From: Evansella clarkii
GTDB taxonomy: Bacteria; Bacillota; Bacilli; Bacillales; Salisediminibacteriaceae
Assembly (NCBI RefSeq): GCF_002019695.1
Contig: NZ_KV917376.1
Coordinates: forward strand, 1,815,047 to 1,879,046
Length of the DNA: 64,000 bases
Reading direction: 5' to 3'
The position numbers and the translations under genes were made by a program. The number at the start of each line of letters is the position of its first letter. The first letter of the stretch is position 1. The notes beneath the pieces are model-generated. The model saw only the letters and a list, made by a program, of their open reading frames with translations, was not told the origin of the DNA and did no database searches. Of this stretch, positions 1-64,000 are shown piece after piece.

Positions 1-11
1 AGGAATGGCAA

Positions 12-971
12 ATGAAATGGGGAATTCTTGGGGCTTCAGGTATTGCTGAAAAAGCGGTTGTTCCTGCACTTATCCGTGCGGAAAACACAGAAATAACAGC
101 TGTTGCGAGCGGAAGCGGGAAAGGAAAAGAGTTCGCGGAAAAGTTTCAAATTAAAAAAGTTTACACCGATTATACAGAGCTCCTGAAAGATCCAGACGTG
201 GAAGCAGTCTATATTTCCGTACCGAACCATCTACATAAAAAATGGACGATTGAAGCAGCAAAACATGGCAAGCATGTGCTGTGCGAGAAACCAGCGGCAC
301 TTAACGCAGCAGACGCAGAGGAAATGCTGCAAATATGCAAAGATAATAACGTGCAGTTTTTAGAGGCATTCATGTACCAGTTTCATCCCCAGCATCTCCA
401 GGTTAAAGATATTATCCAGTCAGGTGAAATAGGGGACGTTAAATTAATAAAAGCAGGATTTTCCTTTCCGCTGGACCTTGGGAAGTCTAACATCCGCCTT
501 GATAAAGAAAAAGGCGGCGGAAGTCTGTTTGATGTAGGCTGCTACGGTATCCATTCTGTTCTTGATCTGTCCGCCAGCACGCCTGCTGAAATAAAAGCTG
601 TCTCCGTAGTACATGAAGAGCTGCAGGTGGATACAAGTACTGTCGTTTCTTTAAAAATGGAGAATGGCATACTTGCACAAATAGATTCAAGCTTCGAGCA
701 GCAGTTCCGCAACGAGTATATTGTCATTGGAACGAAAGGCAGTGTTACCGTGACAGATGCATACAGGCCCGATAAGCCAGGCGTGGGAACAATCATTATT
801 AAGGATATGGAGACAGGGGATACACGCACGGAAAAACTGGACGGGGACACTTACCGGCTCGAAACAGAAGCTCTCACAGAGGCCGTTACAAAAGGACGCT
901 CGCTGGAGCATTATCACCGGCTGACTCTGGAAACATTGAGGGTCATAGGAAAGTGTCTTGAAGAAGTATAA
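12..971 (+). CDS. Gfo/Idh/MocA-family NAD(P)-dependent oxidoreductase
   Basis: This 319-residue protein has the layout of Gfo/Idh/MocA sugar dehydrogenases: an N-terminal Rossmann fold opening with GILGASGIA (residues 4-12), the family lysine in CEKPAALN (about residue 92) and a C-terminal alpha/beta substrate domain containing GGGSLFDVGCYGIHS. Members oxidise or reduce sugars, inositols or their derivatives in the cytoplasm. The start at 12 sits just after an AGGAATGG stretch and the length is normal, so the gene looks complete although it begins at the window edge. It precedes the galactose genes but is separated from them by a terminator and a promoter, so a role with galactosides is only suggested. 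The substrate cannot be told from the sequence. Confidence 0.85.
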   Translation: MKWGILGASGIAEKAVVPALIRAENTEITAVASGSGKGKEFAEKFQIKKVYTDYTELLKDPDVEAVYISVPNHLHKKWTIEAAKHGKHVLCEKPAALNAADAEEMLQICKDNNVQFLEAFMYQFHPQHLQVKDIIQSGEIGDVKLIKAGFSFPLDLGKSNIRLDKEKGGGSLFDVGCYGIHSVLDLSASTPAEIKAVSVVHEELQVDTSTVVSLKMENGILAQIDSSFEQQFRNEYIVIGTKGSVTVTDAYRPDKPGVGTIIIKDMETGDTRTEKLDGDTYRLETEALTEAVTKGRSLEHYHRLTLETLRVIGKCLEEV

Positions 972-978
972 TACACAT

Positions 979-1010
979 AGCAAGCGCTGACTTAGCGCTT
1001 GCTCTTTTAG
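979..1010 (+). terminator. Intrinsic terminator after the oxidoreductase
   Basis: A perfect 10-bp stem, AGCAAGCGCT pairing with AGCGCTTGCT across a 5-nt loop, is followed by CTTTTAG. It lies 8 nt after the stop codon at 971. Confidence 0.8.
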
Positions 1011-1043
1011 TATTGGTTTTCAGGGGAGGAGTCCGCTCACGTG

Positions 1044-1167
1044 ATTAATTAATTAATTAATTTAATAAAGTTAGTTTACCGAACCGTATTTTTTCGATAT
1101 AATAGCAACTGTAGAGGTGTCTCATTAATGGATACCCGCACACTTTATTAATTAAATAAATTAATTA
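1044..1167 (+). promoter_or_regulatory. galKET promoter flanked by TTAATTAA-type repeats
   Basis: A sigma-A-like promoter is visible: TTTACC at 1075-1080, 17 bp, TATAAT at 1098-1103. It is bracketed by two AT-rich self-complementary tracts built from TTAATTAA units, at 1044-1063 and 1145-1167, about 100 bp apart. Such paired sites could be operators for one of the two local sugar regulators (ROK at 5055, LacI type at 14618). That assignment is an inference. Confidence 0.5.
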
Positions 1168-1241
1168 CCGGTTTTGATACCCGGAATTACTGGCATACTA
1201 CCTGTGTTGGAAGAAATTACTTTATATAAAGGATGAGTCTG

Positions 1242-2423
1242 ATGAAAGAGAAACTGCAAAAAGAATATACATCTGTTTTCGGAGCAGGCTCTGAGGCGGA
1301 GGAAAACGCACGTTTGTTTTTTGCCCCTGGAAGAGTCAATCTGATTGGTGAGCATATTGATTATAACGGCGGATACGTACTACCGGCGGCATTGAGCCTT
1401 GGAACATACGCGCTCACCGTGCCGCGGCATGACAATAAGGTGAGGTTATATTCGGTAAACTTCCCTGATAAGGGAGTCATTGAGTTCACACTGGATGAGC
1501 TTGTATACAAAAAAGAAGATGACTGGGCCAACTATCCAAAAGGTGTCCTTGCAGTATTTGCTGAAAAGGGTTATGCAGGAGAGACAGGGTTTGACGCTGT
1601 ATTTTACGGAAATATTCCAAATGGAGCCGGCCTTTCTTCATCTGCTTCCATTGAAGTCGTGACCGCTTTCCTCTGGAACGAACTTAACGAATTCAAAGCG
1701 GATCCGGTAACACTCGTTCAATGGTGCCAAAGGGCGGAGAACGAATTTATCGGGGTGAACTGCGGGATCATGGACCAGTTTTCCATCGGTCTTGGAAAAA
1801 AAGACAATGCCATTCTTCTTAACTGTGAAACACTTGAGTATAAATACAGTCCTTTGAAGCTTGGTGGCCATGTTCTCGTTATAGCTAATACAAATAAACG
1901 CAGGGGACTTGCAGATTCCAAATATAATGAACGGCGGAGCGAGTGTGAACAGGCATTGGCCGGGCTGCAGGAGAAACATTCCATATCAGCCCTGTGCGAG
2001 CTGGATGCAGAAACGTTCGAGCAGGACAAGCATTTAATTAAAGACGACACAGTGAGGAAACGGGCGAAACATGCCATTTATGAAAATGAAAGAACTATTC
2101 ATGCTGCAAAGCTTCTGAAAGAAGGTGACCTTGTAGGGTTCGGCCAGCTTATGAATGAGTCTCACATCTCTTTAAGGGACGACTACGAGGTGACCGGAAA
2201 AGAACTTGATTCTTTAGTGGAAGCAGCATGGGACGAAGAAACAGTAATCGGAGCAAGAATGACAGGGGCCGGTTTTGGCGGATGTACCGTTAATCTTGTC
2301 CATAAGGATAACCTTAAAGAAGTGCTTGAAAGAATCGGCGAAAAATATGAAAAGGCGACAGGCATTCAGGCAGAATTTTATGTTGCGGAGAGTGGGGAAG
2401 GAGCCCATGAAATCACAGACTGA
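1242..2423 (+). CDS. galK: Galactokinase
   Basis: GalK phosphorylates alpha-D-galactose with ATP to galactose 1-phosphate, the first Leloir step. The GHMP-kinase signatures are all present: the galactokinase motif GRVNLIGEHIDYNGG near the N-terminus, the phosphate loop PNGAGLSSSASIE, and the C-terminal GARMTGAGFGGC. Two in-frame ATGs exist, at 1233 and 1242. The AAAGGA ribosome binding site at 1228-1233 overlaps the first and is well spaced for the second, so I take 1242, giving 393 residues, normal for bacterial GalK. The gene is followed 24 nt later by galE and then galT, forming one operon behind the 1075-1103 promoter. Confidence 0.95.
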   Translation: MKEKLQKEYTSVFGAGSEAEENARLFFAPGRVNLIGEHIDYNGGYVLPAALSLGTYALTVPRHDNKVRLYSVNFPDKGVIEFTLDELVYKKEDDWANYPKGVLAVFAEKGYAGETGFDAVFYGNIPNGAGLSSSASIEVVTAFLWNELNEFKADPVTLVQWCQRAENEFIGVNCGIMDQFSIGLGKKDNAILLNCETLEYKYSPLKLGGHVLVIANTNKRRGLADSKYNERRSECEQALAGLQEKHSISALCELDAETFEQDKHLIKDDTVRKRAKHAIYENERTIHAAKLLKEGDLVGFGQLMNESHISLRDDYEVTGKELDSLVEAAWDEETVIGARMTGAGFGGCTVNLVHKDNLKEVLERIGEKYEKATGIQAEFYVAESGEGAHEITD

Positions 2424-2447
2424 CAAACCAGAAAGGGGTAATGTGAA

Positions 2448-3446
2448 ATGGCGGTACTAGTATGCGGGGGAGCAGGGTACATTGGCAGCCATGCCGTTGC
2501 AGAGCTGTTAAATAAAGGGGAAGAAGTTGTTGTTGTCGATAATTTACAGATGGGCCACAAAGAAGCGGTACTTAATGGGGCAAAGCTGTACGACGGGGAC
2601 TTACGGGATAAGGAGTTTCTGAACAGAGTTTTTGAAGAAAATGAAATAAACGCTGTTATCCATTTCGCGGCGGATTCTCTCGTAGGTGTAAGTATGGAAG
2701 AACCGTTGCAATATTACAACAATAATGTTTACGGAGCAATGTGTCTCCTTGAAGTGATGAGAGACCACGACGTTAAGGTAATCGTGTTTTCTTCCACAGC
2801 GGCGACTTACGGAGAGCCTGTCAATATCCCGATAATGGAGACGGATCCGACAATTCCTACAAATCCATATGGTGAAACAAAGCTCGCAATAGAAAAAATG
2901 CTTAAATGGTGCGAAGAGGCTTACGGTATCCGTTCTATCTCCCTGCGTTACTTCAATGTTGCCGGAGCACATGTGAACGGGGAGATTGGCGAAGACCACA
3001 CACCGGAAACCCACCTCATTCCAATCGTGCTTCAGGTTGCAATGGGGCAGCGGGAAAAAATCATGATTTTCGGTGACGATTATGATACACCGGACGGAAC
3101 GTGCATCAGGGATTACATCCATGTGAATGATTTAATTGACGCCCACCTGCTTGCTCTGGAAAAACTAAGGAGCGGCGCTGGCAGTAATGTATTTAACCTT
3201 GGAAACGGAAGCGGCTTCAGTGTGAAAGAAGTTATTGATACAGCGAGAAAAGTAACCGGGCATGAAATTCCGGCAGAAACAGCACCGCGACGAGCAGGGG
3301 ACCCTGCAAAACTTGTGGCATCTTCAGAAAAAGCTCAGGAGGAGTTAGGCTGGAAACCGAACTATCCATCTCTGGAAGCCATTATTGAAAGTGCCTGGAA
3401 CTGGCATCAGAAAAGGCCAGGAGGCTATAAAGGGCTGAAGAGATAA
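2448..3446 (+). CDS. galE: UDP-glucose 4-epimerase
   Basis: GalE interconverts UDP-galactose and UDP-glucose using tightly bound NAD. It is an extended short-chain dehydrogenase: the nucleotide-binding GGAGYIGSH motif is at residues 7-15, the catalytic SSTAATYG...YGETK (Ser and Tyr-x-x-x-Lys) lies around residues 115-145, and RDYIHVNDL occurs further on, as in other GalE proteins. The length of 332 is typical. It lies between galK and galT with short gaps, so it recycles the UDP carrier for the Leloir pathway. UDP-sugars from this step might also supply the surface-polymer locus. Confidence 0.95.
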
Positions 3447-3470
3447 AAAGCAGAAAAGGAAGTGGCAAAA

Positions 3471-4982
3471 GTGAGCATCTATACATCCATTGAAAGGCTG
3501 ATGCAGTACGGTCTTCAAAAAAACCTGTTTCATGAAATAGATAAGGATTATGTACGGAACCAGATTTTGCGCGTCCTGGAACTGGAGGACTATGAACAGG
3601 CTTCTGCTCCTGAAGAAACCGAGGAAACTCCTGTACGCATATTAAAGGAGATTCTTGACTGGGCTTCGGGAAATGGAAGGATGGAAGAAAATACCATTAC
3701 ACATCGGGACCTCCTGGATACAGAACTGATGGGCTGTCTTGCCGGCCGGCCGTCTGAGGTGCTCAGGAATTTTCAAGATAAAGCGGACAAGAACGGAATA
3801 GAAGCAGCAACTAAGGATTTTTATCAATTCAGCAAGGATGTTCACTACATCCGTACAGACAGAGTTGCAAAAAATGAAAGCTGGTTTACTGATACAGAGT
3901 ACGGAAAACTGGAAATTACAATTAATTTATCAAAACCTGAAAAAGATCCAAAAGAAATTGCTGCGGCTAAACTTGCCAAACAAGCATCATATCCAAAATG
4001 CCTTTTGTGTAAAGAAAATGTCGGCTATACTGGCAGGCTGAACCACCCTGCCCGGCAGAATCTCAGGACGTTGCCTGTCTCACTTGCAGGAGAAAACTGG
4101 CATCTGCAGTTTTCCCCATATGTTTACTATAACGAGCATGCGATCCTGCTAAAGGAAGAGCATGAGCCAATGAAAATCACCAAAAAAACTTTTGACAGAC
4201 TGCTTAGTTTTGTGAAGCAGTTCCCGCATTATTTTCTGGGATCGAATGCAGACTTGCCAATCGTTGGGGGTTCTATTTTAAGCCATGACCATTTCCAGGG
4301 AGGAAACCATGATTTCCCGATGGCGAAAGCGGAGTATGAGACTACATTTGAACTAAATGATTTTCCTCATATCCGAGCCGGAATTGTAAAGTGGCCAATG
4401 TCAGTGATCCGGCTGCAGGGAGAGCAGGCGGGAGACCTGGCGGAAGCGGCAGACTATATTTTCCGGAAATGGAGCGGATACTCTGATGAAACTGCCGGCA
4501 TCTACGCTTTTTCAGGGGAAACTCCTCATAATACGATTACGCCGATCGCCCGTAAGAGGGACAATCTGTATGAGCTTGATCTTGTACTGAGGAATAACCG
4601 TACAAATGAAGAGCACCCCGATGGGATTTTTCACCCGCACAAGGAAGTTCATCACATTAAAAAGGAAAATATCGGTCTGATCGAAGTGATGGGGCTGGCA
4701 GTCCTTCCAGGCAGACTTAAGGAAGAACTGGAGCTGCTTGCTGAGGCGATGACCGGCAGCCATCCTGAAGAAAATATTAAATCCGATGACAGAATAGAAA
4801 AACATGCCGAATGGGCACTCAGCATTATGGAGAAACATACTTTTAAAGATAAAAATGACTGCCTAAGGATATTAAAGGAAGAAACAGGCCTTGTTTTTTC
4901 TGAAATTCTTGAGCATGCCGGTGTATATAAAAGGGATGAAGCAGGACGGGAAGCTTTCCTTTCCTTCGCTCAAACATTATAA
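3471..4982 (+). CDS. galT: Galactose-1-phosphate uridylyltransferase, class II
   Basis: GalT transfers UMP from UDP-glucose to galactose 1-phosphate. The roughly 500-residue length and the N-terminal MSIYTSIERLMQYGLQ identify the class II form of Firmicutes rather than the short HxHxQ-type enzyme. The active-site region reads SHDHFQGGNHDFPM. Two GTG codons, at 3462 and 3471, could start it. The AAAAGGA at 3454-3460 abuts the first and is properly spaced for the second, and the class II consensus N-terminus begins at the second. It is the third gene of the galK-galE-galT operon, with a 24-nt gap from galE. Confidence 0.92.
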   Translation: MSIYTSIERLMQYGLQKNLFHEIDKDYVRNQILRVLELEDYEQASAPEETEETPVRILKEILDWASGNGRMEENTITHRDLLDTELMGCLAGRPSEVLRNFQDKADKNGIEAATKDFYQFSKDVHYIRTDRVAKNESWFTDTEYGKLEITINLSKPEKDPKEIAAAKLAKQASYPKCLLCKENVGYTGRLNHPARQNLRTLPVSLAGENWHLQFSPYVYYNEHAILLKEEHEPMKITKKTFDRLLSFVKQFPHYFLGSNADLPIVGGSILSHDHFQGGNHDFPMAKAEYETTFELNDFPHIRAGIVKWPMSVIRLQGEQAGDLAEAADYIFRKWSGYSDETAGIYAFSGETPHNTITPIARKRDNLYELDLVLRNNRTNEEHPDGIFHPHKEVHHIKKENIGLIEVMGLAVLPGRLKEELELLAEAMTGSHPEENIKSDDRIEKHAEWALSIMEKHTFKDKNDCLRILKEETGLVFSEILEHAGVYKRDEAGREAFLSFAQTL

Positions 4983-5054
4983 AATATTTTCGCTGCGAAC
5001 GCCGTCGGCGGCTAAGCAGCTGGGGAGATCAAATGACAGAGGAGGGGCTGACTG

Positions 5055-6272
5055 ATGGGATCTGAGTTGACAGGCAGTTTTCAGCTGATGAAATCAATGA
5101 ACCGCGCTCTTATTCTGAACACAATTCGTTCAGAAGGCCCTATATCAAGAGCGGACATTGCAAAAACGACAAAACTGACCCCTCCCACGGTAACAAATAT
5201 AGTTGGAGAACTGCTGAAAACCGGGCTTATTAAAGAAAGTGATACAGGAGTTTCCAAGGGCGGAAGGCGTCCGATAATGCTGACTGTAAACTGGCCGAGC
5301 AGAAATGTTATTGGCGTGGATATTGGAGTAAATAAAATCCGGGTCGTACTAACAGATTTAAACGCGAATATCCTTTATAAAACTGTTGCTAAAATGCCTG
5401 TTCCCGTAACTGAAGAAAAGCTTCTGGAAACGTTGAAGAAAAGTATACACAGGCTGATTACCCAATCAGGTGCAGATAAAGAAAGGCTGATTGGAATAGG
5501 GGTAGGTATGCATGGAATGGTAGATTCTGAGCAAGGTGTATCTTTATACGCCCCGTCCTGGAACCTGAAAAATGTAGCGGTGAAGGAGGAGCTGGAAGGG
5601 GAGTTTCTCCTTCCGGTGAAAGCAGAAAATGATGCGAAAACTCTGGCTCTTGGAGAAAGATGGTTCGGGCAGGGGAAAGACACGGAAAACCTCGTCTGTA
5701 TTAATGTAGGGATGGGCATCGGCGCTGGCATTATTCTTAATAATCATATTTATCGCGGCAACGACCATATAGCAGGAGAGATAGGGCATATGGTAATTGA
5801 TGTGGACGGCCCGAAGTGTTCTTGCGGAAATTACGGCTGTTTCCAGACGCTTTCCGGGGGTTCGGCACTACGGGATTATGTTTTAAAAGAAATTGCGCTG
5901 GGAAGAGAAACTATCCTTTCAGACAGAATAGAGAAAAACCCGGAATCAGTTGATGGAAAAGCAATTTACGAATGTGCGAAAGCAGGCGATGCTCTTGCAT
6001 TGGAGGCTTTCTCAAAAACCGGGAGTTTCCTCGGGATAGGACTGCTTAATTTGCTGCATCTGATCAACCCGCCATTAGTAGTTATCGGCGGCGGAGTGTC
6101 CCGGGCAGGAGACTTAATATTAGAGCCTGTGCGGAAAATTATAAAGTTACGGGGCCTGACAGAAACAGTAAAGGCGACGAAGATTGTGGAGTCCGGACTG
6201 GGGGAGAACGGGACAGTTATTGGGGCGGCAACCCTTATTTTAGCTGATCTGTTTGCTTCAAATAACAGTTGA
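5055..6272 (+). CDS. ROK-family transcriptional regulator (XylR-like)
   Basis: This 405-residue protein has an N-terminal winged helix-turn-helix (SRADIAKTTKLTPPTVTNIV, residues about 31-50) followed by a ROK sugar-kinase-like domain with VIGVDIGVNKI, GVGMHGMVD and the cysteine cluster KCSCGNYGCFQ that binds structural zinc in this family. ROK repressors bind DNA until a sugar binds the kinase-like domain. The gene follows galT and precedes the sugar ABC importer. It probably controls the 6505-6533 promoter, where repeated AGTAAAATT units lie. The inducer may be galactose or a galactoside, which is an inference from position. The start is set by GAGGAGGGG at 5040-5047. Confidence 0.9.
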   Translation: MGSELTGSFQLMKSMNRALILNTIRSEGPISRADIAKTTKLTPPTVTNIVGELLKTGLIKESDTGVSKGGRRPIMLTVNWPSRNVIGVDIGVNKIRVVLTDLNANILYKTVAKMPVPVTEEKLLETLKKSIHRLITQSGADKERLIGIGVGMHGMVDSEQGVSLYAPSWNLKNVAVKEELEGEFLLPVKAENDAKTLALGERWFGQGKDTENLVCINVGMGIGAGIILNNHIYRGNDHIAGEIGHMVIDVDGPKCSCGNYGCFQTLSGGSALRDYVLKEIALGRETILSDRIEKNPESVDGKAIYECAKAGDALALEAFSKTGSFLGIGLLNLLHLINPPLVVIGGGVSRAGDLILEPVRKIIKLRGLTETVKATKIVESGLGENGTVIGAATLILADLFASNNS

Positions 6273-6320
6273 ACTAAATACAATTATAATAATTAAAACC
6301 TTATAATCAGGCAATCATAA

Positions 6321-6350
6321 GGCAGAGAACTCTTTCTCTGTCTATTTTTT
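6321..6350 (+). terminator. Intrinsic terminator after the ROK regulator
   Basis: The stem CAGAGAA (6323-6329) pairs with TTCTCTG (6334-6340) across CTCT and is followed by TCTATTTTTT. It separates galKET-ROK from the importer genes. Confidence 0.75.
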
Positions 6351-6364
6351 ATGCTCATTAGCTT

Positions 6365-6503
6365 AGTAAAATTTTAGTATAAATAATTGGTGTTGATATC
6401 TTTGTTTTTCCCGCTTAAAAGTTACCAGGATTGCTGGTACTCTCAGAAATACAGAATAGTAAAATTTAGTAGTAAAATATGAGTAAAATTTAAGTAAAAT
6501 TTT
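6365..6503 (+). repeat. Cluster of AGTAAAATT direct repeats (candidate operators)
   Basis: The unit AGTAAAATT or a one-base variant occurs at 6365, 6458, 6471, 6482 and 6493. The last four are spaced 11-13 bp apart and run directly into the -35 box at 6505. Helically phased repeats abutting a promoter are what a repressor site looks like. The adjacent ROK protein is the first candidate ligand, but this is inferred from position only. Confidence 0.5.
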
Positions 6504-6504
6504 A

Positions 6505-6533
6505 TTGACAGTTTTATCGGGTTAGATTATTAT
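6505..6533 (+). promoter_or_regulatory. Strong sigma-A promoter of the sugar ABC importer
   Basis: TTGACA at 6505-6510 and TATTAT at 6528-6533 are separated by exactly 17 bp. This places the transcription start near 6540, about 178 bp before the binding-protein gene. Confidence 0.8.
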
Positions 6534-6540
6534 CATAGTA

Positions 6541-6554
6541 TGACAGCGTTTTCA
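6541..6554 (+). promoter_or_regulatory. cre-like catabolite-repression site at the transcription start
   Basis: TGACAGCGTTTTCA matches the CcpA consensus TGWNANCGNTNWCA at every position. It overlaps the predicted +1, where CcpA would block initiation when a preferred sugar is present. Confidence 0.6.
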
Positions 6555-6602
6555 CTCTGGATAACCGAACTCGGCTAAAAATGCTGAAATAAATCTTCCT
6601 TT

Positions 6603-6617
6603 TTGAAAACGGTTGCT
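6603..6617 (+). promoter_or_regulatory. Second cre-like site in the leader
   Basis: TTGAAAACGGTTGCT fits the alternative cre consensus WTGNAANCGNWNNCW. At about +65 it could act as a CcpA roadblock. Two sites in one leader support glucose repression of the importer. Confidence 0.5.
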
Positions 6618-6717
6618 TGATTGAACCGGGCTTTATAAATAGAAAACTGTCGAGGCAGACAGCCAGATATCTATAAAGCACTAGTACTAAATAAATAATT
6701 TTTTAGGGGGCTATAAA

Positions 6718-8049
6718 ATGAAAGCATGGAAAAAAGCTTTAGCCGGAACATTATCTTTAGCTGTTCTAGCAGCCTGCGGAGGAAATGATAACAATACAGA
6801 AGAAACACCAGCAGGCAATAATAACGGAGACAATAACGGAGGGGAACTTTCAGGCGAGATTGAAGTCTGGGGCTGGAACGTGGCGGCAGCTTCTATGGAA
6901 CTGGCGATTGAAGGCTTTAACGAAATCCACCCTGATGTTGAAGTAAATGTACAGGATATCGGACGCCTTGATTTATATGACAGGCTCACTGTAGGTTTAG
7001 CTGCCGGGGGAGCAGGGCTTCCTGATGTAGTATTAGTTGAAACAGACAGAATCGACAACTACATGAGCGAGTTTCCTGAAGGATTCCTGAACTTGTCTGA
7101 ATACGGTTTTGACGAGTATGAAGACCAGTTCGCACAGGCAAAAATCAACTCTATGAAAAATGCAGACGGCGATTTTATCGCAGCACCTTGGGATTTCGGT
7201 CCTGCGGCAGTTTTCTATAACGTAGAAATTTTTGAAGAAGCTGGAGTAAATCCAGACGATATCGAAACATACGACGACTACATTGAAGCTGGAATACAGA
7301 TTCATGAAGCTACAGGAGCACAGCTGCTTCCAATTGATATTTCTCAGGACGATGCTCAGTTCCGAATGATGATGAACCAGCAAGGTACGTACTACTTTGA
7401 TGAAGACGGCAATATCGACATTGCTTCCGACGATGCAGTACTTGCAATGGAAAAGATTAAAGAAATGCGTGAAAATGACCTGATTGCCAACGTTGACGGC
7501 TGGGACGGAACAGTAACGGCTACAGTAAACGGAAGAGTGGCAACAGTGCCATTTGGTGTATGGTATGCAGGAACAATTATGGATCAGGCACCTGAACAGG
7601 AAGGCAACTGGGATATCTTCCCGCTGCCTGCACTTGAAGAAGGCGGAAACCGTGCAGCTAACCTTGGCGGATCTGACCTTGCAGTAATCGGAGCTACAGA
7701 AAATCCAGATGCTGCTTACGCTTTCGTTGAGTACTTCACAACTGAAACAGATCCGCAAATCGCGGCTCTTGAAGAATACGGCATGTTCCCTTCACTTCTA
7801 GAAACTTACGAGCACGAAACGTTCGATGAGGAAAGCGAGTTCTTTAACAACAGTGCTATCTTCCGTACATTCGCGGAAATCTCCGAGGACGTTCCATTTG
7901 CGAACTACACAAGTGACTATGCACGTGCATTCAGATATTCCGCTGACGCACAGGCAAGCGCACTACTGCAGGACGCAGAACCTGCTGACGCTTTAAGAGA
8001 AGCAGCTGAAAGAATTGCTAACGAATCAGGCAGAGACATTAACGAATAA
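6718..8049 (+). CDS. Sugar ABC transporter substrate-binding lipoprotein
   Basis: This 443-residue family 1 extracellular binding protein captures a sugar outside the membrane for the permeases encoded downstream. The signal peptide ends in a lipobox, LAACG (Cys about residue 20), followed by a low-complexity Asn/Glu/Gly linker, so the mature protein is lipid-anchored. The body has the usual EIEVWGWN start and Trp-rich ligand region. The mature chain is very acidic, as in exported proteins of salt- or alkali-adapted Bacillaceae. Its position with galactosidases and galKET points to an alpha- or beta-galactoside ligand, which is an inference. A 236-bp palindromic element separates it from its permeases. 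Confidence 0.9.
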   Translation: MKAWKKALAGTLSLAVLAACGGNDNNTEETPAGNNNGDNNGGELSGEIEVWGWNVAAASMELAIEGFNEIHPDVEVNVQDIGRLDLYDRLTVGLAAGGAGLPDVVLVETDRIDNYMSEFPEGFLNLSEYGFDEYEDQFAQAKINSMKNADGDFIAAPWDFGPAAVFYNVEIFEEAGVNPDDIETYDDYIEAGIQIHEATGAQLLPIDISQDDAQFRMMMNQQGTYYFDEDGNIDIASDDAVLAMEKIKEMRENDLIANVDGWDGTVTATVNGRVATVPFGVWYAGTIMDQAPEQEGNWDIFPLPALEEGGNRAANLGGSDLAVIGATENPDAAYAFVEYFTTETDPQIAALEEYGMFPSLLETYEHETFDEESEFFNNSAIFRTFAEISEDVPFANYTSDYARAFRYSADAQASALLQDAEPADALREAAERIANESGRDINE

Positions 8050-8068
8050 CATCTGTAACAGACAGGTG

Positions 8069-8304
8069 GCTGGGACAGAAATAAGTATTTAACTTGAAAA
8101 AACGAATGATGAACTCATTTAGCGGAGGAAATATACGTAGACTCCTGCGGGAATAGCATGAGCTGAAGACCCCGCAGGTTGGTTTTTACCGAGGAGGCTG
8201 AGGCCATGCCCGCGGACGCGAAGTATATTTCCGGAGCGGTGTCTATGCTCCTCTTCTGATTCTCATTCGTTTTTTCTTTTAATTGTAAATACTTTTGTCC
8301 CGGC
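8069..8304. repeat. 236-bp imperfect palindromic (MITE-like) intergenic element
   Basis: The ends are inverted copies: GGCTGGGACAGAAATAAG on the left matches the reverse complement of the right end, GGCCGGGACAAAAGT. The similarity continues inward to a shared AAAAAACGAATGA, giving arms of about 45 nt. Inside, GCGGAGGAAATATAC (about 8140) pairs with GTATATTTCCGGAGCG (about 8223), and GACTCCTGCGGG and ACCCCGCAGG add further pairing. No ORF lies inside. I recall similar CTCCTGCGGG-type elements scattered in Bacillaceae genomes. It fills the gap between the binding-protein and permease genes of one operon. Confidence 0.7.
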
Positions 8305-8393
8305 CTCTTCCTCTTAAAAGAGAGGGCTGGTGCAGGGCAGCTAAGACGTTCAGCATAAACCTGCCTGGCGTTTCAGCAAGAAAGGAGTAAAAA

Positions 8394-9290
8394 ATGAATT
8401 CAACAGCTAAAGCAGAAAAGAAAAAGAGAAAATTTGTTACACCTAAGACAGCTCCTTATATATTTATTGCTCCTGCAGTAATCCTGTTTTTGCTTTTCAC
8501 TGTGTATCCCGTAATTTCATCATTAATCTTAAGTTTCCAGACTACTACAGGAGGAGTAACTGAGTTTGCAGGACTCGATAACTACCGGAGATTATTTAAT
8601 GACCCATTGTTCTATCAGGCTCTTGGAAATACATTTATAATCCTGATTATTCAGGTTCCGATCATGCTGACACTCGCAGTATTGCTGGCAGTTCTGATGA
8701 ATTCAGCACTCCTGAGAATGAGAGGGTTCTTCCGGGTAGCGTTCTTTATGCCTGCGATTACCGCACTTGTTGCATACGCAATCGTATTTATGATTCTTCT
8801 TGACGAAAACTATGGAATTGTGAACTATGCTTTATCCCTCGTAGGAATTGATCCTATCGCATGGCTTAATGACCCTTTCTGGGCTAAAGTATCGTTGATT
8901 ATTGCAGTTACGTGGAGATGGACAGGTTACAATATGGTTATTTTCCTTGCCGGGCTTCAAGGTATTTCCAAAGACCTTTATGAGGCGGCCAGCATTGACG
9001 GAGCGGGAAAAATCCGCCAGTTCTTTTCCATTACACTCCCTCAGCTGAAGCCGATTTTCCTGTTTACTTTCGTACTCTCTACAATTGGTACATTACAGCT
9101 CTTCGATGAGCCGTTTATTTTAACAGGCGGAGGACCGAATAACTCTACATTAACTATTTCACTTTATCTGTATTTGAACGGTTTCCGTTATTTTGACTTT
9201 AACTATGCCTCCGCGATCGCATATGTGCTTGTAATCATCATTGCGGTGCTGTCATGGCTCCAAATGAAAGTGGCAGGTGATAAAGAATGA
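8394..9290 (+). CDS. Sugar ABC transporter permease, MalF/UgpA type
   Basis: This 298-residue inner-membrane protein has six predicted transmembrane stretches, the first at about residues 23-45 (IFIAPAVILFLLFTVYPVIS). It carries the EAA loop YEAASIDGAGKIRQFFSITLP, which docks on the ATPase. It forms the channel with the permease encoded next, whose start overlaps its stop by 4 nt. No ATP-binding gene is in this operon, so a shared MsmX-type ATPase encoded elsewhere is expected, as is usual for Bacillaceae CUT1 sugar importers. AAAGGAG at 8382-8388 fixes the start. Confidence 0.92.
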   Translation: MNSTAKAEKKKRKFVTPKTAPYIFIAPAVILFLLFTVYPVISSLILSFQTTTGGVTEFAGLDNYRRLFNDPLFYQALGNTFIILIIQVPIMLTLAVLLAVLMNSALLRMRGFFRVAFFMPAITALVAYAIVFMILLDENYGIVNYALSLVGIDPIAWLNDPFWAKVSLIIAVTWRWTGYNMVIFLAGLQGISKDLYEAASIDGAGKIRQFFSITLPQLKPIFLFTFVLSTIGTLQLFDEPFILTGGGPNNSTLTISLYLYLNGFRYFDFNYASAIAYVLVIIIAVLSWLQMKVAGDKE

Positions 9291-10126
9291 CGACTAAGAA
9301 AAAGACAACTAATATACTCAAAAAAATCGGCCTGTATACTTTATTGCTAATCGGTGTATTTATATCTGTTTTCCCTTTCTACTGGATGTTCATTGGAGCT
9401 ACAAATCCATCCGGACAAATCTTCAGCATACCGCCTAACCTGACGCCGGGAGATCATTTCTTTGAAAACCTGAGAAACCTGAATGAAACAGTGGGTATCT
9501 GGCGTGTAATGATGAACTCCCTGATTATTACGCTGGTGTTTACCCTTTTCAGTGTAATTATCTGCTCGGCAGCAGGCTATGCTTTTGCAAAATATCAGTT
9601 CAAAGGCCGGGAAGCGATCTTCTTTGCATTGTTACTGGCTATCATGATTCCTTACCATGTAACACTGATACCGTTGTTCCAGCTAATGGCTGACCTGGGC
9701 TGGCTGAACACTTACCAGGCGGTTATTCTGCCTAACCTGGCATATCCTTTTGCGATCTTCTTAATGCGGCAGAATATGAGATCACTTCCTGATTCACTGC
9801 TGGAAGCAGCACGTGTTGACGGTGCCGGGGAATTCAGGATTTTCTTCACAGTCGTACTGCCGACGATGAGGCCTGCTCTTGCAGCAGTTGCAATCTTCCT
9901 GTTTATGTTCCAATGGAACAACTTCCTGTGGCCTTTAGTTGTGTTAGGCTCCAGCGATATGTATACCTTACCGGTAGCTTTATCGAGCCTTGTAGGATTA
10001 TCACGGGTGGACTACGGACAGATCATGCTTGGTACTACCTTATCCACTTTGCCGATAATGATTTTCTTCCTGCTTCTGCAGCGCCAGTTTATCTCAGGTA
10101 TTCTTGGAGGCTCTGTTAAAGAGTAA
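9287..10126 (+). CDS. Sugar ABC transporter permease, MalG/UgpE type
   Basis: This 279-residue membrane protein has about six transmembrane helices. Its EAA loop reads LEAARVDGAGEFRIFFTVVLP, the standard contact with the ATPase. The start codon overlaps the end of the preceding permease gene (ATGA arrangement), implying translational coupling and equal amounts of the two halves of the channel. The protein ends with SGILGGSVKE, similar to other MalG-type permeases. The hairpins at 10150-10220 follow it. Confidence 0.92.
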   Translation: MTTKKKTTNILKKIGLYTLLLIGVFISVFPFYWMFIGATNPSGQIFSIPPNLTPGDHFFENLRNLNETVGIWRVMMNSLIITLVFTLFSVIICSAAGYAFAKYQFKGREAIFFALLLAIMIPYHVTLIPLFQLMADLGWLNTYQAVILPNLAYPFAIFLMRQNMRSLPDSLLEAARVDGAGEFRIFFTVVLPTMRPALAAVAIFLFMFQWNNFLWPLVVLGSSDMYTLPVALSSLVGLSRVDYGQIMLGTTLSTLPIMIFFLLLQRQFISGILGGSVKE

Positions 10127-10149
10127 GAGCAGTTACAGGAGATGAAAAA

Positions 10150-10220
10150 TAAAGGGATGGAGGGCTGCCTCCTTCCCTTTCTCTGAATATACCTCCTTCG
10201 ATAGAGGAGGCAGCAGACAA
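10150..10220 (+). terminator. Two consecutive hairpins before the alpha-galactosidase gene
   Basis: AAGGGATGGAGG pairs with CCTCCTTCCCTT (one mismatch) across GCTG. A second hairpin, CCTCCT with AGGAGG across a short TCGAT-containing loop, follows at about 10191-10210. Neither has a long T-run, so this may be a partial terminator or an mRNA-processing or stability element that tunes expression of the downstream galactosidases. Confidence 0.4.
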
Positions 10221-10266
10221 TAACAAAAATGAACCGACAAACCGGAAACGGGATGAGGGATGAAAA

Positions 10267-12498
10267 ATGGCAGTATTTATTAACGCAGAAAAGCAGCAAT
10301 TCCATTTAACTAACGGACAAGTAAGCTATATATTTCATGTGATGAAAAACGGCCATTTAGGCAGCCTTTACTATGGCAAAGCGGTCAGGGACCGGGAAGA
10401 TTTTTCCCACTTTCAGGATTACGGGAACCCGGTGCCAAACAGCTCCCATATCTATAAGGAAGACCCTGCCTTTAGTCTTGAGGCGGTAAAACAGGAATTT
10501 CCGGTATACGGGAAAACGGATTTTCGCGAACCGGCCGTGAGTATTAAAACTATAGAGGGAAGCCATATAACGGATTTTAAATATAAGGGCTATAAGGTAC
10601 TCGAAGGGAAGCCGGAACTTGAAGGACTCCCTTCCACCTACGTAGATGACAGGGGAGAAGCGACAACTCTCCAGATTTTCCTTGAGGATAAAAACCTTGG
10701 TGCCGAACTTACTTTAAATTATACGATTTTCCGTGACCATGCTGTTATAACAAGAAGCAGCAGCCTGCGCAATAACGGCTCTGAAAAGTTTTTTATCGAG
10801 AGGCTTATGAGCACTTCCATTGATTTTAACCACAAGGATTTTATAATGCATCAGCTCTCCGGTGCCTGGACGAGAGAACGGCACGTTATTGAACGGAGAC
10901 TCGAACATGGAATTCAGTCTGTTTCCAGTGCAAGGGGAGCAAGTTCCCACCAGCACAATCCATTTTTAGCTTTACAGAGCCTTTCTGCCGATGAGCATCA
11001 GAGAAATGTGTATGCATTTAACTTCGTTTACAGCGGGAACTTTCTCGCTCAGGCTGAAGTGGACCACTATGAACAGACGCGAGTCTCGATGGGCATTCAT
11101 CCATTCCGGTTTGAATGGAAGCTTGAACCGGAAGAGACGTTCCAGAGCCCGGAAGCTGTACTCGTTTTTTCCGATGAAGGCCTGAACGGAATGAGCCGGA
11201 TATTCCATCAGTTTTACCAACGTCATCTTATCCCTCCATACTGGCGGGAAAAAACGCGTCCTGTACTGATCAACAACTGGGAAGCCACCTATCATGATTT
11301 TGATGCAGATACGCTGGAGCGTATTGCTGCAAGTGCAAGTGAGCTTGGAGTTGAGCTGTTTGTCCTGGATGACGGCTGGTTCGGCAAAAGAAATGACGAT
11401 ACCTCTTCCCTCGGAGACTGGGATGAAAACAGGGAAAAGCTTCCGGACGGACTGGACGGACTCGCAGAAAAAATCAGAGGGACCGGCCTTCAGTTCGGCC
11501 TCTGGTTCGAACCGGAAATGGTAAGCCAGGACAGCCGGCTGTTTGAAGAGCATCCTGACTGGATTATCGGCAAGCCTGGGGAACATTTTTCTTACGGAAG
11601 AAATCAGCTTGTACTCGATTTTTCAAGGCAGGAAATTGTGGAGTACATGTATGGAAAAATGGCTCAGATTATCAGAAAAGCAAAACTCTCTTATATTAAA
11701 TGGGATATGAACAGAAGTATTACTGAAGCGTACTCTCGTTCCTTAAATGCGGAGGATCAGGGGAAGTTTTTCCATAAGTACATGCTCGGAGTGTATTCCC
11801 TGTACGAAAAACTGACAGCTGAATTTCCGGAAGTATTGTTTGAGTCATGCGCAGGAGGGGGCGGCCGTTTTGACCCTGGGATGTTCCGCTACGCGCCCCA
11901 GGCATGGGCAAGCGATAATACTGACGCCGTGGAAAGGCTGAAAATACAGTATGGAACTTCCTATGCTTATCCATTATACAGCATCGGCTCCCATGTTTCG
12001 GCAGTGCCTAACCATCAGACATTAAGAGAGACCTCCCTTGAAATGAGAGGGAATACAGCGTATTTTGGCACTTTTGGATATGAGCTGAACCCGCTGGAAT
12101 TGTCTGAAGCTGAGCGGCAGGAAGTAAAAGAGCAAATCATTTTTTATAAAAAACACCGGGAGCTTATCAGGGACGGAGTTTTCCGCAGGCTTAAAAGCCC
12201 TTTCCAAGGGAACGAAACGGCCTGGGTTGTTACGGCAAAGGATGGCTCTGAAGCACTTGCCGGCTGGTACAAGGTTCTTGCGGAACCAAACCCGAAAAAG
12301 GAACAGACACTTAGGCTTAAAGGGCTGGATCCATCCGCAGAATACATGCTGGACGGAAGCGGTGTGACTTATTTTGGCGATGAATTAATGAACAGAGGAC
12401 TGAATTTATCCAGAGAGTTCAACGGTGCAAATGGAGCACAGGCGGAACGAGGCGGCGATTTTCAGTCGCAGGTGTTTTACTTGAAAAAAATTAACTAG
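10267..12498 (+). CDS. Alpha-galactosidase, glycoside hydrolase family 36
   Basis: This 743-residue cytoplasmic enzyme removes alpha-1,6-linked galactose from melibiose, raffinose-family sugars or galacto-oligosaccharides. The family layout is clear: an N-terminal beta-sandwich, a catalytic (beta/alpha)8 barrel with FVLDDGWFGKR, YIKWDMNRSI (the Asp is the nucleophile) and ESCAGGGGRFDPG followed by ASDNTD (the acid/base Asp), and a C-terminal beta domain. No signal peptide is present, so the substrate must be imported, matching the ABC genes just upstream. The released galactose would enter galKET. The length is typical of Bacillaceae GH36 enzymes of the tetrameric AgaB/Mel4A type. Confidence 0.93.
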   Translation: MAVFINAEKQQFHLTNGQVSYIFHVMKNGHLGSLYYGKAVRDREDFSHFQDYGNPVPNSSHIYKEDPAFSLEAVKQEFPVYGKTDFREPAVSIKTIEGSHITDFKYKGYKVLEGKPELEGLPSTYVDDRGEATTLQIFLEDKNLGAELTLNYTIFRDHAVITRSSSLRNNGSEKFFIERLMSTSIDFNHKDFIMHQLSGAWTRERHVIERRLEHGIQSVSSARGASSHQHNPFLALQSLSADEHQRNVYAFNFVYSGNFLAQAEVDHYEQTRVSMGIHPFRFEWKLEPEETFQSPEAVLVFSDEGLNGMSRIFHQFYQRHLIPPYWREKTRPVLINNWEATYHDFDADTLERIAASASELGVELFVLDDGWFGKRNDDTSSLGDWDENREKLPDGLDGLAEKIRGTGLQFGLWFEPEMVSQDSRLFEEHPDWIIGKPGEHFSYGRNQLVLDFSRQEIVEYMYGKMAQIIRKAKLSYIKWDMNRSITEAYSRSLNAEDQGKFFHKYMLGVYSLYEKLTAEFPEVLFESCAGGGGRFDPGMFRYAPQAWASDNTDAVERLKIQYGTSYAYPLYSIGSHVSAVPNHQTLRETSLEMRGNTAYFGTFGYELNPLELSEAERQEVKEQIIFYKKHRELIRDGVFRRLKSPFQGNETAWVVTAKDGSEALAGWYKVLAEPNPKKEQTLRLKGLDPSAEYMLDGSGVTYFGDELMNRGLNLSREFNGANGAQAERGGDFQSQVFYLKKIN

Positions 12499-12607
12499 AA
12501 TTGTTCAATGCAGCCTCATGCTGCCTGGAACATAGACGAGCTGTGATAATTAAATCCCGGCTCTGGAAAAAGAGCACAGGAAAATTTCAGAGACAACAAA
12601 GGGCGGG

Positions 12608-14602
12608 GTGAAGACGATGTATTTAGGCGTAGATTACTATCCTGAACACTGGGATGTTAACTTTATAGACGATGATCTTACGAGAATGAAAGAGATGGGC
12701 GTAAACATAATCCGTATTGGAGAATTCGCTTGGCATATGATGGAGGAGAAAGAAGGGGTTTTTGATTTTTCCTTTTTCGATATGGTAATTGCAAAGGCGA
12801 AAGAGTATGGCATGAAAGTAATGTTCGGTACGCCGACAGCTACGTTTCCTGCCTGGCTTGCAAATGCTCATCCGGATATTTTTATAGAGGATGAAGCTGG
12901 AGTAAAAATGGCCTTCGGGGGCAGAAGACAGTACTGCTATAATTCGAAAACATATCAGTTTTATTCGGAGCGTATTGTGGAAAAGCTGGTGCAGCATTAC
13001 AGCGGTGAGGAAGCAATTATCTCCTGGCAGATTGACAATGAATTCGGCCATGAAGGCAGCGATATGTGTTACTGTGGGAGCTGCCATCAAGAGTTCATCG
13101 CATACCTGGAAAACAAGTACGAGGATATCAATGAGCTTAATGAAGCCTGGGGAACGATTTTCTGGGGCCAGACGTACAACACATTTGAAGAAATTCCTGT
13201 TCCGACAAAAACAATAACTATCCATAACCCGGCAATGAGACTGGACTGGAGCAGATTCAGATCTTACTCCCTCAGCAGGTTCGCTAACAAGCACACTAAC
13301 CTTGTTAAGCAGCTGAAAGGAGATCACCAGGAAGTTACTACCAATCTCCCTGGCGGATTCTTCGGGAAGTGGTTCGACCATAACGAATTCACCGATGAAC
13401 TGGATTTCGTATCCTATGATAACTATCCTGTCTGGGGAGGCTTAGTGAAGCCAATTACCCCAGGGCATTTGTCTATGACACTTGATTTTGTAAGAGGGAC
13501 CAAGGGCCAGGATTTCTGGATCGTTGAGCAGTTGATGGGAGCTCAAGGGCATGATGTAATCGGCTATCTGCCCCGCCCGAAGCAGGCTCAGCTCTGGGCT
13601 TATCACGCCTTCACCCACGGCTGTTCCAACATGCTGTTCTTCAGATGGCGGGGGATGAACCGGGGAGCGGAGCAAAACTGCCTCGGTATCATTGATGCGA
13701 ATAACAGAAAAGGCCGGAAATATTATGAAGTGAAAGAGCTATTTGAAACAGTTTCTGCTCAGAAAGACATTTTGACTGCACCTGTTGAGGCGGAAGTGGC
13801 ATTTCTTTACGACTTCGATAACATCTGGTCATGGCGTGTGCAGCAGGAAAGCAGTGAATTTGATTATACGAATGAACTGTTAAGGTTATATGAGCCATTT
13901 CATGCAAATAATGCTAAAATTGATGTTATCAGGTATGATCGTGATTTTAGCAAATACAAAACAGTCGTAGTGCCAGTTCCTAAATTAATTGATGAAAAAC
14001 TGGCGAAGCGTCTTGAAGAGTACGTTGCAGACGGCGGAACTTTGATTGTGTCCTTCCGGGCGGGCGTGAAAGACCGTCAGAATAATCTTGAAGTAGGCGA
14101 GGTTATTCCCGGAAAACTGTCCAGACTGCTGGGAATAGAGATATTTGAAGCGGAATCATTGAATAAAGATCAGAATGTTCCGGTGGAAGCAGTGTCAGGC
14201 GGGAAGCAGGGCGAGTGTACAGTCTGGCGGGATCTTATCACTCCTGTAACCGCAGAACCTCTTTATAAATATGCTGACAAATTTTACAGTGAATATGCCA
14301 GTATTACAGTAAATAAGTTTGGAAAAGGGAAAGCTTACTATGTTGGCGCCGGCGTGGAGCCAGCTGTAGCAGAAGAAGTTGTGGCACTTGCAGCGGCTGA
14401 AGCCGGGCTGACTCTTCGGGAAACGGAGCAGGGAGTAGAATGTGTGGAAAAGAAGCATGACGGCACTACTTACCTTCTTGTGATGAACCACCAGGACGAG
14501 GCAAGGAATTTCAGCGGACATCAATTACAAGCTTTTGAATACAAGCTGTTTGTTGAAAAAGATGGAGAAATACAAGTGGCAGACGAGGTAATGCCCGGAT
14601 AA
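12608..14602 (+). CDS. Beta-galactosidase, glycoside hydrolase family 42
   Basis: This 664-residue cytoplasmic enzyme hydrolyses terminal beta-galactosides. GH42 signatures are present: GVDYYPEHW at the N-terminus, WQIDNEFGH with the acid/base Glu (about residue 142), the nucleophile Glu in WIVEQLMGAQG (about residue 302), and C-terminal trimerisation (Rossmann-like) and beta domains. A cluster of cysteines, CYCGSC, after the acid/base Glu is the metal site seen in many GH42 enzymes. GTG at 12608 and ATG at 12617 are both possible starts. Together with the GH36 enzyme it lets the cell use both anomers of galactoside. It lacks a signal peptide. Confidence 0.93.
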   Translation: MKTMYLGVDYYPEHWDVNFIDDDLTRMKEMGVNIIRIGEFAWHMMEEKEGVFDFSFFDMVIAKAKEYGMKVMFGTPTATFPAWLANAHPDIFIEDEAGVKMAFGGRRQYCYNSKTYQFYSERIVEKLVQHYSGEEAIISWQIDNEFGHEGSDMCYCGSCHQEFIAYLENKYEDINELNEAWGTIFWGQTYNTFEEIPVPTKTITIHNPAMRLDWSRFRSYSLSRFANKHTNLVKQLKGDHQEVTTNLPGGFFGKWFDHNEFTDELDFVSYDNYPVWGGLVKPITPGHLSMTLDFVRGTKGQDFWIVEQLMGAQGHDVIGYLPRPKQAQLWAYHAFTHGCSNMLFFRWRGMNRGAEQNCLGIIDANNRKGRKYYEVKELFETVSAQKDILTAPVEAEVAFLYDFDNIWSWRVQQESSEFDYTNELLRLYEPFHANNAKIDVIRYDRDFSKYKTVVVPVPKLIDEKLAKRLEEYVADGGTLIVSFRAGVKDRQNNLEVGEVIPGKLSRLLGIEIFEAESLNKDQNVPVEAVSGGKQGECTVWRDLITPVTAEPLYKYADKFYSEYASITVNKFGKGKAYYVGAGVEPAVAEEVVALAAAEAGLTLRETEQGVECVEKKHDGTTYLLVMNHQDEARNFSGHQLQAFEYKLFVEKDGEIQVADEVMPG

Positions 14603-15610
<1,008 letters not shown>

Positions 15611-15638
15611 GAAGTTTGAGGTTTGGCTATGAACGAGT

Positions 15639-15674
15639 AAAAACGCCTGGATTTTATTATCCAGGCGTTTTTTG
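15639..15674 (+). terminator. Strong terminator closing the galactoside locus
   Basis: AAACGCCTGG (15641-15650) and CCAGGCGTTT (15661-15670) form a perfect 10-bp stem followed by TTTG and further T residues. Confidence 0.9.
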
Positions 15675-16110
15675 TTTGTTGTTGTGTATAGGTTCACCTT
15701 AACTGCCCGATTAATAGCGGATCATATGCTTATTTGCTGAACAAGGATCTGTTAGCCCTCCCAGGAGTACCGACTTTTTCGATTTGGCGGAATGAGGATT
15801 GGTTTTGCTCGTTTTCTGAAACATGGTTCAAGGCCCAACTTCCGTGAGGCGATATTACCTGTTTAGCTTATTACAATCAATATAGCATCACAGCGTTCTT
15901 TGTTGAAAATTGTAAAAAAAATTTTCTGTGTAAAAATATTTTTACGTAAAAATTATTTTATTCTTCTCTCTTTCCCCCTGTAGCAAGAAGGTAAAACGTA
16001 TGAATCTGCTATTAAGATGTTTGCTGGAAGAAAACAACAAGTGTCTGGAGGCAAGGGAAATCGCAGTCTGAAACGAATTTTGTCGATTTTTTTGCGGTGT
16101 TTTGAAAAGT
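15675..16110. other. Non-coding region upstream of the opu operon with two AT-rich inverted repeats
   Basis: No gene is visible in this stretch. It contains a gapped inverted repeat with arms GAAAATT and AATTTTC (15905-15926) and, immediately after, the perfect 16-bp palindrome GTAAAAATATTTTTAC (15930-15945). These lie roughly 190-230 bp upstream of the predicted sigma-54 transcription start, the distance at which NtrC-type activators bind. Whether they are activator sites is an inference. Confidence 0.4.
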
Positions 16111-16126
16111 TGGCATGGATTTTGCA
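16111..16126 (+). promoter_or_regulatory. Sigma-54-type (-24/-12) promoter of the opu operon
   Basis: TGGCATGGATTTTGCA matches the sigma-54 consensus TGGCAC-N5-TTGCA in all but one position. The invariant GG (16112-16113) and GC (16124-16125) are separated by the required 10 bp. The start would fall near 16136, leaving a leader of about 200 nt. No better sigma-A promoter is evident nearby. Confidence 0.6.
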
Positions 16127-16212
16127 AATAAACTATATAAACAGAGTCTGCAGCACCTGATAATCAAAATAAAACACCCATACACAATTTTACACAAAAC
16201 TGTCGGGGGTCT

Positions 16213-16300
16213 GGCCCTTGTCGGGGCTCTTGTCCGGAGTCCTTGTCGGGAGCCCTTGGTCGGAGTCCTTCCCGAAGCTTTTTTCGGGCGCTGGCTGGTC
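16213..16300 (+). repeat. Degenerate 13-bp repeats and hairpin in the opu leader
   Basis: Units of the form TTGTCGGGAGCCC and TTGTCCGGAGTCC repeat about five times at 12-13-bp spacing. They are followed by a hairpin, CCCGAA/TTCGGG, at about 16269-16288. Alternating GGGCTC- and GAGTCC-like blocks can pair in several ways. This could be an mRNA structural element; no known riboswitch is recognised. Confidence 0.45.
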
Positions 16301-16339
16301 GAGACCCTTTGGCTGAATAATTTTTAGGAGGTGGAGAGT

Positions 16340-16987
16340 TTGCAGAGTGTTTTTCAATATTTCACAAATAACTGGTCTTATATTTTAGAGCTTACATTCC
16401 AGCATTTTCAGCTTGTTGCAACAGCGGTTGTGATTGCAATCCTGATCGGCGTGCCGCTTGGAATTTATCTTACTACTAATAAAGCGCTGGCGGAGGCGGT
16501 ATTGCAGATTTGTGCAATTATCATGACGATCCCGAGTATCGCTTTGTTTGGCCTGATGATTCCGCTGCTCTCGGTAATTAACCAGGGAATTGGCTTTTTG
16601 CCGGCTCTTATCGCATTAATCCTTTATTCCCAGCTGCCAATCATCCGGAACACATATGTGGCGATTAACAACGTTAACCCGGACATGCGTGACGCTGCGA
16701 TAGGCATTGGAATGACAACGTGGCAGCGCCTGCGCCAGGTGGAGATCCCAATTGCGCTTCCAGTCATTATGGCAGGTGTAAGAACAGCTGTCGTGCTGAG
16801 CATTGGAATTGGGGCGATTGCCGCATTTATCGGTGCCGGGGGATTAGGAGTTCTGATCGACCAGGGAATTTCAAGGTCGAACCGGGATATGGTAATTGCC
16901 GGTGCGATTGGAGTATCCCTTCTGTCAATTATCGCTGACTCGCTCCTCGGTCTCGTACAGAAAAAACTGTCGCCAAAAGGCGCATAA
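16340..16987 (+). CDS. OpuC/OpuB-type osmoprotectant ABC transporter permease
   Basis: This is a roughly 215-residue membrane subunit of a glycine betaine, carnitine or choline importer. It has five to six transmembrane helices and the ProW/OpuCB permease signature MRDAAIGIGMTTWQRLRQVEIP, the ATPase-coupling loop, followed by RTAVVLSIGIGAIAAFIGAGGLG. The ribosome binding site AGGAGGTGG at 16326-16334 overlaps a GTG at 16331. The TTG at 16340 is correctly spaced and gives MQSVFQYF, so I use 16340. The operon order here, permease-ATPase-permease-binding protein, differs from the ATPase-first order of B. subtilis opuB and opuC. Confidence 0.9.
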   Translation: MQSVFQYFTNNWSYILELTFQHFQLVATAVVIAILIGVPLGIYLTTNKALAEAVLQICAIIMTIPSIALFGLMIPLLSVINQGIGFLPALIALILYSQLPIIRNTYVAINNVNPDMRDAAIGIGMTTWQRLRQVEIPIALPVIMAGVRTAVVLSIGIGAIAAFIGAGGLGVLIDQGISRSNRDMVIAGAIGVSLLSIIADSLLGLVQKKLSPKGA

Positions 16988-17076
16988 GCAACCAAGCATA
17001 ACAGCCGGAACGCACTTTTATACCGGCAGGCTTATTAAAGCAAACAAATGAAAACTCAAGTAAGGAGGAATAACGG

Positions 17077-18045
17077 ATGATTCAATTCTCAAACGTTACG
17101 AAAATATATAACGGCAATGTTAAAGCTGTCGATGATGTGAATTTTACAGTGCAAAAAGGTAATATCTCCGTATTTCTCGGTCCGTCCGGCTGCGGTAAAA
17201 CAACGCTGCTGCGGATGGTAAACAGGCTAGTTCCTATAACGGACGGGACGATTTCCATTAATGGAACAGATACTTCTTCATTAAATGAAATTGAACTGAG
17301 AAGAAAAATCGGTTATGTCATTCAGAGCAACGGGCTTTTTCCTAATATGAATATTGAGGAAAATGTTTGTATCGTACCTAAACTTCTCGGCTGGGACAGA
17401 AAAAAGCAGCGGGATCGTTTCAACTACTTGATGGATCTCGTGGGCCTGGCACCTGATGAGTACAGAAACAGATACCCTCATGAGCTATCTGGAGGACAGC
17501 AGCAGCGTGTAGGAATTGTCCGCGCCATGGCAGCTGATCCGCCGGTAATGCTGATGGACGAGCCGTTTGGAGCGCTCGACCCGATTATCCGGACACATAT
17601 TCAAAACGAATTCCTTCAAATTCAGAAGGAAGTTCAGAAGACGATTCTGTTTGTCTCCCATGATATTGACGAAGCTATCAAAATGGGTGACCGTGTTGCT
17701 ATTTTCAAAGACGGAAAGCTAATGCAGTATGACAGCCCGGCTGAGCTGCTCGCCAATCCGAAAAATAATTTCGTCCGCCAGTTTGTGGGATCAGACCGCG
17801 CTATTAAGAGCCTGAGCCTCTACACAGTTGCAGATTTGCTGGACCAGACAAAACTGAAGCCGGTGAAAAATAAATTAACGACTCCACGTGTTTCTGTAGA
17901 TACGAATTTAAGGGAAGTACTATCCACTTTATTCAACGGTTCAGAGAGCGAGCTTCTCGTGGAAGACCATAACAAGCAGGTTATCGGCTCCCTGACCATC
18001 GCAGATGTGCAAAACTACCTTCAGTCCAACTCCCAGACTGCGTGA
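17077..18045 (+). CDS. OpuC/OpuB-type osmoprotectant ABC transporter ATP-binding protein
   Basis: This 322-residue ATPase drives osmolyte uptake. The Walker A GPSGCGKTT (about residues 35-43), Q-loop, ABC signature LSGGQQQR, Walker B VMLMDEPFGALD and switch His in FVSHDIDEA are intact. The C-terminal region (about residues 255-322) looks like a reduced CBS-type regulatory segment, RVSVDTNLREVLSTLF to GSLTIADVQNYL. In OpuA the CBS domains sense ionic strength; OpuC ATPases carry similar regions. AAGGAGG precedes the ATG. The gene is followed by a 52-bp tandem array before the second permease gene. Confidence 0.93.
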   Translation: MIQFSNVTKIYNGNVKAVDDVNFTVQKGNISVFLGPSGCGKTTLLRMVNRLVPITDGTISINGTDTSSLNEIELRRKIGYVIQSNGLFPNMNIEENVCIVPKLLGWDRKKQRDRFNYLMDLVGLAPDEYRNRYPHELSGGQQQRVGIVRAMAADPPVMLMDEPFGALDPIIRTHIQNEFLQIQKEVQKTILFVSHDIDEAIKMGDRVAIFKDGKLMQYDSPAELLANPKNNFVRQFVGSDRAIKSLSLYTVADLLDQTKLKPVKNKLTTPRVSVDTNLREVLSTLFNGSESELLVEDHNKQVIGSLTIADVQNYLQSNSQTA

Positions 18046-18055
18046 GGGTTGTAAC

Positions 18056-18507
18056 TTGCATAGTCTCGCATACCCGCTCGAGTGAAAAAAGCAGAAGAGC
18101 GGTAACGCAAGGAGGTCTTGCATGCCCGCTCGAGCGAAAAAAGCAGAAGAGCGGTAACGCAAGAAGGTCTTGCATGCCCGCTTGAGCGAAAAAAGCGGTA
18201 GAGCGGTAACGTAAAAGAGTCTCGCATACCCGCTAGAGAGAAAAAAGCAGAAGAGCGGTAACGCAAGAGAGTCTCGCGTGCCCGCTCGAGTGAAAAAAGC
18301 AGAAGAGCGGTAACGCAAGAGAGTCTCGCATACCCGCATGAGCGAAAAAAGCAGTAGAGCGGTAACGCAAGAGAGGCTTGCATACCCGCATGAGCGAAAA
18401 AAGCAGAAGAGCGGTAACGCAAGAGAGTCTCGCATGCCCGCTTGAGATAACAAAACCAGTCAGAGGTAACGCAGGAAAGTCTCTTGTACCCGAGCAAAAC
18501 ATAAAAT
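18056..18507. repeat. Tandem array 1: nine 52-bp units inside the opu operon
   Basis: The CCC of the motif ATGCCCGCTCGAG recurs at 18073, 18125, 18177, 18229, 18281, 18333, 18385, 18437 and 18489, always exactly 52 bp apart. A typical unit runs GCAAGAAGGTCTTGCATGCC, then CGCTCGAGCG, an A-tract and GCAGAAGAGCGGTAAC. The last unit is diverged. The period is not a multiple of three and each reverse-strand frame gives similar peptides, so those ORFs are artefacts. The array fills the gap between the ATPase and second permease genes. Confidence 0.9.
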
Positions 18508-18536
18508 CAGGAAATTTTTAAGAAAGGAGTGAGAGA

Positions 18537-19292
18537 ATGAGCAGACAGCTTCTTTTTACAAAAATATTTAAATGGACTTTTACGCTTTTGATTGTAATTT
18601 TCTTCATATGGGCTATTACAGGCGGATATTTCCAGATTATTTTTGACCGCCCGCAACAGTTTTTCCATCTGCTGCGCCAGCATGTTCTGATGGTGGCGGT
18701 ATCTTCAGCCCTTGCCATTGCTGTGGCGATTCCATTAGGTATTTTTGTAACGAGACCGAAGTTTAAAAAGCTGGAGTGGATTGTGCTTAACACAGCTAAT
18801 CTGGGACAGACAATACCAAGTATCGCAATTCTCGCTATTGTTATGACTTATTTAGGAATTGGTTTTAACTCAGCGGTCTTCGCTTTATTCGCATTTTCCG
18901 TACTTCCTATTTTAAGAAATACAGTTGCAGGGATTAACTCTGTGAATCCTTCCTTAAGAGACGCAGCTAAAGGGATGGGGTTAACTCCGGCTCAAGTTTT
19001 AAGGAAAGTGGAAATGCCGAATGCTATGTATCCGATCATGGCAGGGGTCAGGACAGCAGTTGTAATGAACATTGGTACTGCCGCACTTGCTTATCTTGTT
19101 GGAGGAGGCGGTTTTGGAGACTATATTTTTACCGGAATTGTCATGCGAAGCAATGAATATCTCCTTTCCGGCGCAGTGCCTGTAACGCTTATGGCAGTAC
19201 TCGTAGATTATATGCTCCGTCAGTCGGAAAGGGTGCTGATTCCGAAAGGTCTTCAGCGTTCCGCTCCATCAGACAACGGGGAAGCGGCTTAA
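18537..19292 (+). CDS. OpuC/OpuB-type osmoprotectant ABC transporter permease, second subunit
   Basis: This 251-residue membrane protein is the partner permease of the osmolyte importer. It has an N-terminal helix (LLIVIFFIWAITGGYF), further helices, and the coupling-loop signature LRDAAKGMGLTPAQVLRKVEMP followed by RTAVVMNIGTAALAYLVGGGGFG. The start follows AAGGAGTGAGAGA. Although it lies nearly 500 bp after the ATPase gene, orientation and partner content indicate one functional unit. The intervening array may reduce or uncouple its expression. Confidence 0.92.
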   Translation: MSRQLLFTKIFKWTFTLLIVIFFIWAITGGYFQIIFDRPQQFFHLLRQHVLMVAVSSALAIAVAIPLGIFVTRPKFKKLEWIVLNTANLGQTIPSIAILAIVMTYLGIGFNSAVFALFAFSVLPILRNTVAGINSVNPSLRDAAKGMGLTPAQVLRKVEMPNAMYPIMAGVRTAVVMNIGTAALAYLVGGGGFGDYIFTGIVMRSNEYLLSGAVPVTLMAVLVDYMLRQSERVLIPKGLQRSAPSDNGEAA

Positions 19293-19393
19293 TAAGTAAA
19301 AGTGCGCAGATAAAACTAAACGGGGGGCCTTCCCGTCAAACGGGAGATTTCCCTAACCATGCAATAATAATTAAAATACCAGGAGGAATAAAT

Positions 19394-20311
19394 ATGAAAA
19401 AGTTTTTAACAGCTACAGTTTTAAGTGCAGCAGCATTAACACTAGCAGCTTGCGGAGGAGACGACGCGAGCGGCGAAACGAAGGGTGAACTAACAGTTGG
19501 AGGTAAGAACTTCACTGAGCAGTTCGTACTTGCAAAAATAACATCTTTGTACCTTGAAGAAAACGGGTATACGGTCGATGAAGCAACCAACATGGGAAGC
19601 GAGGTGCTCCGCCAGGCACTTGAAAGCTCTCAGGTGGATCTGTACTGGGAATACACAGGTACAGGACTTGTAAACTACCTTGGTCAGGATCCGGTAGCAT
19701 CTTCCGAAGAAGCTTATAATATCGTAAAAGAAACAGATGCTGAAGAAAATGCTATTGAATGGCTTGATATGGCTAATCTTAACAACACATATACGTTAAT
19801 GATGCAGCAGGAAGCAGCCGATGATTTGGGTATTTCCTCCGTTTCCGACCTTGCAGAATATGTTAACAGCAATCCTGGAGAGCTGACATTCGCATCTAAT
19901 GCTGAGTTTGCCAGCCGTGCAGATGGACTTGCCGGTGTAGAAGAAACTTATGGTTTTGAGTTTGGCGATGCTAATATCGTTCGTATGGACTCCGGTCTAA
20001 CATACCAGGCGCTTAACGACGCACAGGTTGAAGTAGCCATGGGCTTCTCCACAGACAGCCGTATTTTAGGTTTTGACTTGCTGGCTCTGGAAGATGACTT
20101 AGGCTTCTTCCCGGCATACAATGCTGCCGTAACAGTTCGCAGTGAAGTACTTGAAGAGCATGGAGAGCTTGAGGAGCTTTTAGCACCACTAGCTGAATTA
20201 CTGGATACAGAAACAATGTCAGAACTCAACTATCTGGTTGATATTGAGCAGCAAAATGAATCAGAAGTGGCAAAAGAATGGCTTGTTGAGAACGGCCTTA
20301 TTGAAGAATAA
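19394..20311 (+). CDS. OpuC-type osmoprotectant-binding lipoprotein
   Basis: This 305-residue substrate-binding protein has a lipobox LAACG (Cys about residue 20), giving a lipid anchor outside the membrane. The fold is the OpuAC/OpuCC type, opening with LTVGGKNFTEQFVLAKI and containing DLYWEYTGTGL, a segment typical of choline/carnitine/betaine-binding OpuC homologues. The exact ligand cannot be assigned. It is the last gene of the importer operon and is followed by a terminator. AGGAGG precedes the start. The protein is rich in Asp and Glu like the other exported proteins here. Confidence 0.92.
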   Translation: MKKFLTATVLSAAALTLAACGGDDASGETKGELTVGGKNFTEQFVLAKITSLYLEENGYTVDEATNMGSEVLRQALESSQVDLYWEYTGTGLVNYLGQDPVASSEEAYNIVKETDAEENAIEWLDMANLNNTYTLMMQQEAADDLGISSVSDLAEYVNSNPGELTFASNAEFASRADGLAGVEETYGFEFGDANIVRMDSGLTYQALNDAQVEVAMGFSTDSRILGFDLLALEDDLGFFPAYNAAVTVRSEVLEEHGELEELLAPLAELLDTETMSELNYLVDIEQQNESEVAKEWLVENGLIEE

Positions 20312-20324
20312 TCTAAAGGTTATT

Positions 20325-20370
20325 AACAAGCTGTGCTGTTGTATGATTACGCGGTACAGCTTGTTTTTAT
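20325..20370 (+). terminator. Terminator of the opu operon
   Basis: ACAAGCTGT (20326-20334) pairs with ACAGCTTGT (20356-20364), followed by TTTTTAT. Confidence 0.75.
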
Positions 20371-20533
20371 AAAAATACGGGAAACGTTTGCACTATAAAG
20401 CTGAAATAGCCGGTACATAAAAAAATATAAAAAGTACGCCTTCCACATCAGGAAGGTCTGTAGTGAAAATCCGGAATGTTCAAGCAGTTTTACAAGGCAG
20501 CTTTTTCCCAAAACTAATCTGAGGTGAATGTTA

Positions 20534-22042
20534 ATGTGTGGCTTTATAGCCGTAACAGGACAATTGCAGGATGAAAAAATGAACGAAATTTTAACGAGCA
20601 TGAAGCACCGGGGACCAGACGAAGGAGACCATATCAAACTGGATTCCTTCCATTTCGGCCACAGGAGACTTTCCATTGTCGGTGTGGATGAAGGCAAGCA
20701 GCCGATAGCCAATAAGGCAGCGGACAAGTACATTGTCTGCAACGGAGAAATTTATAACTTTCCGGTTCTGAAAAGGGAGATGGAGCACGACACGGAATTT
20801 TTAACCGAGTCAGACAGTGAAATCGCCCTTAAATTGTATGAACGCATTGGTGTGGAAGGGGTAAAACTTCTTGACGGGATGTTTGCTTTTGTCATTGCTG
20901 ACGTGAATAAAGGTTCATTTTTCGCAGCCAGGGACACCCTAGGAATTAAGCCTCTTTATTACGGAGAGGACAAGGAAGGGAACCTTGTTTTTGCTTCAGA
21001 ACTTAAATCTGTTTACTTCATTGCCGAGGAGGCGAAAGAGTTTCCGCCAGGGCACTACTATACTCCTGAAACAGGATTTGTGCAGTACAGGAGGATTGAA
21101 GCGGCAAAGGAAACTTTCCCGGCAGATTCAGCGGAAAAAAAGATTTTGTCAGGATTGAAAGAAAAGCTGGAACAAGCAGTAGAAAAACGGCTCATGGCCG
21201 ATGTTCCTCTTGGCGTACTCCTTAGCGGCGGCCTGGACAGCAGCCTGATAGCCGCGATTACAGCAAAGAAGCACAAGGGGAAAGATCCGCTCAATTCTTT
21301 CTGTGTAGGTATCGAGGGAAGCCCGGATATCGCAGCAGCAAGAGATGTAGCGAAAGCTATCGGGACGAAGCATTATGAATATGTATATACGAAAGAAGAA
21401 CTCATCGAGGCGCTCCCAGAAGTTATTTATCATCTGGAATCGTATGATCCGTCACTTGTGAGAAGTGCAATACCGTGCTTTTTTGTTTCAAAAATTGCTG
21501 CTGAAAAAGTAAAAGTTGTTTTGTCTGGAGAAGGTGCTGACGAATTGTTCTCCGGATATGCTTATTTACAGGAGCTGAAGGACTCCGGTAAGCTGAATAA
21601 AGAGCTTGTGCGCATTATTAATTCTCTGCACAATATTAATCTCCAGCGTCTTGACCGGATGAGTATGGCTCATTCACTTGAAGGGCGTGTACCGTTTCTC
21701 GATCTAGATCTCATCGATTATGCCTTGAGAATTCCTGCAGAGATGAAGCTGTCGTCCGATGATATAATGGAAAAAGCAGTGCTTCGCCGCGCATTTGAAG
21801 GGGAGCTTCCGGAGCATATTTTATGGCGTAAAAAAGCAGAGTTCTCTGAAGGAAGCGGAGCTGTAGATATTCTGGAGGAATATGCGGAAGCAGCAATTTC
21901 CGATGTGGAGTACCAGAAAGAAAAGAAAGAGCACCTGGTAGAGATTCGTTCAAAGCAGGAACTTCTTTACTACCGGATTTTCAAAGAATATTTTCCACAC
22001 GACTCTGCCCTGGAAACAGTAGGGCACTGGGCAACGAGCTGA
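20534..22042 (+). CDS. Asparagine synthetase, glutamine-hydrolysing
   Basis: The enzyme makes asparagine from aspartate, ATP and glutamine nitrogen. Met-Cys-Gly-Phe at the start supplies the N-terminal nucleophilic Cys of class II glutamine amidotransferases. RRLSIVG and CNGEIYN complete that domain, and the synthetase half has the PP-loop LLSGGLDSSLIAA (about residue 232) and SGEGADELFSGY. An upstream in-frame ATG at 20528 must be rejected because GAGGTG lies directly against it and it would bury the catalytic Cys. At 502 residues it is shorter than B. subtilis AsnB or AsnO. It stands alone between two terminators. Confidence 0.92.
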   Translation: MCGFIAVTGQLQDEKMNEILTSMKHRGPDEGDHIKLDSFHFGHRRLSIVGVDEGKQPIANKAADKYIVCNGEIYNFPVLKREMEHDTEFLTESDSEIALKLYERIGVEGVKLLDGMFAFVIADVNKGSFFAARDTLGIKPLYYGEDKEGNLVFASELKSVYFIAEEAKEFPPGHYYTPETGFVQYRRIEAAKETFPADSAEKKILSGLKEKLEQAVEKRLMADVPLGVLLSGGLDSSLIAAITAKKHKGKDPLNSFCVGIEGSPDIAAARDVAKAIGTKHYEYVYTKEELIEALPEVIYHLESYDPSLVRSAIPCFFVSKIAAEKVKVVLSGEGADELFSGYAYLQELKDSGKLNKELVRIINSLHNINLQRLDRMSMAHSLEGRVPFLDLDLIDYALRIPAEMKLSSDDIMEKAVLRRAFEGELPEHILWRKKAEFSEGSGAVDILEEYAEAAISDVEYQKEKKEHLVEIRSKQELLYYRIFKEYFPHDSALETVGHWATS

Positions 22043-22056
22043 TAAAAATTGTGTAA

Positions 22057-22085
22057 AGAGACTGTTCTTCGGAGCAGTCTTTTTG
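22057..22085 (+). terminator. Terminator after asparagine synthetase
   Basis: AGACTGTTC (22059-22067) and GAGCAGTCT (22072-22080) pair across a TTCG tetraloop, followed by TTTTGC. Confidence 0.85.
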
Positions 22086-22181
22086 CTTTCCAGGAGAGTA
22101 TGGAAAATTGATGCGAAGCTGATTTGGCGGGTGAAAGTTTTTATTAGAAAGCCCCCCCCTGAGTATGTCCAGCTTCATTAT

Positions 22182-22890
22182 TCAAGGGATGCAAGAAGGC
22201 CTTGCACCCCATGAGAATGTCCGGCCTCACTACTCAAGTGATGCAAGAAGGCCTTGCATCCCATGAGCATGATCGCCTCCCCTATTCAAGGGATGCAAGA
22301 AGGCCATGCATCCCCTGAGTATGGCCGGCTACACTTTTCAAGGGATGCAAGAAGGTCTTGCACCCCATGAGCATGATCGGCTCCACTTTTCAAGGGGTGC
22401 AAGAAGGCCTTGCAACCCATGAGAATGTCCGGCTCCACTGTTTAAGGGATGCAAGAAAGCCATGCATCCCTTGAGTATGTCCGGCTCCACTACTCAAGGG
22501 ATGCAAGAAGGTCTTGCATCCCATGAGAATGTCCGGCTCCACTGTTTAAGGGATGCAAGAAGGTCTTGCATCCCATGAGAATGTCCGGCTTCACTATTAA
22601 AGGGGCGCAAGAAGGTCTTGCACCCCATGAGAATGTCCGGCTTCACTATTCAAGGGATGCAAGAAGGTCTTGCACCCCATGAGCATGAGCGGCTACACTT
22701 TTCAAGGGGCGCAAGAAGGCCATGCACCCCATGAGCATGACCGGCTACACTTTTCAAGGGATGCAAGAAGGTCTTGCATCCCATGAGCATGACCGGCTAC
22801 ACTTTTCAAGGGATGCAAGAAGGTCTTGCATCCCATGAGAATGTCCGGCTTCACTATTCAAGGGATGCAAGAAGGCCATGCACCTCATTA
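22182..22890. repeat. Tandem array 2: fourteen 52-bp units with hairpin cores
   Basis: The core GATGCAAGAAGG recurs at 22188, 22240, 22292, 22344, 22396, 22448, 22500, 22552, 22604, 22656, 22708, 22760, 22812 and 22864: fourteen copies at exactly 52 bp. Most units contain a near-perfect 10-bp hairpin, GGGATGCAAG / CTTGCATCCC around AAGGT, then CATGAGAATGTCCGGCTCC and a short variable stretch. There is no coding sense. The array occupies nearly all of the gap between asparagine synthetase and the histidine kinase. Confidence 0.92.
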
Positions 22891-23007
22891 ATATGTCTGC
22901 ACCGTTTTACAACCATTCAAGTACTTCACTACTTACCCAATAAATACCCCATTTCACCTTTGTGGTAAAATAATAGTAAAGCACCGGAGAAAAGTGAGGC
23001 ACCCAGG

Positions 23008-25161
23008 ATGAAATTTATCTTTCCAAAAGGCTTAACACATCGTTTTTTTACATTGGGTCTGTTTCTTGTGGTTATTCCGATTACGATTATTTTTGTGCTG
23101 GCGATTTATTTGTCACAGAATGTGCTGCAAAATCAGGCCGACGAGCATACCCTTCAGGGTGCTAGAACAACGGCAAATCAGACACAGCAGCTGTTTCTGT
23201 CGCAGATCAATATGCTGGAAACAATCGTGGAAAATTACACCGGAGAGGAAGACTTCGATAATTTTATAGAAAGAATTGAGACGGCTTATTTAAAAGATCC
23301 GTTTTTTATAGATATTGCATTTATTAATCAGGATGGGGAGAGGGAGAATGAGGCACGAAGGAGTACTTTAGACAGCAGCTCCCTAATGATGGAAGAAAGT
23401 GTTTACGAAGAAATGCTCTGGCGAAATTCTTCGTTCGTAACAACGAGAAAAGCGGAGGATGAGAGCAGCCTTGGTGTTTATATAGCTGTGCCCATCCCAG
23501 AACCGGCAGCTCCAGAATTAGAAGGAGCGGTCATAGCCAGGACGAATATGTTTTACTTAAACAGACTGCTGCAAAACAGCCGGATAGGGGAAGATAGCAG
23601 GACATTATTAGTGACTAATGATGGGGATATATTTGTAGATACTGCCGGAGCAGCAGATGAAGCCCCACCTCAGTCCCTGACAGGAGCAGGATTTTTAAAC
23701 GACATGCAGCGGGGCAGGATTGGTGTATACAGAGGTGAAGCCTTTGGAGAAGAGGTCCTTGCCGGATATTATCCCGTGGACAGGCTTCCCCTGTACTCTG
23801 TGGCAATTCAGCCAATGGAAGAGGCGAATGCACCAATTGGCACATTAAGTGCTGTGCTGACATTTGGCTGGCTCGTAATTTTGGCAACCGGGCTGATTCT
23901 CCTGACTGTAAGCATACGCTGGATTGTAAAACCTGTGAAGGAGCTCACTGACCAGGCTGCAGACTATGCTAAGGGAGAAGGCTGGCATTTAAACATTCTA
24001 AAAGAGAAAGATGAAATTTTTACCCTTGGGACAGCAATGAAACATATGGCTGAATCTTTACAGGAAAAAGAAAGGTTCCTCCAGCTGATTCTGGAATCCT
24101 TTCCGTACGGGGTTATTACAACCGGTACAGATGGAAATGTGACATCCATGAACAAAGCGGGGGCGAAGCTTTTTTCAGGAAGGCGGGAGGATTTTGTTGA
24201 CAAATCTATCGCCGTTCTCCCTTCGAAAGGGCTGAGGGAGCATCTGCTGAAATACCGGAAAGGTAGCGGGAATTTCAGTGAGACGGAAGAGGAGATCCCC
24301 TTTGTTAATAAGGATGGAAGAAGCCTGACGTTAAAAGCAGCCAGCTCACCTCTGCTGGATGAAAAGGGAAAAATGATAGGTGTCCTTACAACATTCTGGG
24401 ATTATACAGAATTGAAAAAGCTTCAGCAGCATTTACACAGGTCTGAACATCTCGCTGCAATAGGCCAGATGACAGCAGGGCTTGCCCATGAGGTTAAAAA
24501 TCCTCTCGGTACGATTCAGATGGCTTCTGACGTAGTGGAAGCAGAGTTTGACGATCTAGCCAGGAAACGAGATATTAAAGGGCCTGGACCGTCAATGATT
24601 AAAGAAGCGATAACTGATATTCAGGCAGAAACACAGCGGCTGAATGAGCTTGTTACAAGATTTCTGAAAATGAGCCGCCATCATAAAGAAGAAGAACAAA
24701 ATGTGGATATAGGAAAGCTTGTCCTTGAAGTAAGCAGGCTGCTTTCCCACCAAATGAAGCGGGAAAATATTAATATGGAACTGGATCTGCCAGAGAAACC
24801 TCTTTATGTGCTGGGAGACCGGAACCAGCTTGTCCAGGCGTTTTTGAATATATTTTTAAACAGCCTGGAAGCGATGAAAAATCAAGATGACGGGCTTCTG
24901 AGTGTCAGTGTGAGAGAAAGCGGCACAAATATTCAAGCCATTGTGGATGATAATGGCATTGGAATACCTGATGGAAAAATTAACAGGATTTTCAACCCGT
25001 TTTTTTCAACAAAGCATGAAGGAAGCGGACTTGGGCTTTCAATTACCCATGATATCATTCAGGATCATAATGGAAGTATCGAAGTGGCGAGTCAGGCGGA
25101 AGAAGGAACGACGTGTTTCGTTTATCTGCCTGAGAGCATAGAGACGGAGAAGGTGATGTAA
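23008..25161 (+). CDS. Sensor histidine kinase with extracellular Cache-like and PAS domains
   Basis: This is a 717-residue membrane kinase. Order: TM1 (about 13-35), an extracellular sensor of about 240 residues resembling dCache folds, TM2 (about 280-305), HAMP (RWIVKPVKELTDQAADYAKG), PAS (about 355-470), and HisKA with the H-box LAAIGQMTAGLAHEVKNPLG. The HATPase_c has the N-box LNIFLNSLEAM, the G1 box VDDNGIGIPDG and the G2 box GSGLGLSIT. The architecture is that of AtoS/ZraS-type kinases that drive NtrC-family regulators. Its stop codon overlaps the start of the response regulator by one base. The ligand is unknown. Confidence 0.9.
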   Translation: MKFIFPKGLTHRFFTLGLFLVVIPITIIFVLAIYLSQNVLQNQADEHTLQGARTTANQTQQLFLSQINMLETIVENYTGEEDFDNFIERIETAYLKDPFFIDIAFINQDGERENEARRSTLDSSSLMMEESVYEEMLWRNSSFVTTRKAEDESSLGVYIAVPIPEPAAPELEGAVIARTNMFYLNRLLQNSRIGEDSRTLLVTNDGDIFVDTAGAADEAPPQSLTGAGFLNDMQRGRIGVYRGEAFGEEVLAGYYPVDRLPLYSVAIQPMEEANAPIGTLSAVLTFGWLVILATGLILLTVSIRWIVKPVKELTDQAADYAKGEGWHLNILKEKDEIFTLGTAMKHMAESLQEKERFLQLILESFPYGVITTGTDGNVTSMNKAGAKLFSGRREDFVDKSIAVLPSKGLREHLLKYRKGSGNFSETEEEIPFVNKDGRSLTLKAASSPLLDEKGKMIGVLTTFWDYTELKKLQQHLHRSEHLAAIGQMTAGLAHEVKNPLGTIQMASDVVEAEFDDLARKRDIKGPGPSMIKEAITDIQAETQRLNELVTRFLKMSRHHKEEEQNVDIGKLVLEVSRLLSHQMKRENINMELDLPEKPLYVLGDRNQLVQAFLNIFLNSLEAMKNQDDGLLSVSVRESGTNIQAIVDDNGIGIPDGKINRIFNPFFSTKHEGSGLGLSITHDIIQDHNGSIEVASQAEEGTTCFVYLPESIETEKVM

Positions 25162-26567
25162 TGGAGAAAACGATTTTGCTCGTAGAGGATAATGACAAAT
25201 TAAGAAGACTCATAAAACAGACGCTGCAAAAGGAAGGCTACCGTCTCTTAGAAGCTCCTGACGGGAAAACGGCCAGGAAGCTCTATGAAAATGAATTTAT
25301 AGATATCGTTCTGATGGATATTTTGCTCCCGGATACGACCGGAATTAAGCTGCTTGAGGAGTGGAATACAGTCAAAAGCGGAAATAACGTCTGTTTTATT
25401 CTTTGCACTGCATACGGGGAAGTGGAGGACGCGGTGCAGGCAATGAAGATGGGGGCCTTTGACTATCTGGCCAAGCCTATTAAAGCAGAAGAGCTTAAAG
25501 TGGTGATCCGCCGTGCCGTTGAATGGCTGGAATTGAATTTGGAAAACCGCTATTTAAAGCAGGCTTTTGAGGAAAAGAGCCAGCTTCACGACATGGCTGG
25601 CAAGAGTGAAAAAATGCAGCGGGTGTTTGAACTGATTGAGAGGGTGTCAAAGCAGAATATTACTGTATTGCTTCAGGGAGAGAGCGGAACCGGAAAGAGC
25701 CGGTGTGCTCATGCGATACATCTTGAAAGCGACCGGAAAGACGGGCCGTTTATAAAAGTGAACTGCGCAGCAATTCCATCCCAGCTCCTTGAAAGTGAAC
25801 TATTTGGTTACCAGAAAGGTGCTTTTACAGGCGCGACACAGCCGCAAAAAGGAAAATTTGAAGCAGCGGACGGAGGCACGTTATTTTTAGATGAAATCGG
25901 TGAGATTTCCCTTGAACTCCAGGCGAAGCTGCTGCAGGTTACCCAGGAAAAGACATTCATCCCATTAGGGAGTACGGTGGAGCGTAAGGCAGACATCCGG
26001 CTGATTACCGCTACAAACAGAGATTTGTGGCAAATGGTGCAAAGAGGCGAGTTTCGTGAAGACTTATATTACCGGTTAAATATTATCGGCATCCATCTTC
26101 CAGCTTTAAGGGAGAGGGAAGAGGATATCCCCCTGCTGGTGAGGCAGGCGCTTGAAACTTTGAAGGAGGAACACGGGAAAAATTACGAGCTGGAAAAAGG
26201 ACTTCTGAAAAAGCTGACGGATTACCCATGGCCAGGTAATATCAGAGAGCTTCATAATGCTCTTGCAAGGGCGGCTGTACTAAGTCCTGATGATATACTT
26301 CGCCTCGAAGATTTTCCTAAGGAAGTTAGAGAATACAGGCAGGAAAAGGATGATAAAGGCACGGCTGCAACAGGACTGGTGCAGCCAGGAGCAGAACCAG
26401 GAGGAGAAAATATCTCACTCCCTGACCAGCTGCAGACTTATGAACAGCAGGCAATCGAGGACGCTCTCGCCAAAGCCGGAGGAAGCCAGTCTAAAGCTGC
26501 TGAACTTCTTGGCATTTCAAGGCAGAGCCTGCTGTATAAAGTAAGGAAATACGGGATCGAGGTTTAG
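25161..26567 (+). CDS. Sigma-54-dependent NtrC-family response regulator
   Basis: This 468-residue activator has a receiver domain (residues 1-120; acidic pocket VEDND, phospho-Asp in IVLMDILLPD, Lys in YLAKPI). The AAA+ domain has Walker A GESGTGKS, the sigma-54-contacting GAFTGA loop, Walker B GGTLFLDEIGE and an arginine-finger region. A Fis-type helix-turn-helix ends the protein (GGSQSKAAELLGISRQSLLYKVRKYG). The intact GAFTGA loop means it should activate sigma-54 promoters. The only -24/-12 sequence I find in the window is at 16111, upstream of the opu operon, so that is the first target to test. The start ATG overlaps the kinase stop. Confidence 0.93.
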   Translation: MEKTILLVEDNDKLRRLIKQTLQKEGYRLLEAPDGKTARKLYENEFIDIVLMDILLPDTTGIKLLEEWNTVKSGNNVCFILCTAYGEVEDAVQAMKMGAFDYLAKPIKAEELKVVIRRAVEWLELNLENRYLKQAFEEKSQLHDMAGKSEKMQRVFELIERVSKQNITVLLQGESGTGKSRCAHAIHLESDRKDGPFIKVNCAAIPSQLLESELFGYQKGAFTGATQPQKGKFEAADGGTLFLDEIGEISLELQAKLLQVTQEKTFIPLGSTVERKADIRLITATNRDLWQMVQRGEFREDLYYRLNIIGIHLPALREREEDIPLLVRQALETLKEEHGKNYELEKGLLKKLTDYPWPGNIRELHNALARAAVLSPDDILRLEDFPKEVREYRQEKDDKGTAATGLVQPGAEPGGENISLPDQLQTYEQQAIEDALAKAGGSQSKAAELLGISRQSLLYKVRKYGIEV

Positions 26568-26590
26568 GTTAGGCTGCTTTGGTTCCATCT

Positions 26591-26620
26591 AAAGAGGTGC
26601 GGTTCCCGCATCTTTTTTTA
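26591..26620 (+). terminator. Terminator of the two-component operon
   Basis: AAAGAGGTGCGG and CCGCATCTTTTTT pair with G-U wobbles around TTC and end in a T-run. Confidence 0.7.
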
Positions 26621-26749
26621 GGTTGAGGAGATTTCATTCGTGGAACGGAGGATTCTATCTGGGAAATCGAGGTGTCTTGTTTGCGAAGCAGAATCCAACC
26701 TTGAACAGATAATTTGATGAAATCAACAGCGAGCATCAATTAAACTATA

Positions 26750-26790
26750 AAAAAACCTCCACCTTTTCTATTAAAGGCGGAGGTTTTAAT
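26750..26790 (-). terminator. Terminator of the minus-strand threonate operon
   Basis: AAAACCTCCACCTTT and AAAGGCGGAGGTTTT pair around a short loop. The AAAAA tract on the plus strand provides the T-run for minus-strand transcripts; the structure can act in both directions. Confidence 0.75.
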
Positions 26791-26804
26791 TTGCGAACCA
26801 GTAT

Positions 26805-28175
26805 TTAACCGAAGAACATATTTGCCACAATCAGCATGACTAATGCGGTGAGCCATGCAAGAGTGGTTGGGACTGACCAGACAAGAATCTGTTCTTTTAC
26901 GTTCTTAATTCCCATCATTCGGTTAACAACCCAGAACAGGCTGTCGTTAAAGTAAGAGAAGATCATTGCACCGAGCGTAGCAGCTTGTGCGGCTAACACC
27001 ATGTTCACATCCATACCCACGAGAATTGGCGCAGAAATAGATGCAGCGGTGATCATAGATACTGTTCCAGAACCCTGGATCAGGCGGACAAGTGTCGCGA
27101 TAAAGAATGGAAGGAGTACTGGCGGCAGTGCTGTAGCAGCAATCTGCTCGGCGATATAGTCCCCGCTTCCACTCTGGCGAAGCACCTCTCCAAGCGCTCC
27201 ACCGGCACCAGTAACTAACAGGATAATACCGGCTGTTTTGATTCCTTCCTCCATACGCTCAATTGCTTCAGCTTGCTTTACTTTGCCGAATAAACCGTAA
27301 ATAGCAACAATTAAACCAAGTGCAACCGCGATTACTGGTGAGCCGAAGAACTGAATGTACTCAACAGCGGCACCTTCCATGCCAAGAGCCCCAACCGTTG
27401 TGTTTGCAAAAATTAAGATAATCGGCACAAGAATTGGTGCAACAGAACGTGCTAAGGAAGGCAGGTTCTTGCTTTCCTGAAGCTCATAGTATTCTTCAAG
27501 AGTGGAAGGCATATCAGGACGGTGAAAATCAAGTCCGTCTTCCGTTGGCAGCTGGTAGATTTTCTTACCAATCCATTTTGCATAATAAACACCGACTACA
27601 ATGATTGGACCTGCAAAAACAAGTCCCCATAAGAGCATAAGACCAACATCAACGTTAAAAATACCGGCAACGCCTAACGGACCTGGAGTAGGCGGTACAG
27701 CATGGTGGGTAGCGGCAAGTCCGATACCGAGTGCAACACCGAGGCCTACGACGGATTTTCCAGTTTTTGTTGAAAGCGCTTTAATAAGAGGCATTAAGAT
27801 AACAAATGCAGAGTCAACAAAAATAGGAATTGAAACGATATAACCAGCCATAGCCATTGCCCATTCTTCTTTTTTCTTTCCAAGCCATTTAATAAAGGAA
27901 TAAGCCATTCTTTCTGCGGCCCCCGAGACTTCGAGAATCCGGCCCATCATAACTCCTAAACCAATAACAATACCAATTGTACTTAATGTACTTCCGAATC
28001 CCTGTGTAATCGCCGTCACTACATCAGGGGCTGGCATGCCCCCGATGATTCCTGTGACAGACGCAGAGATCAATAGTGCTAGAAAAGCGTGAATTTTAGT
28101 TTTTAATACTAATACGATTAGAAGGAAAACCCCGATTACTAATCCTAATATCATTTGTGCTCCTGAAACTTCCAT
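26805..28175 (-). CDS. GntP-family gluconate/acid-sugar permease
   Basis: This 456-residue polytopic membrane protein has about 12 hydrophobic helices and the GntP-type segments GLGVALGIGLAATHHAVPPTPGPLGVAG and LIQGSGTVSMITAASI. GntP transporters take up gluconate and related aldonic acids with protons. It is the last gene of an operon encoding a four-carbon acid sugar kinase and a PdxA2-like dehydrogenase, so D-threonate or D-erythronate is the more likely substrate than gluconate. The start follows AAGGGGG (minus strand). The short gap to pdxA2 (29 nt) supports cotranscription. Confidence 0.9.
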   Translation of the reverse strand: MEVSGAQMILGLVIGVFLLIVLVLKTKIHAFLALLISASVTGIIGGMPAPDVVTAITQGFGSTLSTIGIVIGLGVMMGRILEVSGAAERMAYSFIKWLGKKKEEWAMAMAGYIVSIPIFVDSAFVILMPLIKALSTKTGKSVVGLGVALGIGLAATHHAVPPTPGPLGVAGIFNVDVGLMLLWGLVFAGPIIVVGVYYAKWIGKKIYQLPTEDGLDFHRPDMPSTLEEYYELQESKNLPSLARSVAPILVPIILIFANTTVGALGMEGAAVEYIQFFGSPVIAVALGLIVAIYGLFGKVKQAEAIERMEEGIKTAGIILLVTGAGGALGEVLRQSGSGDYIAEQIAATALPPVLLPFFIATLVRLIQGSGTVSMITAASISAPILVGMDVNMVLAAQAATLGAMIFSYFNDSLFWVVNRMMGIKNVKEQILVWSVPTTLAWLTALVMLIVANMFFG

Positions 28176-28204
28176 TATTGATCCCCCTTATCTGTAAGTG
28201 CGTC

Positions 28205-29209
28205 TTACTTACTTGTAAAATGTGGTGCGTATTTTGCAGATAGTTTAATGCATTCTTCCATACTTACGGAACTTGCAATGCCTTTTCCAGCGATATCAAA
28301 AGCTGTACCGTGGTCTACGGACGTACGAAGGAACGGAAGGCCGTTTGTAATAGAAATAGTTTTTTCAAAGTCTGTCATTTTCGCAGCGATATGCCCCTGA
28401 TCGTGGTAAAGAGAAAGAACTGCGTCATATTTTCCTTGCAGTGCCTGGTGGAAGACAGAGTCTGCAGGTACTGGACCAACCGCATCAATGCCGTCTTCTA
28501 CGGCTCTTTCGATTCCCGGTCGGATTTCGTCTACTTCTTCACGTCCGAACAACCCATTTTCACCGCTGTGAGGGTTTAGTCCTGCTACGGCAAATTTACG
28601 TGTTTCTACACCTAAACGCTGAAGAGCTTCGTCACAGCGCTTTAAATAATCATGGACACGCTCAGCAGTCATCTGATCAATTGCATCTTTAAGAGACAGG
28701 TGACGGGTTAAGAAGAAGATTCGCATGTTTTTAACTTCAAACATTGTTAATGGATCATCAGTGTCTGTCATAGATGCAAGCATTTCAGTATGGCCAATAT
28801 GCGGTACTTCTGCTGCTTTTAGTGATTCTTTGTTGATTGGTGTTGTAGCGATAACGTCTGCAGTACCGTCGTTTGCAAGCTCAACCGCTTTTTGAATATA
28901 TTCGAAAGCAGCTTGTCCGCACTGTGCCTGAACTTCTCCATACTGGAATTCGTCCAGGTTGACATTGTCCATGGATAAAACATCAATAGTGCCAAACTCG
29001 AATTTAGCTTCGTCTACTGAGCTTACTTCATTGATTGTCAGGTCGAGTTTCATGAGTTCTGCAGCTTTTTCTAAGATTGCCGTGTTTCCGATAACAATTG
29101 GATTACCTGACTCAAATACTTCTTTTTTCGCAAGTGCTGCTACTGTGATTTCCGGTCCGATTCCTGCTGGATCTCCCATTGGAATTGCGATTACTGGTGT
29201 TTTAGACAT
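28205..29209 (-). CDS. pdxA2: PdxA2-like 4-phospho-D-threonate dehydrogenase
   Basis: This 334-residue NAD-dependent oxidative decarboxylase is of the PdxA family. Visible motifs are the N-terminal [13 protein letters not shown], the metal-binding region around PHIGHTEML (first His), [10 protein letters not shown] and [11 protein letters not shown] (two further His). In vitamin B6 biosynthesis PdxA oxidises 4-phosphohydroxythreonine. Beside a DUF1537 kinase and a permease, the PdxA2 branch is known to convert 4-phospho-D-threonate (or erythronate) to dihydroxyacetone phosphate and CO2. Context therefore favours PdxA2 over B6 synthesis. AAGGAG lies before the ATG on the minus strand. Confidence 0.87.
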
Positions 29210-29281
29210 ATGACATTTCTCCTTTATAATTGGTGTTTTTAATATTCTGTTTGAAACTGTTTTCCCCGTGTAAAGCTGCGG

Positions 29282-30562
29282 CTAAAACTTAGCCTGAAGG
29301 AACTTTACACTGTCGTAAATTGCTTTTTTATCTCCAACCATACCGCCTTTTGTAATAATCGGGAGACCGTCGAAGTATCCTCCGATCATTTTTCCATAGG
29401 CGGCAAGGGGAAGGACTTCGTCGAGAAGCTCAATGCCGCTTGCACGGCTGACAGAGCAAAGGGACGCTGTGACATCTCCGCCACTTGAGAAGCACCCTTT
29501 AAACATAGCGCTTTTGTCTTCAAGCACCTGGCGGCTGATTTTAGCAAGTCCGTCAGTAATTCTCTTTGCAAGTGCCTGTTCGCTGGCATTTTCCTGCTTT
29601 GCCTTTTCTTCCAGATTGAGAAGCGAGTGCCCTGGAAGATGAGTGGTTAAAATGAGCACTTCCTGTTTTTTATCAGCCAGCACAGCTTCTGTGGCCCTCT
29701 GGATTTCCTCGTCCCAGCTGCTTGTGTAACTTGCAAGCTTATCAGGATCTACATATACAGGGTCTGCATTCAGCTTTCCGATTAGATAATTAAGCTGCTG
29801 CCCTGTAAGCTTTGTAGCACTTCCTACAGCTACCAGAATTCTTTCCTGCTTTGCCTGCTGGCGCATTACCGCTTTTGAATAGGCAGCTGTGAGCGGACCG
29901 GGGTCGGCGGAAATTATAAATCTTTCGAGCTGGCACATTGCTTCAGCAATCACTTCAATCTGATCATTAGTCGTAGCGTCGCAAACTACTATTCTGCAGC
30001 CTTCGGAAAACGCAGCATCAAGTGCTTCACTGAGCTTGTCAGCCCCTTTCAATACTTCCTGAAGTCCGAGAAACCCAACTTTGTTTTCAGACTGCATTTC
30101 CGTTAATGCCGGTATGAAAGATTCTGTTAATGGCCGGACCGGGTCGTTAGCTACATCCGTCTGCTGAAGCGGAACCCCGTCAACAAGCAGATAGCCTCCA
30201 ATAACGATTCTGCCGGAATCAGGGAAAGACGGAACGATGACGGCTACCGCTTCTTCTCCAAGCTGCTCAAGCATAGTATCTATTTCAACACCGATATTTC
30301 CCCGGTAGGTGCTGTCAATGCGTTTGGAAAAAAGCTTTGCCCCCCAGCTCTTAAACTGGTCGATTGCCTGGATCGTACGTGATCTGGCAACCTCTGTAGA
30401 CTGATAACGGCTGTCTGTATCTACAATAACGGCGTCATAGTTAATTTCTTCAGGGAATGGCGCCCCCTGCACCATTGTTGCAGACTTAAAACCTTGTTTA
30501 CTCATCCTGACTCCAGTGGCATTCGCACCAGTCAGGTCATCCGCGATAACTCCTATTCTCAT
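29282..30562 (-). CDS. Four-carbon acid sugar kinase (DUF1537; D-threonate kinase-like)
   Basis: This roughly 426-residue ATP-dependent kinase of the OtnK/DtnK family phosphorylates the 4-OH of threonate or erythronate. The N-terminal substrate domain begins RIGVIADDLTGANATGV, and the C-terminal nucleotide domain contains GCFSSGGDVTASLC and KGGMVGD. Two ATGs, at 30568 and 30562, are in frame; AAGGAAGG sits 2 nt before the first and 8 nt before the second, so I take 30562. Its 5' end overlaps the DeoR-family gene by about 26 nt. The next gene, 72 nt downstream, is pdxA2, which acts on the product. Confidence 0.88.
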   Translation of the reverse strand: MRIGVIADDLTGANATGVRMSKQGFKSATMVQGAPFPEEINYDAVIVDTDSRYQSTEVARSRTIQAIDQFKSWGAKLFSKRIDSTYRGNIGVEIDTMLEQLGEEAVAVIVPSFPDSGRIVIGGYLLVDGVPLQQTDVANDPVRPLTESFIPALTEMQSENKVGFLGLQEVLKGADKLSEALDAAFSEGCRIVVCDATTNDQIEVIAEAMCQLERFIISADPGPLTAAYSKAVMRQQAKQERILVAVGSATKLTGQQLNYLIGKLNADPVYVDPDKLASYTSSWDEEIQRATEAVLADKKQEVLILTTHLPGHSLLNLEEKAKQENASEQALAKRITDGLAKISRQVLEDKSAMFKGCFSSGGDVTASLCSVSRASGIELLDEVLPLAAYGKMIGGYFDGLPIITKGGMVGDKKAIYDSVKFLQAKF

Positions 30563-31334
30563 TGACATTACCTTCCTTCTGTGATGGTACCCTTATTATT
30601 GTGTCGTGGTAGGCCTCCGATTCCTTACTGGAAACGTTGTCATTTGTGATAATTCCCTGCAATGCCTCCAGCCTGCAGACGGAAGCAAAAGAACTTTTGC
30701 CAAATTTGCTGTGATCCGCAACGAGCCATGTTTTTTCGGCAGCCTGTACCATAAGCCGCTTCACCTTTGCTTTCTCCAGCGTTGGTGCGGTTATACCGGC
30801 AGCCGGATGAACGGCGTGAGTACCAAGGAAGAGCAGATCTACATGAATGTCTTCCAGCAGACTCTCTGTATGAGGGCCAAACATAGCACCTACCTGGTTT
30901 TGCAGCTCTCCGCCTGTAACAATGACATGTACATGAGTGTTCAGAAATTCAGCTGCGATTAAAATATCATTTGTTATAACCGTTAAGTTTTCCCGGTTTT
31001 TTAGCACCCGTGCTATTTCATGAGTGGTAGTGCCCGAGTCCAGTATGATTGTATCCCCAGGTCTTACAATGGTTGCCGCATGGGCAGCGATTGCTTTTTT
31101 CTCTTGCAGATACTGTTTTTCTTTATTTTCGTATGAGGTTTCGTCAATTATCCTTTTTACAGGAACTGCTCCCCCGTGGGTCCGGATCAGTTTATTTTCC
31201 TTTTCCAGGTGCATTAAGTCCCGGCGGATTGTCATGGCTGAAACACCAAGCATTTTTTCCAGATCCTCAATATCGATTTTTCCTTTATCAAGCACTTCTG
31301 TTTCAATTAACTTTCTTCTCTCGTTTATGTTCAT
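30537..31334 (-). CDS. DeoR-family transcriptional regulator
   Basis: This 265-residue repressor has an N-terminal DeoR winged helix (residues about 3-57, with KMLGVSAMTIRRDLMHLEKE and RTHGGAV) and a C-terminal sugar-phosphate-sensing domain with ILDSGTTTHEIAR, VITNDILIA and FLGTHAV. The open frame extends upstream to 31436, but ATG at 31334 has AAAGGTG correctly spaced, and the extra residues are Lys/Asn-rich and unlike the family, so I start at 31334. As first gene of the operon it would be autoregulated and induced by a phosphorylated four-carbon acid, which is an inference from the family and context. Confidence 0.9.
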   Translation of the reverse strand: MNINERRKLIETEVLDKGKIDIEDLEKMLGVSAMTIRRDLMHLEKENKLIRTHGGAVPVKRIIDETSYENKEKQYLQEKKAIAAHAATIVRPGDTIILDSGTTTHEIARVLKNRENLTVITNDILIAAEFLNTHVHVIVTGGELQNQVGAMFGPHTESLLEDIHVDLLFLGTHAVHPAAGITAPTLEKAKVKRLMVQAAEKTWLVADHSKFGKSSFASVCRLEALQGIITNDNVSSKESEAYHDTIIRVPSQKEGNVNENRSYRG

Positions 31335-31376
31335 TTTTTTCACCTTTCTGTTTAAAACAAACATAATATGATTTTT

Positions 31377-31405
31377 ATTATGGGGTTTATGTTCGTTTTT
31401 GTCAA
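31377..31405 (-). promoter_or_regulatory. Promoter of the deoR-kinase-pdxA2-gntP operon
   Basis: On the minus strand TTGACA (31405-31400) and CATAAT (31382-31377) are separated by 17 bp, a near-consensus sigma-A promoter about 45 bp before the regulator's start codon. Confidence 0.7.
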
Positions 31406-31431
31406 TTATTATTTTTCGTTTGTTCGTTTTT
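31390..31431. promoter_or_regulatory. Direct-repeat operator pair at the deoR promoter
   Basis: TGTTCGTTTTT occurs twice, at 31390-31400 and 31421-31431, exactly 31 bp (three helical turns) apart; the first copy touches the -35 box. A related inverted AAAACAAACAT lies at 31354-31364. DeoR-family repressors commonly bind such repeats, so these are candidate autoregulatory operators. Confidence 0.55.
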
Positions 31432-31529
31432 ATCATTATAACTTAAATATACTCGGTTGTTTACAGGAGGGACAGGGCGGGTATTTGAAAGGATGTCAGA
31501 TTAATTTAAAGAAACCAGGAGGTGCCGGG

Positions 31530-31721
31530 ATGGCTAATAAAGAATTGGCAATGCATGAAAAGCTCGAAGTACATGAAATACTGCAGATTAAATCTGCATG
31601 TGTGGCAAAGTCAGCAATGATGCAGGGGCTTGCATCCGACAAAAAGCTGAAGGAACTGCTGGAAGAGGATGTTAAAAAATCGAAAAAAGTCGTTGAGGAA
31701 CTTAAAGATATATTATCTTAA
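31530..31721 (+). CDS. Small CotF-like spore coat-associated protein
   Basis: This is a 63-residue, alpha-helical protein beginning MANKELAMHEKLEVHEILQ. The start is set by AGGAGGTG at 31517-31524; the longer open frame upstream of it has no ribosome binding site. It resembles the N-terminal half of Coat F-type helical-bundle proteins, with the HEILQIKS segment typical of small Bacillus coat-like proteins. It lies 66 nt before a full CotF-domain gene, and the two are probably cotranscribed during sporulation. The function is a structural coat role by analogy only. Confidence 0.65.
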   Translation: MANKELAMHEKLEVHEILQIKSACVAKSAMMQGLASDKKLKELLEEDVKKSKKVVEELKDILS

Positions 31722-31787
31722 GTAAGATATAGCGAACGGAAGAGAGTGCCTGTAAAAAATAATTCAAAGACAGGAAGGTGACTTTTT

Positions 31788-32093
31788 ATGGGAAGTATTT
31801 TAGATAAAATTGCTAATAAAGATGCGATCACTGACGAAGTAATCGCGACAGATATGCTCGTTACAGCTAAAGCAACTGTAAGAAGCTATGCAGTTGCGAT
31901 TACAGAAACAGCCAGCCCGGAAGTCCATAAAATTCTGAAGAAGCAGCTTGACGAAGCGATAGAAACGCATCATAAAATTGCCACGTACATGATTGAGAAC
32001 GAAATGTATCATGCATACGATATTGATGAGCAAATTAAACATGACCAGCAAAAAGCCGATATGGCACTGGATATGCCGGAAGACAACCGATAA
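31788..32093 (+). CDS. Spore coat protein, CotF family
   Basis: This 101-residue protein contains the Coat F domain: IATDMLVTAKATVRSYAVAI, EVHKILKKQLDEAIETHHKI and a Tyr-rich tail, YMIENEMYHAYD. It is a four-helix-bundle fold related to ferritin-like proteins, assembled into the spore coat late in sporulation. The gene is preceded by AGGAAGGTG and the 63-residue partner, and followed by a strong terminator. Its presence marks the host as an endospore former. Confidence 0.87.
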   Translation: MGSILDKIANKDAITDEVIATDMLVTAKATVRSYAVAITETASPEVHKILKKQLDEAIETHHKIATYMIENEMYHAYDIDEQIKHDQQKADMALDMPEDNR

Positions 32094-32105
32094 ATATGGA
32101 CTGAA

Positions 32106-32136
32106 AAGAACCTGGAATGCTTCCAGGTTCTTTTTG
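32106..32136 (+). terminator. Terminator after the coat genes
   Basis: GAACCTGGAA (32108-32117) and TTCCAGGTTC (32121-32130) form a perfect 10-bp stem, followed by TTTTTG. Confidence 0.9.
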
Positions 32137-32173
32137 TTTAGGAAGATAACGAATAATGTGTTTTGAGTAAAAT

Positions 32174-32244
32174 TTGGTTTGATATCCTGGCGGAAAGATA
32201 ATAGTAATAGGGAGGAAGATTCGGGAGACTGCGCGAATCTTTTA
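32174..32244 (+). promoter_or_regulatory. Candidate promoter and leader hairpin of the peroxiredoxin gene
   Basis: TTGGTT (32174-32179), 17 bp, then GATAAT (32197-32202) is a possible promoter. Downstream, AGATTCG (32217-32223) pairs with CGAATCT (32234-32240) before TTTA, which may be a weak attenuator. Both are read only from pattern. Confidence 0.35.
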
Positions 32245-32348
32245 TAGAAATGAGGGAAAAGCTTATTTATAAAACAAGCATAAACTGTTCAGCCGAATAG
32301 AGTGATTCAGCCTGAATGGCGGAGCTGCTTGTATAGGAGGTGGGCTTA

Positions 32349-32813
32349 ATGGCGGAACCTGAAGTTGGTTCGGCAGCGCCGGACTTTTATTTATCTTCGA
32401 CCAGGAAGGAAAAGATCTCACTGGAAGACTACAGAGGAGAAAAAAATATTCTCCTTGCTTTCTTCCCGCTTGATTTTACCCCTGGTTGAATTAGAGAACT
32501 AACCTCTTGGAAAGAGGACTACGAGAAACTTGAACGGCTCGATACAGAAGTTTTAGCGGTGAGTGTCGATCATATATACTCCCATAATGTTTTTGAAGCA
32601 AGCCTGGGAACCCTTCCTTACCCTTTGCTGTCCGACTGGTTTAAGGAAACGGCGAGGGCTTACGGGGTGCTGAATGAAGAGGATCTCACTGCCAAAAGAT
32701 CAGTGTTCATCATTAACAAGAACGGTGATATAGTCTACAAGAATACCGCATTTAAAGCGGATGTCCATGAGGATTATGAAGCATGCATCCGTAAGCTGGA
32801 GGAATTGATTTAG
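32349..32813 (+). CDS. Peroxiredoxin, probable selenoprotein (in-frame TGA at the catalytic residue)
   Basis: From ATG 32349 (AGGAGGTGG at 32336-32344) the frame encodes a normal-length AhpC/TSA peroxiredoxin of 154 residues interrupted only by TGA at codon 47. The surrounding protein reads FFPLDFTPG-TGA-IRELTSW: TGA stands where peroxiredoxins have the peroxidatic Cys of the FTPxC motif. Homology continues downstream (VLAVSVDHIYSH, LLSDWFKETARAYGV, RSVFIINKNGDIVY), with a possible resolving Cys in EACIRKL. A hairpin follows the TGA at bSECIS distance. I read it as selenocysteine insertion, giving a thiol- or selenol-dependent peroxide reductase; a nonsense pseudogene is the alternative. Confidence 0.75.
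32503..32517 (+). promoter_or_regulatory. Candidate bacterial SECIS hairpin
   Basis: CCTCTT (32503-32508) pairs perfectly with AAGAGG (32512-32517) across a GGA loop. The loop begins 20 nt after the TGA at 32487-32489 and has G at its first two positions. Published bSECIS models ask for a loop G about 16-37 nt after UGA. The hairpin lies within the coding frame, as bacterial SECIS elements do. Confidence 0.6.
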
Positions 32814-32822
32814 TGGTTTGTA

Positions 32823-32855
32823 CCCTCTCCTTTATGAAGGAGGGGGATTTTTTTG
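32823..32855 (+). terminator. Terminator after the peroxiredoxin
   Basis: CCTCTCCTT and GAAGGAGGGG pair around a short loop, followed by ATTTTTTTG. Confidence 0.8.
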
Positions 32856-33087
32856 TTGTGTGGTGGAAGAACGGATAGGGGCGAGAGAGTATAAGATATG
32901 AAATGGTGTTGGCGGTTTGCAGATGTTGAACAAGTTACTAGCTTGGCTGGTTATAATTTGAGATTGGTGAGAGAGCTTGTCACATTTTTTATTGATGAGT
33001 CATAAAATAATAGCAGAAATACCGTTGGTGGTGTATAAATTCCTCTTTTTTCCACAAAAATAATATAAAAAGGCGGGGTGATGAAGA

Positions 33088-33285
33088 ATGGGTCTGTTTC
33101 AGTCTTTCTCCAATTGGCAGTCTGGAAGAAAGCAGAGAAGAATTAGTGAAATGCAGGCAAAGAATAAGTGTCCGGATTGTGGAGGGAAGGGATTTTATAT
33201 GTTTTCCAATGAGTATTTTATGACGACGCCATACGATTGTCCAGGATGTAACGGCAGCGGCACTTTTTCTGATTGGGTTAAGTAG
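33088..33285 (+). CDS. Small DnaJ-type zinc-finger protein
   Basis: This 65-residue basic protein has two zinc-binding knuckles: CPDCGGKG (residues about 28-35) and CPGCNGSG (about 52-59), the CxxCxGxG repeat of the DnaJ cysteine-rich domain. With only two repeats it would bind a single zinc. No J-domain is present. Proteins like this are usually uncharacterised; a role in binding protein or RNA is possible but not shown. A GGCGGGGTG motif precedes the ATG. The gene stands alone. Confidence 0.7.
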   Translation: MGLFQSFSNWQSGRKQRRISEMQAKNKCPDCGGKGFYMFSNEYFMTTPYDCPGCNGSGTFSDWVK

Positions 33286-33653
33286 CAGGTTAGTTGTGGT
33301 TTAGTTGCTGGGGCAGGGAGCTGTGAAGGTGGGAAGGCGGTCTTTTGTCCACTCAATCGCTAATTTAGTTATAGTCTTGTCGTTGGATTGGTTGTCTTCG
33401 AAGAGATGCTCCTCGGAAATTAATTTATGGTTCTTTCCAGCAGGAGAGTTATGAAAGACTGATGGATGAAAAACCGTGCTGGGTTGAGAGACTTACTTCG
33501 GAGGAGGAGCAGGAAAGAATAGTTGACGAAGAGCCGTTTGGGTTGAGAGTGAAGCTTCGAAGTGTGAAAAAGGTCAATATAACTGCCGGTTTCAATTGGA
33601 ACTGTGTTATGGCTAGAATGCAAAGGTGATTTGCATTCTTTTTTGGGTTAGGA
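33286..33653. other. Intergenic stretch with no convincing gene
   Basis: A 55-codon frame from 33462 (MDEKPCWVERLTSEEE...) is present on the plus strand but has no good ribosome binding site, and I recognise no family. Nothing else is seen before array 3. Confidence 0.4.
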
Positions 33654-33985
33654 AGCAGTGCGAGAGCGTCTTGCATCCCATGAGCGAGAGAAAGGGATGA
33701 CCTCAAGTAGTGCGAGAGCGTCTTGCATCCCATGAGCGAGAGAAAGGGATGACCTCAAGTAGTGCGAGAGCGTCTTGCATCCCATGAGCGAGAGAAAGGG
33801 ATGACCTCAAGTAGTGCGAGAGCGTCTTGCATCCCATGAGCGAGAGGAGGGCGTTAACCCAAGTAGTGCAAGAGCGTCTTGCACCCCATAAGCGGGAGGA
33901 GGGCGTTACCTCAAGTAGTGCAAGAGCGTCTTGCATCCCATGAATGAGAAGATAGCATAAACTCAAGGGATACAAGAGTATAAAT
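33654..33985. repeat. Tandem array 3: seven 52-bp units
   Basis: The CGAGAGCG/CAAGAGCG core recurs at 33661, 33713, 33765, 33817, 33869, 33921 and (diverged) 33973, always exactly 52 bp apart. A unit is TGCGAGAGCGTCTTGCATCC, then CATGAGCGAGAGAAAGGGAT and GACCTCAAGTAG. It shares the TCTTGCATCCCATGAG block with array 2 and TCTTGCAT with array 1. The first four units are almost identical, suggesting recent expansion; the outer units are decayed. Sequence between its end and 34255 is AT-rich and shows no gene. Confidence 0.92.
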
Positions 33986-34255
33986 AGCCTCATTTATAAA
34001 TAATAAGTTTACTTCCCTTTTTTTATTAATTTATAGTTTTTCCAAAAAACGGGTTGGATGGCTTTCTTTGAATACAAGTAATTACACCAGTGTTTTATTA
34101 CATTTATGGTTACCAACCTAAATCCAGACAATCTGAAAAAACAAGCTAAACTATACGCCGCTTGCATTTCCCACATTGAAGTTTTCGTCCCCTCAAAGGG
34201 CTAAAACCCGCTCCATTCATGATAAAATAAGAAAAAAACAACGTGGGGTGTCTTT

Positions 34256-34747
34256 TTGAAGTTTGCGAGATTTGATTTTTATTTAAAGTATGTTTTGCCT
34301 TTTACGGCCTGGCTAGGGCTGATTCACTTTTCTTCGTCTCAGTCGTATGAAGACCAGAATGTCCAGCCTATACTGGAAGGTTTTCCGCTGGACTGGGTTT
34401 ACACCTTATTTTCGTGGGTTTCTTTTAGTTACGGAGATTCGGTAGTCAGTCTGGAAACCCGTTCCCCGGAGGCTTTCGTTGAATTTTTTATCAGGAAAGG
34501 TGCTCATGTATTTGTCTATGCAGTGTTGGCAATTCTTGCATTCCGGCTCATATATCAGATTTTGCCTAAAATATATCCTTCAGCGGCTGCTGCCTGGCTT
34601 TTCGTCACTTTATATGCGGCAATAGATGAAATAAGGCAGTACTTCCATCCGGATCGATCAGGTATGATAGAGGACGTTATCCTCGACTCAGTGGGCGGGA
34701 TTATTGGTCTGGCGGTTTATATTGTCTGGATGAAAAAACGAAGCTAA
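34256..34747 (+). CDS. VanZ-family membrane protein
   Basis: This 163-residue integral membrane protein has the VanZ layout: an N-terminal helix ending in AWLGLIHFSSSQSY, two or three central helices (AHVFVYAVLAILAFRLIY, AAAWLFVTLYAAIDEIRQYF) and the conserved DEIRQYFHPDRSGMIEDVILDSVGGIIGL signature. VanZ-like proteins are linked to teicoplanin resistance in enterococci, but most chromosomal homologues have no known function. The frame begins at a TTG (34256) with GGGGTG five bases before it, and no ATG is available near the N-terminus. Confidence 0.85.
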   Translation: MKFARFDFYLKYVLPFTAWLGLIHFSSSQSYEDQNVQPILEGFPLDWVYTLFSWVSFSYGDSVVSLETRSPEAFVEFFIRKGAHVFVYAVLAILAFRLIYQILPKIYPSAAAAWLFVTLYAAIDEIRQYFHPDRSGMIEDVILDSVGGIIGLAVYIVWMKKRS

Positions 34748-34862
34748 TTATGAGAAATTTTGGTGAAACAGGAAGAAATATTAATATAAAGCATGAATAA
34801 TGTGAAACAAAATTGTATAATGAAAAAAGTATATAAGTTTTGCGGATCGCTGGAGGTATAAT

Positions 34863-35705
34863 ATGAAAAGATGGCTGGTATTTTTAATAATTTTTATCTC
34901 AATAGGGGCTGTAATATTTGGCAGGTTTTCCTATCAGGCAAAACTGTCCGATATAGCAGAAGCAGCAAAAGAGCACAGCAGCACACCGATTTTACAAGCT
35001 GAAGAGAACGCAGCCTCAGAGCCTGAAGAAAACAATGGTAGAGATAACAATGATTCATCAGAGATTAATATAGCTGAATTAACGGAGGATCTCGATTCTT
35101 CCGTAAGGGATTTAATTGAGGGCCGATATGCTGAGGGTGAAAAAATAGAAATTGCTGCCTTTGGTTCAAGAGCGCTGACAGACTCTGAAAGTGAGGGACT
35201 TATACCATGGCCTGAACTTTTAGAAGATAATCTAAATGAAAGTTACAGTACAGAACTCTTCGAAGTGACTACCTATTCTTTTGACCGCCTTACCAGTCTG
35301 GAAGTTTACCAGGATTCTCTATATGAAGAGGCAGCTGTTTCACATCCTGACTTGTTAATTCTTGAACCATTTATGCTGTCAAACAACGGAAATGTAAGAA
35401 TAGAAGATTCCTTGGATATTACTGAGAGATTAATAGAGGAGTTTGAGAAGGAAAACGAGGATATTATTATTTTTGTGCAGCCTCCTCATCCGTTATATAA
35501 TTCCGTTTTTTATCCACAGGAGGTCGAAGCACTTAAAGACTTTGTTGAGGAACAGGGGTTAAGTTACGCGGATCACTGGGAAGAATGGCCTGGTATTCAG
35601 GATGAAGAATTATTAACATATACAGATGAAGAGCATAATATGCCCACAGAGGCAGGGCATGAATTATGGGCAGAAGCTTTGAAAAAATATTTTGTTAAAG
35701 AATAA
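34863..35705 (+). CDS. Membrane-anchored SGNH/GDSL-like hydrolase
   Basis: This 280-residue protein has an N-terminal signal anchor (WLVFLIIFISIGAVIFG), a low-complexity acidic linker (about 40-80) and an SGNH-like domain. Block I reads EIAAFGSRALTDS, keeping a Ser where the GDS motif lies but not the Asp. DLLILEPFML and a C-terminal DEEHNMPTEAGHELWAEAL correspond to later blocks, the last holding a candidate catalytic Asp/Glu-His. Such proteins act on esters of cell-surface polysaccharides or lipids outside the membrane. Without a GDS motif, activity is uncertain. Confidence 0.65.
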   Translation: MKRWLVFLIIFISIGAVIFGRFSYQAKLSDIAEAAKEHSSTPILQAEENAASEPEENNGRDNNDSSEINIAELTEDLDSSVRDLIEGRYAEGEKIEIAAFGSRALTDSESEGLIPWPELLEDNLNESYSTELFEVTTYSFDRLTSLEVYQDSLYEEAAVSHPDLLILEPFMLSNNGNVRIEDSLDITERLIEEFEKENEDIIIFVQPPHPLYNSVFYPQEVEALKDFVEEQGLSYADHWEEWPGIQDEELLTYTDEEHNMPTEAGHELWAEALKKYFVKE

Positions 35706-35706
35706 A

Positions 35707-35745
35707 AAGAACAGGAAGACTCTTTGAGTCTTCCTGTTCTTTTTA
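35707..35745. terminator. Bidirectional terminator
   Basis: AAGAACAGGAAGACTC (35707-35722) and GAGTCTTCCTGTTCTT (35726-35741) form a perfect 16-bp stem with a TTT loop and T/A runs on both sides. It serves the convergent genes at 34863 and 35743. Confidence 0.9.
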
Positions 35746-35970
35746 TTCGAAATCAAGCAAATAGGCCGAAAAGCCTTTATGACATTCGGGGCATTGAAAA
35801 GGAAATGAGATCTTTTTGTTTAGAGCAGCATTTCGTATTTCGGGGCTGTCTTCACCGTATACGTGTCTGGCTATGTCATTCCATTTCTCTACCTCAGTGC
35901 TGCTATTACAGCTGGGACAGATAACCTGGGTACTTTCCTGAATCTTCTTCTTCTGAAAGATCTTCAGCAT
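35743..35970 (-). CDS. Small zinc-ribbon protein
   Basis: This 75-residue protein has two CxxC knuckles, CPSC (about residue 19) and CPEC (about residue 60), likely forming one zinc ribbon. The start at 35970 has GAGGTGA at proper distance on the minus strand; the frame extends to 36000 but without a ribosome binding site. No function is recognised. Confidence 0.65.
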   Translation of the reverse strand: MLKIFQKKKIQESTQVICPSCNSSTEVEKWNDIARHVYGEDSPEIRNAALNKKISFPFQCPECHKGFSAYLLDFE

Positions 35971-36179
35971 TATATATTCACCTCGAAAACTGGAAAACAA
36001 AACACACTATTCCTATTTTTACATCCTTAGTTATATTTTAACGCAAAGAATGAGTAAAATTAAGTTTTTTTATCGAAAAATATAAAAAATGTCCAAATTT
36101 CTATCTTAATAACTACAAAAAAGACATTCTTACTTTGTTTAGAGCATCTAAATTATTTTTCCATTTTATTGGGCTGGAG

Positions 36180-36208
36180 TTAACAATTATTAGTAACTGC
36201 GATAGAAT
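36180..36208 (+). promoter_or_regulatory. Promoter of the penicillin-binding protein gene
   Basis: TTAACA (36180-36185) and TAGAAT (36203-36208) are separated by 17 bp and lie about 50 bp before the start codon. The rest of 36001-36253 is AT-rich and shows nothing else. Confidence 0.55.
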
Positions 36209-36256
36209 TAGGAATATACACTATAAAAAATAAAAGATATTTCAGGGGGAAGAGTG

Positions 36257-38308
36257 ATGTTATTACATAAAAGCAAGATTATGTTTTCTGCAGGGGCAGC
36301 AGTTCTGCTCCTTGCAGGCTGTTTTGGAGAGGACCCTGCAAATCCTGAGGAAACATTAGATGAGTATATTGACTACTGGGAGACTGGGCAATTTGGAGGA
36401 ATGGAGAATACAGCTACAGAGGAAACCCAGGAATTAATAGGAGCCATGGAATTGGAACTGGAAGAAAGAATGAATAATGTATACAGCGATATAGGTGTTG
36501 ATAATATCCAGGTGACCTATGAACCAATTGATTTTTCAGAAGAAGAAATTGATCTTGGTGAAATTGAGGAAATCACTTATGAGATTGATGTACAGATGGA
36601 TACCATGCTTGGAGAGCTGAATTATTATACGGATGTAACGCTTAGAAAGGAGACAGAAGAAGAGGATGGAGATGAATGGTCCTGGAAAGTGGACTGGCAT
36701 CCTACTCATTTTTTCGCAGGGCTTCAGGAACCTGATGATTTAATCCTGGTAAATAGAGAAGAGCCTGAACGAGGTGGTATTTATGACCGTAACGGGCTTA
36801 AGCTCGCTGTAAACGATATAATATACGAAGCAGGATTTAAGCCGGAGGATATGGATGATTTCGACGCTGCTACGGAAGAATTTGCAGAGATTCTCTCTCT
36901 TGATGTTGATTTTGTCCGTGAAAGAGCGAACCTTTACCCTGATAACCCGGACTGGTTTACTGATGTCGTACGGATTTCTCCAGAAGACCCGAGAAGGGAA
37001 GAGCTGGGAGAAGTGAGTGGTGTAATGTTTAACAGGGTTGAGGGAAGAGTTTATCCCCACGGGGAAGCATTAGCCCATCTTATTGGCCATATTGACTCTG
37101 TCAACGCAGAGGATCTGGAAGAACGAGATGGGGAAGGCTATACATCCTCATCTTATATTGGAAGAAGAGGTCTTGAAGCAGTACTTGAAGACCAGCTTCG
37201 GGGAGAACCAGGAGTATCAATAGTTGTTGCAAATGCAGATCGTGAGACGAGAGACGTGATCAAAAGCAGACAGGTAGAGCATGGGGAGGATATTACACTA
37301 ACAATCGATGCAGAGATGCAGGTTGAACTGGCTGAAGCCATTGGAGATGATGCTGGGACCGGGCTTGTAATGAATCCAGCCACTGGAGAGGTACTCGCCC
37401 TTGCAAGCATGCCGGCATATGATTCTAATCTCCGGTATTTGAATCTTAGCGACCCTCGGGCGGAGGAACTGGAAGACACAAATATTCTTTATCAGCTTCG
37501 CTTTCGGGATTCGTATTCTCCAGGTTCCGTCTTTAAACCTTTTACAGCTGCAATTGGCCTGGAAGAAGGAACGCTCGATCCGGAAGAAGTAATTGAGATT
37601 GATGGGAAACAGTGGCAGCCGGAGGACAGTGACTGGGGAAGCTATGAAGTTACGAGGGTGAACGAAAATGTTTCAGAAGTGGACCTCAACAGCGCGATGA
37701 AGCATTCTGATAATATTTACTTTGCTCAGCAGGCACTGGAAATCGGCAGCGGAACTTTTGAAGAATGGGCAGAACAGCTTGGGTTTGGGGAGTCTTTAGA
37801 TTTTGTCTATCCAATGCACACTTCTACGCTGTCAAATGACGGGCTGGAAACTGAGATGCTTCTGGCTGATACTGGTTACGGTCAGGGAGAGGTACTCATC
37901 AATCCGCTTCATTTAACAACGCTTTATACGATGTTTACTAATGAAGGAAGTGTAGTACAGCCGACTCTGTTGCAGGAGGAAGAGACGGGTGTCTGGCTGG
38001 AGAATATTGTATCACCCGATACAGCAGAAAGAGTACTGGAGAGCTTAATCACAGTTACAGAAGATGAAAACGGTACAGCATATCGGGAAAACCCAGGCCA
38101 TAGCCGTTCCATGGCAGGAAAAACAGGTACAGCGGAACTGAAAGAATCCCGCGATGACGTAGAAGGAGAACAGCTCGGCTGGTATACCGCCTTTGATTAC
38201 GAAGAACAGGATCTCCTGGTTACCGTAATGATTGAAGGTGCAGAAGAACACGGCGGCAGCGGGTATGTGGTGGATTTAGTGAATGGTTTTTTGGGGGAGA
38301 TAGACTAG
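36257..38308 (+). CDS. Class B penicillin-binding lipoprotein, PBP3/MecA type
   Basis: This 683-residue D,D-transpeptidase cross-links peptidoglycan outside the membrane. A signal peptide ends in the lipobox LLLAGC. Then come a MecA/PBP3 N-terminal NTF2-like domain (about 25-150), a PBP dimerisation domain (RGGIYDRNGLKLAV onward) and the transpeptidase domain with SVFK (active Ser), SDN and KTGTAE motifs, all intact. The layout matches B. subtilis PbpC and MecA. GTG 36254 is also in frame, but AGGGGGA spacing favours ATG 36257. The sequence is markedly acidic. A relative loss of beta-lactam affinity is known for some of this family but cannot be read here. Confidence 0.9.
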   Translation: MLLHKSKIMFSAGAAVLLLAGCFGEDPANPEETLDEYIDYWETGQFGGMENTATEETQELIGAMELELEERMNNVYSDIGVDNIQVTYEPIDFSEEEIDLGEIEEITYEIDVQMDTMLGELNYYTDVTLRKETEEEDGDEWSWKVDWHPTHFFAGLQEPDDLILVNREEPERGGIYDRNGLKLAVNDIIYEAGFKPEDMDDFDAATEEFAEILSLDVDFVRERANLYPDNPDWFTDVVRISPEDPRREELGEVSGVMFNRVEGRVYPHGEALAHLIGHIDSVNAEDLEERDGEGYTSSSYIGRRGLEAVLEDQLRGEPGVSIVVANADRETRDVIKSRQVEHGEDITLTIDAEMQVELAEAIGDDAGTGLVMNPATGEVLALASMPAYDSNLRYLNLSDPRAEELEDTNILYQLRFRDSYSPGSVFKPFTAAIGLEEGTLDPEEVIEIDGKQWQPEDSDWGSYEVTRVNENVSEVDLNSAMKHSDNIYFAQQALEIGSGTFEEWAEQLGFGESLDFVYPMHTSTLSNDGLETEMLLADTGYGQGEVLINPLHLTTLYTMFTNEGSVVQPTLLQEEETGVWLENIVSPDTAERVLESLITVTEDENGTAYRENPGHSRSMAGKTGTAELKESRDDVEGEQLGWYTAFDYEEQDLLVTVMIEGAEEHGGSGYVVDLVNGFLGEID

Positions 38309-38320
38309 TAAATGATATTT

Positions 38321-38348
38321 GAGCCCGCTTTCCAAGCGGGCTATTTCT
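38321..38348 (+). terminator. Terminator after the penicillin-binding protein
   Basis: AGCCCGCTT (38322-38330) and AAGCGGGCT (38334-38342) pair across TCC, followed by ATTTCT. Confidence 0.75.
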
Positions 38349-38470
38349 ATTAGAGTAGATATTTATAAATTATTATATGGAAAAGTCAATAATAATAAAA
38401 ATGGCCCTCCTAAAAAAAATAGATTAGAGGTATAATTTGTCTAATAAATATCTTTAAGAAGGAGTGTCTA

Positions 38471-40873
38471 ATGAAAAAGGCTTTTTTAGTTTTATTACTA
38501 TTATTTGTAGCTAGTTTAATATTCTTTAGTAATGTCTCTCTTGCTGAGGAAGAAGATATAGAGAACGTTATAATTATTTTTAAAGAAGTGATTGATGAAG
38601 AAGCAATTACTAATCTTAATGGTAAGATCGAGAAGTCATTTAGTCATGTACCCATGGTGTCTGGCGAAGTGTCTGCAGAGGCAATTGAAGAGCTTGAAAA
38701 TAACCCAGATATAATAGCAGTTGAGATTGATCAAATAGTCGAGATTCATAACGATAATTTAGAATGGAGTATTAAAAAAGTAGAAGCTCCGAGAGCATGG
38801 AATTCTGGTCTTACCGGCAAAGGAGTTAAGGTGGCTGTCTTAGATACTGGAATAGCACAACATAAGGATTTATCTGTTGCAGGAGGGGTGGGGTTAACTG
38901 CTAATACGAATTCCTTTGTTGACGATAATGGGCATGGAACTCATGTAGCTGGTATTATTGGTGCTAAGGGCAGCGGTTCTGGGGTAACTGGAGTTGCTCC
39001 TGGAGTAAGTTTATATGCTGTTAAAGTGCTTGATAATACAGGCAAAGGTTACATGTCTGACATTATAGCCGGGATAGAATGGTCTATTTCTAATGGAATG
39101 GACATTATTAATCTAAGTTTAGGGACTGCGAGTGAATCAGCTTCTCTGAAAAGAGTAATTGATGATGCAGTCCAAAAAGGGATAATAGTGGTGGCATCCG
39201 GTGGAAATAATGGACGCGAAGACGGAAGAGGGGATACTGTTTCCTATCCAGCCCGCTATGACTCTGTTATAGCTGTGTCTGCAATTGACAGGAATAATAA
39301 GAGATGGATGTTATCAGCGACTGGATCAGCTATTGAAATCACAGCGCCGGGAGTAAATATCCTAAGTACTGATTTAAATAATAAATATACTATTCGAAGC
39401 GGAACATCGATGGCTGCGCCACATGTCACTGGCGCTTTAGCATTGTTAAAAGAATCAGCTCCAAATCTTAATAACAATGATTTGAGGAAAAAAATGCAAG
39501 ACACAGCGTTAGACATCGGGCAGCCAGGAAAAGATTCCTTTTATGGTTTTGGTGTGGTACAAGCCCCTTTCATAGATCATATTGAAGTTGGCTTACCTTA
39601 TAAATTAGGAGATCAGGGAGATGGCGTTTACAGGGTAAAACAAAAACTGCAAATTACCGGTTTTTATAAATCTCCTGTAATTTCAGATACTTTAGACGAG
39701 ACTACCGAGCGAGCGATCAAAGAGTTTCAGCAATATTACGGTTTAAAAGTCACAGGAATAATCGATAAAGAAACATATAATAAAATTAAGGGAATAACAG
39801 AGAGTCCTTATCAACAAGGAAAACGGAGTAATGAGATCCAAACCTTAAAAATGGACTTAGTGAGGGCAGGTTTTGGTATACACTGGATTAATCCCACCAC
39901 TTTCTACGGGGCTGACACTGTAAAAGAAGTTAAAGCATTTCAGCAATATTATGGGTTAATTGAAAATGGAATAATGGATTCAGTAACAATTTCTAAACTG
40001 AAAGAAGTACTTGAATCACCGTTTCAGCTAGGAAATAGAAGCGAACACGTTCAAAAAATCAAAAGAGATTTAGTTCAAGTTGGCTTTGGCACACACTGGG
40101 CTAATCCAACAACTTACTATGGTCATGATACGGTTAACGTTGTTAAATCGTTTCAACAGTTTTATGGCTTAAGAGTTAGTGGAATTATAGATGAAATTAC
40201 GCTTGCAAAACTAAAAGATGTGACACCTGCCGTATACAAGCAGGGGGATCGTGATGAGCAAATAAGAATTATAAAACTTGATTTAATGAAAGCTGGGTTT
40301 GGAAGACACTGGTCTAATCCGACTATTTATTTTGGTCCCGATACTGTAAGAGAGATTGAAGCTTTTCAACGATACTATGGCTTACCTGTCGACGGTCAGA
40401 TCAACCAGACTACTAGAATGAAACTCCAGGAGGTTTTATCTTCACCATACCAGCTGGGAAAGCGTAGTAGGGAAATTCAAGAGTTAAAGCGAGGGCTTGT
40501 GAAATTGGGGTTTGGAACGCATTGGACAAATCCCACAGCTTTTTATGGCCAAGATACTGCTAACGAGGTATTAGCGTTTCAACAATACTATGGTCTTCGA
40601 CAAAATGGCATTATGGATCAAATTTCTATAATTAAACTAGAGGAGATATTATCTTCACCTTATCAGTTTGGAAATCGGAGTGCTGAAATAAGATCTCTTA
40701 AATGGAATTTAGTAAAAGTTGGCTTCGGTACACATTGGGTGAACCCTACAACATATTATGGTTCAGATACTGTTAATTTGGTAGAGGATTTTCAAAAGCA
40801 CTACGAGTTAAGGGTAAACGGAATCGCAGATGAAGTGACCAGAAGTAAATTGGAGAAATTGGCAAATAGATAA
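38471..40873 (+). CDS. Secreted subtilisin-like protease with six peptidoglycan-binding-like repeats
   Basis: This is an 800-residue S8 serine protease. Order: signal peptide (cleavage after NVSLA, about residue 25), inhibitor I9 propeptide (about 30-95), and a catalytic domain with the Asp in VAVLDTGI, His in DNGHGTHVAGI and Ser in RSGTSMAAPHV. From about residue 375 to the end there are six repeats of about 72 residues. Each repeat has the form GxRSxEIxxLKxDLxxxGFG-HWxNPTTYYG-DTVxxVxxFQxYYGLxVxGIxD and matches PG_binding_1-like folds, here presumably holding the protease on the wall. The nearest relatives of the repeats are in the convergent amidase at 42671. TAAGAAGGAGTG precedes the start. 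Confidence 0.9.
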   Translation: MKKAFLVLLLLFVASLIFFSNVSLAEEEDIENVIIIFKEVIDEEAITNLNGKIEKSFSHVPMVSGEVSAEAIEELENNPDIIAVEIDQIVEIHNDNLEWSIKKVEAPRAWNSGLTGKGVKVAVLDTGIAQHKDLSVAGGVGLTANTNSFVDDNGHGTHVAGIIGAKGSGSGVTGVAPGVSLYAVKVLDNTGKGYMSDIIAGIEWSISNGMDIINLSLGTASESASLKRVIDDAVQKGIIVVASGGNNGREDGRGDTVSYPARYDSVIAVSAIDRNNKRWMLSATGSAIEITAPGVNILSTDLNNKYTIRSGTSMAAPHVTGALALLKESAPNLNNNDLRKKMQDTALDIGQPGKDSFYGFGVVQAPFIDHIEVGLPYKLGDQGDGVYRVKQKLQITGFYKSPVISDTLDETTERAIKEFQQYYGLKVTGIIDKETYNKIKGITESPYQQGKRSNEIQTLKMDLVRAGFGIHWINPTTFYGADTVKEVKAFQQYYGLIENGIMDSVTISKLKEVLESPFQLGNRSEHVQKIKRDLVQVGFGTHWANPTTYYGHDTVNVVKSFQQFYGLRVSGIIDEITLAKLKDVTPAVYKQGDRDEQIRIIKLDLMKAGFGRHWSNPTIYFGPDTVREIEAFQRYYGLPVDGQINQTTRMKLQEVLSSPYQLGKRSREIQELKRGLVKLGFGTHWTNPTAFYGQDTANEVLAFQQYYGLRQNGIMDQISIIKLEEILSSPYQFGNRSAEIRSLKWNLVKVGFGTHWVNPTTYYGSDTVNLVEDFQKHYELRVNGIADEVTRSKLEKLANR

Positions 40874-40958
40874 GTTGAAACATAAATACAAAAAAGCCGA
40901 CATGTTGAAACAATGAACAACCCCCCGTCAAGTAGACAGCGGAAATAATAAAAATGTA

Positions 40959-41830
40959 TTAAGCGGCCTTAGCTCTGTATTCACAGGGACTGTGGCCGTT
41001 TAGTTTTTCCTGGTAACGGTCATGGTTATAGAACTGTATGTAGTCATCAATGTCTTTTTGTAGTTCTTCGAAAGTATTGTATGAACCAAGCCTGTATTTT
41101 TCCCACTTCACTTTGCCCCAGAACGACTCCATCGGGCCGTTGTCAATACAACGGCCAACACGGGACATGCTTTGCTTCATATTCGCCTGTTCGATCATTC
41201 TCTTAAAAGGACGGGAGGTGTATGGAAATCCTCGGTCACTGTGTAATAGTGCCTGTGAATCAGGTGCTGCCTTCAGAGCTTTTTTCAGCGTTTTAAACAC
41301 GAGCTCATTGTTGTTTGACTTACCAAGTACATAAGAGATCACGCTGCCATCATGGAGATCCATAATGGCACTGAGGTAAGCCTTACGGTTACCATACTTC
41401 ATTTCTGTCACATCAGTTACCCACTTCTGGTTTGGGCGATCTGCCTGGAATTCGCGATTCAGTACATTTTCAGCTTGTATGCTCGGGTGAAGAGTATTTA
41501 TAACGGCTTTTCTTACGGCGAATGACAGACAAGAGGTTAGCACTTTTCATAAGACGGAGAATACGTTTATGGTTCAAAGTCTCCTTAAAGATCCGGTTCA
41601 TCGAAATCCTCATTCTCCGATAGCCATAAATACCCTTCAACTTATGTTGAAGAAGAGTCATCTCTTTCATAACCCTTCGATTTAATTTCTCTCTGGCCGA
41701 AGGTCTGCGATTCTTCCATTTGTAATATCCCTGCCTGGAAACATGAGCAATGTCACAAAGTAATTGGGCAGACATATTTTCTTCCGTGCTGAGTTCGTAT
41801 ATAGCAGTGTACCGGTTATGGTACCGGGTC
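40959..41830 (-). pseudogene. IS3-family transposase orfB, frameshifted
   Basis: The reading begins near 41830 (NETRYHNRYTAIYELS), passes through the HTH-like segment SRQGYYKWKNRRPS, and breaks at SSPEHT near 41475, where one extra base shifts the frame. Restoring it gives SSPEHTAENVLNREF, the usual junction into the catalytic domain with WVTDVTEMKY (first Asp), LLHSDRGFPYTS (second Asp) and ESFWGKVKWE (Glu). The DDE triad is therefore complete but not expressed in one chain. The C-terminal part runs 41543-40959. Confidence 0.85.
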
Positions 41831-41849
41831 TCATTCAGTACCGCCTCCT

Positions 41850-42520
41850 TTCGATTTCCTCCAACTTTTTTAAAAACGCATTTTCCGCACGAAGACGCTC
41901 GTTCTCTATTTTAGCTTCTTCATTTCTTTTTCTTCTTTTGTCAGCTCTTTTTCCGTTCTTTGCTTTCCCCGATTATCCTGAAGAGCTTCTTCTCCACCTT
42001 GAAGGTACTTTCTTACCCAGCTGTAAATCTGCGCATAGGAAACCTTGTGAATTTCCATTGACCTGGTATAATCTTTCCCATGAGCCAAATAGTCTTTAAC
42101 GATTTCAACCTTTTCCTCGAAACAAACCTTCTTTCCCATGGTCATAGAGCGACTCAATCCTTTCCTGTCATTCTTAAGTGCTTTATGACCATTATAAAGC
42201 TCAACCCAACCGATGAGAACGGTTCTGGTTGAGATCCCATATTTCCTTATAACCTCTCTTTGTGAAAATCTACCGGAAAGATAGTCATGAACGGCAGCCT
42301 GTTTGAGTTCCGCCGAATAAAGTGTATGACCTTTTACCGGTTCAAGGCTATCGGCGACGTACTCTCTATAGAGGGTCCCCCAATCATTGATAGTCCCTGC
42401 ATTTACACCATATTTTCTGGCTATCTCCTCGCCAGAGAGGTCTCCTTCATTATATTCAGCAATAATCCTTAGTTTTTCTAATGCCGTAAAGTTTTTTCTA
42501 GAGACAAAAAACTCCCCCAA
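41850..42520 (-). pseudogene. IS3-family transposase orfA, truncated by frameshift
   Basis: From TTG 42520 a 204-codon frame encodes two helix-turn-helix segments (GEEIARKYGVNAGTINDW and QREVIRKYGISTRTVL) and stops at 41906 after KEMKKLK. One base less than expected in the A-run removes the continuation IENERLRAENAFLKKLEEIERR, the leucine zipper, which is still readable in the next frame down to about 41845. The zipper is needed for transposase assembly in this family, so orfA is probably dead. Confidence 0.75.
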
Positions 42521-42620
42521 TGGTAAACAGATTTTGTGTATTTCATCTGTCTACCTTTAGGGAAGCATATCACCACTTGCCGGTCTCTTTTGTTTATATA
42601 ATTTATGGATAGGAGCCAAT

Positions 42621-42661
42621 AAAAAAAAGAAAAGAAAAGAGACAGTAATTTGGCTCTTTTC
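42621..42661 (-). terminator. Terminator of the amidase gene
   Basis: On the minus strand GAAAAGAG (42661-42654) pairs with CTCTTTTC (42641-42634), followed by a T-rich run (plus-strand A-run at 42620-42633). Confidence 0.7.
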
Positions 42662-42670
42662 TTTTTTATA

Positions 42671-45013
42671 TTATCTGAAATAATTCTGCACACCTTCTAG
42701 AATCCCTTCTGCTGCGCGTTGCCTGTAAGATGATTGATTCAACTTAGCCGCATCGCCAGAGTGGTCCATAAAACCTACTTCTAAAAGTGCACTAGGTATT
42801 CTTGTTTCTCTGATAACATGGTAGTTACCTTCAGCTACCCTGCGATAATTTGTACCCATTTTTCTGACTACTGCGTCCTGAAGTGAGTTCGCAAGTCTGA
42901 TACTATTAGATCTTTGATACTTGCCATGCCAGAATGTTTCTGTCCCATTGGCAATACCGTTAAAAGCGTTCGCATGTATACTAATAAATATATCAGCATT
43001 AGAAGAGTTAGCTAGTGAAGAACGCTGAGCTAATGTTAGATAGACATCTGTTGATCTTGTCATTAAGACAGTGGCTCCTTGTCTTTCAAGTAATTGCTTG
43101 GCACGAAGGGTAATGTCGAGAACTAGTGCTTTTTCAAGCATACCATTAGCTATGGCTCCTGAATCACTGCCCCCGTGACCTGCGTCAAGCATGATTACCT
43201 TCCCTCTCAGCGAACCATTTCCGGATGGAGGGTTGCCCATTTCAATAAACTGCCCAGAAACATAACCAACAGAATTATTAAAACTAATTTGATGCCAACC
43301 GTTGCCTTCAGTATTCCTAATTTCTACTGTTGAACCATTTGGCAAAGAACCAATAGTGCCATAACTTGTCCCCGGGCCACTTCGAACGTTTAAGCTGGTA
43401 GCAGTAACATAGCCAGTTTTATATGTCGGTTGACTAGTTTCCTCAATAAATTGTCCTGAAACATAGCCGACGGAATTATTAAAGCTGATCTTTATCCATC
43501 CGTTACTTTCCCGATTAAGTATTTCAACCTGGGTGCCGTTAGGTAAGGAACCAATTGTACTATGACTAGTACCTGGACCGCTTCTGACATTCAGGCTAGT
43601 AGCTGTCACTGTCCCATAGCTGGATACTTCGCTGGCAAGTTCAACGATTTTAGCTCGGGTTACTTCATCAATTATCCCATTTACAGCCAAACTGTTAGTA
43701 CTCTGGAATTCTCTGACTACTTTCTCGGTATCAGCGCCAAAATAATTAGTAGGGTTAGACCAGTGAGTGCCATATCCTGCTTTAACTAAGTCTTCTTTAA
43801 CCGATAGGACTTCATTGCTTCTCGCTCCACGTTGTAATGGGCTAGAAAGGACTTCGTTTATCTTATTCAGTGTAGCCTGATCGCCTCGGCCATTGACAGA
43901 TAGTCCGTAGTAGTTCTGAAACTCACGAACTACCTTTTCTGTATCCGATCCAAAATAAGTAGTTGGATTCGACCAGTGGGTGCCGAAGCCAAGACTCATC
44001 AGGTCATGCTTGAAATCTACTACACTCTCATGTCTCGTCCCAAGCTCTAAAGAAACAGGCTGAAGTTCCTTCACTTTCCTTAGTGTGACTTCCTCAGCGA
44101 TGCCGCTTACAGCCAAGCCATTAGCATTTTGGAACTCACGAACTACTCTTTCTGTATCCGAGCCGTAATAGGTAGTTGGATTGCTCCAGTGAGTGCCAAA
44201 GCCCGCTTTCATTAAGTCTTGTTTAAATGACTGGACTTCACTGCTTCTAGCCCCCAGCTGCAATGGACTTGAAAGGACTTCGTTTATCTTATTCAGTGTA
44301 GCCTGATCTCCACGGCCATTGACAGACAGTCCGTAATAGCGCTGAAACTCACGCACTACCTTTTCTGTATCCGGTCCAAAATAAGTAGTTGGATTCGACC
44401 AGTGGGTGCCAAAGCCAAGGCTCATCAGATCATGTTTAAAGTCAACCACACTCTGATGCCTTGTACCAAACTCTAATTTAACGTTTGGTGCGTGGCTCTG
44501 CGGCAAAAGCTCTTCTATTTTCCTTAGGGTCACCTCGTCCGCAATCCCGTTAACAGCAAGGCTGTTAGTTTCCTGAAATTCCTTGACTACTTTTTCCGTA
44601 TCCGAACCAAAGTAAGTAGTTGGGTTTGTCCAGTGCGTGCCGAATCCAATTCTCATCAGGTCCTCTTTTAAAGACTGGACTTCACTGCTTCTTGCCCCGA
44701 ACTGAAAAGGACTTGAAAGCACCTCGTTCATCTTTTGGAGAGTTGCCTGATCCCCCTTACCAGTGACGGCCAGACCGTAGTATTCCTGAAGCTGACGGAC
44801 TACTATCTCAGTGTCAGAACCGAAATATGTGGTAGGATTTGTCCAGTGCGTACCGAATCCAAGCTTCATTAAGTCATGCTTGAAATCTACTACACTTTCA
44901 TCCCTAACTCCAAATTCAAGGGAAGCAGCACTAACCTCACTTTCTGAAGTAACTGCATATAAGGCAGAGATAGTTAGCAACATAATTAATATTATTTTTT
45001 TAGGTGTAAATAT
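42671..45013 (-). CDS. Secreted N-acetylmuramoyl-L-alanine amidase with six wall-binding repeats and two SH3b domains
   Basis: This zinc amidase cleaves the MurNAc-L-Ala bond of peptidoglycan. After the signal peptide there are three pairs of PG_binding-like repeats (about 23-455), two bacterial SH3 domains (TSLNVRSGPGTS... twice, about 460-590) and Amidase_3. The last has LDAGHGGSDSGA (zinc His), SIHANAF (zinc His) and SALLEVGFMDH (catalytic Glu). An ATG exists at 44983, but it has no ribosome binding site and a truncated signal peptide. The in-frame ATA at 45013, nine bases after AGGAGG, restores a full one (FTPKKIILIMLLTISALYAV, cut at VSA). I therefore extend the gene to 45013 with caution. 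Confidence 0.85.
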   Translation of the reverse strand: MFTPKKIILIMLLTISALYAVTSESEVSAASLEFGVRDESVVDFKHDLMKLGFGTHWTNPTTYFGSDTEIVVRQLQEYYGLAVTGKGDQATLQKMNEVLSSPFQFGARSSEVQSLKEDLMRIGFGTHWTNPTTYFGSDTEKVVKEFQETNSLAVNGIADEVTLRKIEELLPQSHAPNVKLEFGTRHQSVVDFKHDLMSLGFGTHWSNPTTYFGPDTEKVVREFQRYYGLSVNGRGDQATLNKINEVLSSPLQLGARSSEVQSFKQDLMKAGFGTHWSNPTTYYGSDTERVVREFQNANGLAVSGIAEEVTLRKVKELQPVSLELGTRHESVVDFKHDLMSLGFGTHWSNPTTYFGSDTEKVVREFQNYYGLSVNGRGDQATLNKINEVLSSPLQRGARSNEVLSVKEDLVKAGYGTHWSNPTNYFGADTEKVVREFQSTNSLAVNGIIDEVTRAKIVELASEVSSYGTVTATSLNVRSGPGTSHSTIGSLPNGTQVEILNRESNGWIKISFNNSVGYVSGQFIEETSQPTYKTGYVTATSLNVRSGPGTSYGTIGSLPNGSTVEIRNTEGNGWHQISFNNSVGYVSGQFIEMGNPPSGNGSLRGKVIMLDAGHGGSDSGAIANGMLEKALVLDITLRAKQLLERQGATVLMTRSTDVYLTLAQRSSLANSSNADIFISIHANAFNGIANGTETFWHGKYQRSNSIRLANSLQDAVVRKMGTNYRRVAEGNYHVIRETRIPSALLEVGFMDHSGDAAKLNQSSYRQRAAEGILEGVQNYFR

Positions 45014-45044
45014 TTTACTCCACCTCCTTTCTTTCTTGATATTA

Positions 45045-45074
45045 ATTTTATCGGTTAAATGACAATTAATTCAA
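45045..45074 (-). promoter_or_regulatory. Possible amidase promoter
   Basis: On the minus strand TTGAAT (45074-45069) and TAAAAT (45050-45045) are 18 bp apart, about 30 bp before the proposed start. The remaining intergenic sequence to 45337 is AT-rich and shows no clear feature. Confidence 0.35.
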
Positions 45075-45358
45075 GGGACTTTTGGAGGTATAAGCGGAAA
45101 TTTGTCGTATTAAGCATGGTTATGTCTTCATTATAGGAGGGAAGGCAGGGAAATAGTACACAAAAAGAGGGGGGAACATAAGGTAGGAATAGCTATAAAC
45201 TTAGGAAAAAAGAAGAATTTATATTTTTTATGGTCATATTAAAGGGTTCTAAAGAACGAAAAATACACGCAATTCTCTATACTTATTTATGGTATAATAT
45301 TTTATTGCTTTACTATTAAATTTATATTAATCATCCTTTGGAAAGGTTTGTTAGATCG

Positions 45359-46483
45359 ATGAAAAAAACTAAAGTATTATTTTTTATCTATCAAATGGGA
45401 GCTGGCGGTGCCGCAAGAACTCTGCTGAATATTATTAATAACCTGGACAGGGATAAATTCTCTCCTGTTCTTGTTACACTGAATTTTAATGGCTCGTATG
45501 AACAAGAATTAAAAGAAGACGTGGATTTTATAAAGCTGGATACAAAGAGGCTCAGCCGGTCTGTATGGAGCCTGGTAAAAATTATCAGAAACAGGAAAAT
45601 TGACTTAGTTTTCAGCACTATACCAAGGGTAAATACGATAGCTGTCCTTGCATCAAAACTATCCTTAACAAAAGTTAAAACAGTAATAAGGGAAGCGGAT
45701 AACTTAGGGGGGACTTTCAAAACCAATTTACAGCTTATTGGATTTGGGCTTGTTTATAAATTGTCCTCCCAGATCGTCTCCTTATCAGAAGGCGTTAAAG
45801 AAAACCTGGTAAAAAGATATAAAATTAAACCTAAAGATATTGAAGTGATTTATAATCCGGTAGATCTTGAACGAATTAAACAAAATATTAATGAAGGGAT
45901 AATACCGGATAACTATAAAGAATTATTTAGTTCTTCTGATAAAGTAGTAATCACCGCTGGCAGGTTAGTAGAACAAAAAGATCAGAAAACACTTTTAGAA
46001 GCATTTTCCCAAGTAACTGAAGAAATTAACAGTCGCCTTGTCATCCTGGGAGAAGGACCACTGGAAAAGGAATTGAAGCGAAAAGCAGAAGAGTTAAACA
46101 TTCATGACAGGGTTCACTTTATTGGTTTCCAAAGCAACCCATACATTTATTTTAAACATGCAGACTTATTCGTTCTTTCTTCTGTCCATGAAGGCTTCAG
46201 CCATGTTATCGCTGAAGCGCTTGCCTCCGGGACACCTGTTGTTTCCACAAACTGCAAGTCTGGACCTGAAGAAGTGTTAGATAAAGGTAAGTACGGTCTT
46301 CTGTGCGAAGTCGGGAATGCCGAAGAGATGGCGGGAAAAATGCTCCATGTACTGACAGCAGACAGCGGGAGAGTAAGTGAAATTATTAACAAAGGACATG
46401 ACAGAGCGAGCCATTTTGATGCGAACAAGATTGTAAGACATTACGAACGAGTCTTTACTGCCGTATTGGGAGAAGAATCATAA
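45359..46483 (+). CDS. Glycosyltransferase family 4
   Basis: This roughly 374-residue GT-B enzyme transfers a sugar from a nucleotide donor onto a growing surface glycan at the cytoplasmic face. The N-terminal half starts KVLFFIYQMGAGGAARTLLNII (the glycine-rich acceptor loop), and the C-terminal half has VITAGRLVEQKDQ, FIGFQSNP and the EHEGFSHVIAEALASGTPVVST-like retaining GT4 motif (SSVHEGFSHVIAEALASG). The frame opens at TTG 45338, but ATG 45359 with GGAAAGG upstream is preferred. It is the first gene of the surface-polymer cluster. Donor and acceptor are not identifiable. Confidence 0.88.
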   Translation: MKKTKVLFFIYQMGAGGAARTLLNIINNLDRDKFSPVLVTLNFNGSYEQELKEDVDFIKLDTKRLSRSVWSLVKIIRNRKIDLVFSTIPRVNTIAVLASKLSLTKVKTVIREADNLGGTFKTNLQLIGFGLVYKLSSQIVSLSEGVKENLVKRYKIKPKDIEVIYNPVDLERIKQNINEGIIPDNYKELFSSSDKVVITAGRLVEQKDQKTLLEAFSQVTEEINSRLVILGEGPLEKELKRKAEELNIHDRVHFIGFQSNPYIYFKHADLFVLSSVHEGFSHVIAEALASGTPVVSTNCKSGPEEVLDKGKYGLLCEVGNAEEMAGKMLHVLTADSGRVSEIINKGHDRASHFDANKIVRHYERVFTAVLGEES

Positions 46484-46510
46484 CTTTAAGCAACAGGAGT
46501 GTTATAAGAG

Positions 46511-47647
46511 GTGAATGACACCAAAAAAGTAGTACACATTACAACTGTACACCATCCATTAGACCCAAGAATTTATTACAAACAGTGTCACTCTCTGCAA
46601 AAAGCAGGGTACGATGTAACATTAATAGCTCCTTCGTCGTCTGATTTAAAAGGGGAGAATACCGTTCCTGTTATTCCCCTGAAGAAGTATAAGAACAGAT
46701 TTATAAGTATGTTATTGTCCCCGATTGAAGCATACAAAAAGGCAAAAGAATTAAAGGCGGATTATTATCATTTTCATGATCCGGAATTTTTGCCTGCTGC
46801 CTGGCTTCTTAAGAAAAAACACAATACGGTTTTTTATGATATACACGAGGACTATGAAACTGGAATTGTAACCAGGGATTATTTAACGAAACCATTGAGG
46901 ATTGTTATTAGTAAAATATATAAGTTAATTGAGAAAGTTTTCTCGAAGAATATGGAATTGGTGCTGGCGGAAAAATATTATAAAGAGAAATACCCCCGTG
47001 GCAATTGCGTTTTAAATTATCCTATCTTAAATGAAAACCTTATAAATAAAAGACGGGACACTTCTAAAGTTGAGAACAAGCTGCTCTATACAGGAAATGT
47101 AACAACCGACAGAGGAGCACTTACTCATGCTGCACTGCCAAATATTGACGAGAATATGTCAGTATACTTTTACGGCAGGTGTCCGGAGTGGCTTGCGGAG
47201 CAAATGCTCGAAGTGGCCGGAGAGAATAAGGAACAGCTTTATATTGAAGGTATTAATCGTTATGTGCCAAAAGAGGAAATCGATCACAGCTATATTAGTA
47301 AACAATGGTTAGCAGGACTTGCTCTGTTTCCTCCATCTGAGCATTATAAAAAGAAAGAACTGACTAAGTTCTTTGAGTATATGACAGCAGGAATTCCCAT
47401 AATATGTTCAAATTTCAAAGTATGGAAGGACTTTATTGACAAATATCGTTGCGGAATAGCTGTAGATCCTTATAATGAAGAAGAAATCAGGCAAGCAATA
47501 AACTATTTAAGATCAAATCCTGCAGAAGCGAAAAAAATGGGGGAAAACGGACGTAAAGCTGTTCTGAAAGAATTAAATTGGGGAAAGGAAGAAGAGGAAC
47601 TAATCAGCCTTTATCAGAGGATGCAGGCTGACAGTACTCCGAAATAA
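46511..47647 (+). CDS. Glycosyltransferase, GT-B fold
   Basis: This 378-residue protein opens with KKVVHITTVHHPLDPRIYYKQCHSLQKAGYDV, a pattern shared by bacterial GT4 and related capsule glycosyltransferases. It continues with YYHFHDPEFLPAAWLL and a C-terminal domain with TKFFEYMTAGIPIICSNF followed by the usual NGRKAV...WGKEEEEL ending. It starts at GTG with CAGGAGTG nine bases upstream and lies 27 nt after the first glycosyltransferase. It probably adds a second sugar to the same glycan; the specificity is unknown. Confidence 0.85.
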   Translation: MNDTKKVVHITTVHHPLDPRIYYKQCHSLQKAGYDVTLIAPSSSDLKGENTVPVIPLKKYKNRFISMLLSPIEAYKKAKELKADYYHFHDPEFLPAAWLLKKKHNTVFYDIHEDYETGIVTRDYLTKPLRIVISKIYKLIEKVFSKNMELVLAEKYYKEKYPRGNCVLNYPILNENLINKRRDTSKVENKLLYTGNVTTDRGALTHAALPNIDENMSVYFYGRCPEWLAEQMLEVAGENKEQLYIEGINRYVPKEEIDHSYISKQWLAGLALFPPSEHYKKKELTKFFEYMTAGIPIICSNFKVWKDFIDKYRCGIAVDPYNEEEIRQAINYLRSNPAEAKKMGENGRKAVLKELNWGKEEEELISLYQRMQADSTPK

Positions 47648-47677
47648 CAATGTCCCTACAAATATTGGTGGTTCTAA

Positions 47678-48457
47678 ATGAGCTATATAAATGAACGAAA
47701 GCATAGAGAATTAATTTCAGTTATCACACCTGCTTATAACGCAGAGAAGTTTATCGATAGTACAATCGAGTCTGTTCTTTCTCAAACGTACCCGGAATGG
47801 GAAATGATTATAGTGGATGACTTTTCTTCAGACACAACAGCAGAAATTGTAAGAGAATATGCTCTTAAAGATCAAAGGATAAAACTTATCCAGCTTGACG
47901 TGAACAGCGGCCCGGCTATAACAAGAAATACGGCTATCCAAAATGCCAGAGGGCGTTACCTGGCTTTTCTCGACAGCGACGATCAGTGGCTGCCTGAGAA
48001 ACTGGAAAGACAGTTAAAGTACATGCAGGAAAACAAAGTTGGTTTTTCATTCACAGGATACGAATATATGGACGAACAAGGAAACCTTTCTGGTAAAAAA
48101 GAAACTGTGCCGGAGTTGGTGGATTACAACGCCCTTTTGAAGCAAAATTTAATTGGGTGCCTTACAGTTATGCTGGATACAGAAATAACGGGACAAATTG
48201 AAATGATTAATATCCGTTCCCGGCAGGATTATACTACCTGGCTGAACCTCACTAAAAGAGGAATAAACGCACATGGAATACAGGAGGTACTAGCCAGATA
48301 CAGGGTAGTGCAGCATTCTCTGTCAAGCAACAAACTGAAAATGGCAAAACAGAACTGGAGAGTTTATAGAGATATCGAGAAATTAAGTTTCATGAAGAGT
48401 GTTTATTATTTTATGTATTATATTTTTTATAAAGTAAAGAAGTATGTACTGAATTAA
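47678..48457 (+). CDS. Glycosyltransferase family 2
   Basis: This 259-residue inverting GT-A enzyme has the nucleotide-binding start SVITPAYNAEKFIDSTIESVLSQ, VDDFSSDTT, and the metal-binding DxD in YLAFLDSDDQWLPEKL. A C-terminal amphipathic segment (SVYYFMYYIFYKVKKYVLN) may touch the membrane. It lies 30 nt after the previous gene. The closest relatives by pattern are teichuronic- or capsule-type glycosyltransferases. No specific sugar can be assigned. Confidence 0.88.
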   Translation: MSYINERKHRELISVITPAYNAEKFIDSTIESVLSQTYPEWEMIIVDDFSSDTTAEIVREYALKDQRIKLIQLDVNSGPAITRNTAIQNARGRYLAFLDSDDQWLPEKLERQLKYMQENKVGFSFTGYEYMDEQGNLSGKKETVPELVDYNALLKQNLIGCLTVMLDTEITGQIEMINIRSRQDYTTWLNLTKRGINAHGIQEVLARYRVVQHSLSSNKLKMAKQNWRVYRDIEKLSFMKSVYYFMYYIFYKVKKYVLN

Positions 48458-48591
48458 AAGAAGGAAAAATACGGTTAACATACCACTGATTAAAGATGTT
48501 AAAAATCATATTTCCTGTTATAGTATATGAGAAAATTTAGTACATCGATAGTCGAGGTTTTTACTTTAGTTAGGCGGTGTAACTTTATATC

Positions 48592-49371
48592 ATGCGTGAT
48601 TATATTAATGAAATGTTGAAGAGGAAAGACCTTTTAATATATCTGGTAAAATCCGGCCTGAAGGCGGAACACCGTAACAGCTATTTAGGCTATTTTTGGT
48701 GGCTTTTAGATCCGCTCCTTAATGTATTAGTTTATTACTTTTTAATTGGAATTATTCTGGGCGGGGGCGGGGATAATTTCGCTGTATACCTGGTTATTGG
48801 TTTAGTAGCCTGGAGATGGATGAATACAACAGTCAATTCATCAGCAAGGGCTATTATGAAATATTCTTCTATTATTAATCAGGTTTACTTGCCAAAGTCT
48901 ATTTTTCCACTATCAATGTCTTTTACACAGACATATAACTTTGTATTCGGCCTGGTAGTTGTTGCGGTATTCCTGGCATTTTCCGGTATTATGCCAGGCT
49001 GGCAGATAATTTACCTTCCGTTAATAATTTTAGTTCAAATGCTGTTTTTACTGGCAATAAGTCTTTTTGTTGCATATATCTGCGTATTTGTACGGGATAT
49101 TGATAATATTCTTTCACATATACTTCGTATATTCTTTTATGCTTCCCCAATTATTTGGGAAGGTGGCCGTTTGAGAAATACTGAATACAGCTGGGTTGTT
49201 GATATTAACCCTGTGGCAATAATAATAGATTCGTACAGAGCAGTACTTATGTGGCAAGCTAACCCTCATTTTACTGGATTGTTAATTATTGGCACAGCTT
49301 CGCTTGCTGCTATTGCTGCTATGATTTATTATTATAGCCGAAATGAGCACAAAATTATTAAAGCACTATAA
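48592..49371 (+). CDS. ABC-2 polysaccharide/teichoic-acid-type export permease
   Basis: This 259-residue, six-helix membrane protein is of the TagG/Wzm type. The N-terminal amphipathic stretch MRDYINEMLKRKDLLIYLVKSGLKAEHRNSYLG and the motif GYFWWLLDPLLNVLVYYFL are characteristic. It would form a dimeric channel exporting the lipid-linked polymer, powered by the double-cassette ATPase encoded next (15-nt gap). The 134-bp gap before it is the largest in the early cluster, but I see no confident promoter there. Confidence 0.9.
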   Translation: MRDYINEMLKRKDLLIYLVKSGLKAEHRNSYLGYFWWLLDPLLNVLVYYFLIGIILGGGGDNFAVYLVIGLVAWRWMNTTVNSSARAIMKYSSIINQVYLPKSIFPLSMSFTQTYNFVFGLVVVAVFLAFSGIMPGWQIIYLPLIILVQMLFLLAISLFVAYICVFVRDIDNILSHILRIFFYASPIIWEGGRLRNTEYSWVVDINPVAIIIDSYRAVLMWQANPHFTGLLIIGTASLAAIAAMIYYYSRNEHKIIKAL

Positions 49372-49386
49372 AAAGAGGTTTTTGAT

Positions 49387-51045
49387 ATGTCATTAACTGA
49401 AAATAAAACTGAATTTAATAGCTCCGGAGAAGTTGTTTTGCATGCTAAAAACCTGGGAGTTTCTTTCCATTCTGGCTATCGGACAGACGATTATAAATCT
49501 CATGTTATTAATTTCTTCAAGAAAGATAAAGAACGTGAAGAGAGCAAAATAACATGGCCTTTAAAAAATCTTGACTTCAAGGGGTATAAAGGTGAAATTC
49601 TTGGAATTATTGGTTCAAATGGAGCTGGAAAAACAACATTATGTAAATTGATCTCCGGAATTTTACGCCCTGATGAGGGAGCAATTGAAGTGAATGGAAG
49701 AGTTTCCGCTCTTTTTTCCTTAGGGATGGGGTTCAATAAAGAACTGACTGGCCGGGAAAATGTATATTTAAATGGTATGATGCTTGGGATTGAAAAAAAT
49801 AGAATTAATGAATTTATAGATGATATACAAGAGTTTTCCGGATTAGGGGACTTTTTAGACCGACCAATGAAATACTACTCAAGTGGTATGAAGGCAAGAT
49901 TAGGTTTTAGCGTGGCAGCTCATCTTGAGCCTGAGATTCTTATTCTCGACGAAGCTCTTAATACTGGAGATATTGGCTTTGGCCGAAAAGCTGCTGGAAA
50001 GATGAAAGAATTGGTTTCAAAAGCTAAGATGGTTATTCTTGTCACCCATAGTCTTCGTTACGCAAAGAAAAACTGCGACAGATTGATTTGGCTTGACAAA
50101 GGATCTATCCGGGAAGTAGGCGACCCAAAAGAAGTAGTTGAGAAATATAAAGCGTCAGTTCCAAAAACAGAACGAAAAGCAAAGAAAAAGTTAGAAATTG
50201 CAAAAACAGAGCAGGATATAAAAGACAGAACCGTGGTAAAAGCAGAAAATATGGGAGTTTCGTTTAATATGAAAAAAGAAACTTTCTGGGCTCTTAAAAA
50301 TATCAGCTTCGAAATTAAAGAAGGTGAAGTAATTGGTATTATAGGCCATAATGGAGCGGGGAAGAGTACTCTCTGTAAAGTAATGACCAGAATCCTTGCA
50401 CCAGATGAAGGAGATATAGAGCTAAATGGGGAGACCAGTTCTCTGCTTGGCTATGGCACAGGCTTTAACGCACAGTTGTCCGGAAGAGACAATATATTTT
50501 TAAATGGAATGCTGCTTGGGATTCCTAAAGAAAGAATTGAAGAGGATTATGAGAAAATCATCGAGTTTTCAAGTTTGAAAAAAGCAATTGACAAACCTGT
50601 GAAAAATTATTCGAGCGGGATGCAGGCAAGACTTGGGTTCAGCATTGCCGCAACATTACAGCCGGATATTTTCATTATTGATGAAGCCTTATCGACAGGG
50701 GATATGGCTTTTAAGCAAAAAGCCAGTGAGAGAATCCAGGAAATGATGGGACAAGCTAAAGCTGTAATTATTGTATCTCACAGTATGACTTTTGTAGAAA
50801 AAATTTGCACACGAGTTCTTTGGGTTGATAAAGGTGAAATTGTTTTTGATGGGGATCCTGAAGAAGCTGTAAAACGATATAAGGAAAAGTATGATAACGA
50901 TAAAAAAAGTAAGTCGAAAAAAGATAAAGCCTCTGAACAGAAAACAAAAGGACGCAGTGAGAGAAGTACTTCAAAGGGAAAAAAGGCTTCTGAGAACAAA
51001 AACGAGGCAAGCAAAACCGATCTAAATAAAACAAGTAATGAATAG
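49387..51045 (+). CDS. Tandem double ABC ATPase for polymer export (TagH-like)
   Basis: This 552-residue protein has two complete TagH/Wzt-type nucleotide-binding domains. Cassette 1 has Walker A GSNGAGKTT (about 76), signature YSSGMKARLGF and Walker B ILILDEALNTGD. Cassette 2 has Walker A GHNGAGKSTL (about 320), YSSGMQARLGF and IFIIDEALSTGD. The LDEALNTGD variant is specific to polysaccharide and teichoic exporters. A 50-residue Lys/Ser-rich tail replaces the usual TagH C-terminal domain. TagH normally has one cassette and works as a dimer; here both halves of the ATP sandwich are in one chain, serving the permease encoded upstream. Confidence 0.9.
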   Translation: MSLTENKTEFNSSGEVVLHAKNLGVSFHSGYRTDDYKSHVINFFKKDKEREESKITWPLKNLDFKGYKGEILGIIGSNGAGKTTLCKLISGILRPDEGAIEVNGRVSALFSLGMGFNKELTGRENVYLNGMMLGIEKNRINEFIDDIQEFSGLGDFLDRPMKYYSSGMKARLGFSVAAHLEPEILILDEALNTGDIGFGRKAAGKMKELVSKAKMVILVTHSLRYAKKNCDRLIWLDKGSIREVGDPKEVVEKYKASVPKTERKAKKKLEIAKTEQDIKDRTVVKAENMGVSFNMKKETFWALKNISFEIKEGEVIGIIGHNGAGKSTLCKVMTRILAPDEGDIELNGETSSLLGYGTGFNAQLSGRDNIFLNGMLLGIPKERIEEDYEKIIEFSSLKKAIDKPVKNYSSGMQARLGFSIAATLQPDIFIIDEALSTGDMAFKQKASERIQEMMGQAKAVIIVSHSMTFVEKICTRVLWVDKGEIVFDGDPEEAVKRYKEKYDNDKKSKSKKDKASEQKTKGRSERSTSKGKKASENKNEASKTDLNKTSNE

Positions 51046-51058
51046 GTGTTGAAGAAAG

Positions 51059-53041
51059 ATGCTAAAAGGTTTAGTGAAAAAGTCTTCAAATGTATTAGAG
51101 CGCTCTTCTCTTAAATTAATCGGCCCCAAGCAAAGGGAAATGATAAAGAACAGCTTAACTGACAGGCAAAAACAGTTCATCAAAAAGTTTATGTTCGCAG
51201 GAAAATGGCAGAGGCGAGAGATTAAAGAAGTTAAACACCGCCTTTATAATCTGGGATTTACAAAGCGGGGATACGAAGACTTGCAGGCGATGGCTGAAAA
51301 AAAGGATGAACCCTACCTTAACAGGCTTGCATTCTGGGAATTAGCACTCTGGCATGCGAATCAGTATAACAAAGCTGATGCACAGAAAGCGCTGGAGTAC
51401 TTCTCAGAGGCGTTAATAGAGGAAAAAGATCCGGTGAAGCTCCGTCAGACCGCAATAATGAAAGCAGAAAGCCTTGAAATTCTCGGGGAAACGGATCGTG
51501 CTAAAGATGCCATTTCCCGCAAACTGGTATCTGAACAACATCCTGATTTATATCTCGCTGCTTCTAACCTGGAAAAAACGATGTCTGAGAGATTACAGTG
51601 GATTAACAAAATGTACAGCTATTATAATCTCGCTGGTATCTCTCTTGAAGAAACAAAAATGGATAAACCTGCTTATGACCGGCTGGTTGTGAAGCAGGAG
51701 CAAGTTACATTAGATCAGGAACAGAATAGTATTAACCCGAAAATCACTGTCATTATGCCGGTGTATAATGCCGAAGATGTGATAGACACCTCTCTGAGTT
51801 CTGTACTTGTTCAGACCTGGACAAACCTTGAAGTACTTGTAGTAGATGACTGCAGTAAAGATAACACAGTAAAAATTGTTGAAACTTATGTAAACAAGGA
51901 TCCGAGGGTCCGCCTTTTAAAAGCTGAAAAAAATGGCGGCGCTTATATGGCCAGAAACCTTGCGCTAAAAGAAGCGACAGGAGAATTCGTAACAATTCAT
52001 GACGCTGATGACTGGTCCCACCCGCAAAAGATGGAAATACAAGTACGGCATCTGATAGATCACCCTGATATTAAAGGGAACACCTCACAGCAAGCCAGAG
52101 CAACAAATGACCTGAAATTTTACCGAAGGGGTAAACCAGGAATCTATATCTTCAGCAATATGTCTTCTTTTATGTTCCGGAGAAAAGAGGTAATGAAAGA
52201 ACTTGGATACTGGGATAGTGTCCGTTTTGCGGCCGACTCGGAATTTATCCGCCGTATTAAGAAGGTATTTGGAGAAAAATCGGTAACTGAAGTCCCAACT
52301 GGTCCCCTCTCTTTCCAAAGGCAGACAGAAACGTCTCTGACCGGAAACTCTGCCTTTGGATACCATGGATATAAAATGGGCGCCAGAAGAGAGTACGAGG
52401 AAGGGCATGATTACTTCCACGCTATATCGGAAAATCTTTATTATGATTTTCCTCAAACAAAACGGCCGTTCTCAGCACCTGAGCCAATGTGGCCAAATAA
52501 GGAAGAAAAAACAGAGGGCTATCGCACTTTTGACGTTATTCTGGGAGCAGATCTTCGGACAGATGCTGAAAAAGTAATTCGCGATATAGAAAAAATAAAG
52601 GCTTCAAAAGGGGAAAAGTGTCGTATAGGTCTCATCCAATTATCCGAATACACTGTCAGCCCGGATAAAAAAACCGACTCTGAAATCAGGGAACGGTTAG
52701 AGGATACAGTTCAGACAATTGTTTATGGAGAGAAAGTGCGTTGTGAGTATTTGCTGATACTAAACCCGGCAGCACTTAATGAGTGGCAGAAATATATTCC
52801 TGAAATAGATGCAGACGAAATTCACGTTATAGTTAATAAACTCCCTGGCAATGAGGTTAAATACAATATAGCCCATTGCCATATACACTTACAAGAGTAT
52901 TTCGGAAAACCAGGCATATGGTTTCCTGTAACTTCGGAAATAAGAAACGGACTGACAAATAAGTGTGCTGCAGAAATTAGGGAAGTAAATATAGCAGAAA
53001 AGGAATGGCAACTGGAGGAGATTAATGGTGAACAAAAATGA
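51059..53041 (+). CDS. Large GT2 glycosyltransferase with helical N-terminal domain
   Basis: This is a 660-residue protein. Residues 1-215 are predominantly helical and TPR-like (KADAQKALEYFSEALIEEKDP). Residues about 222-440 form a GT-A domain with KITVIMPVYNAEDVIDTSLSSVLVQ, VDDCSKDNT and FVTIHDADDWSHP (DxD region). The C-terminal 190 residues are of unknown fold. It overlaps the next gene by 17 nt, implying translational coupling with the TupA-like protein. It could polymerise a backbone such as a glucuronate chain, which is an inference from the neighbouring gene. Confidence 0.85.
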   Translation: MLKGLVKKSSNVLERSSLKLIGPKQREMIKNSLTDRQKQFIKKFMFAGKWQRREIKEVKHRLYNLGFTKRGYEDLQAMAEKKDEPYLNRLAFWELALWHANQYNKADAQKALEYFSEALIEEKDPVKLRQTAIMKAESLEILGETDRAKDAISRKLVSEQHPDLYLAASNLEKTMSERLQWINKMYSYYNLAGISLEETKMDKPAYDRLVVKQEQVTLDQEQNSINPKITVIMPVYNAEDVIDTSLSSVLVQTWTNLEVLVVDDCSKDNTVKIVETYVNKDPRVRLLKAEKNGGAYMARNLALKEATGEFVTIHDADDWSHPQKMEIQVRHLIDHPDIKGNTSQQARATNDLKFYRRGKPGIYIFSNMSSFMFRRKEVMKELGYWDSVRFAADSEFIRRIKKVFGEKSVTEVPTGPLSFQRQTETSLTGNSAFGYHGYKMGARREYEEGHDYFHAISENLYYDFPQTKRPFSAPEPMWPNKEEKTEGYRTFDVILGADLRTDAEKVIRDIEKIKASKGEKCRIGLIQLSEYTVSPDKKTDSEIRERLEDTVQTIVYGEKVRCEYLLILNPAALNEWQKYIPEIDADEIHVIVNKLPGNEVKYNIAHCHIHLQEYFGKPGIWFPVTSEIRNGLTNKCAAEIREVNIAEKEWQLEEINGEQK

Positions 53042-54587
53042 ATTCTCTCCAGTCTCAGGAACAGATAAAGACATATCTAAGGACGGAAATTGTGAGAAAG
53101 GACAAACTTCTAAAGACAAAATTAGTCCAGCCAGAGAGCAAATTCTTCTGCAGAAACTAATAAAGCGCGATGCACAGCTGCAAAAAGAACAAAAGATGAG
53201 AATGCAAGCAGAAAAAGAACGTTCTTTAGCTGAAAAAAATTATAATACAGTAACTAACAGCAGTTTGTGGAGACTATCATGGCCTGCAAGAAAATCTTTT
53301 AAAATGATGAAACGGACATTTAATTATCTCAAAAGGAAACTGCTTGGTTCAAAATATATTACCTTAGCTAAAGAGGCCGAAGAACTCGCAGTGAAAAACA
53401 GCAAACTGGAGAGGCAAGTAAAAGCTTTAAAAGTAAAACTGGATGCTTCTTTTCAAGAAAATAAGGAGCAGGAAAAACAAAAAAAACACCTTCAGCTGCA
53501 ATTACAAGAGTTAGATGGTGCAGATTTAACGGATATAATCAAACAATCAAAGGACGAAGGCGAGATAATAGAGGTTCTGGACCTTATAATAAGGAACAGA
53601 GCCAGCTTAAATGAAGATTATACTAATGCCCTAAAATTTGCCGCTAAATCTTATATTAATACTGAAAAAAATATTAAATATATGATTTATGAGAAAGTGT
53701 TAAAAGGGCTCCAGCTGGAGGAAATTCCGGAGTTTATCACCAGAGAAGCAGAAAAAGAACCAGGGCTGCCGCTAAATGAAGTATCTTCTTTCAAATCAAA
53801 TTTAACAAGAAGATTAAGGCTGTTAAGGCTAGGAAAAACACTGCCCGAATGGATTCTCGATAATAAATCAGTTGCTTATTCTTTTATTGATAATCTTAAA
53901 ATCAGAAGACCCTGGGTGAGTGATGAAATTTATAAGTTCACAGAGCTCCCAAAGCACGACGGAATCGTCATAAAACCGCGGGATGGAGCAGGTTCGCGAG
54001 GCGTCTATCTATTATCATCACTTGAAGAAATTCAGGATGTTAAAAGATCTCAGACATTAAACGGCTGGGAAGAGCTTGAGACTTTTGTTAAAGAGGACTT
54101 TTCTTTAGGCTGGGTAGATAAAGATGAATGGATTATAGAGGAACTAGTTTATGAAACTATAGACAAAAAAATCCCCGCACGGGATATTAAATTCTATTGT
54201 TTTTACGGAAAAGTTGGTTTAATTTTAGAGGTGGTCCGTTATCCGGAAGTAAAATACTGCTGGTGGAGCCCTGAAGGGGCTCTTACGGATACAGGGAAGT
54301 ATAAGGACCAGTTATTTGAAGGTAATGGTGTCACTGCAGAACATATAAAGCAGGCAGAGAAAATTAGTCTGGAAATTCCAGCTCCATTTGTAAGAATAGA
54401 TTTTCTTAAGACCGGTGATGAACTGGTATTTGGTGAGTTCACCCCGAAACCGGGCAATTATGACCACTTCAATCATTATTATGATAAGCTTTTAGGTGAC
54501 TATATTCTCGAAGCAGAACACCGTTTAGTCAATGATTTATTAAGTGGCAAACAGTTTCAGAATTATAAAACAATTAATTCAAAATAA
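53025..54587 (+). CDS. TupA-like ATP-grasp protein (teichuronopeptide biosynthesis type)
   Basis: This 520-residue protein has an N-terminal coiled coil (about 40-160) interrupted by the tag NSSLWRLSWPARKSFK (about 77-92), then a C-terminal ATP-grasp domain of the TupA family: HDGIVIKPRDGAGSRGVYLL, EEWIIEELVYE, ARDIKFYCFYGKVGLILEV, and PAPFVRIDFLKTGDELVFGEFTPKPGNYDHF with the metal-binding acidic residues. TupA was defined in alkaliphilic Bacillus halodurans, where it is needed for teichuronopeptide, a wall copolymer of polyglutamate and polyglucuronate. Here it most likely links an amino acid to a glycan carboxylate. The start overlaps the upstream glycosyltransferase. Confidence 0.82.
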   Translation: MVNKNEFSPVSGTDKDISKDGNCEKGQTSKDKISPAREQILLQKLIKRDAQLQKEQKMRMQAEKERSLAEKNYNTVTNSSLWRLSWPARKSFKMMKRTFNYLKRKLLGSKYITLAKEAEELAVKNSKLERQVKALKVKLDASFQENKEQEKQKKHLQLQLQELDGADLTDIIKQSKDEGEIIEVLDLIIRNRASLNEDYTNALKFAAKSYINTEKNIKYMIYEKVLKGLQLEEIPEFITREAEKEPGLPLNEVSSFKSNLTRRLRLLRLGKTLPEWILDNKSVAYSFIDNLKIRRPWVSDEIYKFTELPKHDGIVIKPRDGAGSRGVYLLSSLEEIQDVKRSQTLNGWEELETFVKEDFSLGWVDKDEWIIEELVYETIDKKIPARDIKFYCFYGKVGLILEVVRYPEVKYCWWSPEGALTDTGKYKDQLFEGNGVTAEHIKQAEKISLEIPAPFVRIDFLKTGDELVFGEFTPKPGNYDHFNHYYDKLLGDYILEAEHRLVNDLLSGKQFQNYKTINSK

Positions 54588-54645
54588 AGCGGAACATAAG
54601 GCAAATAATAGACTGGATTAAGAAGATTTAGGAGGCAGCAAATAA

Positions 54646-56298
54646 ATGGAACAGAATAACGCCGAATGGCTTCCCCATTTAACAAGCGAGGTAGTGGCAG
54701 ATGCCCGGGGTCCGGAACTGGACGCATATGCTGTAGCACTTGAAGGATGGAGAAGAGGCCTGATTTTAAAATGGCATGTGAAGGATTCAGAAAAGTTCAG
54801 TGAGATGAAAACATGGTTTGATGACAAGCCTGGTAAATTGTTTTCGCTAAGTTTAGGAACTAAAACTCACTATTTCTTCAGGACCAGAGGTGACAAGGTT
54901 ACGAATGAAGCGGTGGAAATAGGCGGGGACAAAGTAAAGACCAAGGTAAGGCTAACTAAGGCGGGAATCTCTGTTCCGGAAGGCAAATCTTTTTCTGAAG
55001 GCGCCCAAAAAATTGATGATATAGTAAAATATGCTTCATCTATTGGCTATCCTGTTGTATTAAAACCAGGAAATGGCAGCTTCGGCAGAGGTGTGTTTAC
55101 TAATATAAAGGATGAAGAAGGTTTAGTCAGAGCATTAATTTATTACAGAAATAATGAAGAGTTTAAACAGGAAGAAATAATTGCAGAACAATATATTCCA
55201 GGAAAAGATTATCGAATTTATGTGGTTAATGACCAGGTAGTAGGGGCAATAAACCGAATACCAGCACATGTTACAGGAGACGGGACAAGCCCTATCGAGA
55301 ATTTAATAAGGAATAAAAATGAAGACCGAGCCCAAAACCCAAGATTAGTCAGTTGTCTAATCAGTGTTAATAAAGAGCTGGAAGACTTCCTTTCAAAGTC
55401 TGGTTATACTGTCGATAGTATTCCTCCCGAAGGGGAAAGAATATATCTTACGGAAAAAAGTAATATTTCCATTGGAGGAGACCCGATAGATGTTCTTGAT
55501 GAACTTTCTGAAGATCTAAAAGACATTGCCATTAAGGCTATACAGGCAATACCAGGTTTATCCCATGGTTCAGTTGATATTATCACAGATAACAGAAAAT
55601 CTGAAAAAGATGGAGCTGTTGTACTCGAGGTTAATCCTACCTCTCAGATTGGTGCTATTTTGTTCCCGCTGAAAGGAAAAGCACGTGATATACCTTCAGC
55701 TCTAATAGATTATTATTTCCCTGAAACAATTGGGATAGAAACAGATAAAGAAAGAATCTACTTTGACTTTCCTGATATGCTGGAACCACTGTTAACACGG
55801 TCAGCCACGATCTCTACTGTCTCCCATACACCTGTAGGTAAAATATATGCTAAAAAGTATACAGTATCTGGGGATGTACAAGGGATTGATTATCATAGAG
55901 GTTTGAGAAAACAAGCGTTTGAACGAAAGTTAAGTGGCTTTGTAACAAATCTTGATACTGGGGATATAGAAGTTGTGGTAGCAGGAACGGACCAGGACAG
56001 TGTAGATGACTTTAAAAAAGCATTGACTGATGACCCTGACAGGTCAACTGTTAACGATATTCATGAGGAAGTATATAAAGCGCCTGTAAAAGTAGGATTT
56101 GAAGTCAAGGGTGATCTTAAAACCTCCTTAGAAGAACTTAGAAGAATAAATCAGAGAATGGAAGTTTTAAAAAGAGAGCTCAAGGTAGCTACTACTCAAT
56201 ACCGAAGTTATGAGAGAAATATTTTTTGGCAAGCTACCTGGCCTGTAAGAAAAGTTGCAGATATAACAAAGTCTTTAGTTAGATTAATAAAAGGGTGA
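54646..56298 (+). CDS. CphA-like ATP-grasp ligase fused to a degenerate acylphosphatase domain (paralogue 1)
   Basis: This is a 550-residue protein. Residues about 1-115 form an N-terminal domain (WLPHLTSEVVADARG, ALEGWRRGL). The ATP-grasp region spans about 115-375, with VVLKPGNGSFGRGVFTNI, AHVTGDGTSPIENLI, SNISIGGDPIDVLDEL and the metal site VLEVNPTSQIG, most like cyanophycin synthetase. An acylphosphatase-like domain lies at about 402-485 and a coiled coil ends in FWQATWPVRKVAD. The acylphosphatase Arg is replaced: VQGIDYH instead of VQGVGFR, although the Asn (FVTN) is kept. Expected chemistry is ATP-dependent amide bond formation through an acyl phosphate. AGGAGG precedes the ATG. Confidence 0.85.
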   Translation: MEQNNAEWLPHLTSEVVADARGPELDAYAVALEGWRRGLILKWHVKDSEKFSEMKTWFDDKPGKLFSLSLGTKTHYFFRTRGDKVTNEAVEIGGDKVKTKVRLTKAGISVPEGKSFSEGAQKIDDIVKYASSIGYPVVLKPGNGSFGRGVFTNIKDEEGLVRALIYYRNNEEFKQEEIIAEQYIPGKDYRIYVVNDQVVGAINRIPAHVTGDGTSPIENLIRNKNEDRAQNPRLVSCLISVNKELEDFLSKSGYTVDSIPPEGERIYLTEKSNISIGGDPIDVLDELSEDLKDIAIKAIQAIPGLSHGSVDIITDNRKSEKDGAVVLEVNPTSQIGAILFPLKGKARDIPSALIDYYFPETIGIETDKERIYFDFPDMLEPLLTRSATISTVSHTPVGKIYAKKYTVSGDVQGIDYHRGLRKQAFERKLSGFVTNLDTGDIEVVVAGTDQDSVDDFKKALTDDPDRSTVNDIHEEVYKAPVKVGFEVKGDLKTSLEELRRINQRMEVLKRELKVATTQYRSYERNIFWQATWPVRKVADITKSLVRLIKG

Positions 56299-56305
56299 TA
56301 TAGGG

Positions 56306-57964
56306 ATGGAAAAAAATTATATAATAACACTTCCCCATCTGACCAACGAAGTTATAACAAGTGCAAGGAAAACTAAACTTTGTGCATATGCTGTAGCAAT
56401 CGAGGGATGGCGGAGAGGATTAAAATTAAAATGGTATACAATAGATTCAGGAAAATTTGACCATATGATTACTTTTGGAGTCAACCCCCCAGGCCGGTTG
56501 TTCTCTCTAAGTTCCGATGAGCGTACTCATTATTTCTTCAGAACAAGAGGAGATAAAGTAACAAAACAGGCTGTAGAAATAGGGTCGGATAAAGAAGAAA
56601 CAAAGGTATGGCTTACTAAAGGTGGAGTGCCGGTACCTGAGGGGAAAAAATTCACCGAAGAGGTTACGGATGAAGAGATTTTGAAAGAATGTTCTTCACT
56701 TATCTTCCCTATTGTACTAAAACCTACTAATGGAAGTTTAGGTAACGGGGTTGTAACAAATATAAAAGATTTACAAGAATTAAAAAAAGCATTGATATAT
56801 GTTCGTGAAGAACTAGGTTACCCTGAAGTAATTGTGGAACGATATATTTATGGAGAAGAATACAGGGTTTATGTCATAGAAGACAAGGTAATTGCCGCAT
56901 ATAATAGGTTGCCTGCAAATATTGTAGGTGACGGGGTTCATACTATTGAAGAACTAATAGAATTAAAGAATGAACAAAGACGAGATAATGCCAGGTTAAC
57001 CAGCTGCCTTATAGAGATAGATAAAGAAGTACTTGAATTTATTGAAGCATCAGGATATACACTTGACAGTATTCCCAAAAAAGGAGAAAAAATTTTTCTG
57101 AGAGTAAAAACGAATGTTTCTGCTGGGGGCGATCCGATTGATGTAACTGATAAACTTCCCGAAGCAATAAAACAAATTGCTGTTAATGCAATAAAGGCAG
57201 TTCCCGGGTTACATCATGGCGGAGTCGATATTATCGGTGACTTTAATGAGCCTGAATCCGCCGTTGTTATTGAATTAAACCCTACCGCACAAATAGGGGG
57301 AATTTTATTTCCGATGAAAGGCCGGTCAAGAGATATTCCCGGAGCGATAATTGACTACTATTTTCCGGAAACTAAGGGAATTAAAACAGACAAGTCAAAG
57401 ATTTATTTTGATTTCAGTACTGTTTTAGAACCCTTGCAAAACAGGTCAGGTATGGAAGTAGAAGTTAACAATGCTCCGTTAGGGAAAATATATTCAAAGA
57501 AATATACAGTTACTGGATCTGTAAGACGCTTAAAATATCATGAGTGGATAAAAAAGGAAGCATTCAATAAGAAGCTAAATGGTTTTGTGAAAAACTCGAT
57601 TAATGGGGAAATCGAAGTAGTAGTTTCAGGAGTTAATAAAGAAACAGTAAATGAATTCAAACAAACATTGAAGAATAGCGAATTTGCAGAAGTTACCAAG
57701 GTCCAAGAGGCTGCCTGGCATTCTCCTGTAAAAGTAGGATTTGAAATAAATGAAGGAATTAACACTACAAGCCTCAGGTCAGTGTCTTCAAAGCTGAGAA
57801 AAGCTGAAAAAGAATTAAAAAAGCTGGAAAAAGACACAAGAAGAATGAAAAAAAATTTGAAAAATATCGAGCGCAGCCGGTCGTGGAGGATTACTCAACC
57901 ACTACGAAAGATCGGAGAGATATTTAAGAATAATAATAGGGTAAATAAAATTGACAAGTTATAA
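56306..57964 (+). CDS. CphA-like ATP-grasp ligase fused to a degenerate acylphosphatase domain (paralogue 2)
   Basis: This 552-residue protein is colinear with its neighbours. ATP-grasp motifs VVLKPTNGSLGNGVVTNI-like (IVLKPTNGSLGNG), NIVGDGVHTIEELI, TNVSAGGDPIDVTDKL and VIELNPTAQIG are intact. The acylphosphatase region (about 398-480) is the most eroded of the four: the nucleotide-like loop reads SVRRLKYHEWI, losing the Gln, both Gly and the catalytic Arg, while FVKN keeps the Asn. The tail is a Lys/Glu-rich coiled coil ending SRSWRITQPLRKIG. The gene begins 8 nt after paralogue 1. Ligase activity is likely; acylphosphatase activity is unlikely. Confidence 0.85.
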   Translation: MEKNYIITLPHLTNEVITSARKTKLCAYAVAIEGWRRGLKLKWYTIDSGKFDHMITFGVNPPGRLFSLSSDERTHYFFRTRGDKVTKQAVEIGSDKEETKVWLTKGGVPVPEGKKFTEEVTDEEILKECSSLIFPIVLKPTNGSLGNGVVTNIKDLQELKKALIYVREELGYPEVIVERYIYGEEYRVYVIEDKVIAAYNRLPANIVGDGVHTIEELIELKNEQRRDNARLTSCLIEIDKEVLEFIEASGYTLDSIPKKGEKIFLRVKTNVSAGGDPIDVTDKLPEAIKQIAVNAIKAVPGLHHGGVDIIGDFNEPESAVVIELNPTAQIGGILFPMKGRSRDIPGAIIDYYFPETKGIKTDKSKIYFDFSTVLEPLQNRSGMEVEVNNAPLGKIYSKKYTVTGSVRRLKYHEWIKKEAFNKKLNGFVKNSINGEIEVVVSGVNKETVNEFKQTLKNSEFAEVTKVQEAAWHSPVKVGFEINEGINTTSLRSVSSKLRKAEKELKKLEKDTRRMKKNLKNIERSRSWRITQPLRKIGEIFKNNNRVNKIDKL

Positions 57965-58067
57965 TCTTAAAAGATATTTTATCTTCTCCTCAAAAACGGT
58001 GATTTTGGCACTGCAGTCTGGAAGTACAACCTTTTGAGGATTAACGAAGTTATGGGGGTAACACAAA

Positions 58068-59651
58068 ATGGGAGATGGAAAAAAATGGTTACAGCATTTG
58101 GAAAACGCTGTACCCAAAGAGGCTTATGGATATAAACTTTGTATGTATACTATTGCTCTGGAAGGGTGGAGAAGGGGCTTAGATTTAAAGTTTTTTAATA
58201 TTTATATTGAAAATAAAGTTACAGTTAGATTTTCATTAGGATCGGGAGATAAGGAATTTAAGTTTGCGGTTTCAAGAGGAAGTATCGTAACCAGTGAAGC
58301 AATAAGAATTTGTGTAGATAAAACACGTACTAAGGACTACCTCTTTAAAGCTGGAGTTTCTGTACCACAAGGCAAAAATTTTACCGAAGAAACCTCTGAT
58401 GAAACGATCGTAAATTATTCCCAAACATTAGGATTTCCTCTTGTTCTAAAACCATCAGATGGCGGAATGGGTAAAGGAGTTATTCCTAATATAAAAAATG
58501 AGTCGGAAATGAAAGAGGCTCTGCAATATGTACGAGGCGATTTAAATTACAAAGAAGTTATAGTAGAGCAATACGTAAAGGGAGACGATTTCCGCATTTA
58601 TGTTGTAGGGGATCGTGTTGCTGGTGCAGTAACCAGGATTCCTGCTAATATACTAGGAAACGGAAAAAATACTATTAATGAATTAATCAAGTTCAAAAAT
58701 ATTGAAAGAAAAAAAAATCCTTATCTATACAGCCGCCTTATAAAAAAAGACAGAGAACTACTTAATTTTATTAAGGCTGCGGGCTATACTCTGGATAGTG
58801 TTCCAGAGGAAGGAAAAAGAATTTTCTTAAGAGAAAAAAGTAATGTCTCAGCTGGAGGAGACCCTGTAGAAATAACAGAGGAACTTACACCAGAAATTAA
58901 AAATATGGCTATTAATGCTATTAAAGCAGTTCCAGGTTTAGTACAAGGTGCAGTAGATATGGTGGTTGATAAGAAAAATAACACTGGTGTTGTTTTAGAA
59001 ATAAACTCAAAAGCTCAAATCGCTGCACATTTATATCCTGAAAAAGGAAATGCACAAGATGTGCCGGCGGCAATTATTGATTACTATTTCCCAGAAACAA
59101 TTGACAATCAAGGAAAAAAACTTTCGAATTATTATTTTGATTTCAAAAGTATTTTATCACCGCTCTCTAATGGACTTATGAAAGAAGTAAAAGTGCCTCC
59201 TGCCCCTAAATATAACTATCCCGTTAAAAAGTATATTATATCGGGAAAAGTACAAGGAGTAGGATACAGAAAGTGGTTACAGAAAAAAGCTCTAAGTTTA
59301 AAGATTAATGGATACGTGAAAAATCTGAAAAATGGTAAAGTGGTTATATTTGCAGCAGGCAGAAAAGAAAATATTCATACTTTTACAGATATAATTAATA
59401 ATCAAAGCCCCAAAAAAGCCAAAGTAAGGAAAGTTAAAGAAAGTGATGGTAACAAGCCTGTAAAAGTAGGATTTGAGATTATTCAAACAGAGGAAAAGCC
59501 CGGAGGAAAATGGATAAGTAAAGAAAATGAAATGCTGAGAAAAGAACTTGAACAAACTCAGAAGAAATATGAAAACATGAAAAATAGTAATAGTTGGCGA
59601 TACACAGTTCCGGTTAGAAAAGTAGCAGACCTATTGAAGGGAAGAAAATAG
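58068..59651 (+). CDS. CphA-like ATP-grasp ligase fused to an intact acylphosphatase domain (paralogue 3)
   Basis: This is a 527-residue protein. ATP-grasp: LVLKPSDGGMGKGVIPNI, NILGNGKNTINELI, SNVSAGGDPVEITEEL, VLEINSKAQIA. In the last motif Pro-Thr of the siblings is replaced by Ser-Lys, so substrate handling may differ. The acylphosphatase domain (about 386-465) has an intact GKVQGVGYR loop and GYVKN, that is, both catalytic Arg and Asn. The C-terminal coiled coil ends NSNSWRYTVPVRKVADLLKG. The N-terminal domain lacks part of the THYFFRTRGD segment seen in the others (here FAVSRGSIV). About 100 nt separates it from paralogue 2. Confidence 0.85.
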   Translation: MGDGKKWLQHLENAVPKEAYGYKLCMYTIALEGWRRGLDLKFFNIYIENKVTVRFSLGSGDKEFKFAVSRGSIVTSEAIRICVDKTRTKDYLFKAGVSVPQGKNFTEETSDETIVNYSQTLGFPLVLKPSDGGMGKGVIPNIKNESEMKEALQYVRGDLNYKEVIVEQYVKGDDFRIYVVGDRVAGAVTRIPANILGNGKNTINELIKFKNIERKKNPYLYSRLIKKDRELLNFIKAAGYTLDSVPEEGKRIFLREKSNVSAGGDPVEITEELTPEIKNMAINAIKAVPGLVQGAVDMVVDKKNNTGVVLEINSKAQIAAHLYPEKGNAQDVPAAIIDYYFPETIDNQGKKLSNYYFDFKSILSPLSNGLMKEVKVPPAPKYNYPVKKYIISGKVQGVGYRKWLQKKALSLKINGYVKNLKNGKVVIFAAGRKENIHTFTDIINNQSPKKAKVRKVKESDGNKPVKVGFEIIQTEEKPGGKWISKENEMLRKELEQTQKKYENMKNSNSWRYTVPVRKVADLLKGRK

Positions 59652-59707
59652 GCGTGCTTAGATAAATTTTAAATCTGGCTTTTAGAGCGAGCCCGGAGGT
59701 GACTAGG

Positions 59708-61411
59708 GTGAAAAACATTTCAGTTTGGCTGCCTCACCTCAACAGAGAGGTAGTAAAAGGGGTACGTGGTTTTAAACTTTGTGCTTATTTAATTGCATTA
59801 GAGGGCTGGCGTCGTGGCTTAACTCTTACATGGTATTCGAATTCTAATAACGTAAATAATATTAAGAAATTAGGTAATAGCTACAATGGGAAGTTCTTTT
59901 CACTGAGCTCAAAAGATAGAACACATTATTTTTTTAGGTCAAGAGGAGATTTAGTTACAAATGAGGCGGTTGATATAACCAGAAATAAAGAAGAGACAAA
60001 AAAATGGTTAAAAAAGAGTAATGTACCGTTTCCGGAAGGCAAAAGGTTTGAAGCGCCAGTATCTGATGAAGAGATAATTGAGTATGGTACAAGTCTGGGC
60101 TTTCCATTAGTTGTTAAACCTACCTCAGGCAGTCTAGGCCAAGGGGTAATGACTAATTTAAATGATGAGGCTGCTTTGAGAGAGGCAGTTCTGTATGTAC
60201 GTTCTGAACTTAATTTTAAGGATATCATTGTAGAGCAATTTATTTGCGGAGAAGACTATCGTGTGTATGTAATAGGTGACAAAGTTGTTGGGGCAGTTAA
60301 AAGAAAATCAGCAAATGTGGTGGGGGACGGTAAAAATACCATCCGTGAACTAATAGCTAAAAAAAATCGCAGAAGAAAAAAGAACCCTTATCTTTACACT
60401 AGATTGATTAACGTAGATAAGGAAGTAGACAGCATGATACAAAAGCTTAACTATACTATGGAAAGCATACCCAAAAAAGATGAAATTATATTCTTGAAAG
60501 GAAAAAGTAACCTTTCCTCTGGTGGAGATTCCGTAGATGCTACTGACGAATTAACAGAAGAAATGAAACAGGTTGCTATTAACTCTTTAAAAGCAGTACC
60601 AGGTTTGCCTCATGCTGGCGTAGATATAATATCAGATAAAACAAATACTGTATTAATTGAGATTAATCCTACTGCTATAGTCGGGTCACATATTTATCCG
60701 ATGGAAGGAAAGGCTCGTGATATACCATCGGCAATTATTGATTACTACTTCCCTGAAACCATTAACGATCAAAATCAAAAGAGTAGAATGTACTTTAATT
60801 TCAAAAGTATACAAGAGCCACTAGCAAGTGGGATTACAAGTGAGATTAAAATTGCTCCTCCCGCGAAGGGAGACCTTTCGGCAAAGAAATATACTATAAT
60901 TGGAGAAGTACAGGGAGTCGGATTTCGGCAATATATAAGAAGAAAAGCATTTGAATTTAGTTTAAGTGGCTGGGTTAAAAATACTGAGGACGGTAGTATC
61001 GAAGTAGTAGTATGTGGTAAAGAGAGTCTAGACTTAGACCGGTTTAAATTAATATGTGTAGAAGGCACAGAGAGAACAAATGTAAAAGAAGTAAGGGAAG
61101 AGCCATGGCCTGAAATGGTTATGTCCAGCTTTGAGATACTTGATGACTCTGAGAAAAATCAAAAAAAGAAAAATCACAAGGAAATTGAAGAATACAAAAA
61201 AGAAATTGAAAACTTAAAAACTCAATTAAATGAGAGAAATGATATAATCGTTGCTAACAAACAACAGTTAGAGGAAATTAGTAATCTTAACTTGGAAATT
61301 AAACAAGAAAAAGTAAAAGCAGAAAAGGAACTAAATAAAATAAAAAACAGCCGAATTTGGCGTTATACGCAGCCGGTTAGAGATATTCTTACAAGCAAAA
61401 ACAAAAATTAA
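59708..61411 (+). CDS. CphA-like ATP-grasp ligase fused to an intact acylphosphatase domain (paralogue 4)
   Basis: This is a 567-residue protein. ATP-grasp motifs: VVKPTSGSLGQGVMTNL, NVVGDGKNTIRELI, SNLSSGGDSVDATDEL, VLIEINPTAIVG. The acylphosphatase domain (about 392-475) is canonical, GEVQGVGFR and GWVKN. A long coiled coil follows (about 495-545), ending NSRIWRYTQPVRDIL. GTG codons at 59699 and 59708 are in frame; GGAGGT at 59695-59700 overlaps the first and fits the second, so I use 59708. It is the longest of the four paralogues because of the extended coiled coil. Confidence 0.85.
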   Translation: MKNISVWLPHLNREVVKGVRGFKLCAYLIALEGWRRGLTLTWYSNSNNVNNIKKLGNSYNGKFFSLSSKDRTHYFFRSRGDLVTNEAVDITRNKEETKKWLKKSNVPFPEGKRFEAPVSDEEIIEYGTSLGFPLVVKPTSGSLGQGVMTNLNDEAALREAVLYVRSELNFKDIIVEQFICGEDYRVYVIGDKVVGAVKRKSANVVGDGKNTIRELIAKKNRRRKKNPYLYTRLINVDKEVDSMIQKLNYTMESIPKKDEIIFLKGKSNLSSGGDSVDATDELTEEMKQVAINSLKAVPGLPHAGVDIISDKTNTVLIEINPTAIVGSHIYPMEGKARDIPSAIIDYYFPETINDQNQKSRMYFNFKSIQEPLASGITSEIKIAPPAKGDLSAKKYTIIGEVQGVGFRQYIRRKAFEFSLSGWVKNTEDGSIEVVVCGKESLDLDRFKLICVEGTERTNVKEVREEPWPEMVMSSFEILDDSEKNQKKKNHKEIEEYKKEIENLKTQLNERNDIIVANKQQLEEISNLNLEIKQEKVKAEKELNKIKNSRIWRYTQPVRDILTSKNKN

Positions 61412-61462
61412 CTTCATTACTCCCGCAACGATATTATTTTGATAGAAAGTGAAGTGAAAGGG

Positions 61463-62179
61463 ATGCCACAAAAGGTTATTGGAATATTAGGCGGAATGGG
61501 TCCTGCAGCTACTGGAGAACTTTTTAATAGAATTGTAAACAACACAGTAGCAAAAACTGATCAGGAACATGTGAATATGATAATTATAAATGATCCCCAA
61601 ATCCCTGACCGAACTAATTATATACTTGGGAAAGGGGAATCTCCTCTCCCGAGGATGATAAATAATATTAAAAAATTATATTATGCGGGAGCAGAGGTAG
61701 TAATTATACCATGTATGACAGCTCATTCTTTTTTAGAGGAATTGCAAAAAGAATCTCCGGTGCCGATTGTAAATGCTATTGAACTAGTGGAAAGTTATTT
61801 TAAGTCTTTTTACCCTTCAATTAGTAAAATAGGATTACTGGCAACTACCGGTTCTGTAAAATCAGGAGTATACAATAAATATATCTCAAAAGAGATTATT
61901 GTGCCCGACGAAGATAATCAAGGAAAACTCATGAATACGATCTACAGTGAAAACGGTATAAAAGCAGGAAATACATCTAAAGAGACAACCGATGAAATAA
62001 TTACCATCATAAATACTTTGAAAGAGAAAAATATTGAGGCTGTTATTGCAGGGTGTACGGAATTAAGCCTAGTATTAGACGATAACAACGTAAGACTGCC
62101 GGTAATTGATCCAGTATTGCTTTTAGCAAAAAAGGCAGTTGAGTTAGGGAACAATTGTTCAATTTTAAACGTAAGGTGA
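61463..62179 (+). CDS. Aspartate/glutamate racemase-family protein
   Basis: This roughly 238-residue cytoplasmic cofactor-independent amino-acid racemase starts MPQKVIGILGGMGPAATGEL. The two catalytic cysteines are in VIIPCMTAHSF (about residue 80) and VIAGCTELSLV (about residue 200), both present, and IGLLATTGSVKSGVY matches the family phosphate/carboxylate loop. Alternative in-frame starts are TTG 61439 and GTG 61454. It lies between ATP-grasp ligases, so it probably supplies D-glutamate or D-aspartate for the polymer, as RacE/PgsE-type enzymes do for poly-gamma-glutamate. The substrate is inferred from context. Confidence 0.87.
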   Translation: MPQKVIGILGGMGPAATGELFNRIVNNTVAKTDQEHVNMIIINDPQIPDRTNYILGKGESPLPRMINNIKKLYYAGAEVVIIPCMTAHSFLEELQKESPVPIVNAIELVESYFKSFYPSISKIGLLATTGSVKSGVYNKYISKEIIVPDEDNQGKLMNTIYSENGIKAGNTSKETTDEIITIINTLKEKNIEAVIAGCTELSLVLDDNNVRLPVIDPVLLLAKKAVELGNNCSILNVR

Positions 62180-62293
62180 CAAGCAGGATTAAAAGGTTCC
62201 TTCTTTAACCGAGAAGCCTTTTATGGGGGAGGATGTTTCAATATACTTCCCTTTCTGGCAAAGTAATAAATATCGTTTTATTTGGAGGGCACC

Positions 62294-63415
62294 ATGGGAA
62301 TATTATCATTTTTTAAAAAAAATAACACTGGTAATATAAATGCAAACAAACTATCTATTACAGATCATACAAACTCTGTGGAAATGCCACCAGAAGCCGA
62401 CTTTGTAAAGGAGCGGCAAGAAGAAGGGATCGGTATGAAATCGGCATTGGTGGAGTATGCTGCTCTAAAGAGAGGACATAAAGTGGACAGGTTATCTGAA
62501 AAAATAATAATCGTCCATACAAACTACGGACATACTTTTGCGTTTACGCAGATGAATGGTATTAGTTCCAGCAGAATAGGAAAGTATTTGTGTGACAGAA
62601 AGCATGATGCCAGGTACATTTTGAAAGGTAAGGATATATCTGTAGTGGAATCTGAAGTCTTTGGATTTTATGAATATAACCAGGCCGTGAGTTATATTAA
62701 TAAAATAGGTTTTCCAGTGGTTGTTAAACCAACAAATATGTCAAGAGGAAAAGGTATAACAACGAACATTAAATCTATAGATGAGTTTCAAACTGCTTGG
62801 GAAAAGGGATTTAATGCTTATAAAAGTAACAGGAAAGCAAAACAATTACTGATTGAACGACATGTAAACGGGGATGATTTTCGTCTTTTTGTAGTTGGTA
62901 ATAAAGTTGTCTCTGCCACACACCGTAAACGTGCTAATGTAGTTGGGAATGGACAATCCACAGTGCTTCAGCTGATCCAGTTAAAAAATGAGGAAAGAGC
63001 TGAAAATCCTTATTTATCAAATTATTTAATACCGGAAGAACACGAGCAACTTGACCTTTTAGTAAAAAAAGAAATAACACTAGATTATGTTCCTGGTAAA
63101 GGGGAGCATGTTATTTTACGCAGTCAATCAAATCTTTCAGCAGGCGGAGATAGTGTGGATGTAACAGATGTTGCTCATCCTGAATTTCTGTCTATGGCAG
63201 TCAAGGCAGTAGCGGCTATCCCCGGTGTCGAATACGGTGGAGTGGATGTGATTACACCAGATATTTCAGCAAAACCTGATATAGATAATCATATTATTAG
63301 CGAAATCGAATATTCCCCAGCACCTTTAGCACATTTTCCATATAAGGGTAAAAACCGTGATATGGCAGGAGCGGTTATCGATCACTATCTTTTAAAGAAT
63401 AAAACTAAATTATAA
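62294..63415 (+). CDS. CphA/RimK-like ATP-grasp ligase, short form
   Basis: This 373-residue ligase lacks the acylphosphatase domain and tail of its neighbours. ATP-grasp motifs closely follow cyanophycin synthetase: VVVKPTNMSRGKGITTNI, ANVVGNGQSTVLQLI, LRSQSNLSAGGDSVDVTDVAHP and ISEIEYSPAPLAHF as the metal site. In the last, the usual Glu-x-Asn is Glu-x-Glu/Tyr, so the metal ligands may differ. The N-terminal domain carries ALVEYAALKRGHKV. TTG 62282 is also in frame, but GGAGGG at 62284-62289 fits ATG 62294. It is the last gene of the cluster and probably acts on a different acceptor from the four paralogues. Confidence 0.83.
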   Translation: MGILSFFKKNNTGNINANKLSITDHTNSVEMPPEADFVKERQEEGIGMKSALVEYAALKRGHKVDRLSEKIIIVHTNYGHTFAFTQMNGISSSRIGKYLCDRKHDARYILKGKDISVVESEVFGFYEYNQAVSYINKIGFPVVVKPTNMSRGKGITTNIKSIDEFQTAWEKGFNAYKSNRKAKQLLIERHVNGDDFRLFVVGNKVVSATHRKRANVVGNGQSTVLQLIQLKNEERAENPYLSNYLIPEEHEQLDLLVKKEITLDYVPGKGEHVILRSQSNLSAGGDSVDVTDVAHPEFLSMAVKAVAAIPGVEYGGVDVITPDISAKPDIDNHIISEIEYSPAPLAHFPYKGKNRDMAGAVIDHYLLKNKTKL

Positions 63416-63469
63416 CTAATTTTATATATATACATCTTTTACTACTTTCTCCTTGAATAATCCGTTAGG

Positions 63470-63511
63470 AACCTATTTAATTTTGAACATAAAATTAAAT
63501 AGGTTTTTTAT
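63470..63511 (+). terminator. Strong terminator closing the surface-polymer cluster
   Basis: AACCTATTTAATTTT (63470-63484) and AAAATTAAATAGGTT (63491-63505) form a perfect 15-bp stem followed by TTTTTA. Confidence 0.9.
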
Positions 63512-63572
63512 GTAGAATAATAGTATAGAAACGAATTCCAAAAAATAACTTATAATGAAAAACTTAATAAAA

Positions 63573-63601
63573 TTGTAATAGAAAAAAGAAAGATATAGTA
63601 T
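63573..63601 (+). promoter_or_regulatory. Possible promoter of the terminal secreted-protein gene
   Basis: TTGTAA (63573-63578) and TAGTAT (63596-63601) are separated by 17 bp, about 100 bp before the start codon. Confidence 0.4.
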
Positions 63602-63704
63602 TAAAATAGATTTTAAGGTCGAATGATGGAAGGAGCTGAATAAATTAGCATAACTTACCTTAATACAACTTAATATATTGATAGCTTGAAAAGGAGTGAC
63701 GTGC

Positions 63705-64000
63705 TTGTCAAAGAAGATGATAAAACGGATTCTTATTTACTTTTTAATTTCATTAATTCTTCTCCCAGCCAATATGAGTGCTCTTGCAAGCGGGAGCGAA
63801 AACGATCAACAGGCATCCGTGGAAATAGAACCTATTAATCAGGAAGATCATTTAGAAGGTTATACTATTTCAATAAACTTGGATACACCTGTCGAAACTA
63901 TTAGTCTTTACGCAGTTGATAGTGAAACAGGAGAATCTGTAGGTCTAATTAATAAATGGGAGGAAATGCATGAAGAAGAAATTCAATTTAATTGGGATCT
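63705..64000 (+). CDS. Secreted protein, 3' end outside the window
   Basis: The frame from TTG 63705 (AAAGGAGTG six bases upstream) encodes a signal peptide, KKMIKRILIYFLISLILLPA to ALA, with likely cleavage before SGSEND. It then gives a mature part beginning with acidic, beta-rich sequence (TISINLDTPVETISLYAVDSE). ATG 63717 is an alternative start. It continues beyond 64000. I do not recognise the family; the position after the polymer cluster suggests a cell-surface protein. Confidence 0.6.
   Translation, partial: MSKKMIKRILIYFLISLILLPANMSALASGSENDQQASVEIEPINQEDHLEGYTISINLDTPVETISLYAVDSETGESVGLINKWEEMHEEEIQFNWD

Follow-up and report, generated by a model that had tools for sequence, protein, structure and literature searches.

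Peroxiredoxins that carry selenocysteine (Sec) in a TxxU motif are an established family (PMC9312934, PMC2398784, PMC13188914). One survey counted 12 Sec-peroxiredoxins, together with three selenoproteins in Bacillales (PMC1794560), and another reports 91 Sec-peroxiredoxins in 78 organisms (PMC5029168). Members of this selenoprotein family (PF00578), such as PrxU of Eubacterium acidaminophilum, are described as combining an AhpC/TSA domain with a peroxidatic Sec in TxxU (PMC9312934, PMC13188914), and the protein discussed here is predicted to have the same arrangement. Neither this protein nor the clade of FTPGU sequences to which it belongs was named among the matches listed in a literature search of titles and abstract openings.

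The gene lies in a 64,000-nucleotide stretch of DNA from Evansella clarkii, the whole of which is termed the window. We conclude, with a probability of about 0.95, that it encodes a single-selenocysteine, AhpE-like peroxiredoxin, with Sec predicted at position 47 by way of SelB and a hairpin. It is almost certainly a selenoprotein gene and not a pseudogene. An earlier note on this DNA had proposed a probable selenoprotein, and the proposal is now supported by the Sec machinery of the genome, conservation of the TGA codon, a covarying hairpin and constraint on the protein. The features of the locus are summarized in Table 1.

Table 1. Features of the peroxiredoxin locus, in window coordinates
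Feature	Position	Strand	Remarks
Shine-Dalgarno AGGAGGTG	32335..32342	+	6 nt upstream of the ATG
Sec-peroxiredoxin gene	32349..32813	+	154 codons plus TAG, single frame read through the TGA; ATG at 32349 and TAG at 32811-32813
In-frame TGA, codon 47, predicted selenocysteine codon	32487..32489	+	peroxidatic position within PLDFTPGU
bSECIS hairpin (candidate)	32503..32517	+	6-bp stem CCUCUU/AAGAGG, GGA loop
Terminator-like hairpin, 10 pairs, with T-rich tail	32823..32856	+	pattern match, directly 3' of the gene

The TGA at codon 47 is the sole internal stop of the frame. The locus had been described beforehand as one peroxiredoxin frame with a strong ribosome binding site, broken only at this codon, and both the frame and the Shine-Dalgarno sequence bear this out. 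The read-through protein matches the Pfam AhpC-TSA model with 113.5 bits (cut-off 26) over residues 6-130, spanning the TGA. This match, and the substitution pattern given below, agree with the claim that the coding sequence downstream is intact. A scan of the plus strand from 32000 to 33000 for sigma-70-type promoters gave no promoter-like site, and the pattern scan that found the terminator-like hairpin also gave two terminator-like matches on the plus strand within the gene itself. We compared the neighboring genes at 81 loci, the window plus the best 80 of 98 relatives. No neighbor is widely shared; the commonest cluster occurs at 19 of the 81, in scattered places, and neighbors common to groups of about ten loci look genus-bound. 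Given the lack of a widely shared neighbor, the peroxiredoxin gene looks like a one-gene unit. Elsewhere the window contains three tandem-repeat arrays of a 52-bp unit, at 18062-18483 (8.1 copies), 22156-22882 (14.0 copies) and 33653-33943 (5.6 copies); the consensus units of the second and third have CTTGCATCCCATGAG in common.

The genome has the machinery for Sec insertion. The earlier note had suggested a search for selA, selB, selC and selD, and all four are present in one cluster of about 6 kb. The tRNA-Sec, with anticodon TCA, scores 62.2 bits against a gathering score of 47, and SelB, SelD and SelA reach 363.6, 412.7 and 544.3 bits, where the NCBIfam cut-offs are 242.25, 125 and 267.9 respectively. 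The selD gene itself contains one TGA, in SSKAGUGCK. Remnants of integrase- and transposase-like ORFs, identified by eye, adjoin selC and selB (L016:9336-11595). Further genes with an in-frame TGA are found in the same genome. A second TGA peroxiredoxin (L132, G000:C1:2712358-2712744) has the TGA at its active site, FTFVU-PTE, with a predicted hairpin after it. Two formate-dehydrogenase-like matches each have an in-frame TGA, one of them in ARIUHS (L182, G000:C1:2258925-2259677) and the other in a second Fdh-alpha-like sequence (G000:C1:3636219-3636986, one TGA); both score below the cut-off of the Fdh model.

SelB above its curated cut-off was found in 109 of 199 genomes sampled from the genus, family and order, the present genome included. 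Sec decoding is therefore common in this order, and the earlier opinion that Sec use is uncommon in the group was wrong. All 27 genomes that carry the peroxiredoxin gene have selB, compared with 82 of the 172 non-carriers (Fisher p = 1.6e-8, with relatedness ignored). The gene is patchy, being absent from 82 of the 109 selB genomes. Among eight other genomes of the genus it is present in five (G001-G004 and G008) and absent from G005-G007, of which G006 and G007 do have selB.

The TGA is conserved in every close homologue examined. In the sample of 199 genomes a close homologue is present in 27 (E 5.1e-51 or better), and each has TGA at the same codon (27/27). When 84,980 species were scanned, each represented by a single genome, 98 relatives were obtained, and the best 80 of these again all have TGA at that codon (80/80); the carriers among them include Evansella, Salipaludibacillus, Neobacillus, Fictibacillus, Mesobacillus, Rossellomorea and Alkalicoccus. 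In total 107 of 107 loci, including the best 80 of the 98 relatives, have TGA at codon 47. These loci come from two overlapping collections in which some genomes occur twice; the 360-nt stretch is complete in 106, which comprise 90 distinct sequences. The earlier note had pointed to the homologues as a check on this codon. None has TGT or TGC there, and the window copy shows no evident decay relative to its nearest kin. No Cys ortholog of the FTPGU clade was found in the genomes sampled, which include the best 80 of the 98 relatives; one may occur among the other 18.

Broader scans were also made. In 397 genomes of the order there are 54 matches at E <= 1e-30 in 49 genomes, each with one TGA, the position of which was read only for loci inspected individually. 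By score 32 of the 54 (at least 230 bits) belong to the clade of the window protein, and 22 (109-119 bits) are of a second kind with the motif WTPVU, assigned by score and from the few that were fetched. In 398 genomes of the class there are seven matches at E <= 1e-35 in seven genomes, each with one internal TGA. The best stop-free match in 398 genomes of the phylum, of the Cys type, scores 115 bits, compared with at least 210 bits for four FTPGU matches in the class sample. In a phylogenetic tree, 20 FTPGU rows and the long-branched FTGGU row L149, whose place is unsure, form one clade with support of 99/98, all of them Sec. Long branches lead to seven rows (L134, L149, L132, L133, L131, L169 and L043), and according to a warning from the tree program the FTPGU clade and the L131/L169 group may have been joined falsely. 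The number of Cys/Sec label changes on the tree is two, a count that leaves out the L132 lineage, which has U.

The protein remains under constraint beyond the TGA. Over the 62 codons that follow the hairpin, the window copy and its nearest relative in the genus (L018) differ by 14 synonymous changes and one non-synonymous change. For pairs more distant than this one, synonymous sites are saturated in the dN/dS table. For 89 moderately distant pairs, mean pN/pS is 0.13 across the 20 codons that precede the TGA and 0.18 across the 62 that follow the hairpin.

The hairpin claimed to lie shortly after the TGA, with a perfect 6-bp stem and a GGA loop, was found; it begins 13 nt after the TGA and its loop 19 nt after it. 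In a published bSECIS model the loop has 3-9 nt with a G within its first two positions, the stem has 4-16 bp, the distance from UGA to loop is 16-37 nt, and the minimum free energy is -7.5 kcal/mol or lower (PMC13188914). The 3-nt GGA loop with its G, the 6-bp stem and the 19-nt spacing are within these ranges; the energy of -6.0 kcal/mol, or -6.5 over 52 nt, misses the limit. Taken by itself the energy is unremarkable (z = -1.27), and 22 of 200 shuffled sequences fold equally well. At E values up to 10, an Rfam search of 32000-33200 returned 13 matches; all fell short of the gathering score, and none covered the hairpin.

While energy alone does not separate the hairpin from shuffled sequences, its conservation over 86 distinct segments places it above chance. 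Stem pairing is kept in 99.8% of cells compared with 98.3% in shuffles, and double-sided compensatory changes are found at four of the six stem pairs compared with 0.3 in shuffles; none of 500 shuffles reaches either value. The cells changed on both sides are few (8/516). In displaced versions of the stem, 65-68% of cells pair. In one relative (L138) the residues change from Ser to Leu and from Glu to Arg, yet all six stem pairs are intact. Codon use within the hairpin is close to uniform across the 90 distinct sequences, with Thr ACC in 51/51, Ser TCT in 87/89, Lys AAA in 88/90 and Glu GAG in 86/88; the share of the top codon at the other positions of the stretch, Trp apart, is 0.24-0.92. The hairpin codons are thus nearly frozen at synonymous sites, which shows a putative SECIS constraint over the protein codons.

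Other explanations of the TGA must be considered against these data. If the gene were a pseudogene, derived from an ordinary Cys peroxiredoxin by a nonsense mutation, it would contain just such an in-frame TGA, and nothing else about the locus points in that direction. Yet the codon is common to all 107 loci (including the best 80 of 98 relatives), every one of the 54 order and seven class matches at the thresholds above has one internal TGA, and constraint persists after it, at 14 synonymous to one non-synonymous change. We give a pseudogene practically no weight. Alternatively, leaky decoding that does not involve SelB might place tryptophan or some other standard residue at the UGA, and low-level UGA leakiness is known in Bacillus. 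This is highly improbable here: codon 47 corresponds to the catalytic Cys of homologues, the hairpin covaries, the gene is confined to selB-bearing genomes among the 199, and the gene uses TGG for both of its Trp codons (54 and 97).

Translation could also yield a 46-residue peptide and, independently, a C-terminal fragment of 84 amino acids from the GTG at 32559, where an ORF is mechanically present. However, codons 48-70, between the TGA and 32559, include residues that are invariant in 31 of 31 rows, for example E50, W54 and K55, and we know of no function for a peroxiredoxin that is split in the middle of the active site. The likelihood of two such products is negligible. A selenium-dependent switch, with a function for the truncated as well as for the full-length form, would draw on UGA termination under selenium shortage, which would generate the 46-residue peptide; we consider it very unlikely.

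We return to the single full-length selenoprotein, for which we infer Sec insertion, peroxidase activity and a reductant along the following lines. SelB carrying Sec-tRNA would bind the hairpin immediately after the UGA, so placing selenocysteine at position 47, and where selenium or SelB is absent the chain would terminate at residue 46. The selenolate at 47, predicted to be surrounded by the invariant Thr44 and Arg117, would attack hydrogen peroxide or an organic peroxide and become a selenenic acid. Since no resolving Cys is conserved, the selenenic acid would probably be reduced by a thiol from outside the protein, possibly bacillithiol or thioredoxin, although the reductant is a guess. 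Bacillithiol is possible because bshA is present in the genome (569.8 bits, cut-off 273.7); the neighboring genes at the 81 loci (the window and the best 80 of 98 relatives) give no pointer to the reductant.

TxxU Sec-peroxiredoxins are known, and the notable trait of the FTPGU clade is, as far as the sampled genomes indicate, that no Cys form was found. We put at even odds the broader proposal that these are obligately selenium-dependent peroxiredoxins of spore-forming Bacillota, existing in the Sec form only with no Cys ortholog, having a near-invariant SECIS, and being lost when the Sec machinery is lost instead of going back to Cys. If all of that is true, cysteine cannot serve the function of the clade. 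With 107 of 107 loci Sec (including the best 80 of 98 relatives), the clade would be a natural setting in which to test why certain peroxidases retain selenium, and the same peroxiredoxin design is present in close relatives among other spore-forming bacteria. Annotation that takes TGA as a stop would lose or split the gene, and peroxide defence in many Bacillaceae would then be misread.

How does the protein relate to peroxiredoxins of known type? By sequence its best solved relatives are two 2-Cys peroxiredoxins followed by the 1-Cys enzyme AhpE of Mycobacterium tuberculosis (Rv2238c; 5id2, E 6.2e-22), with moderate similarity only. AhpE has Cys where the window protein has the predicted Sec. 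The likeness, known from sequence only, extends to the resolving Cys, which is not conserved in the FTPGU clade. The U column is the only one that is Cys or Sec throughout in alignments of 27 and 31 rows, and the next most frequent Cys column has Cys in 13 of 31 rows. A mark described for AhpE is Tyr or Phe, and not the His of Prx6, eight residues before the active site (PMC12697902). By that rule 88 of the 90 distinct relatives resemble AhpE (Tyr in 78, Phe in 10, His in two). The window protein has F39 there, and so differs from 1-Cys peroxiredoxins of the Prx6 type, which have an active-site His at this position.

The WTPVU peroxiredoxins of Bacillales and other Bacillota (L044-L046, L139-L141, L150, L155, L156 and L172) have TGA at the same TxxU position as the window gene. 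They form a separate group in the tree, and the three that were fetched have 38-45% identity to the window protein. In six of them (L044-L046 and L139-L141), from Bacillales and kin, the motif reads PLDWTPVUGAQMPSYEDDL.

In the wider motif PxxxTxxU, the Thr is present in all 90 distinct relatives and the Pro in 50, the remaining 40 having Gly; the window protein has Pro. The active site of its clade is FTPGUI(K/R)E, compared with FTFVUPTE in the second TGA peroxiredoxin of the genome (L132). At E <= 0.001 the window protein matches 14 NCBIfam models, in every case under the cut-off. Its best score, 71.7 bits, is to the PrxU equivalog NF040737, well below the cut-off of 270. Carriers of Sec-peroxiredoxins of the PrxU kind are generally strict anaerobes, whereas the FTPGU clade is found in Bacillaceae and their kin.
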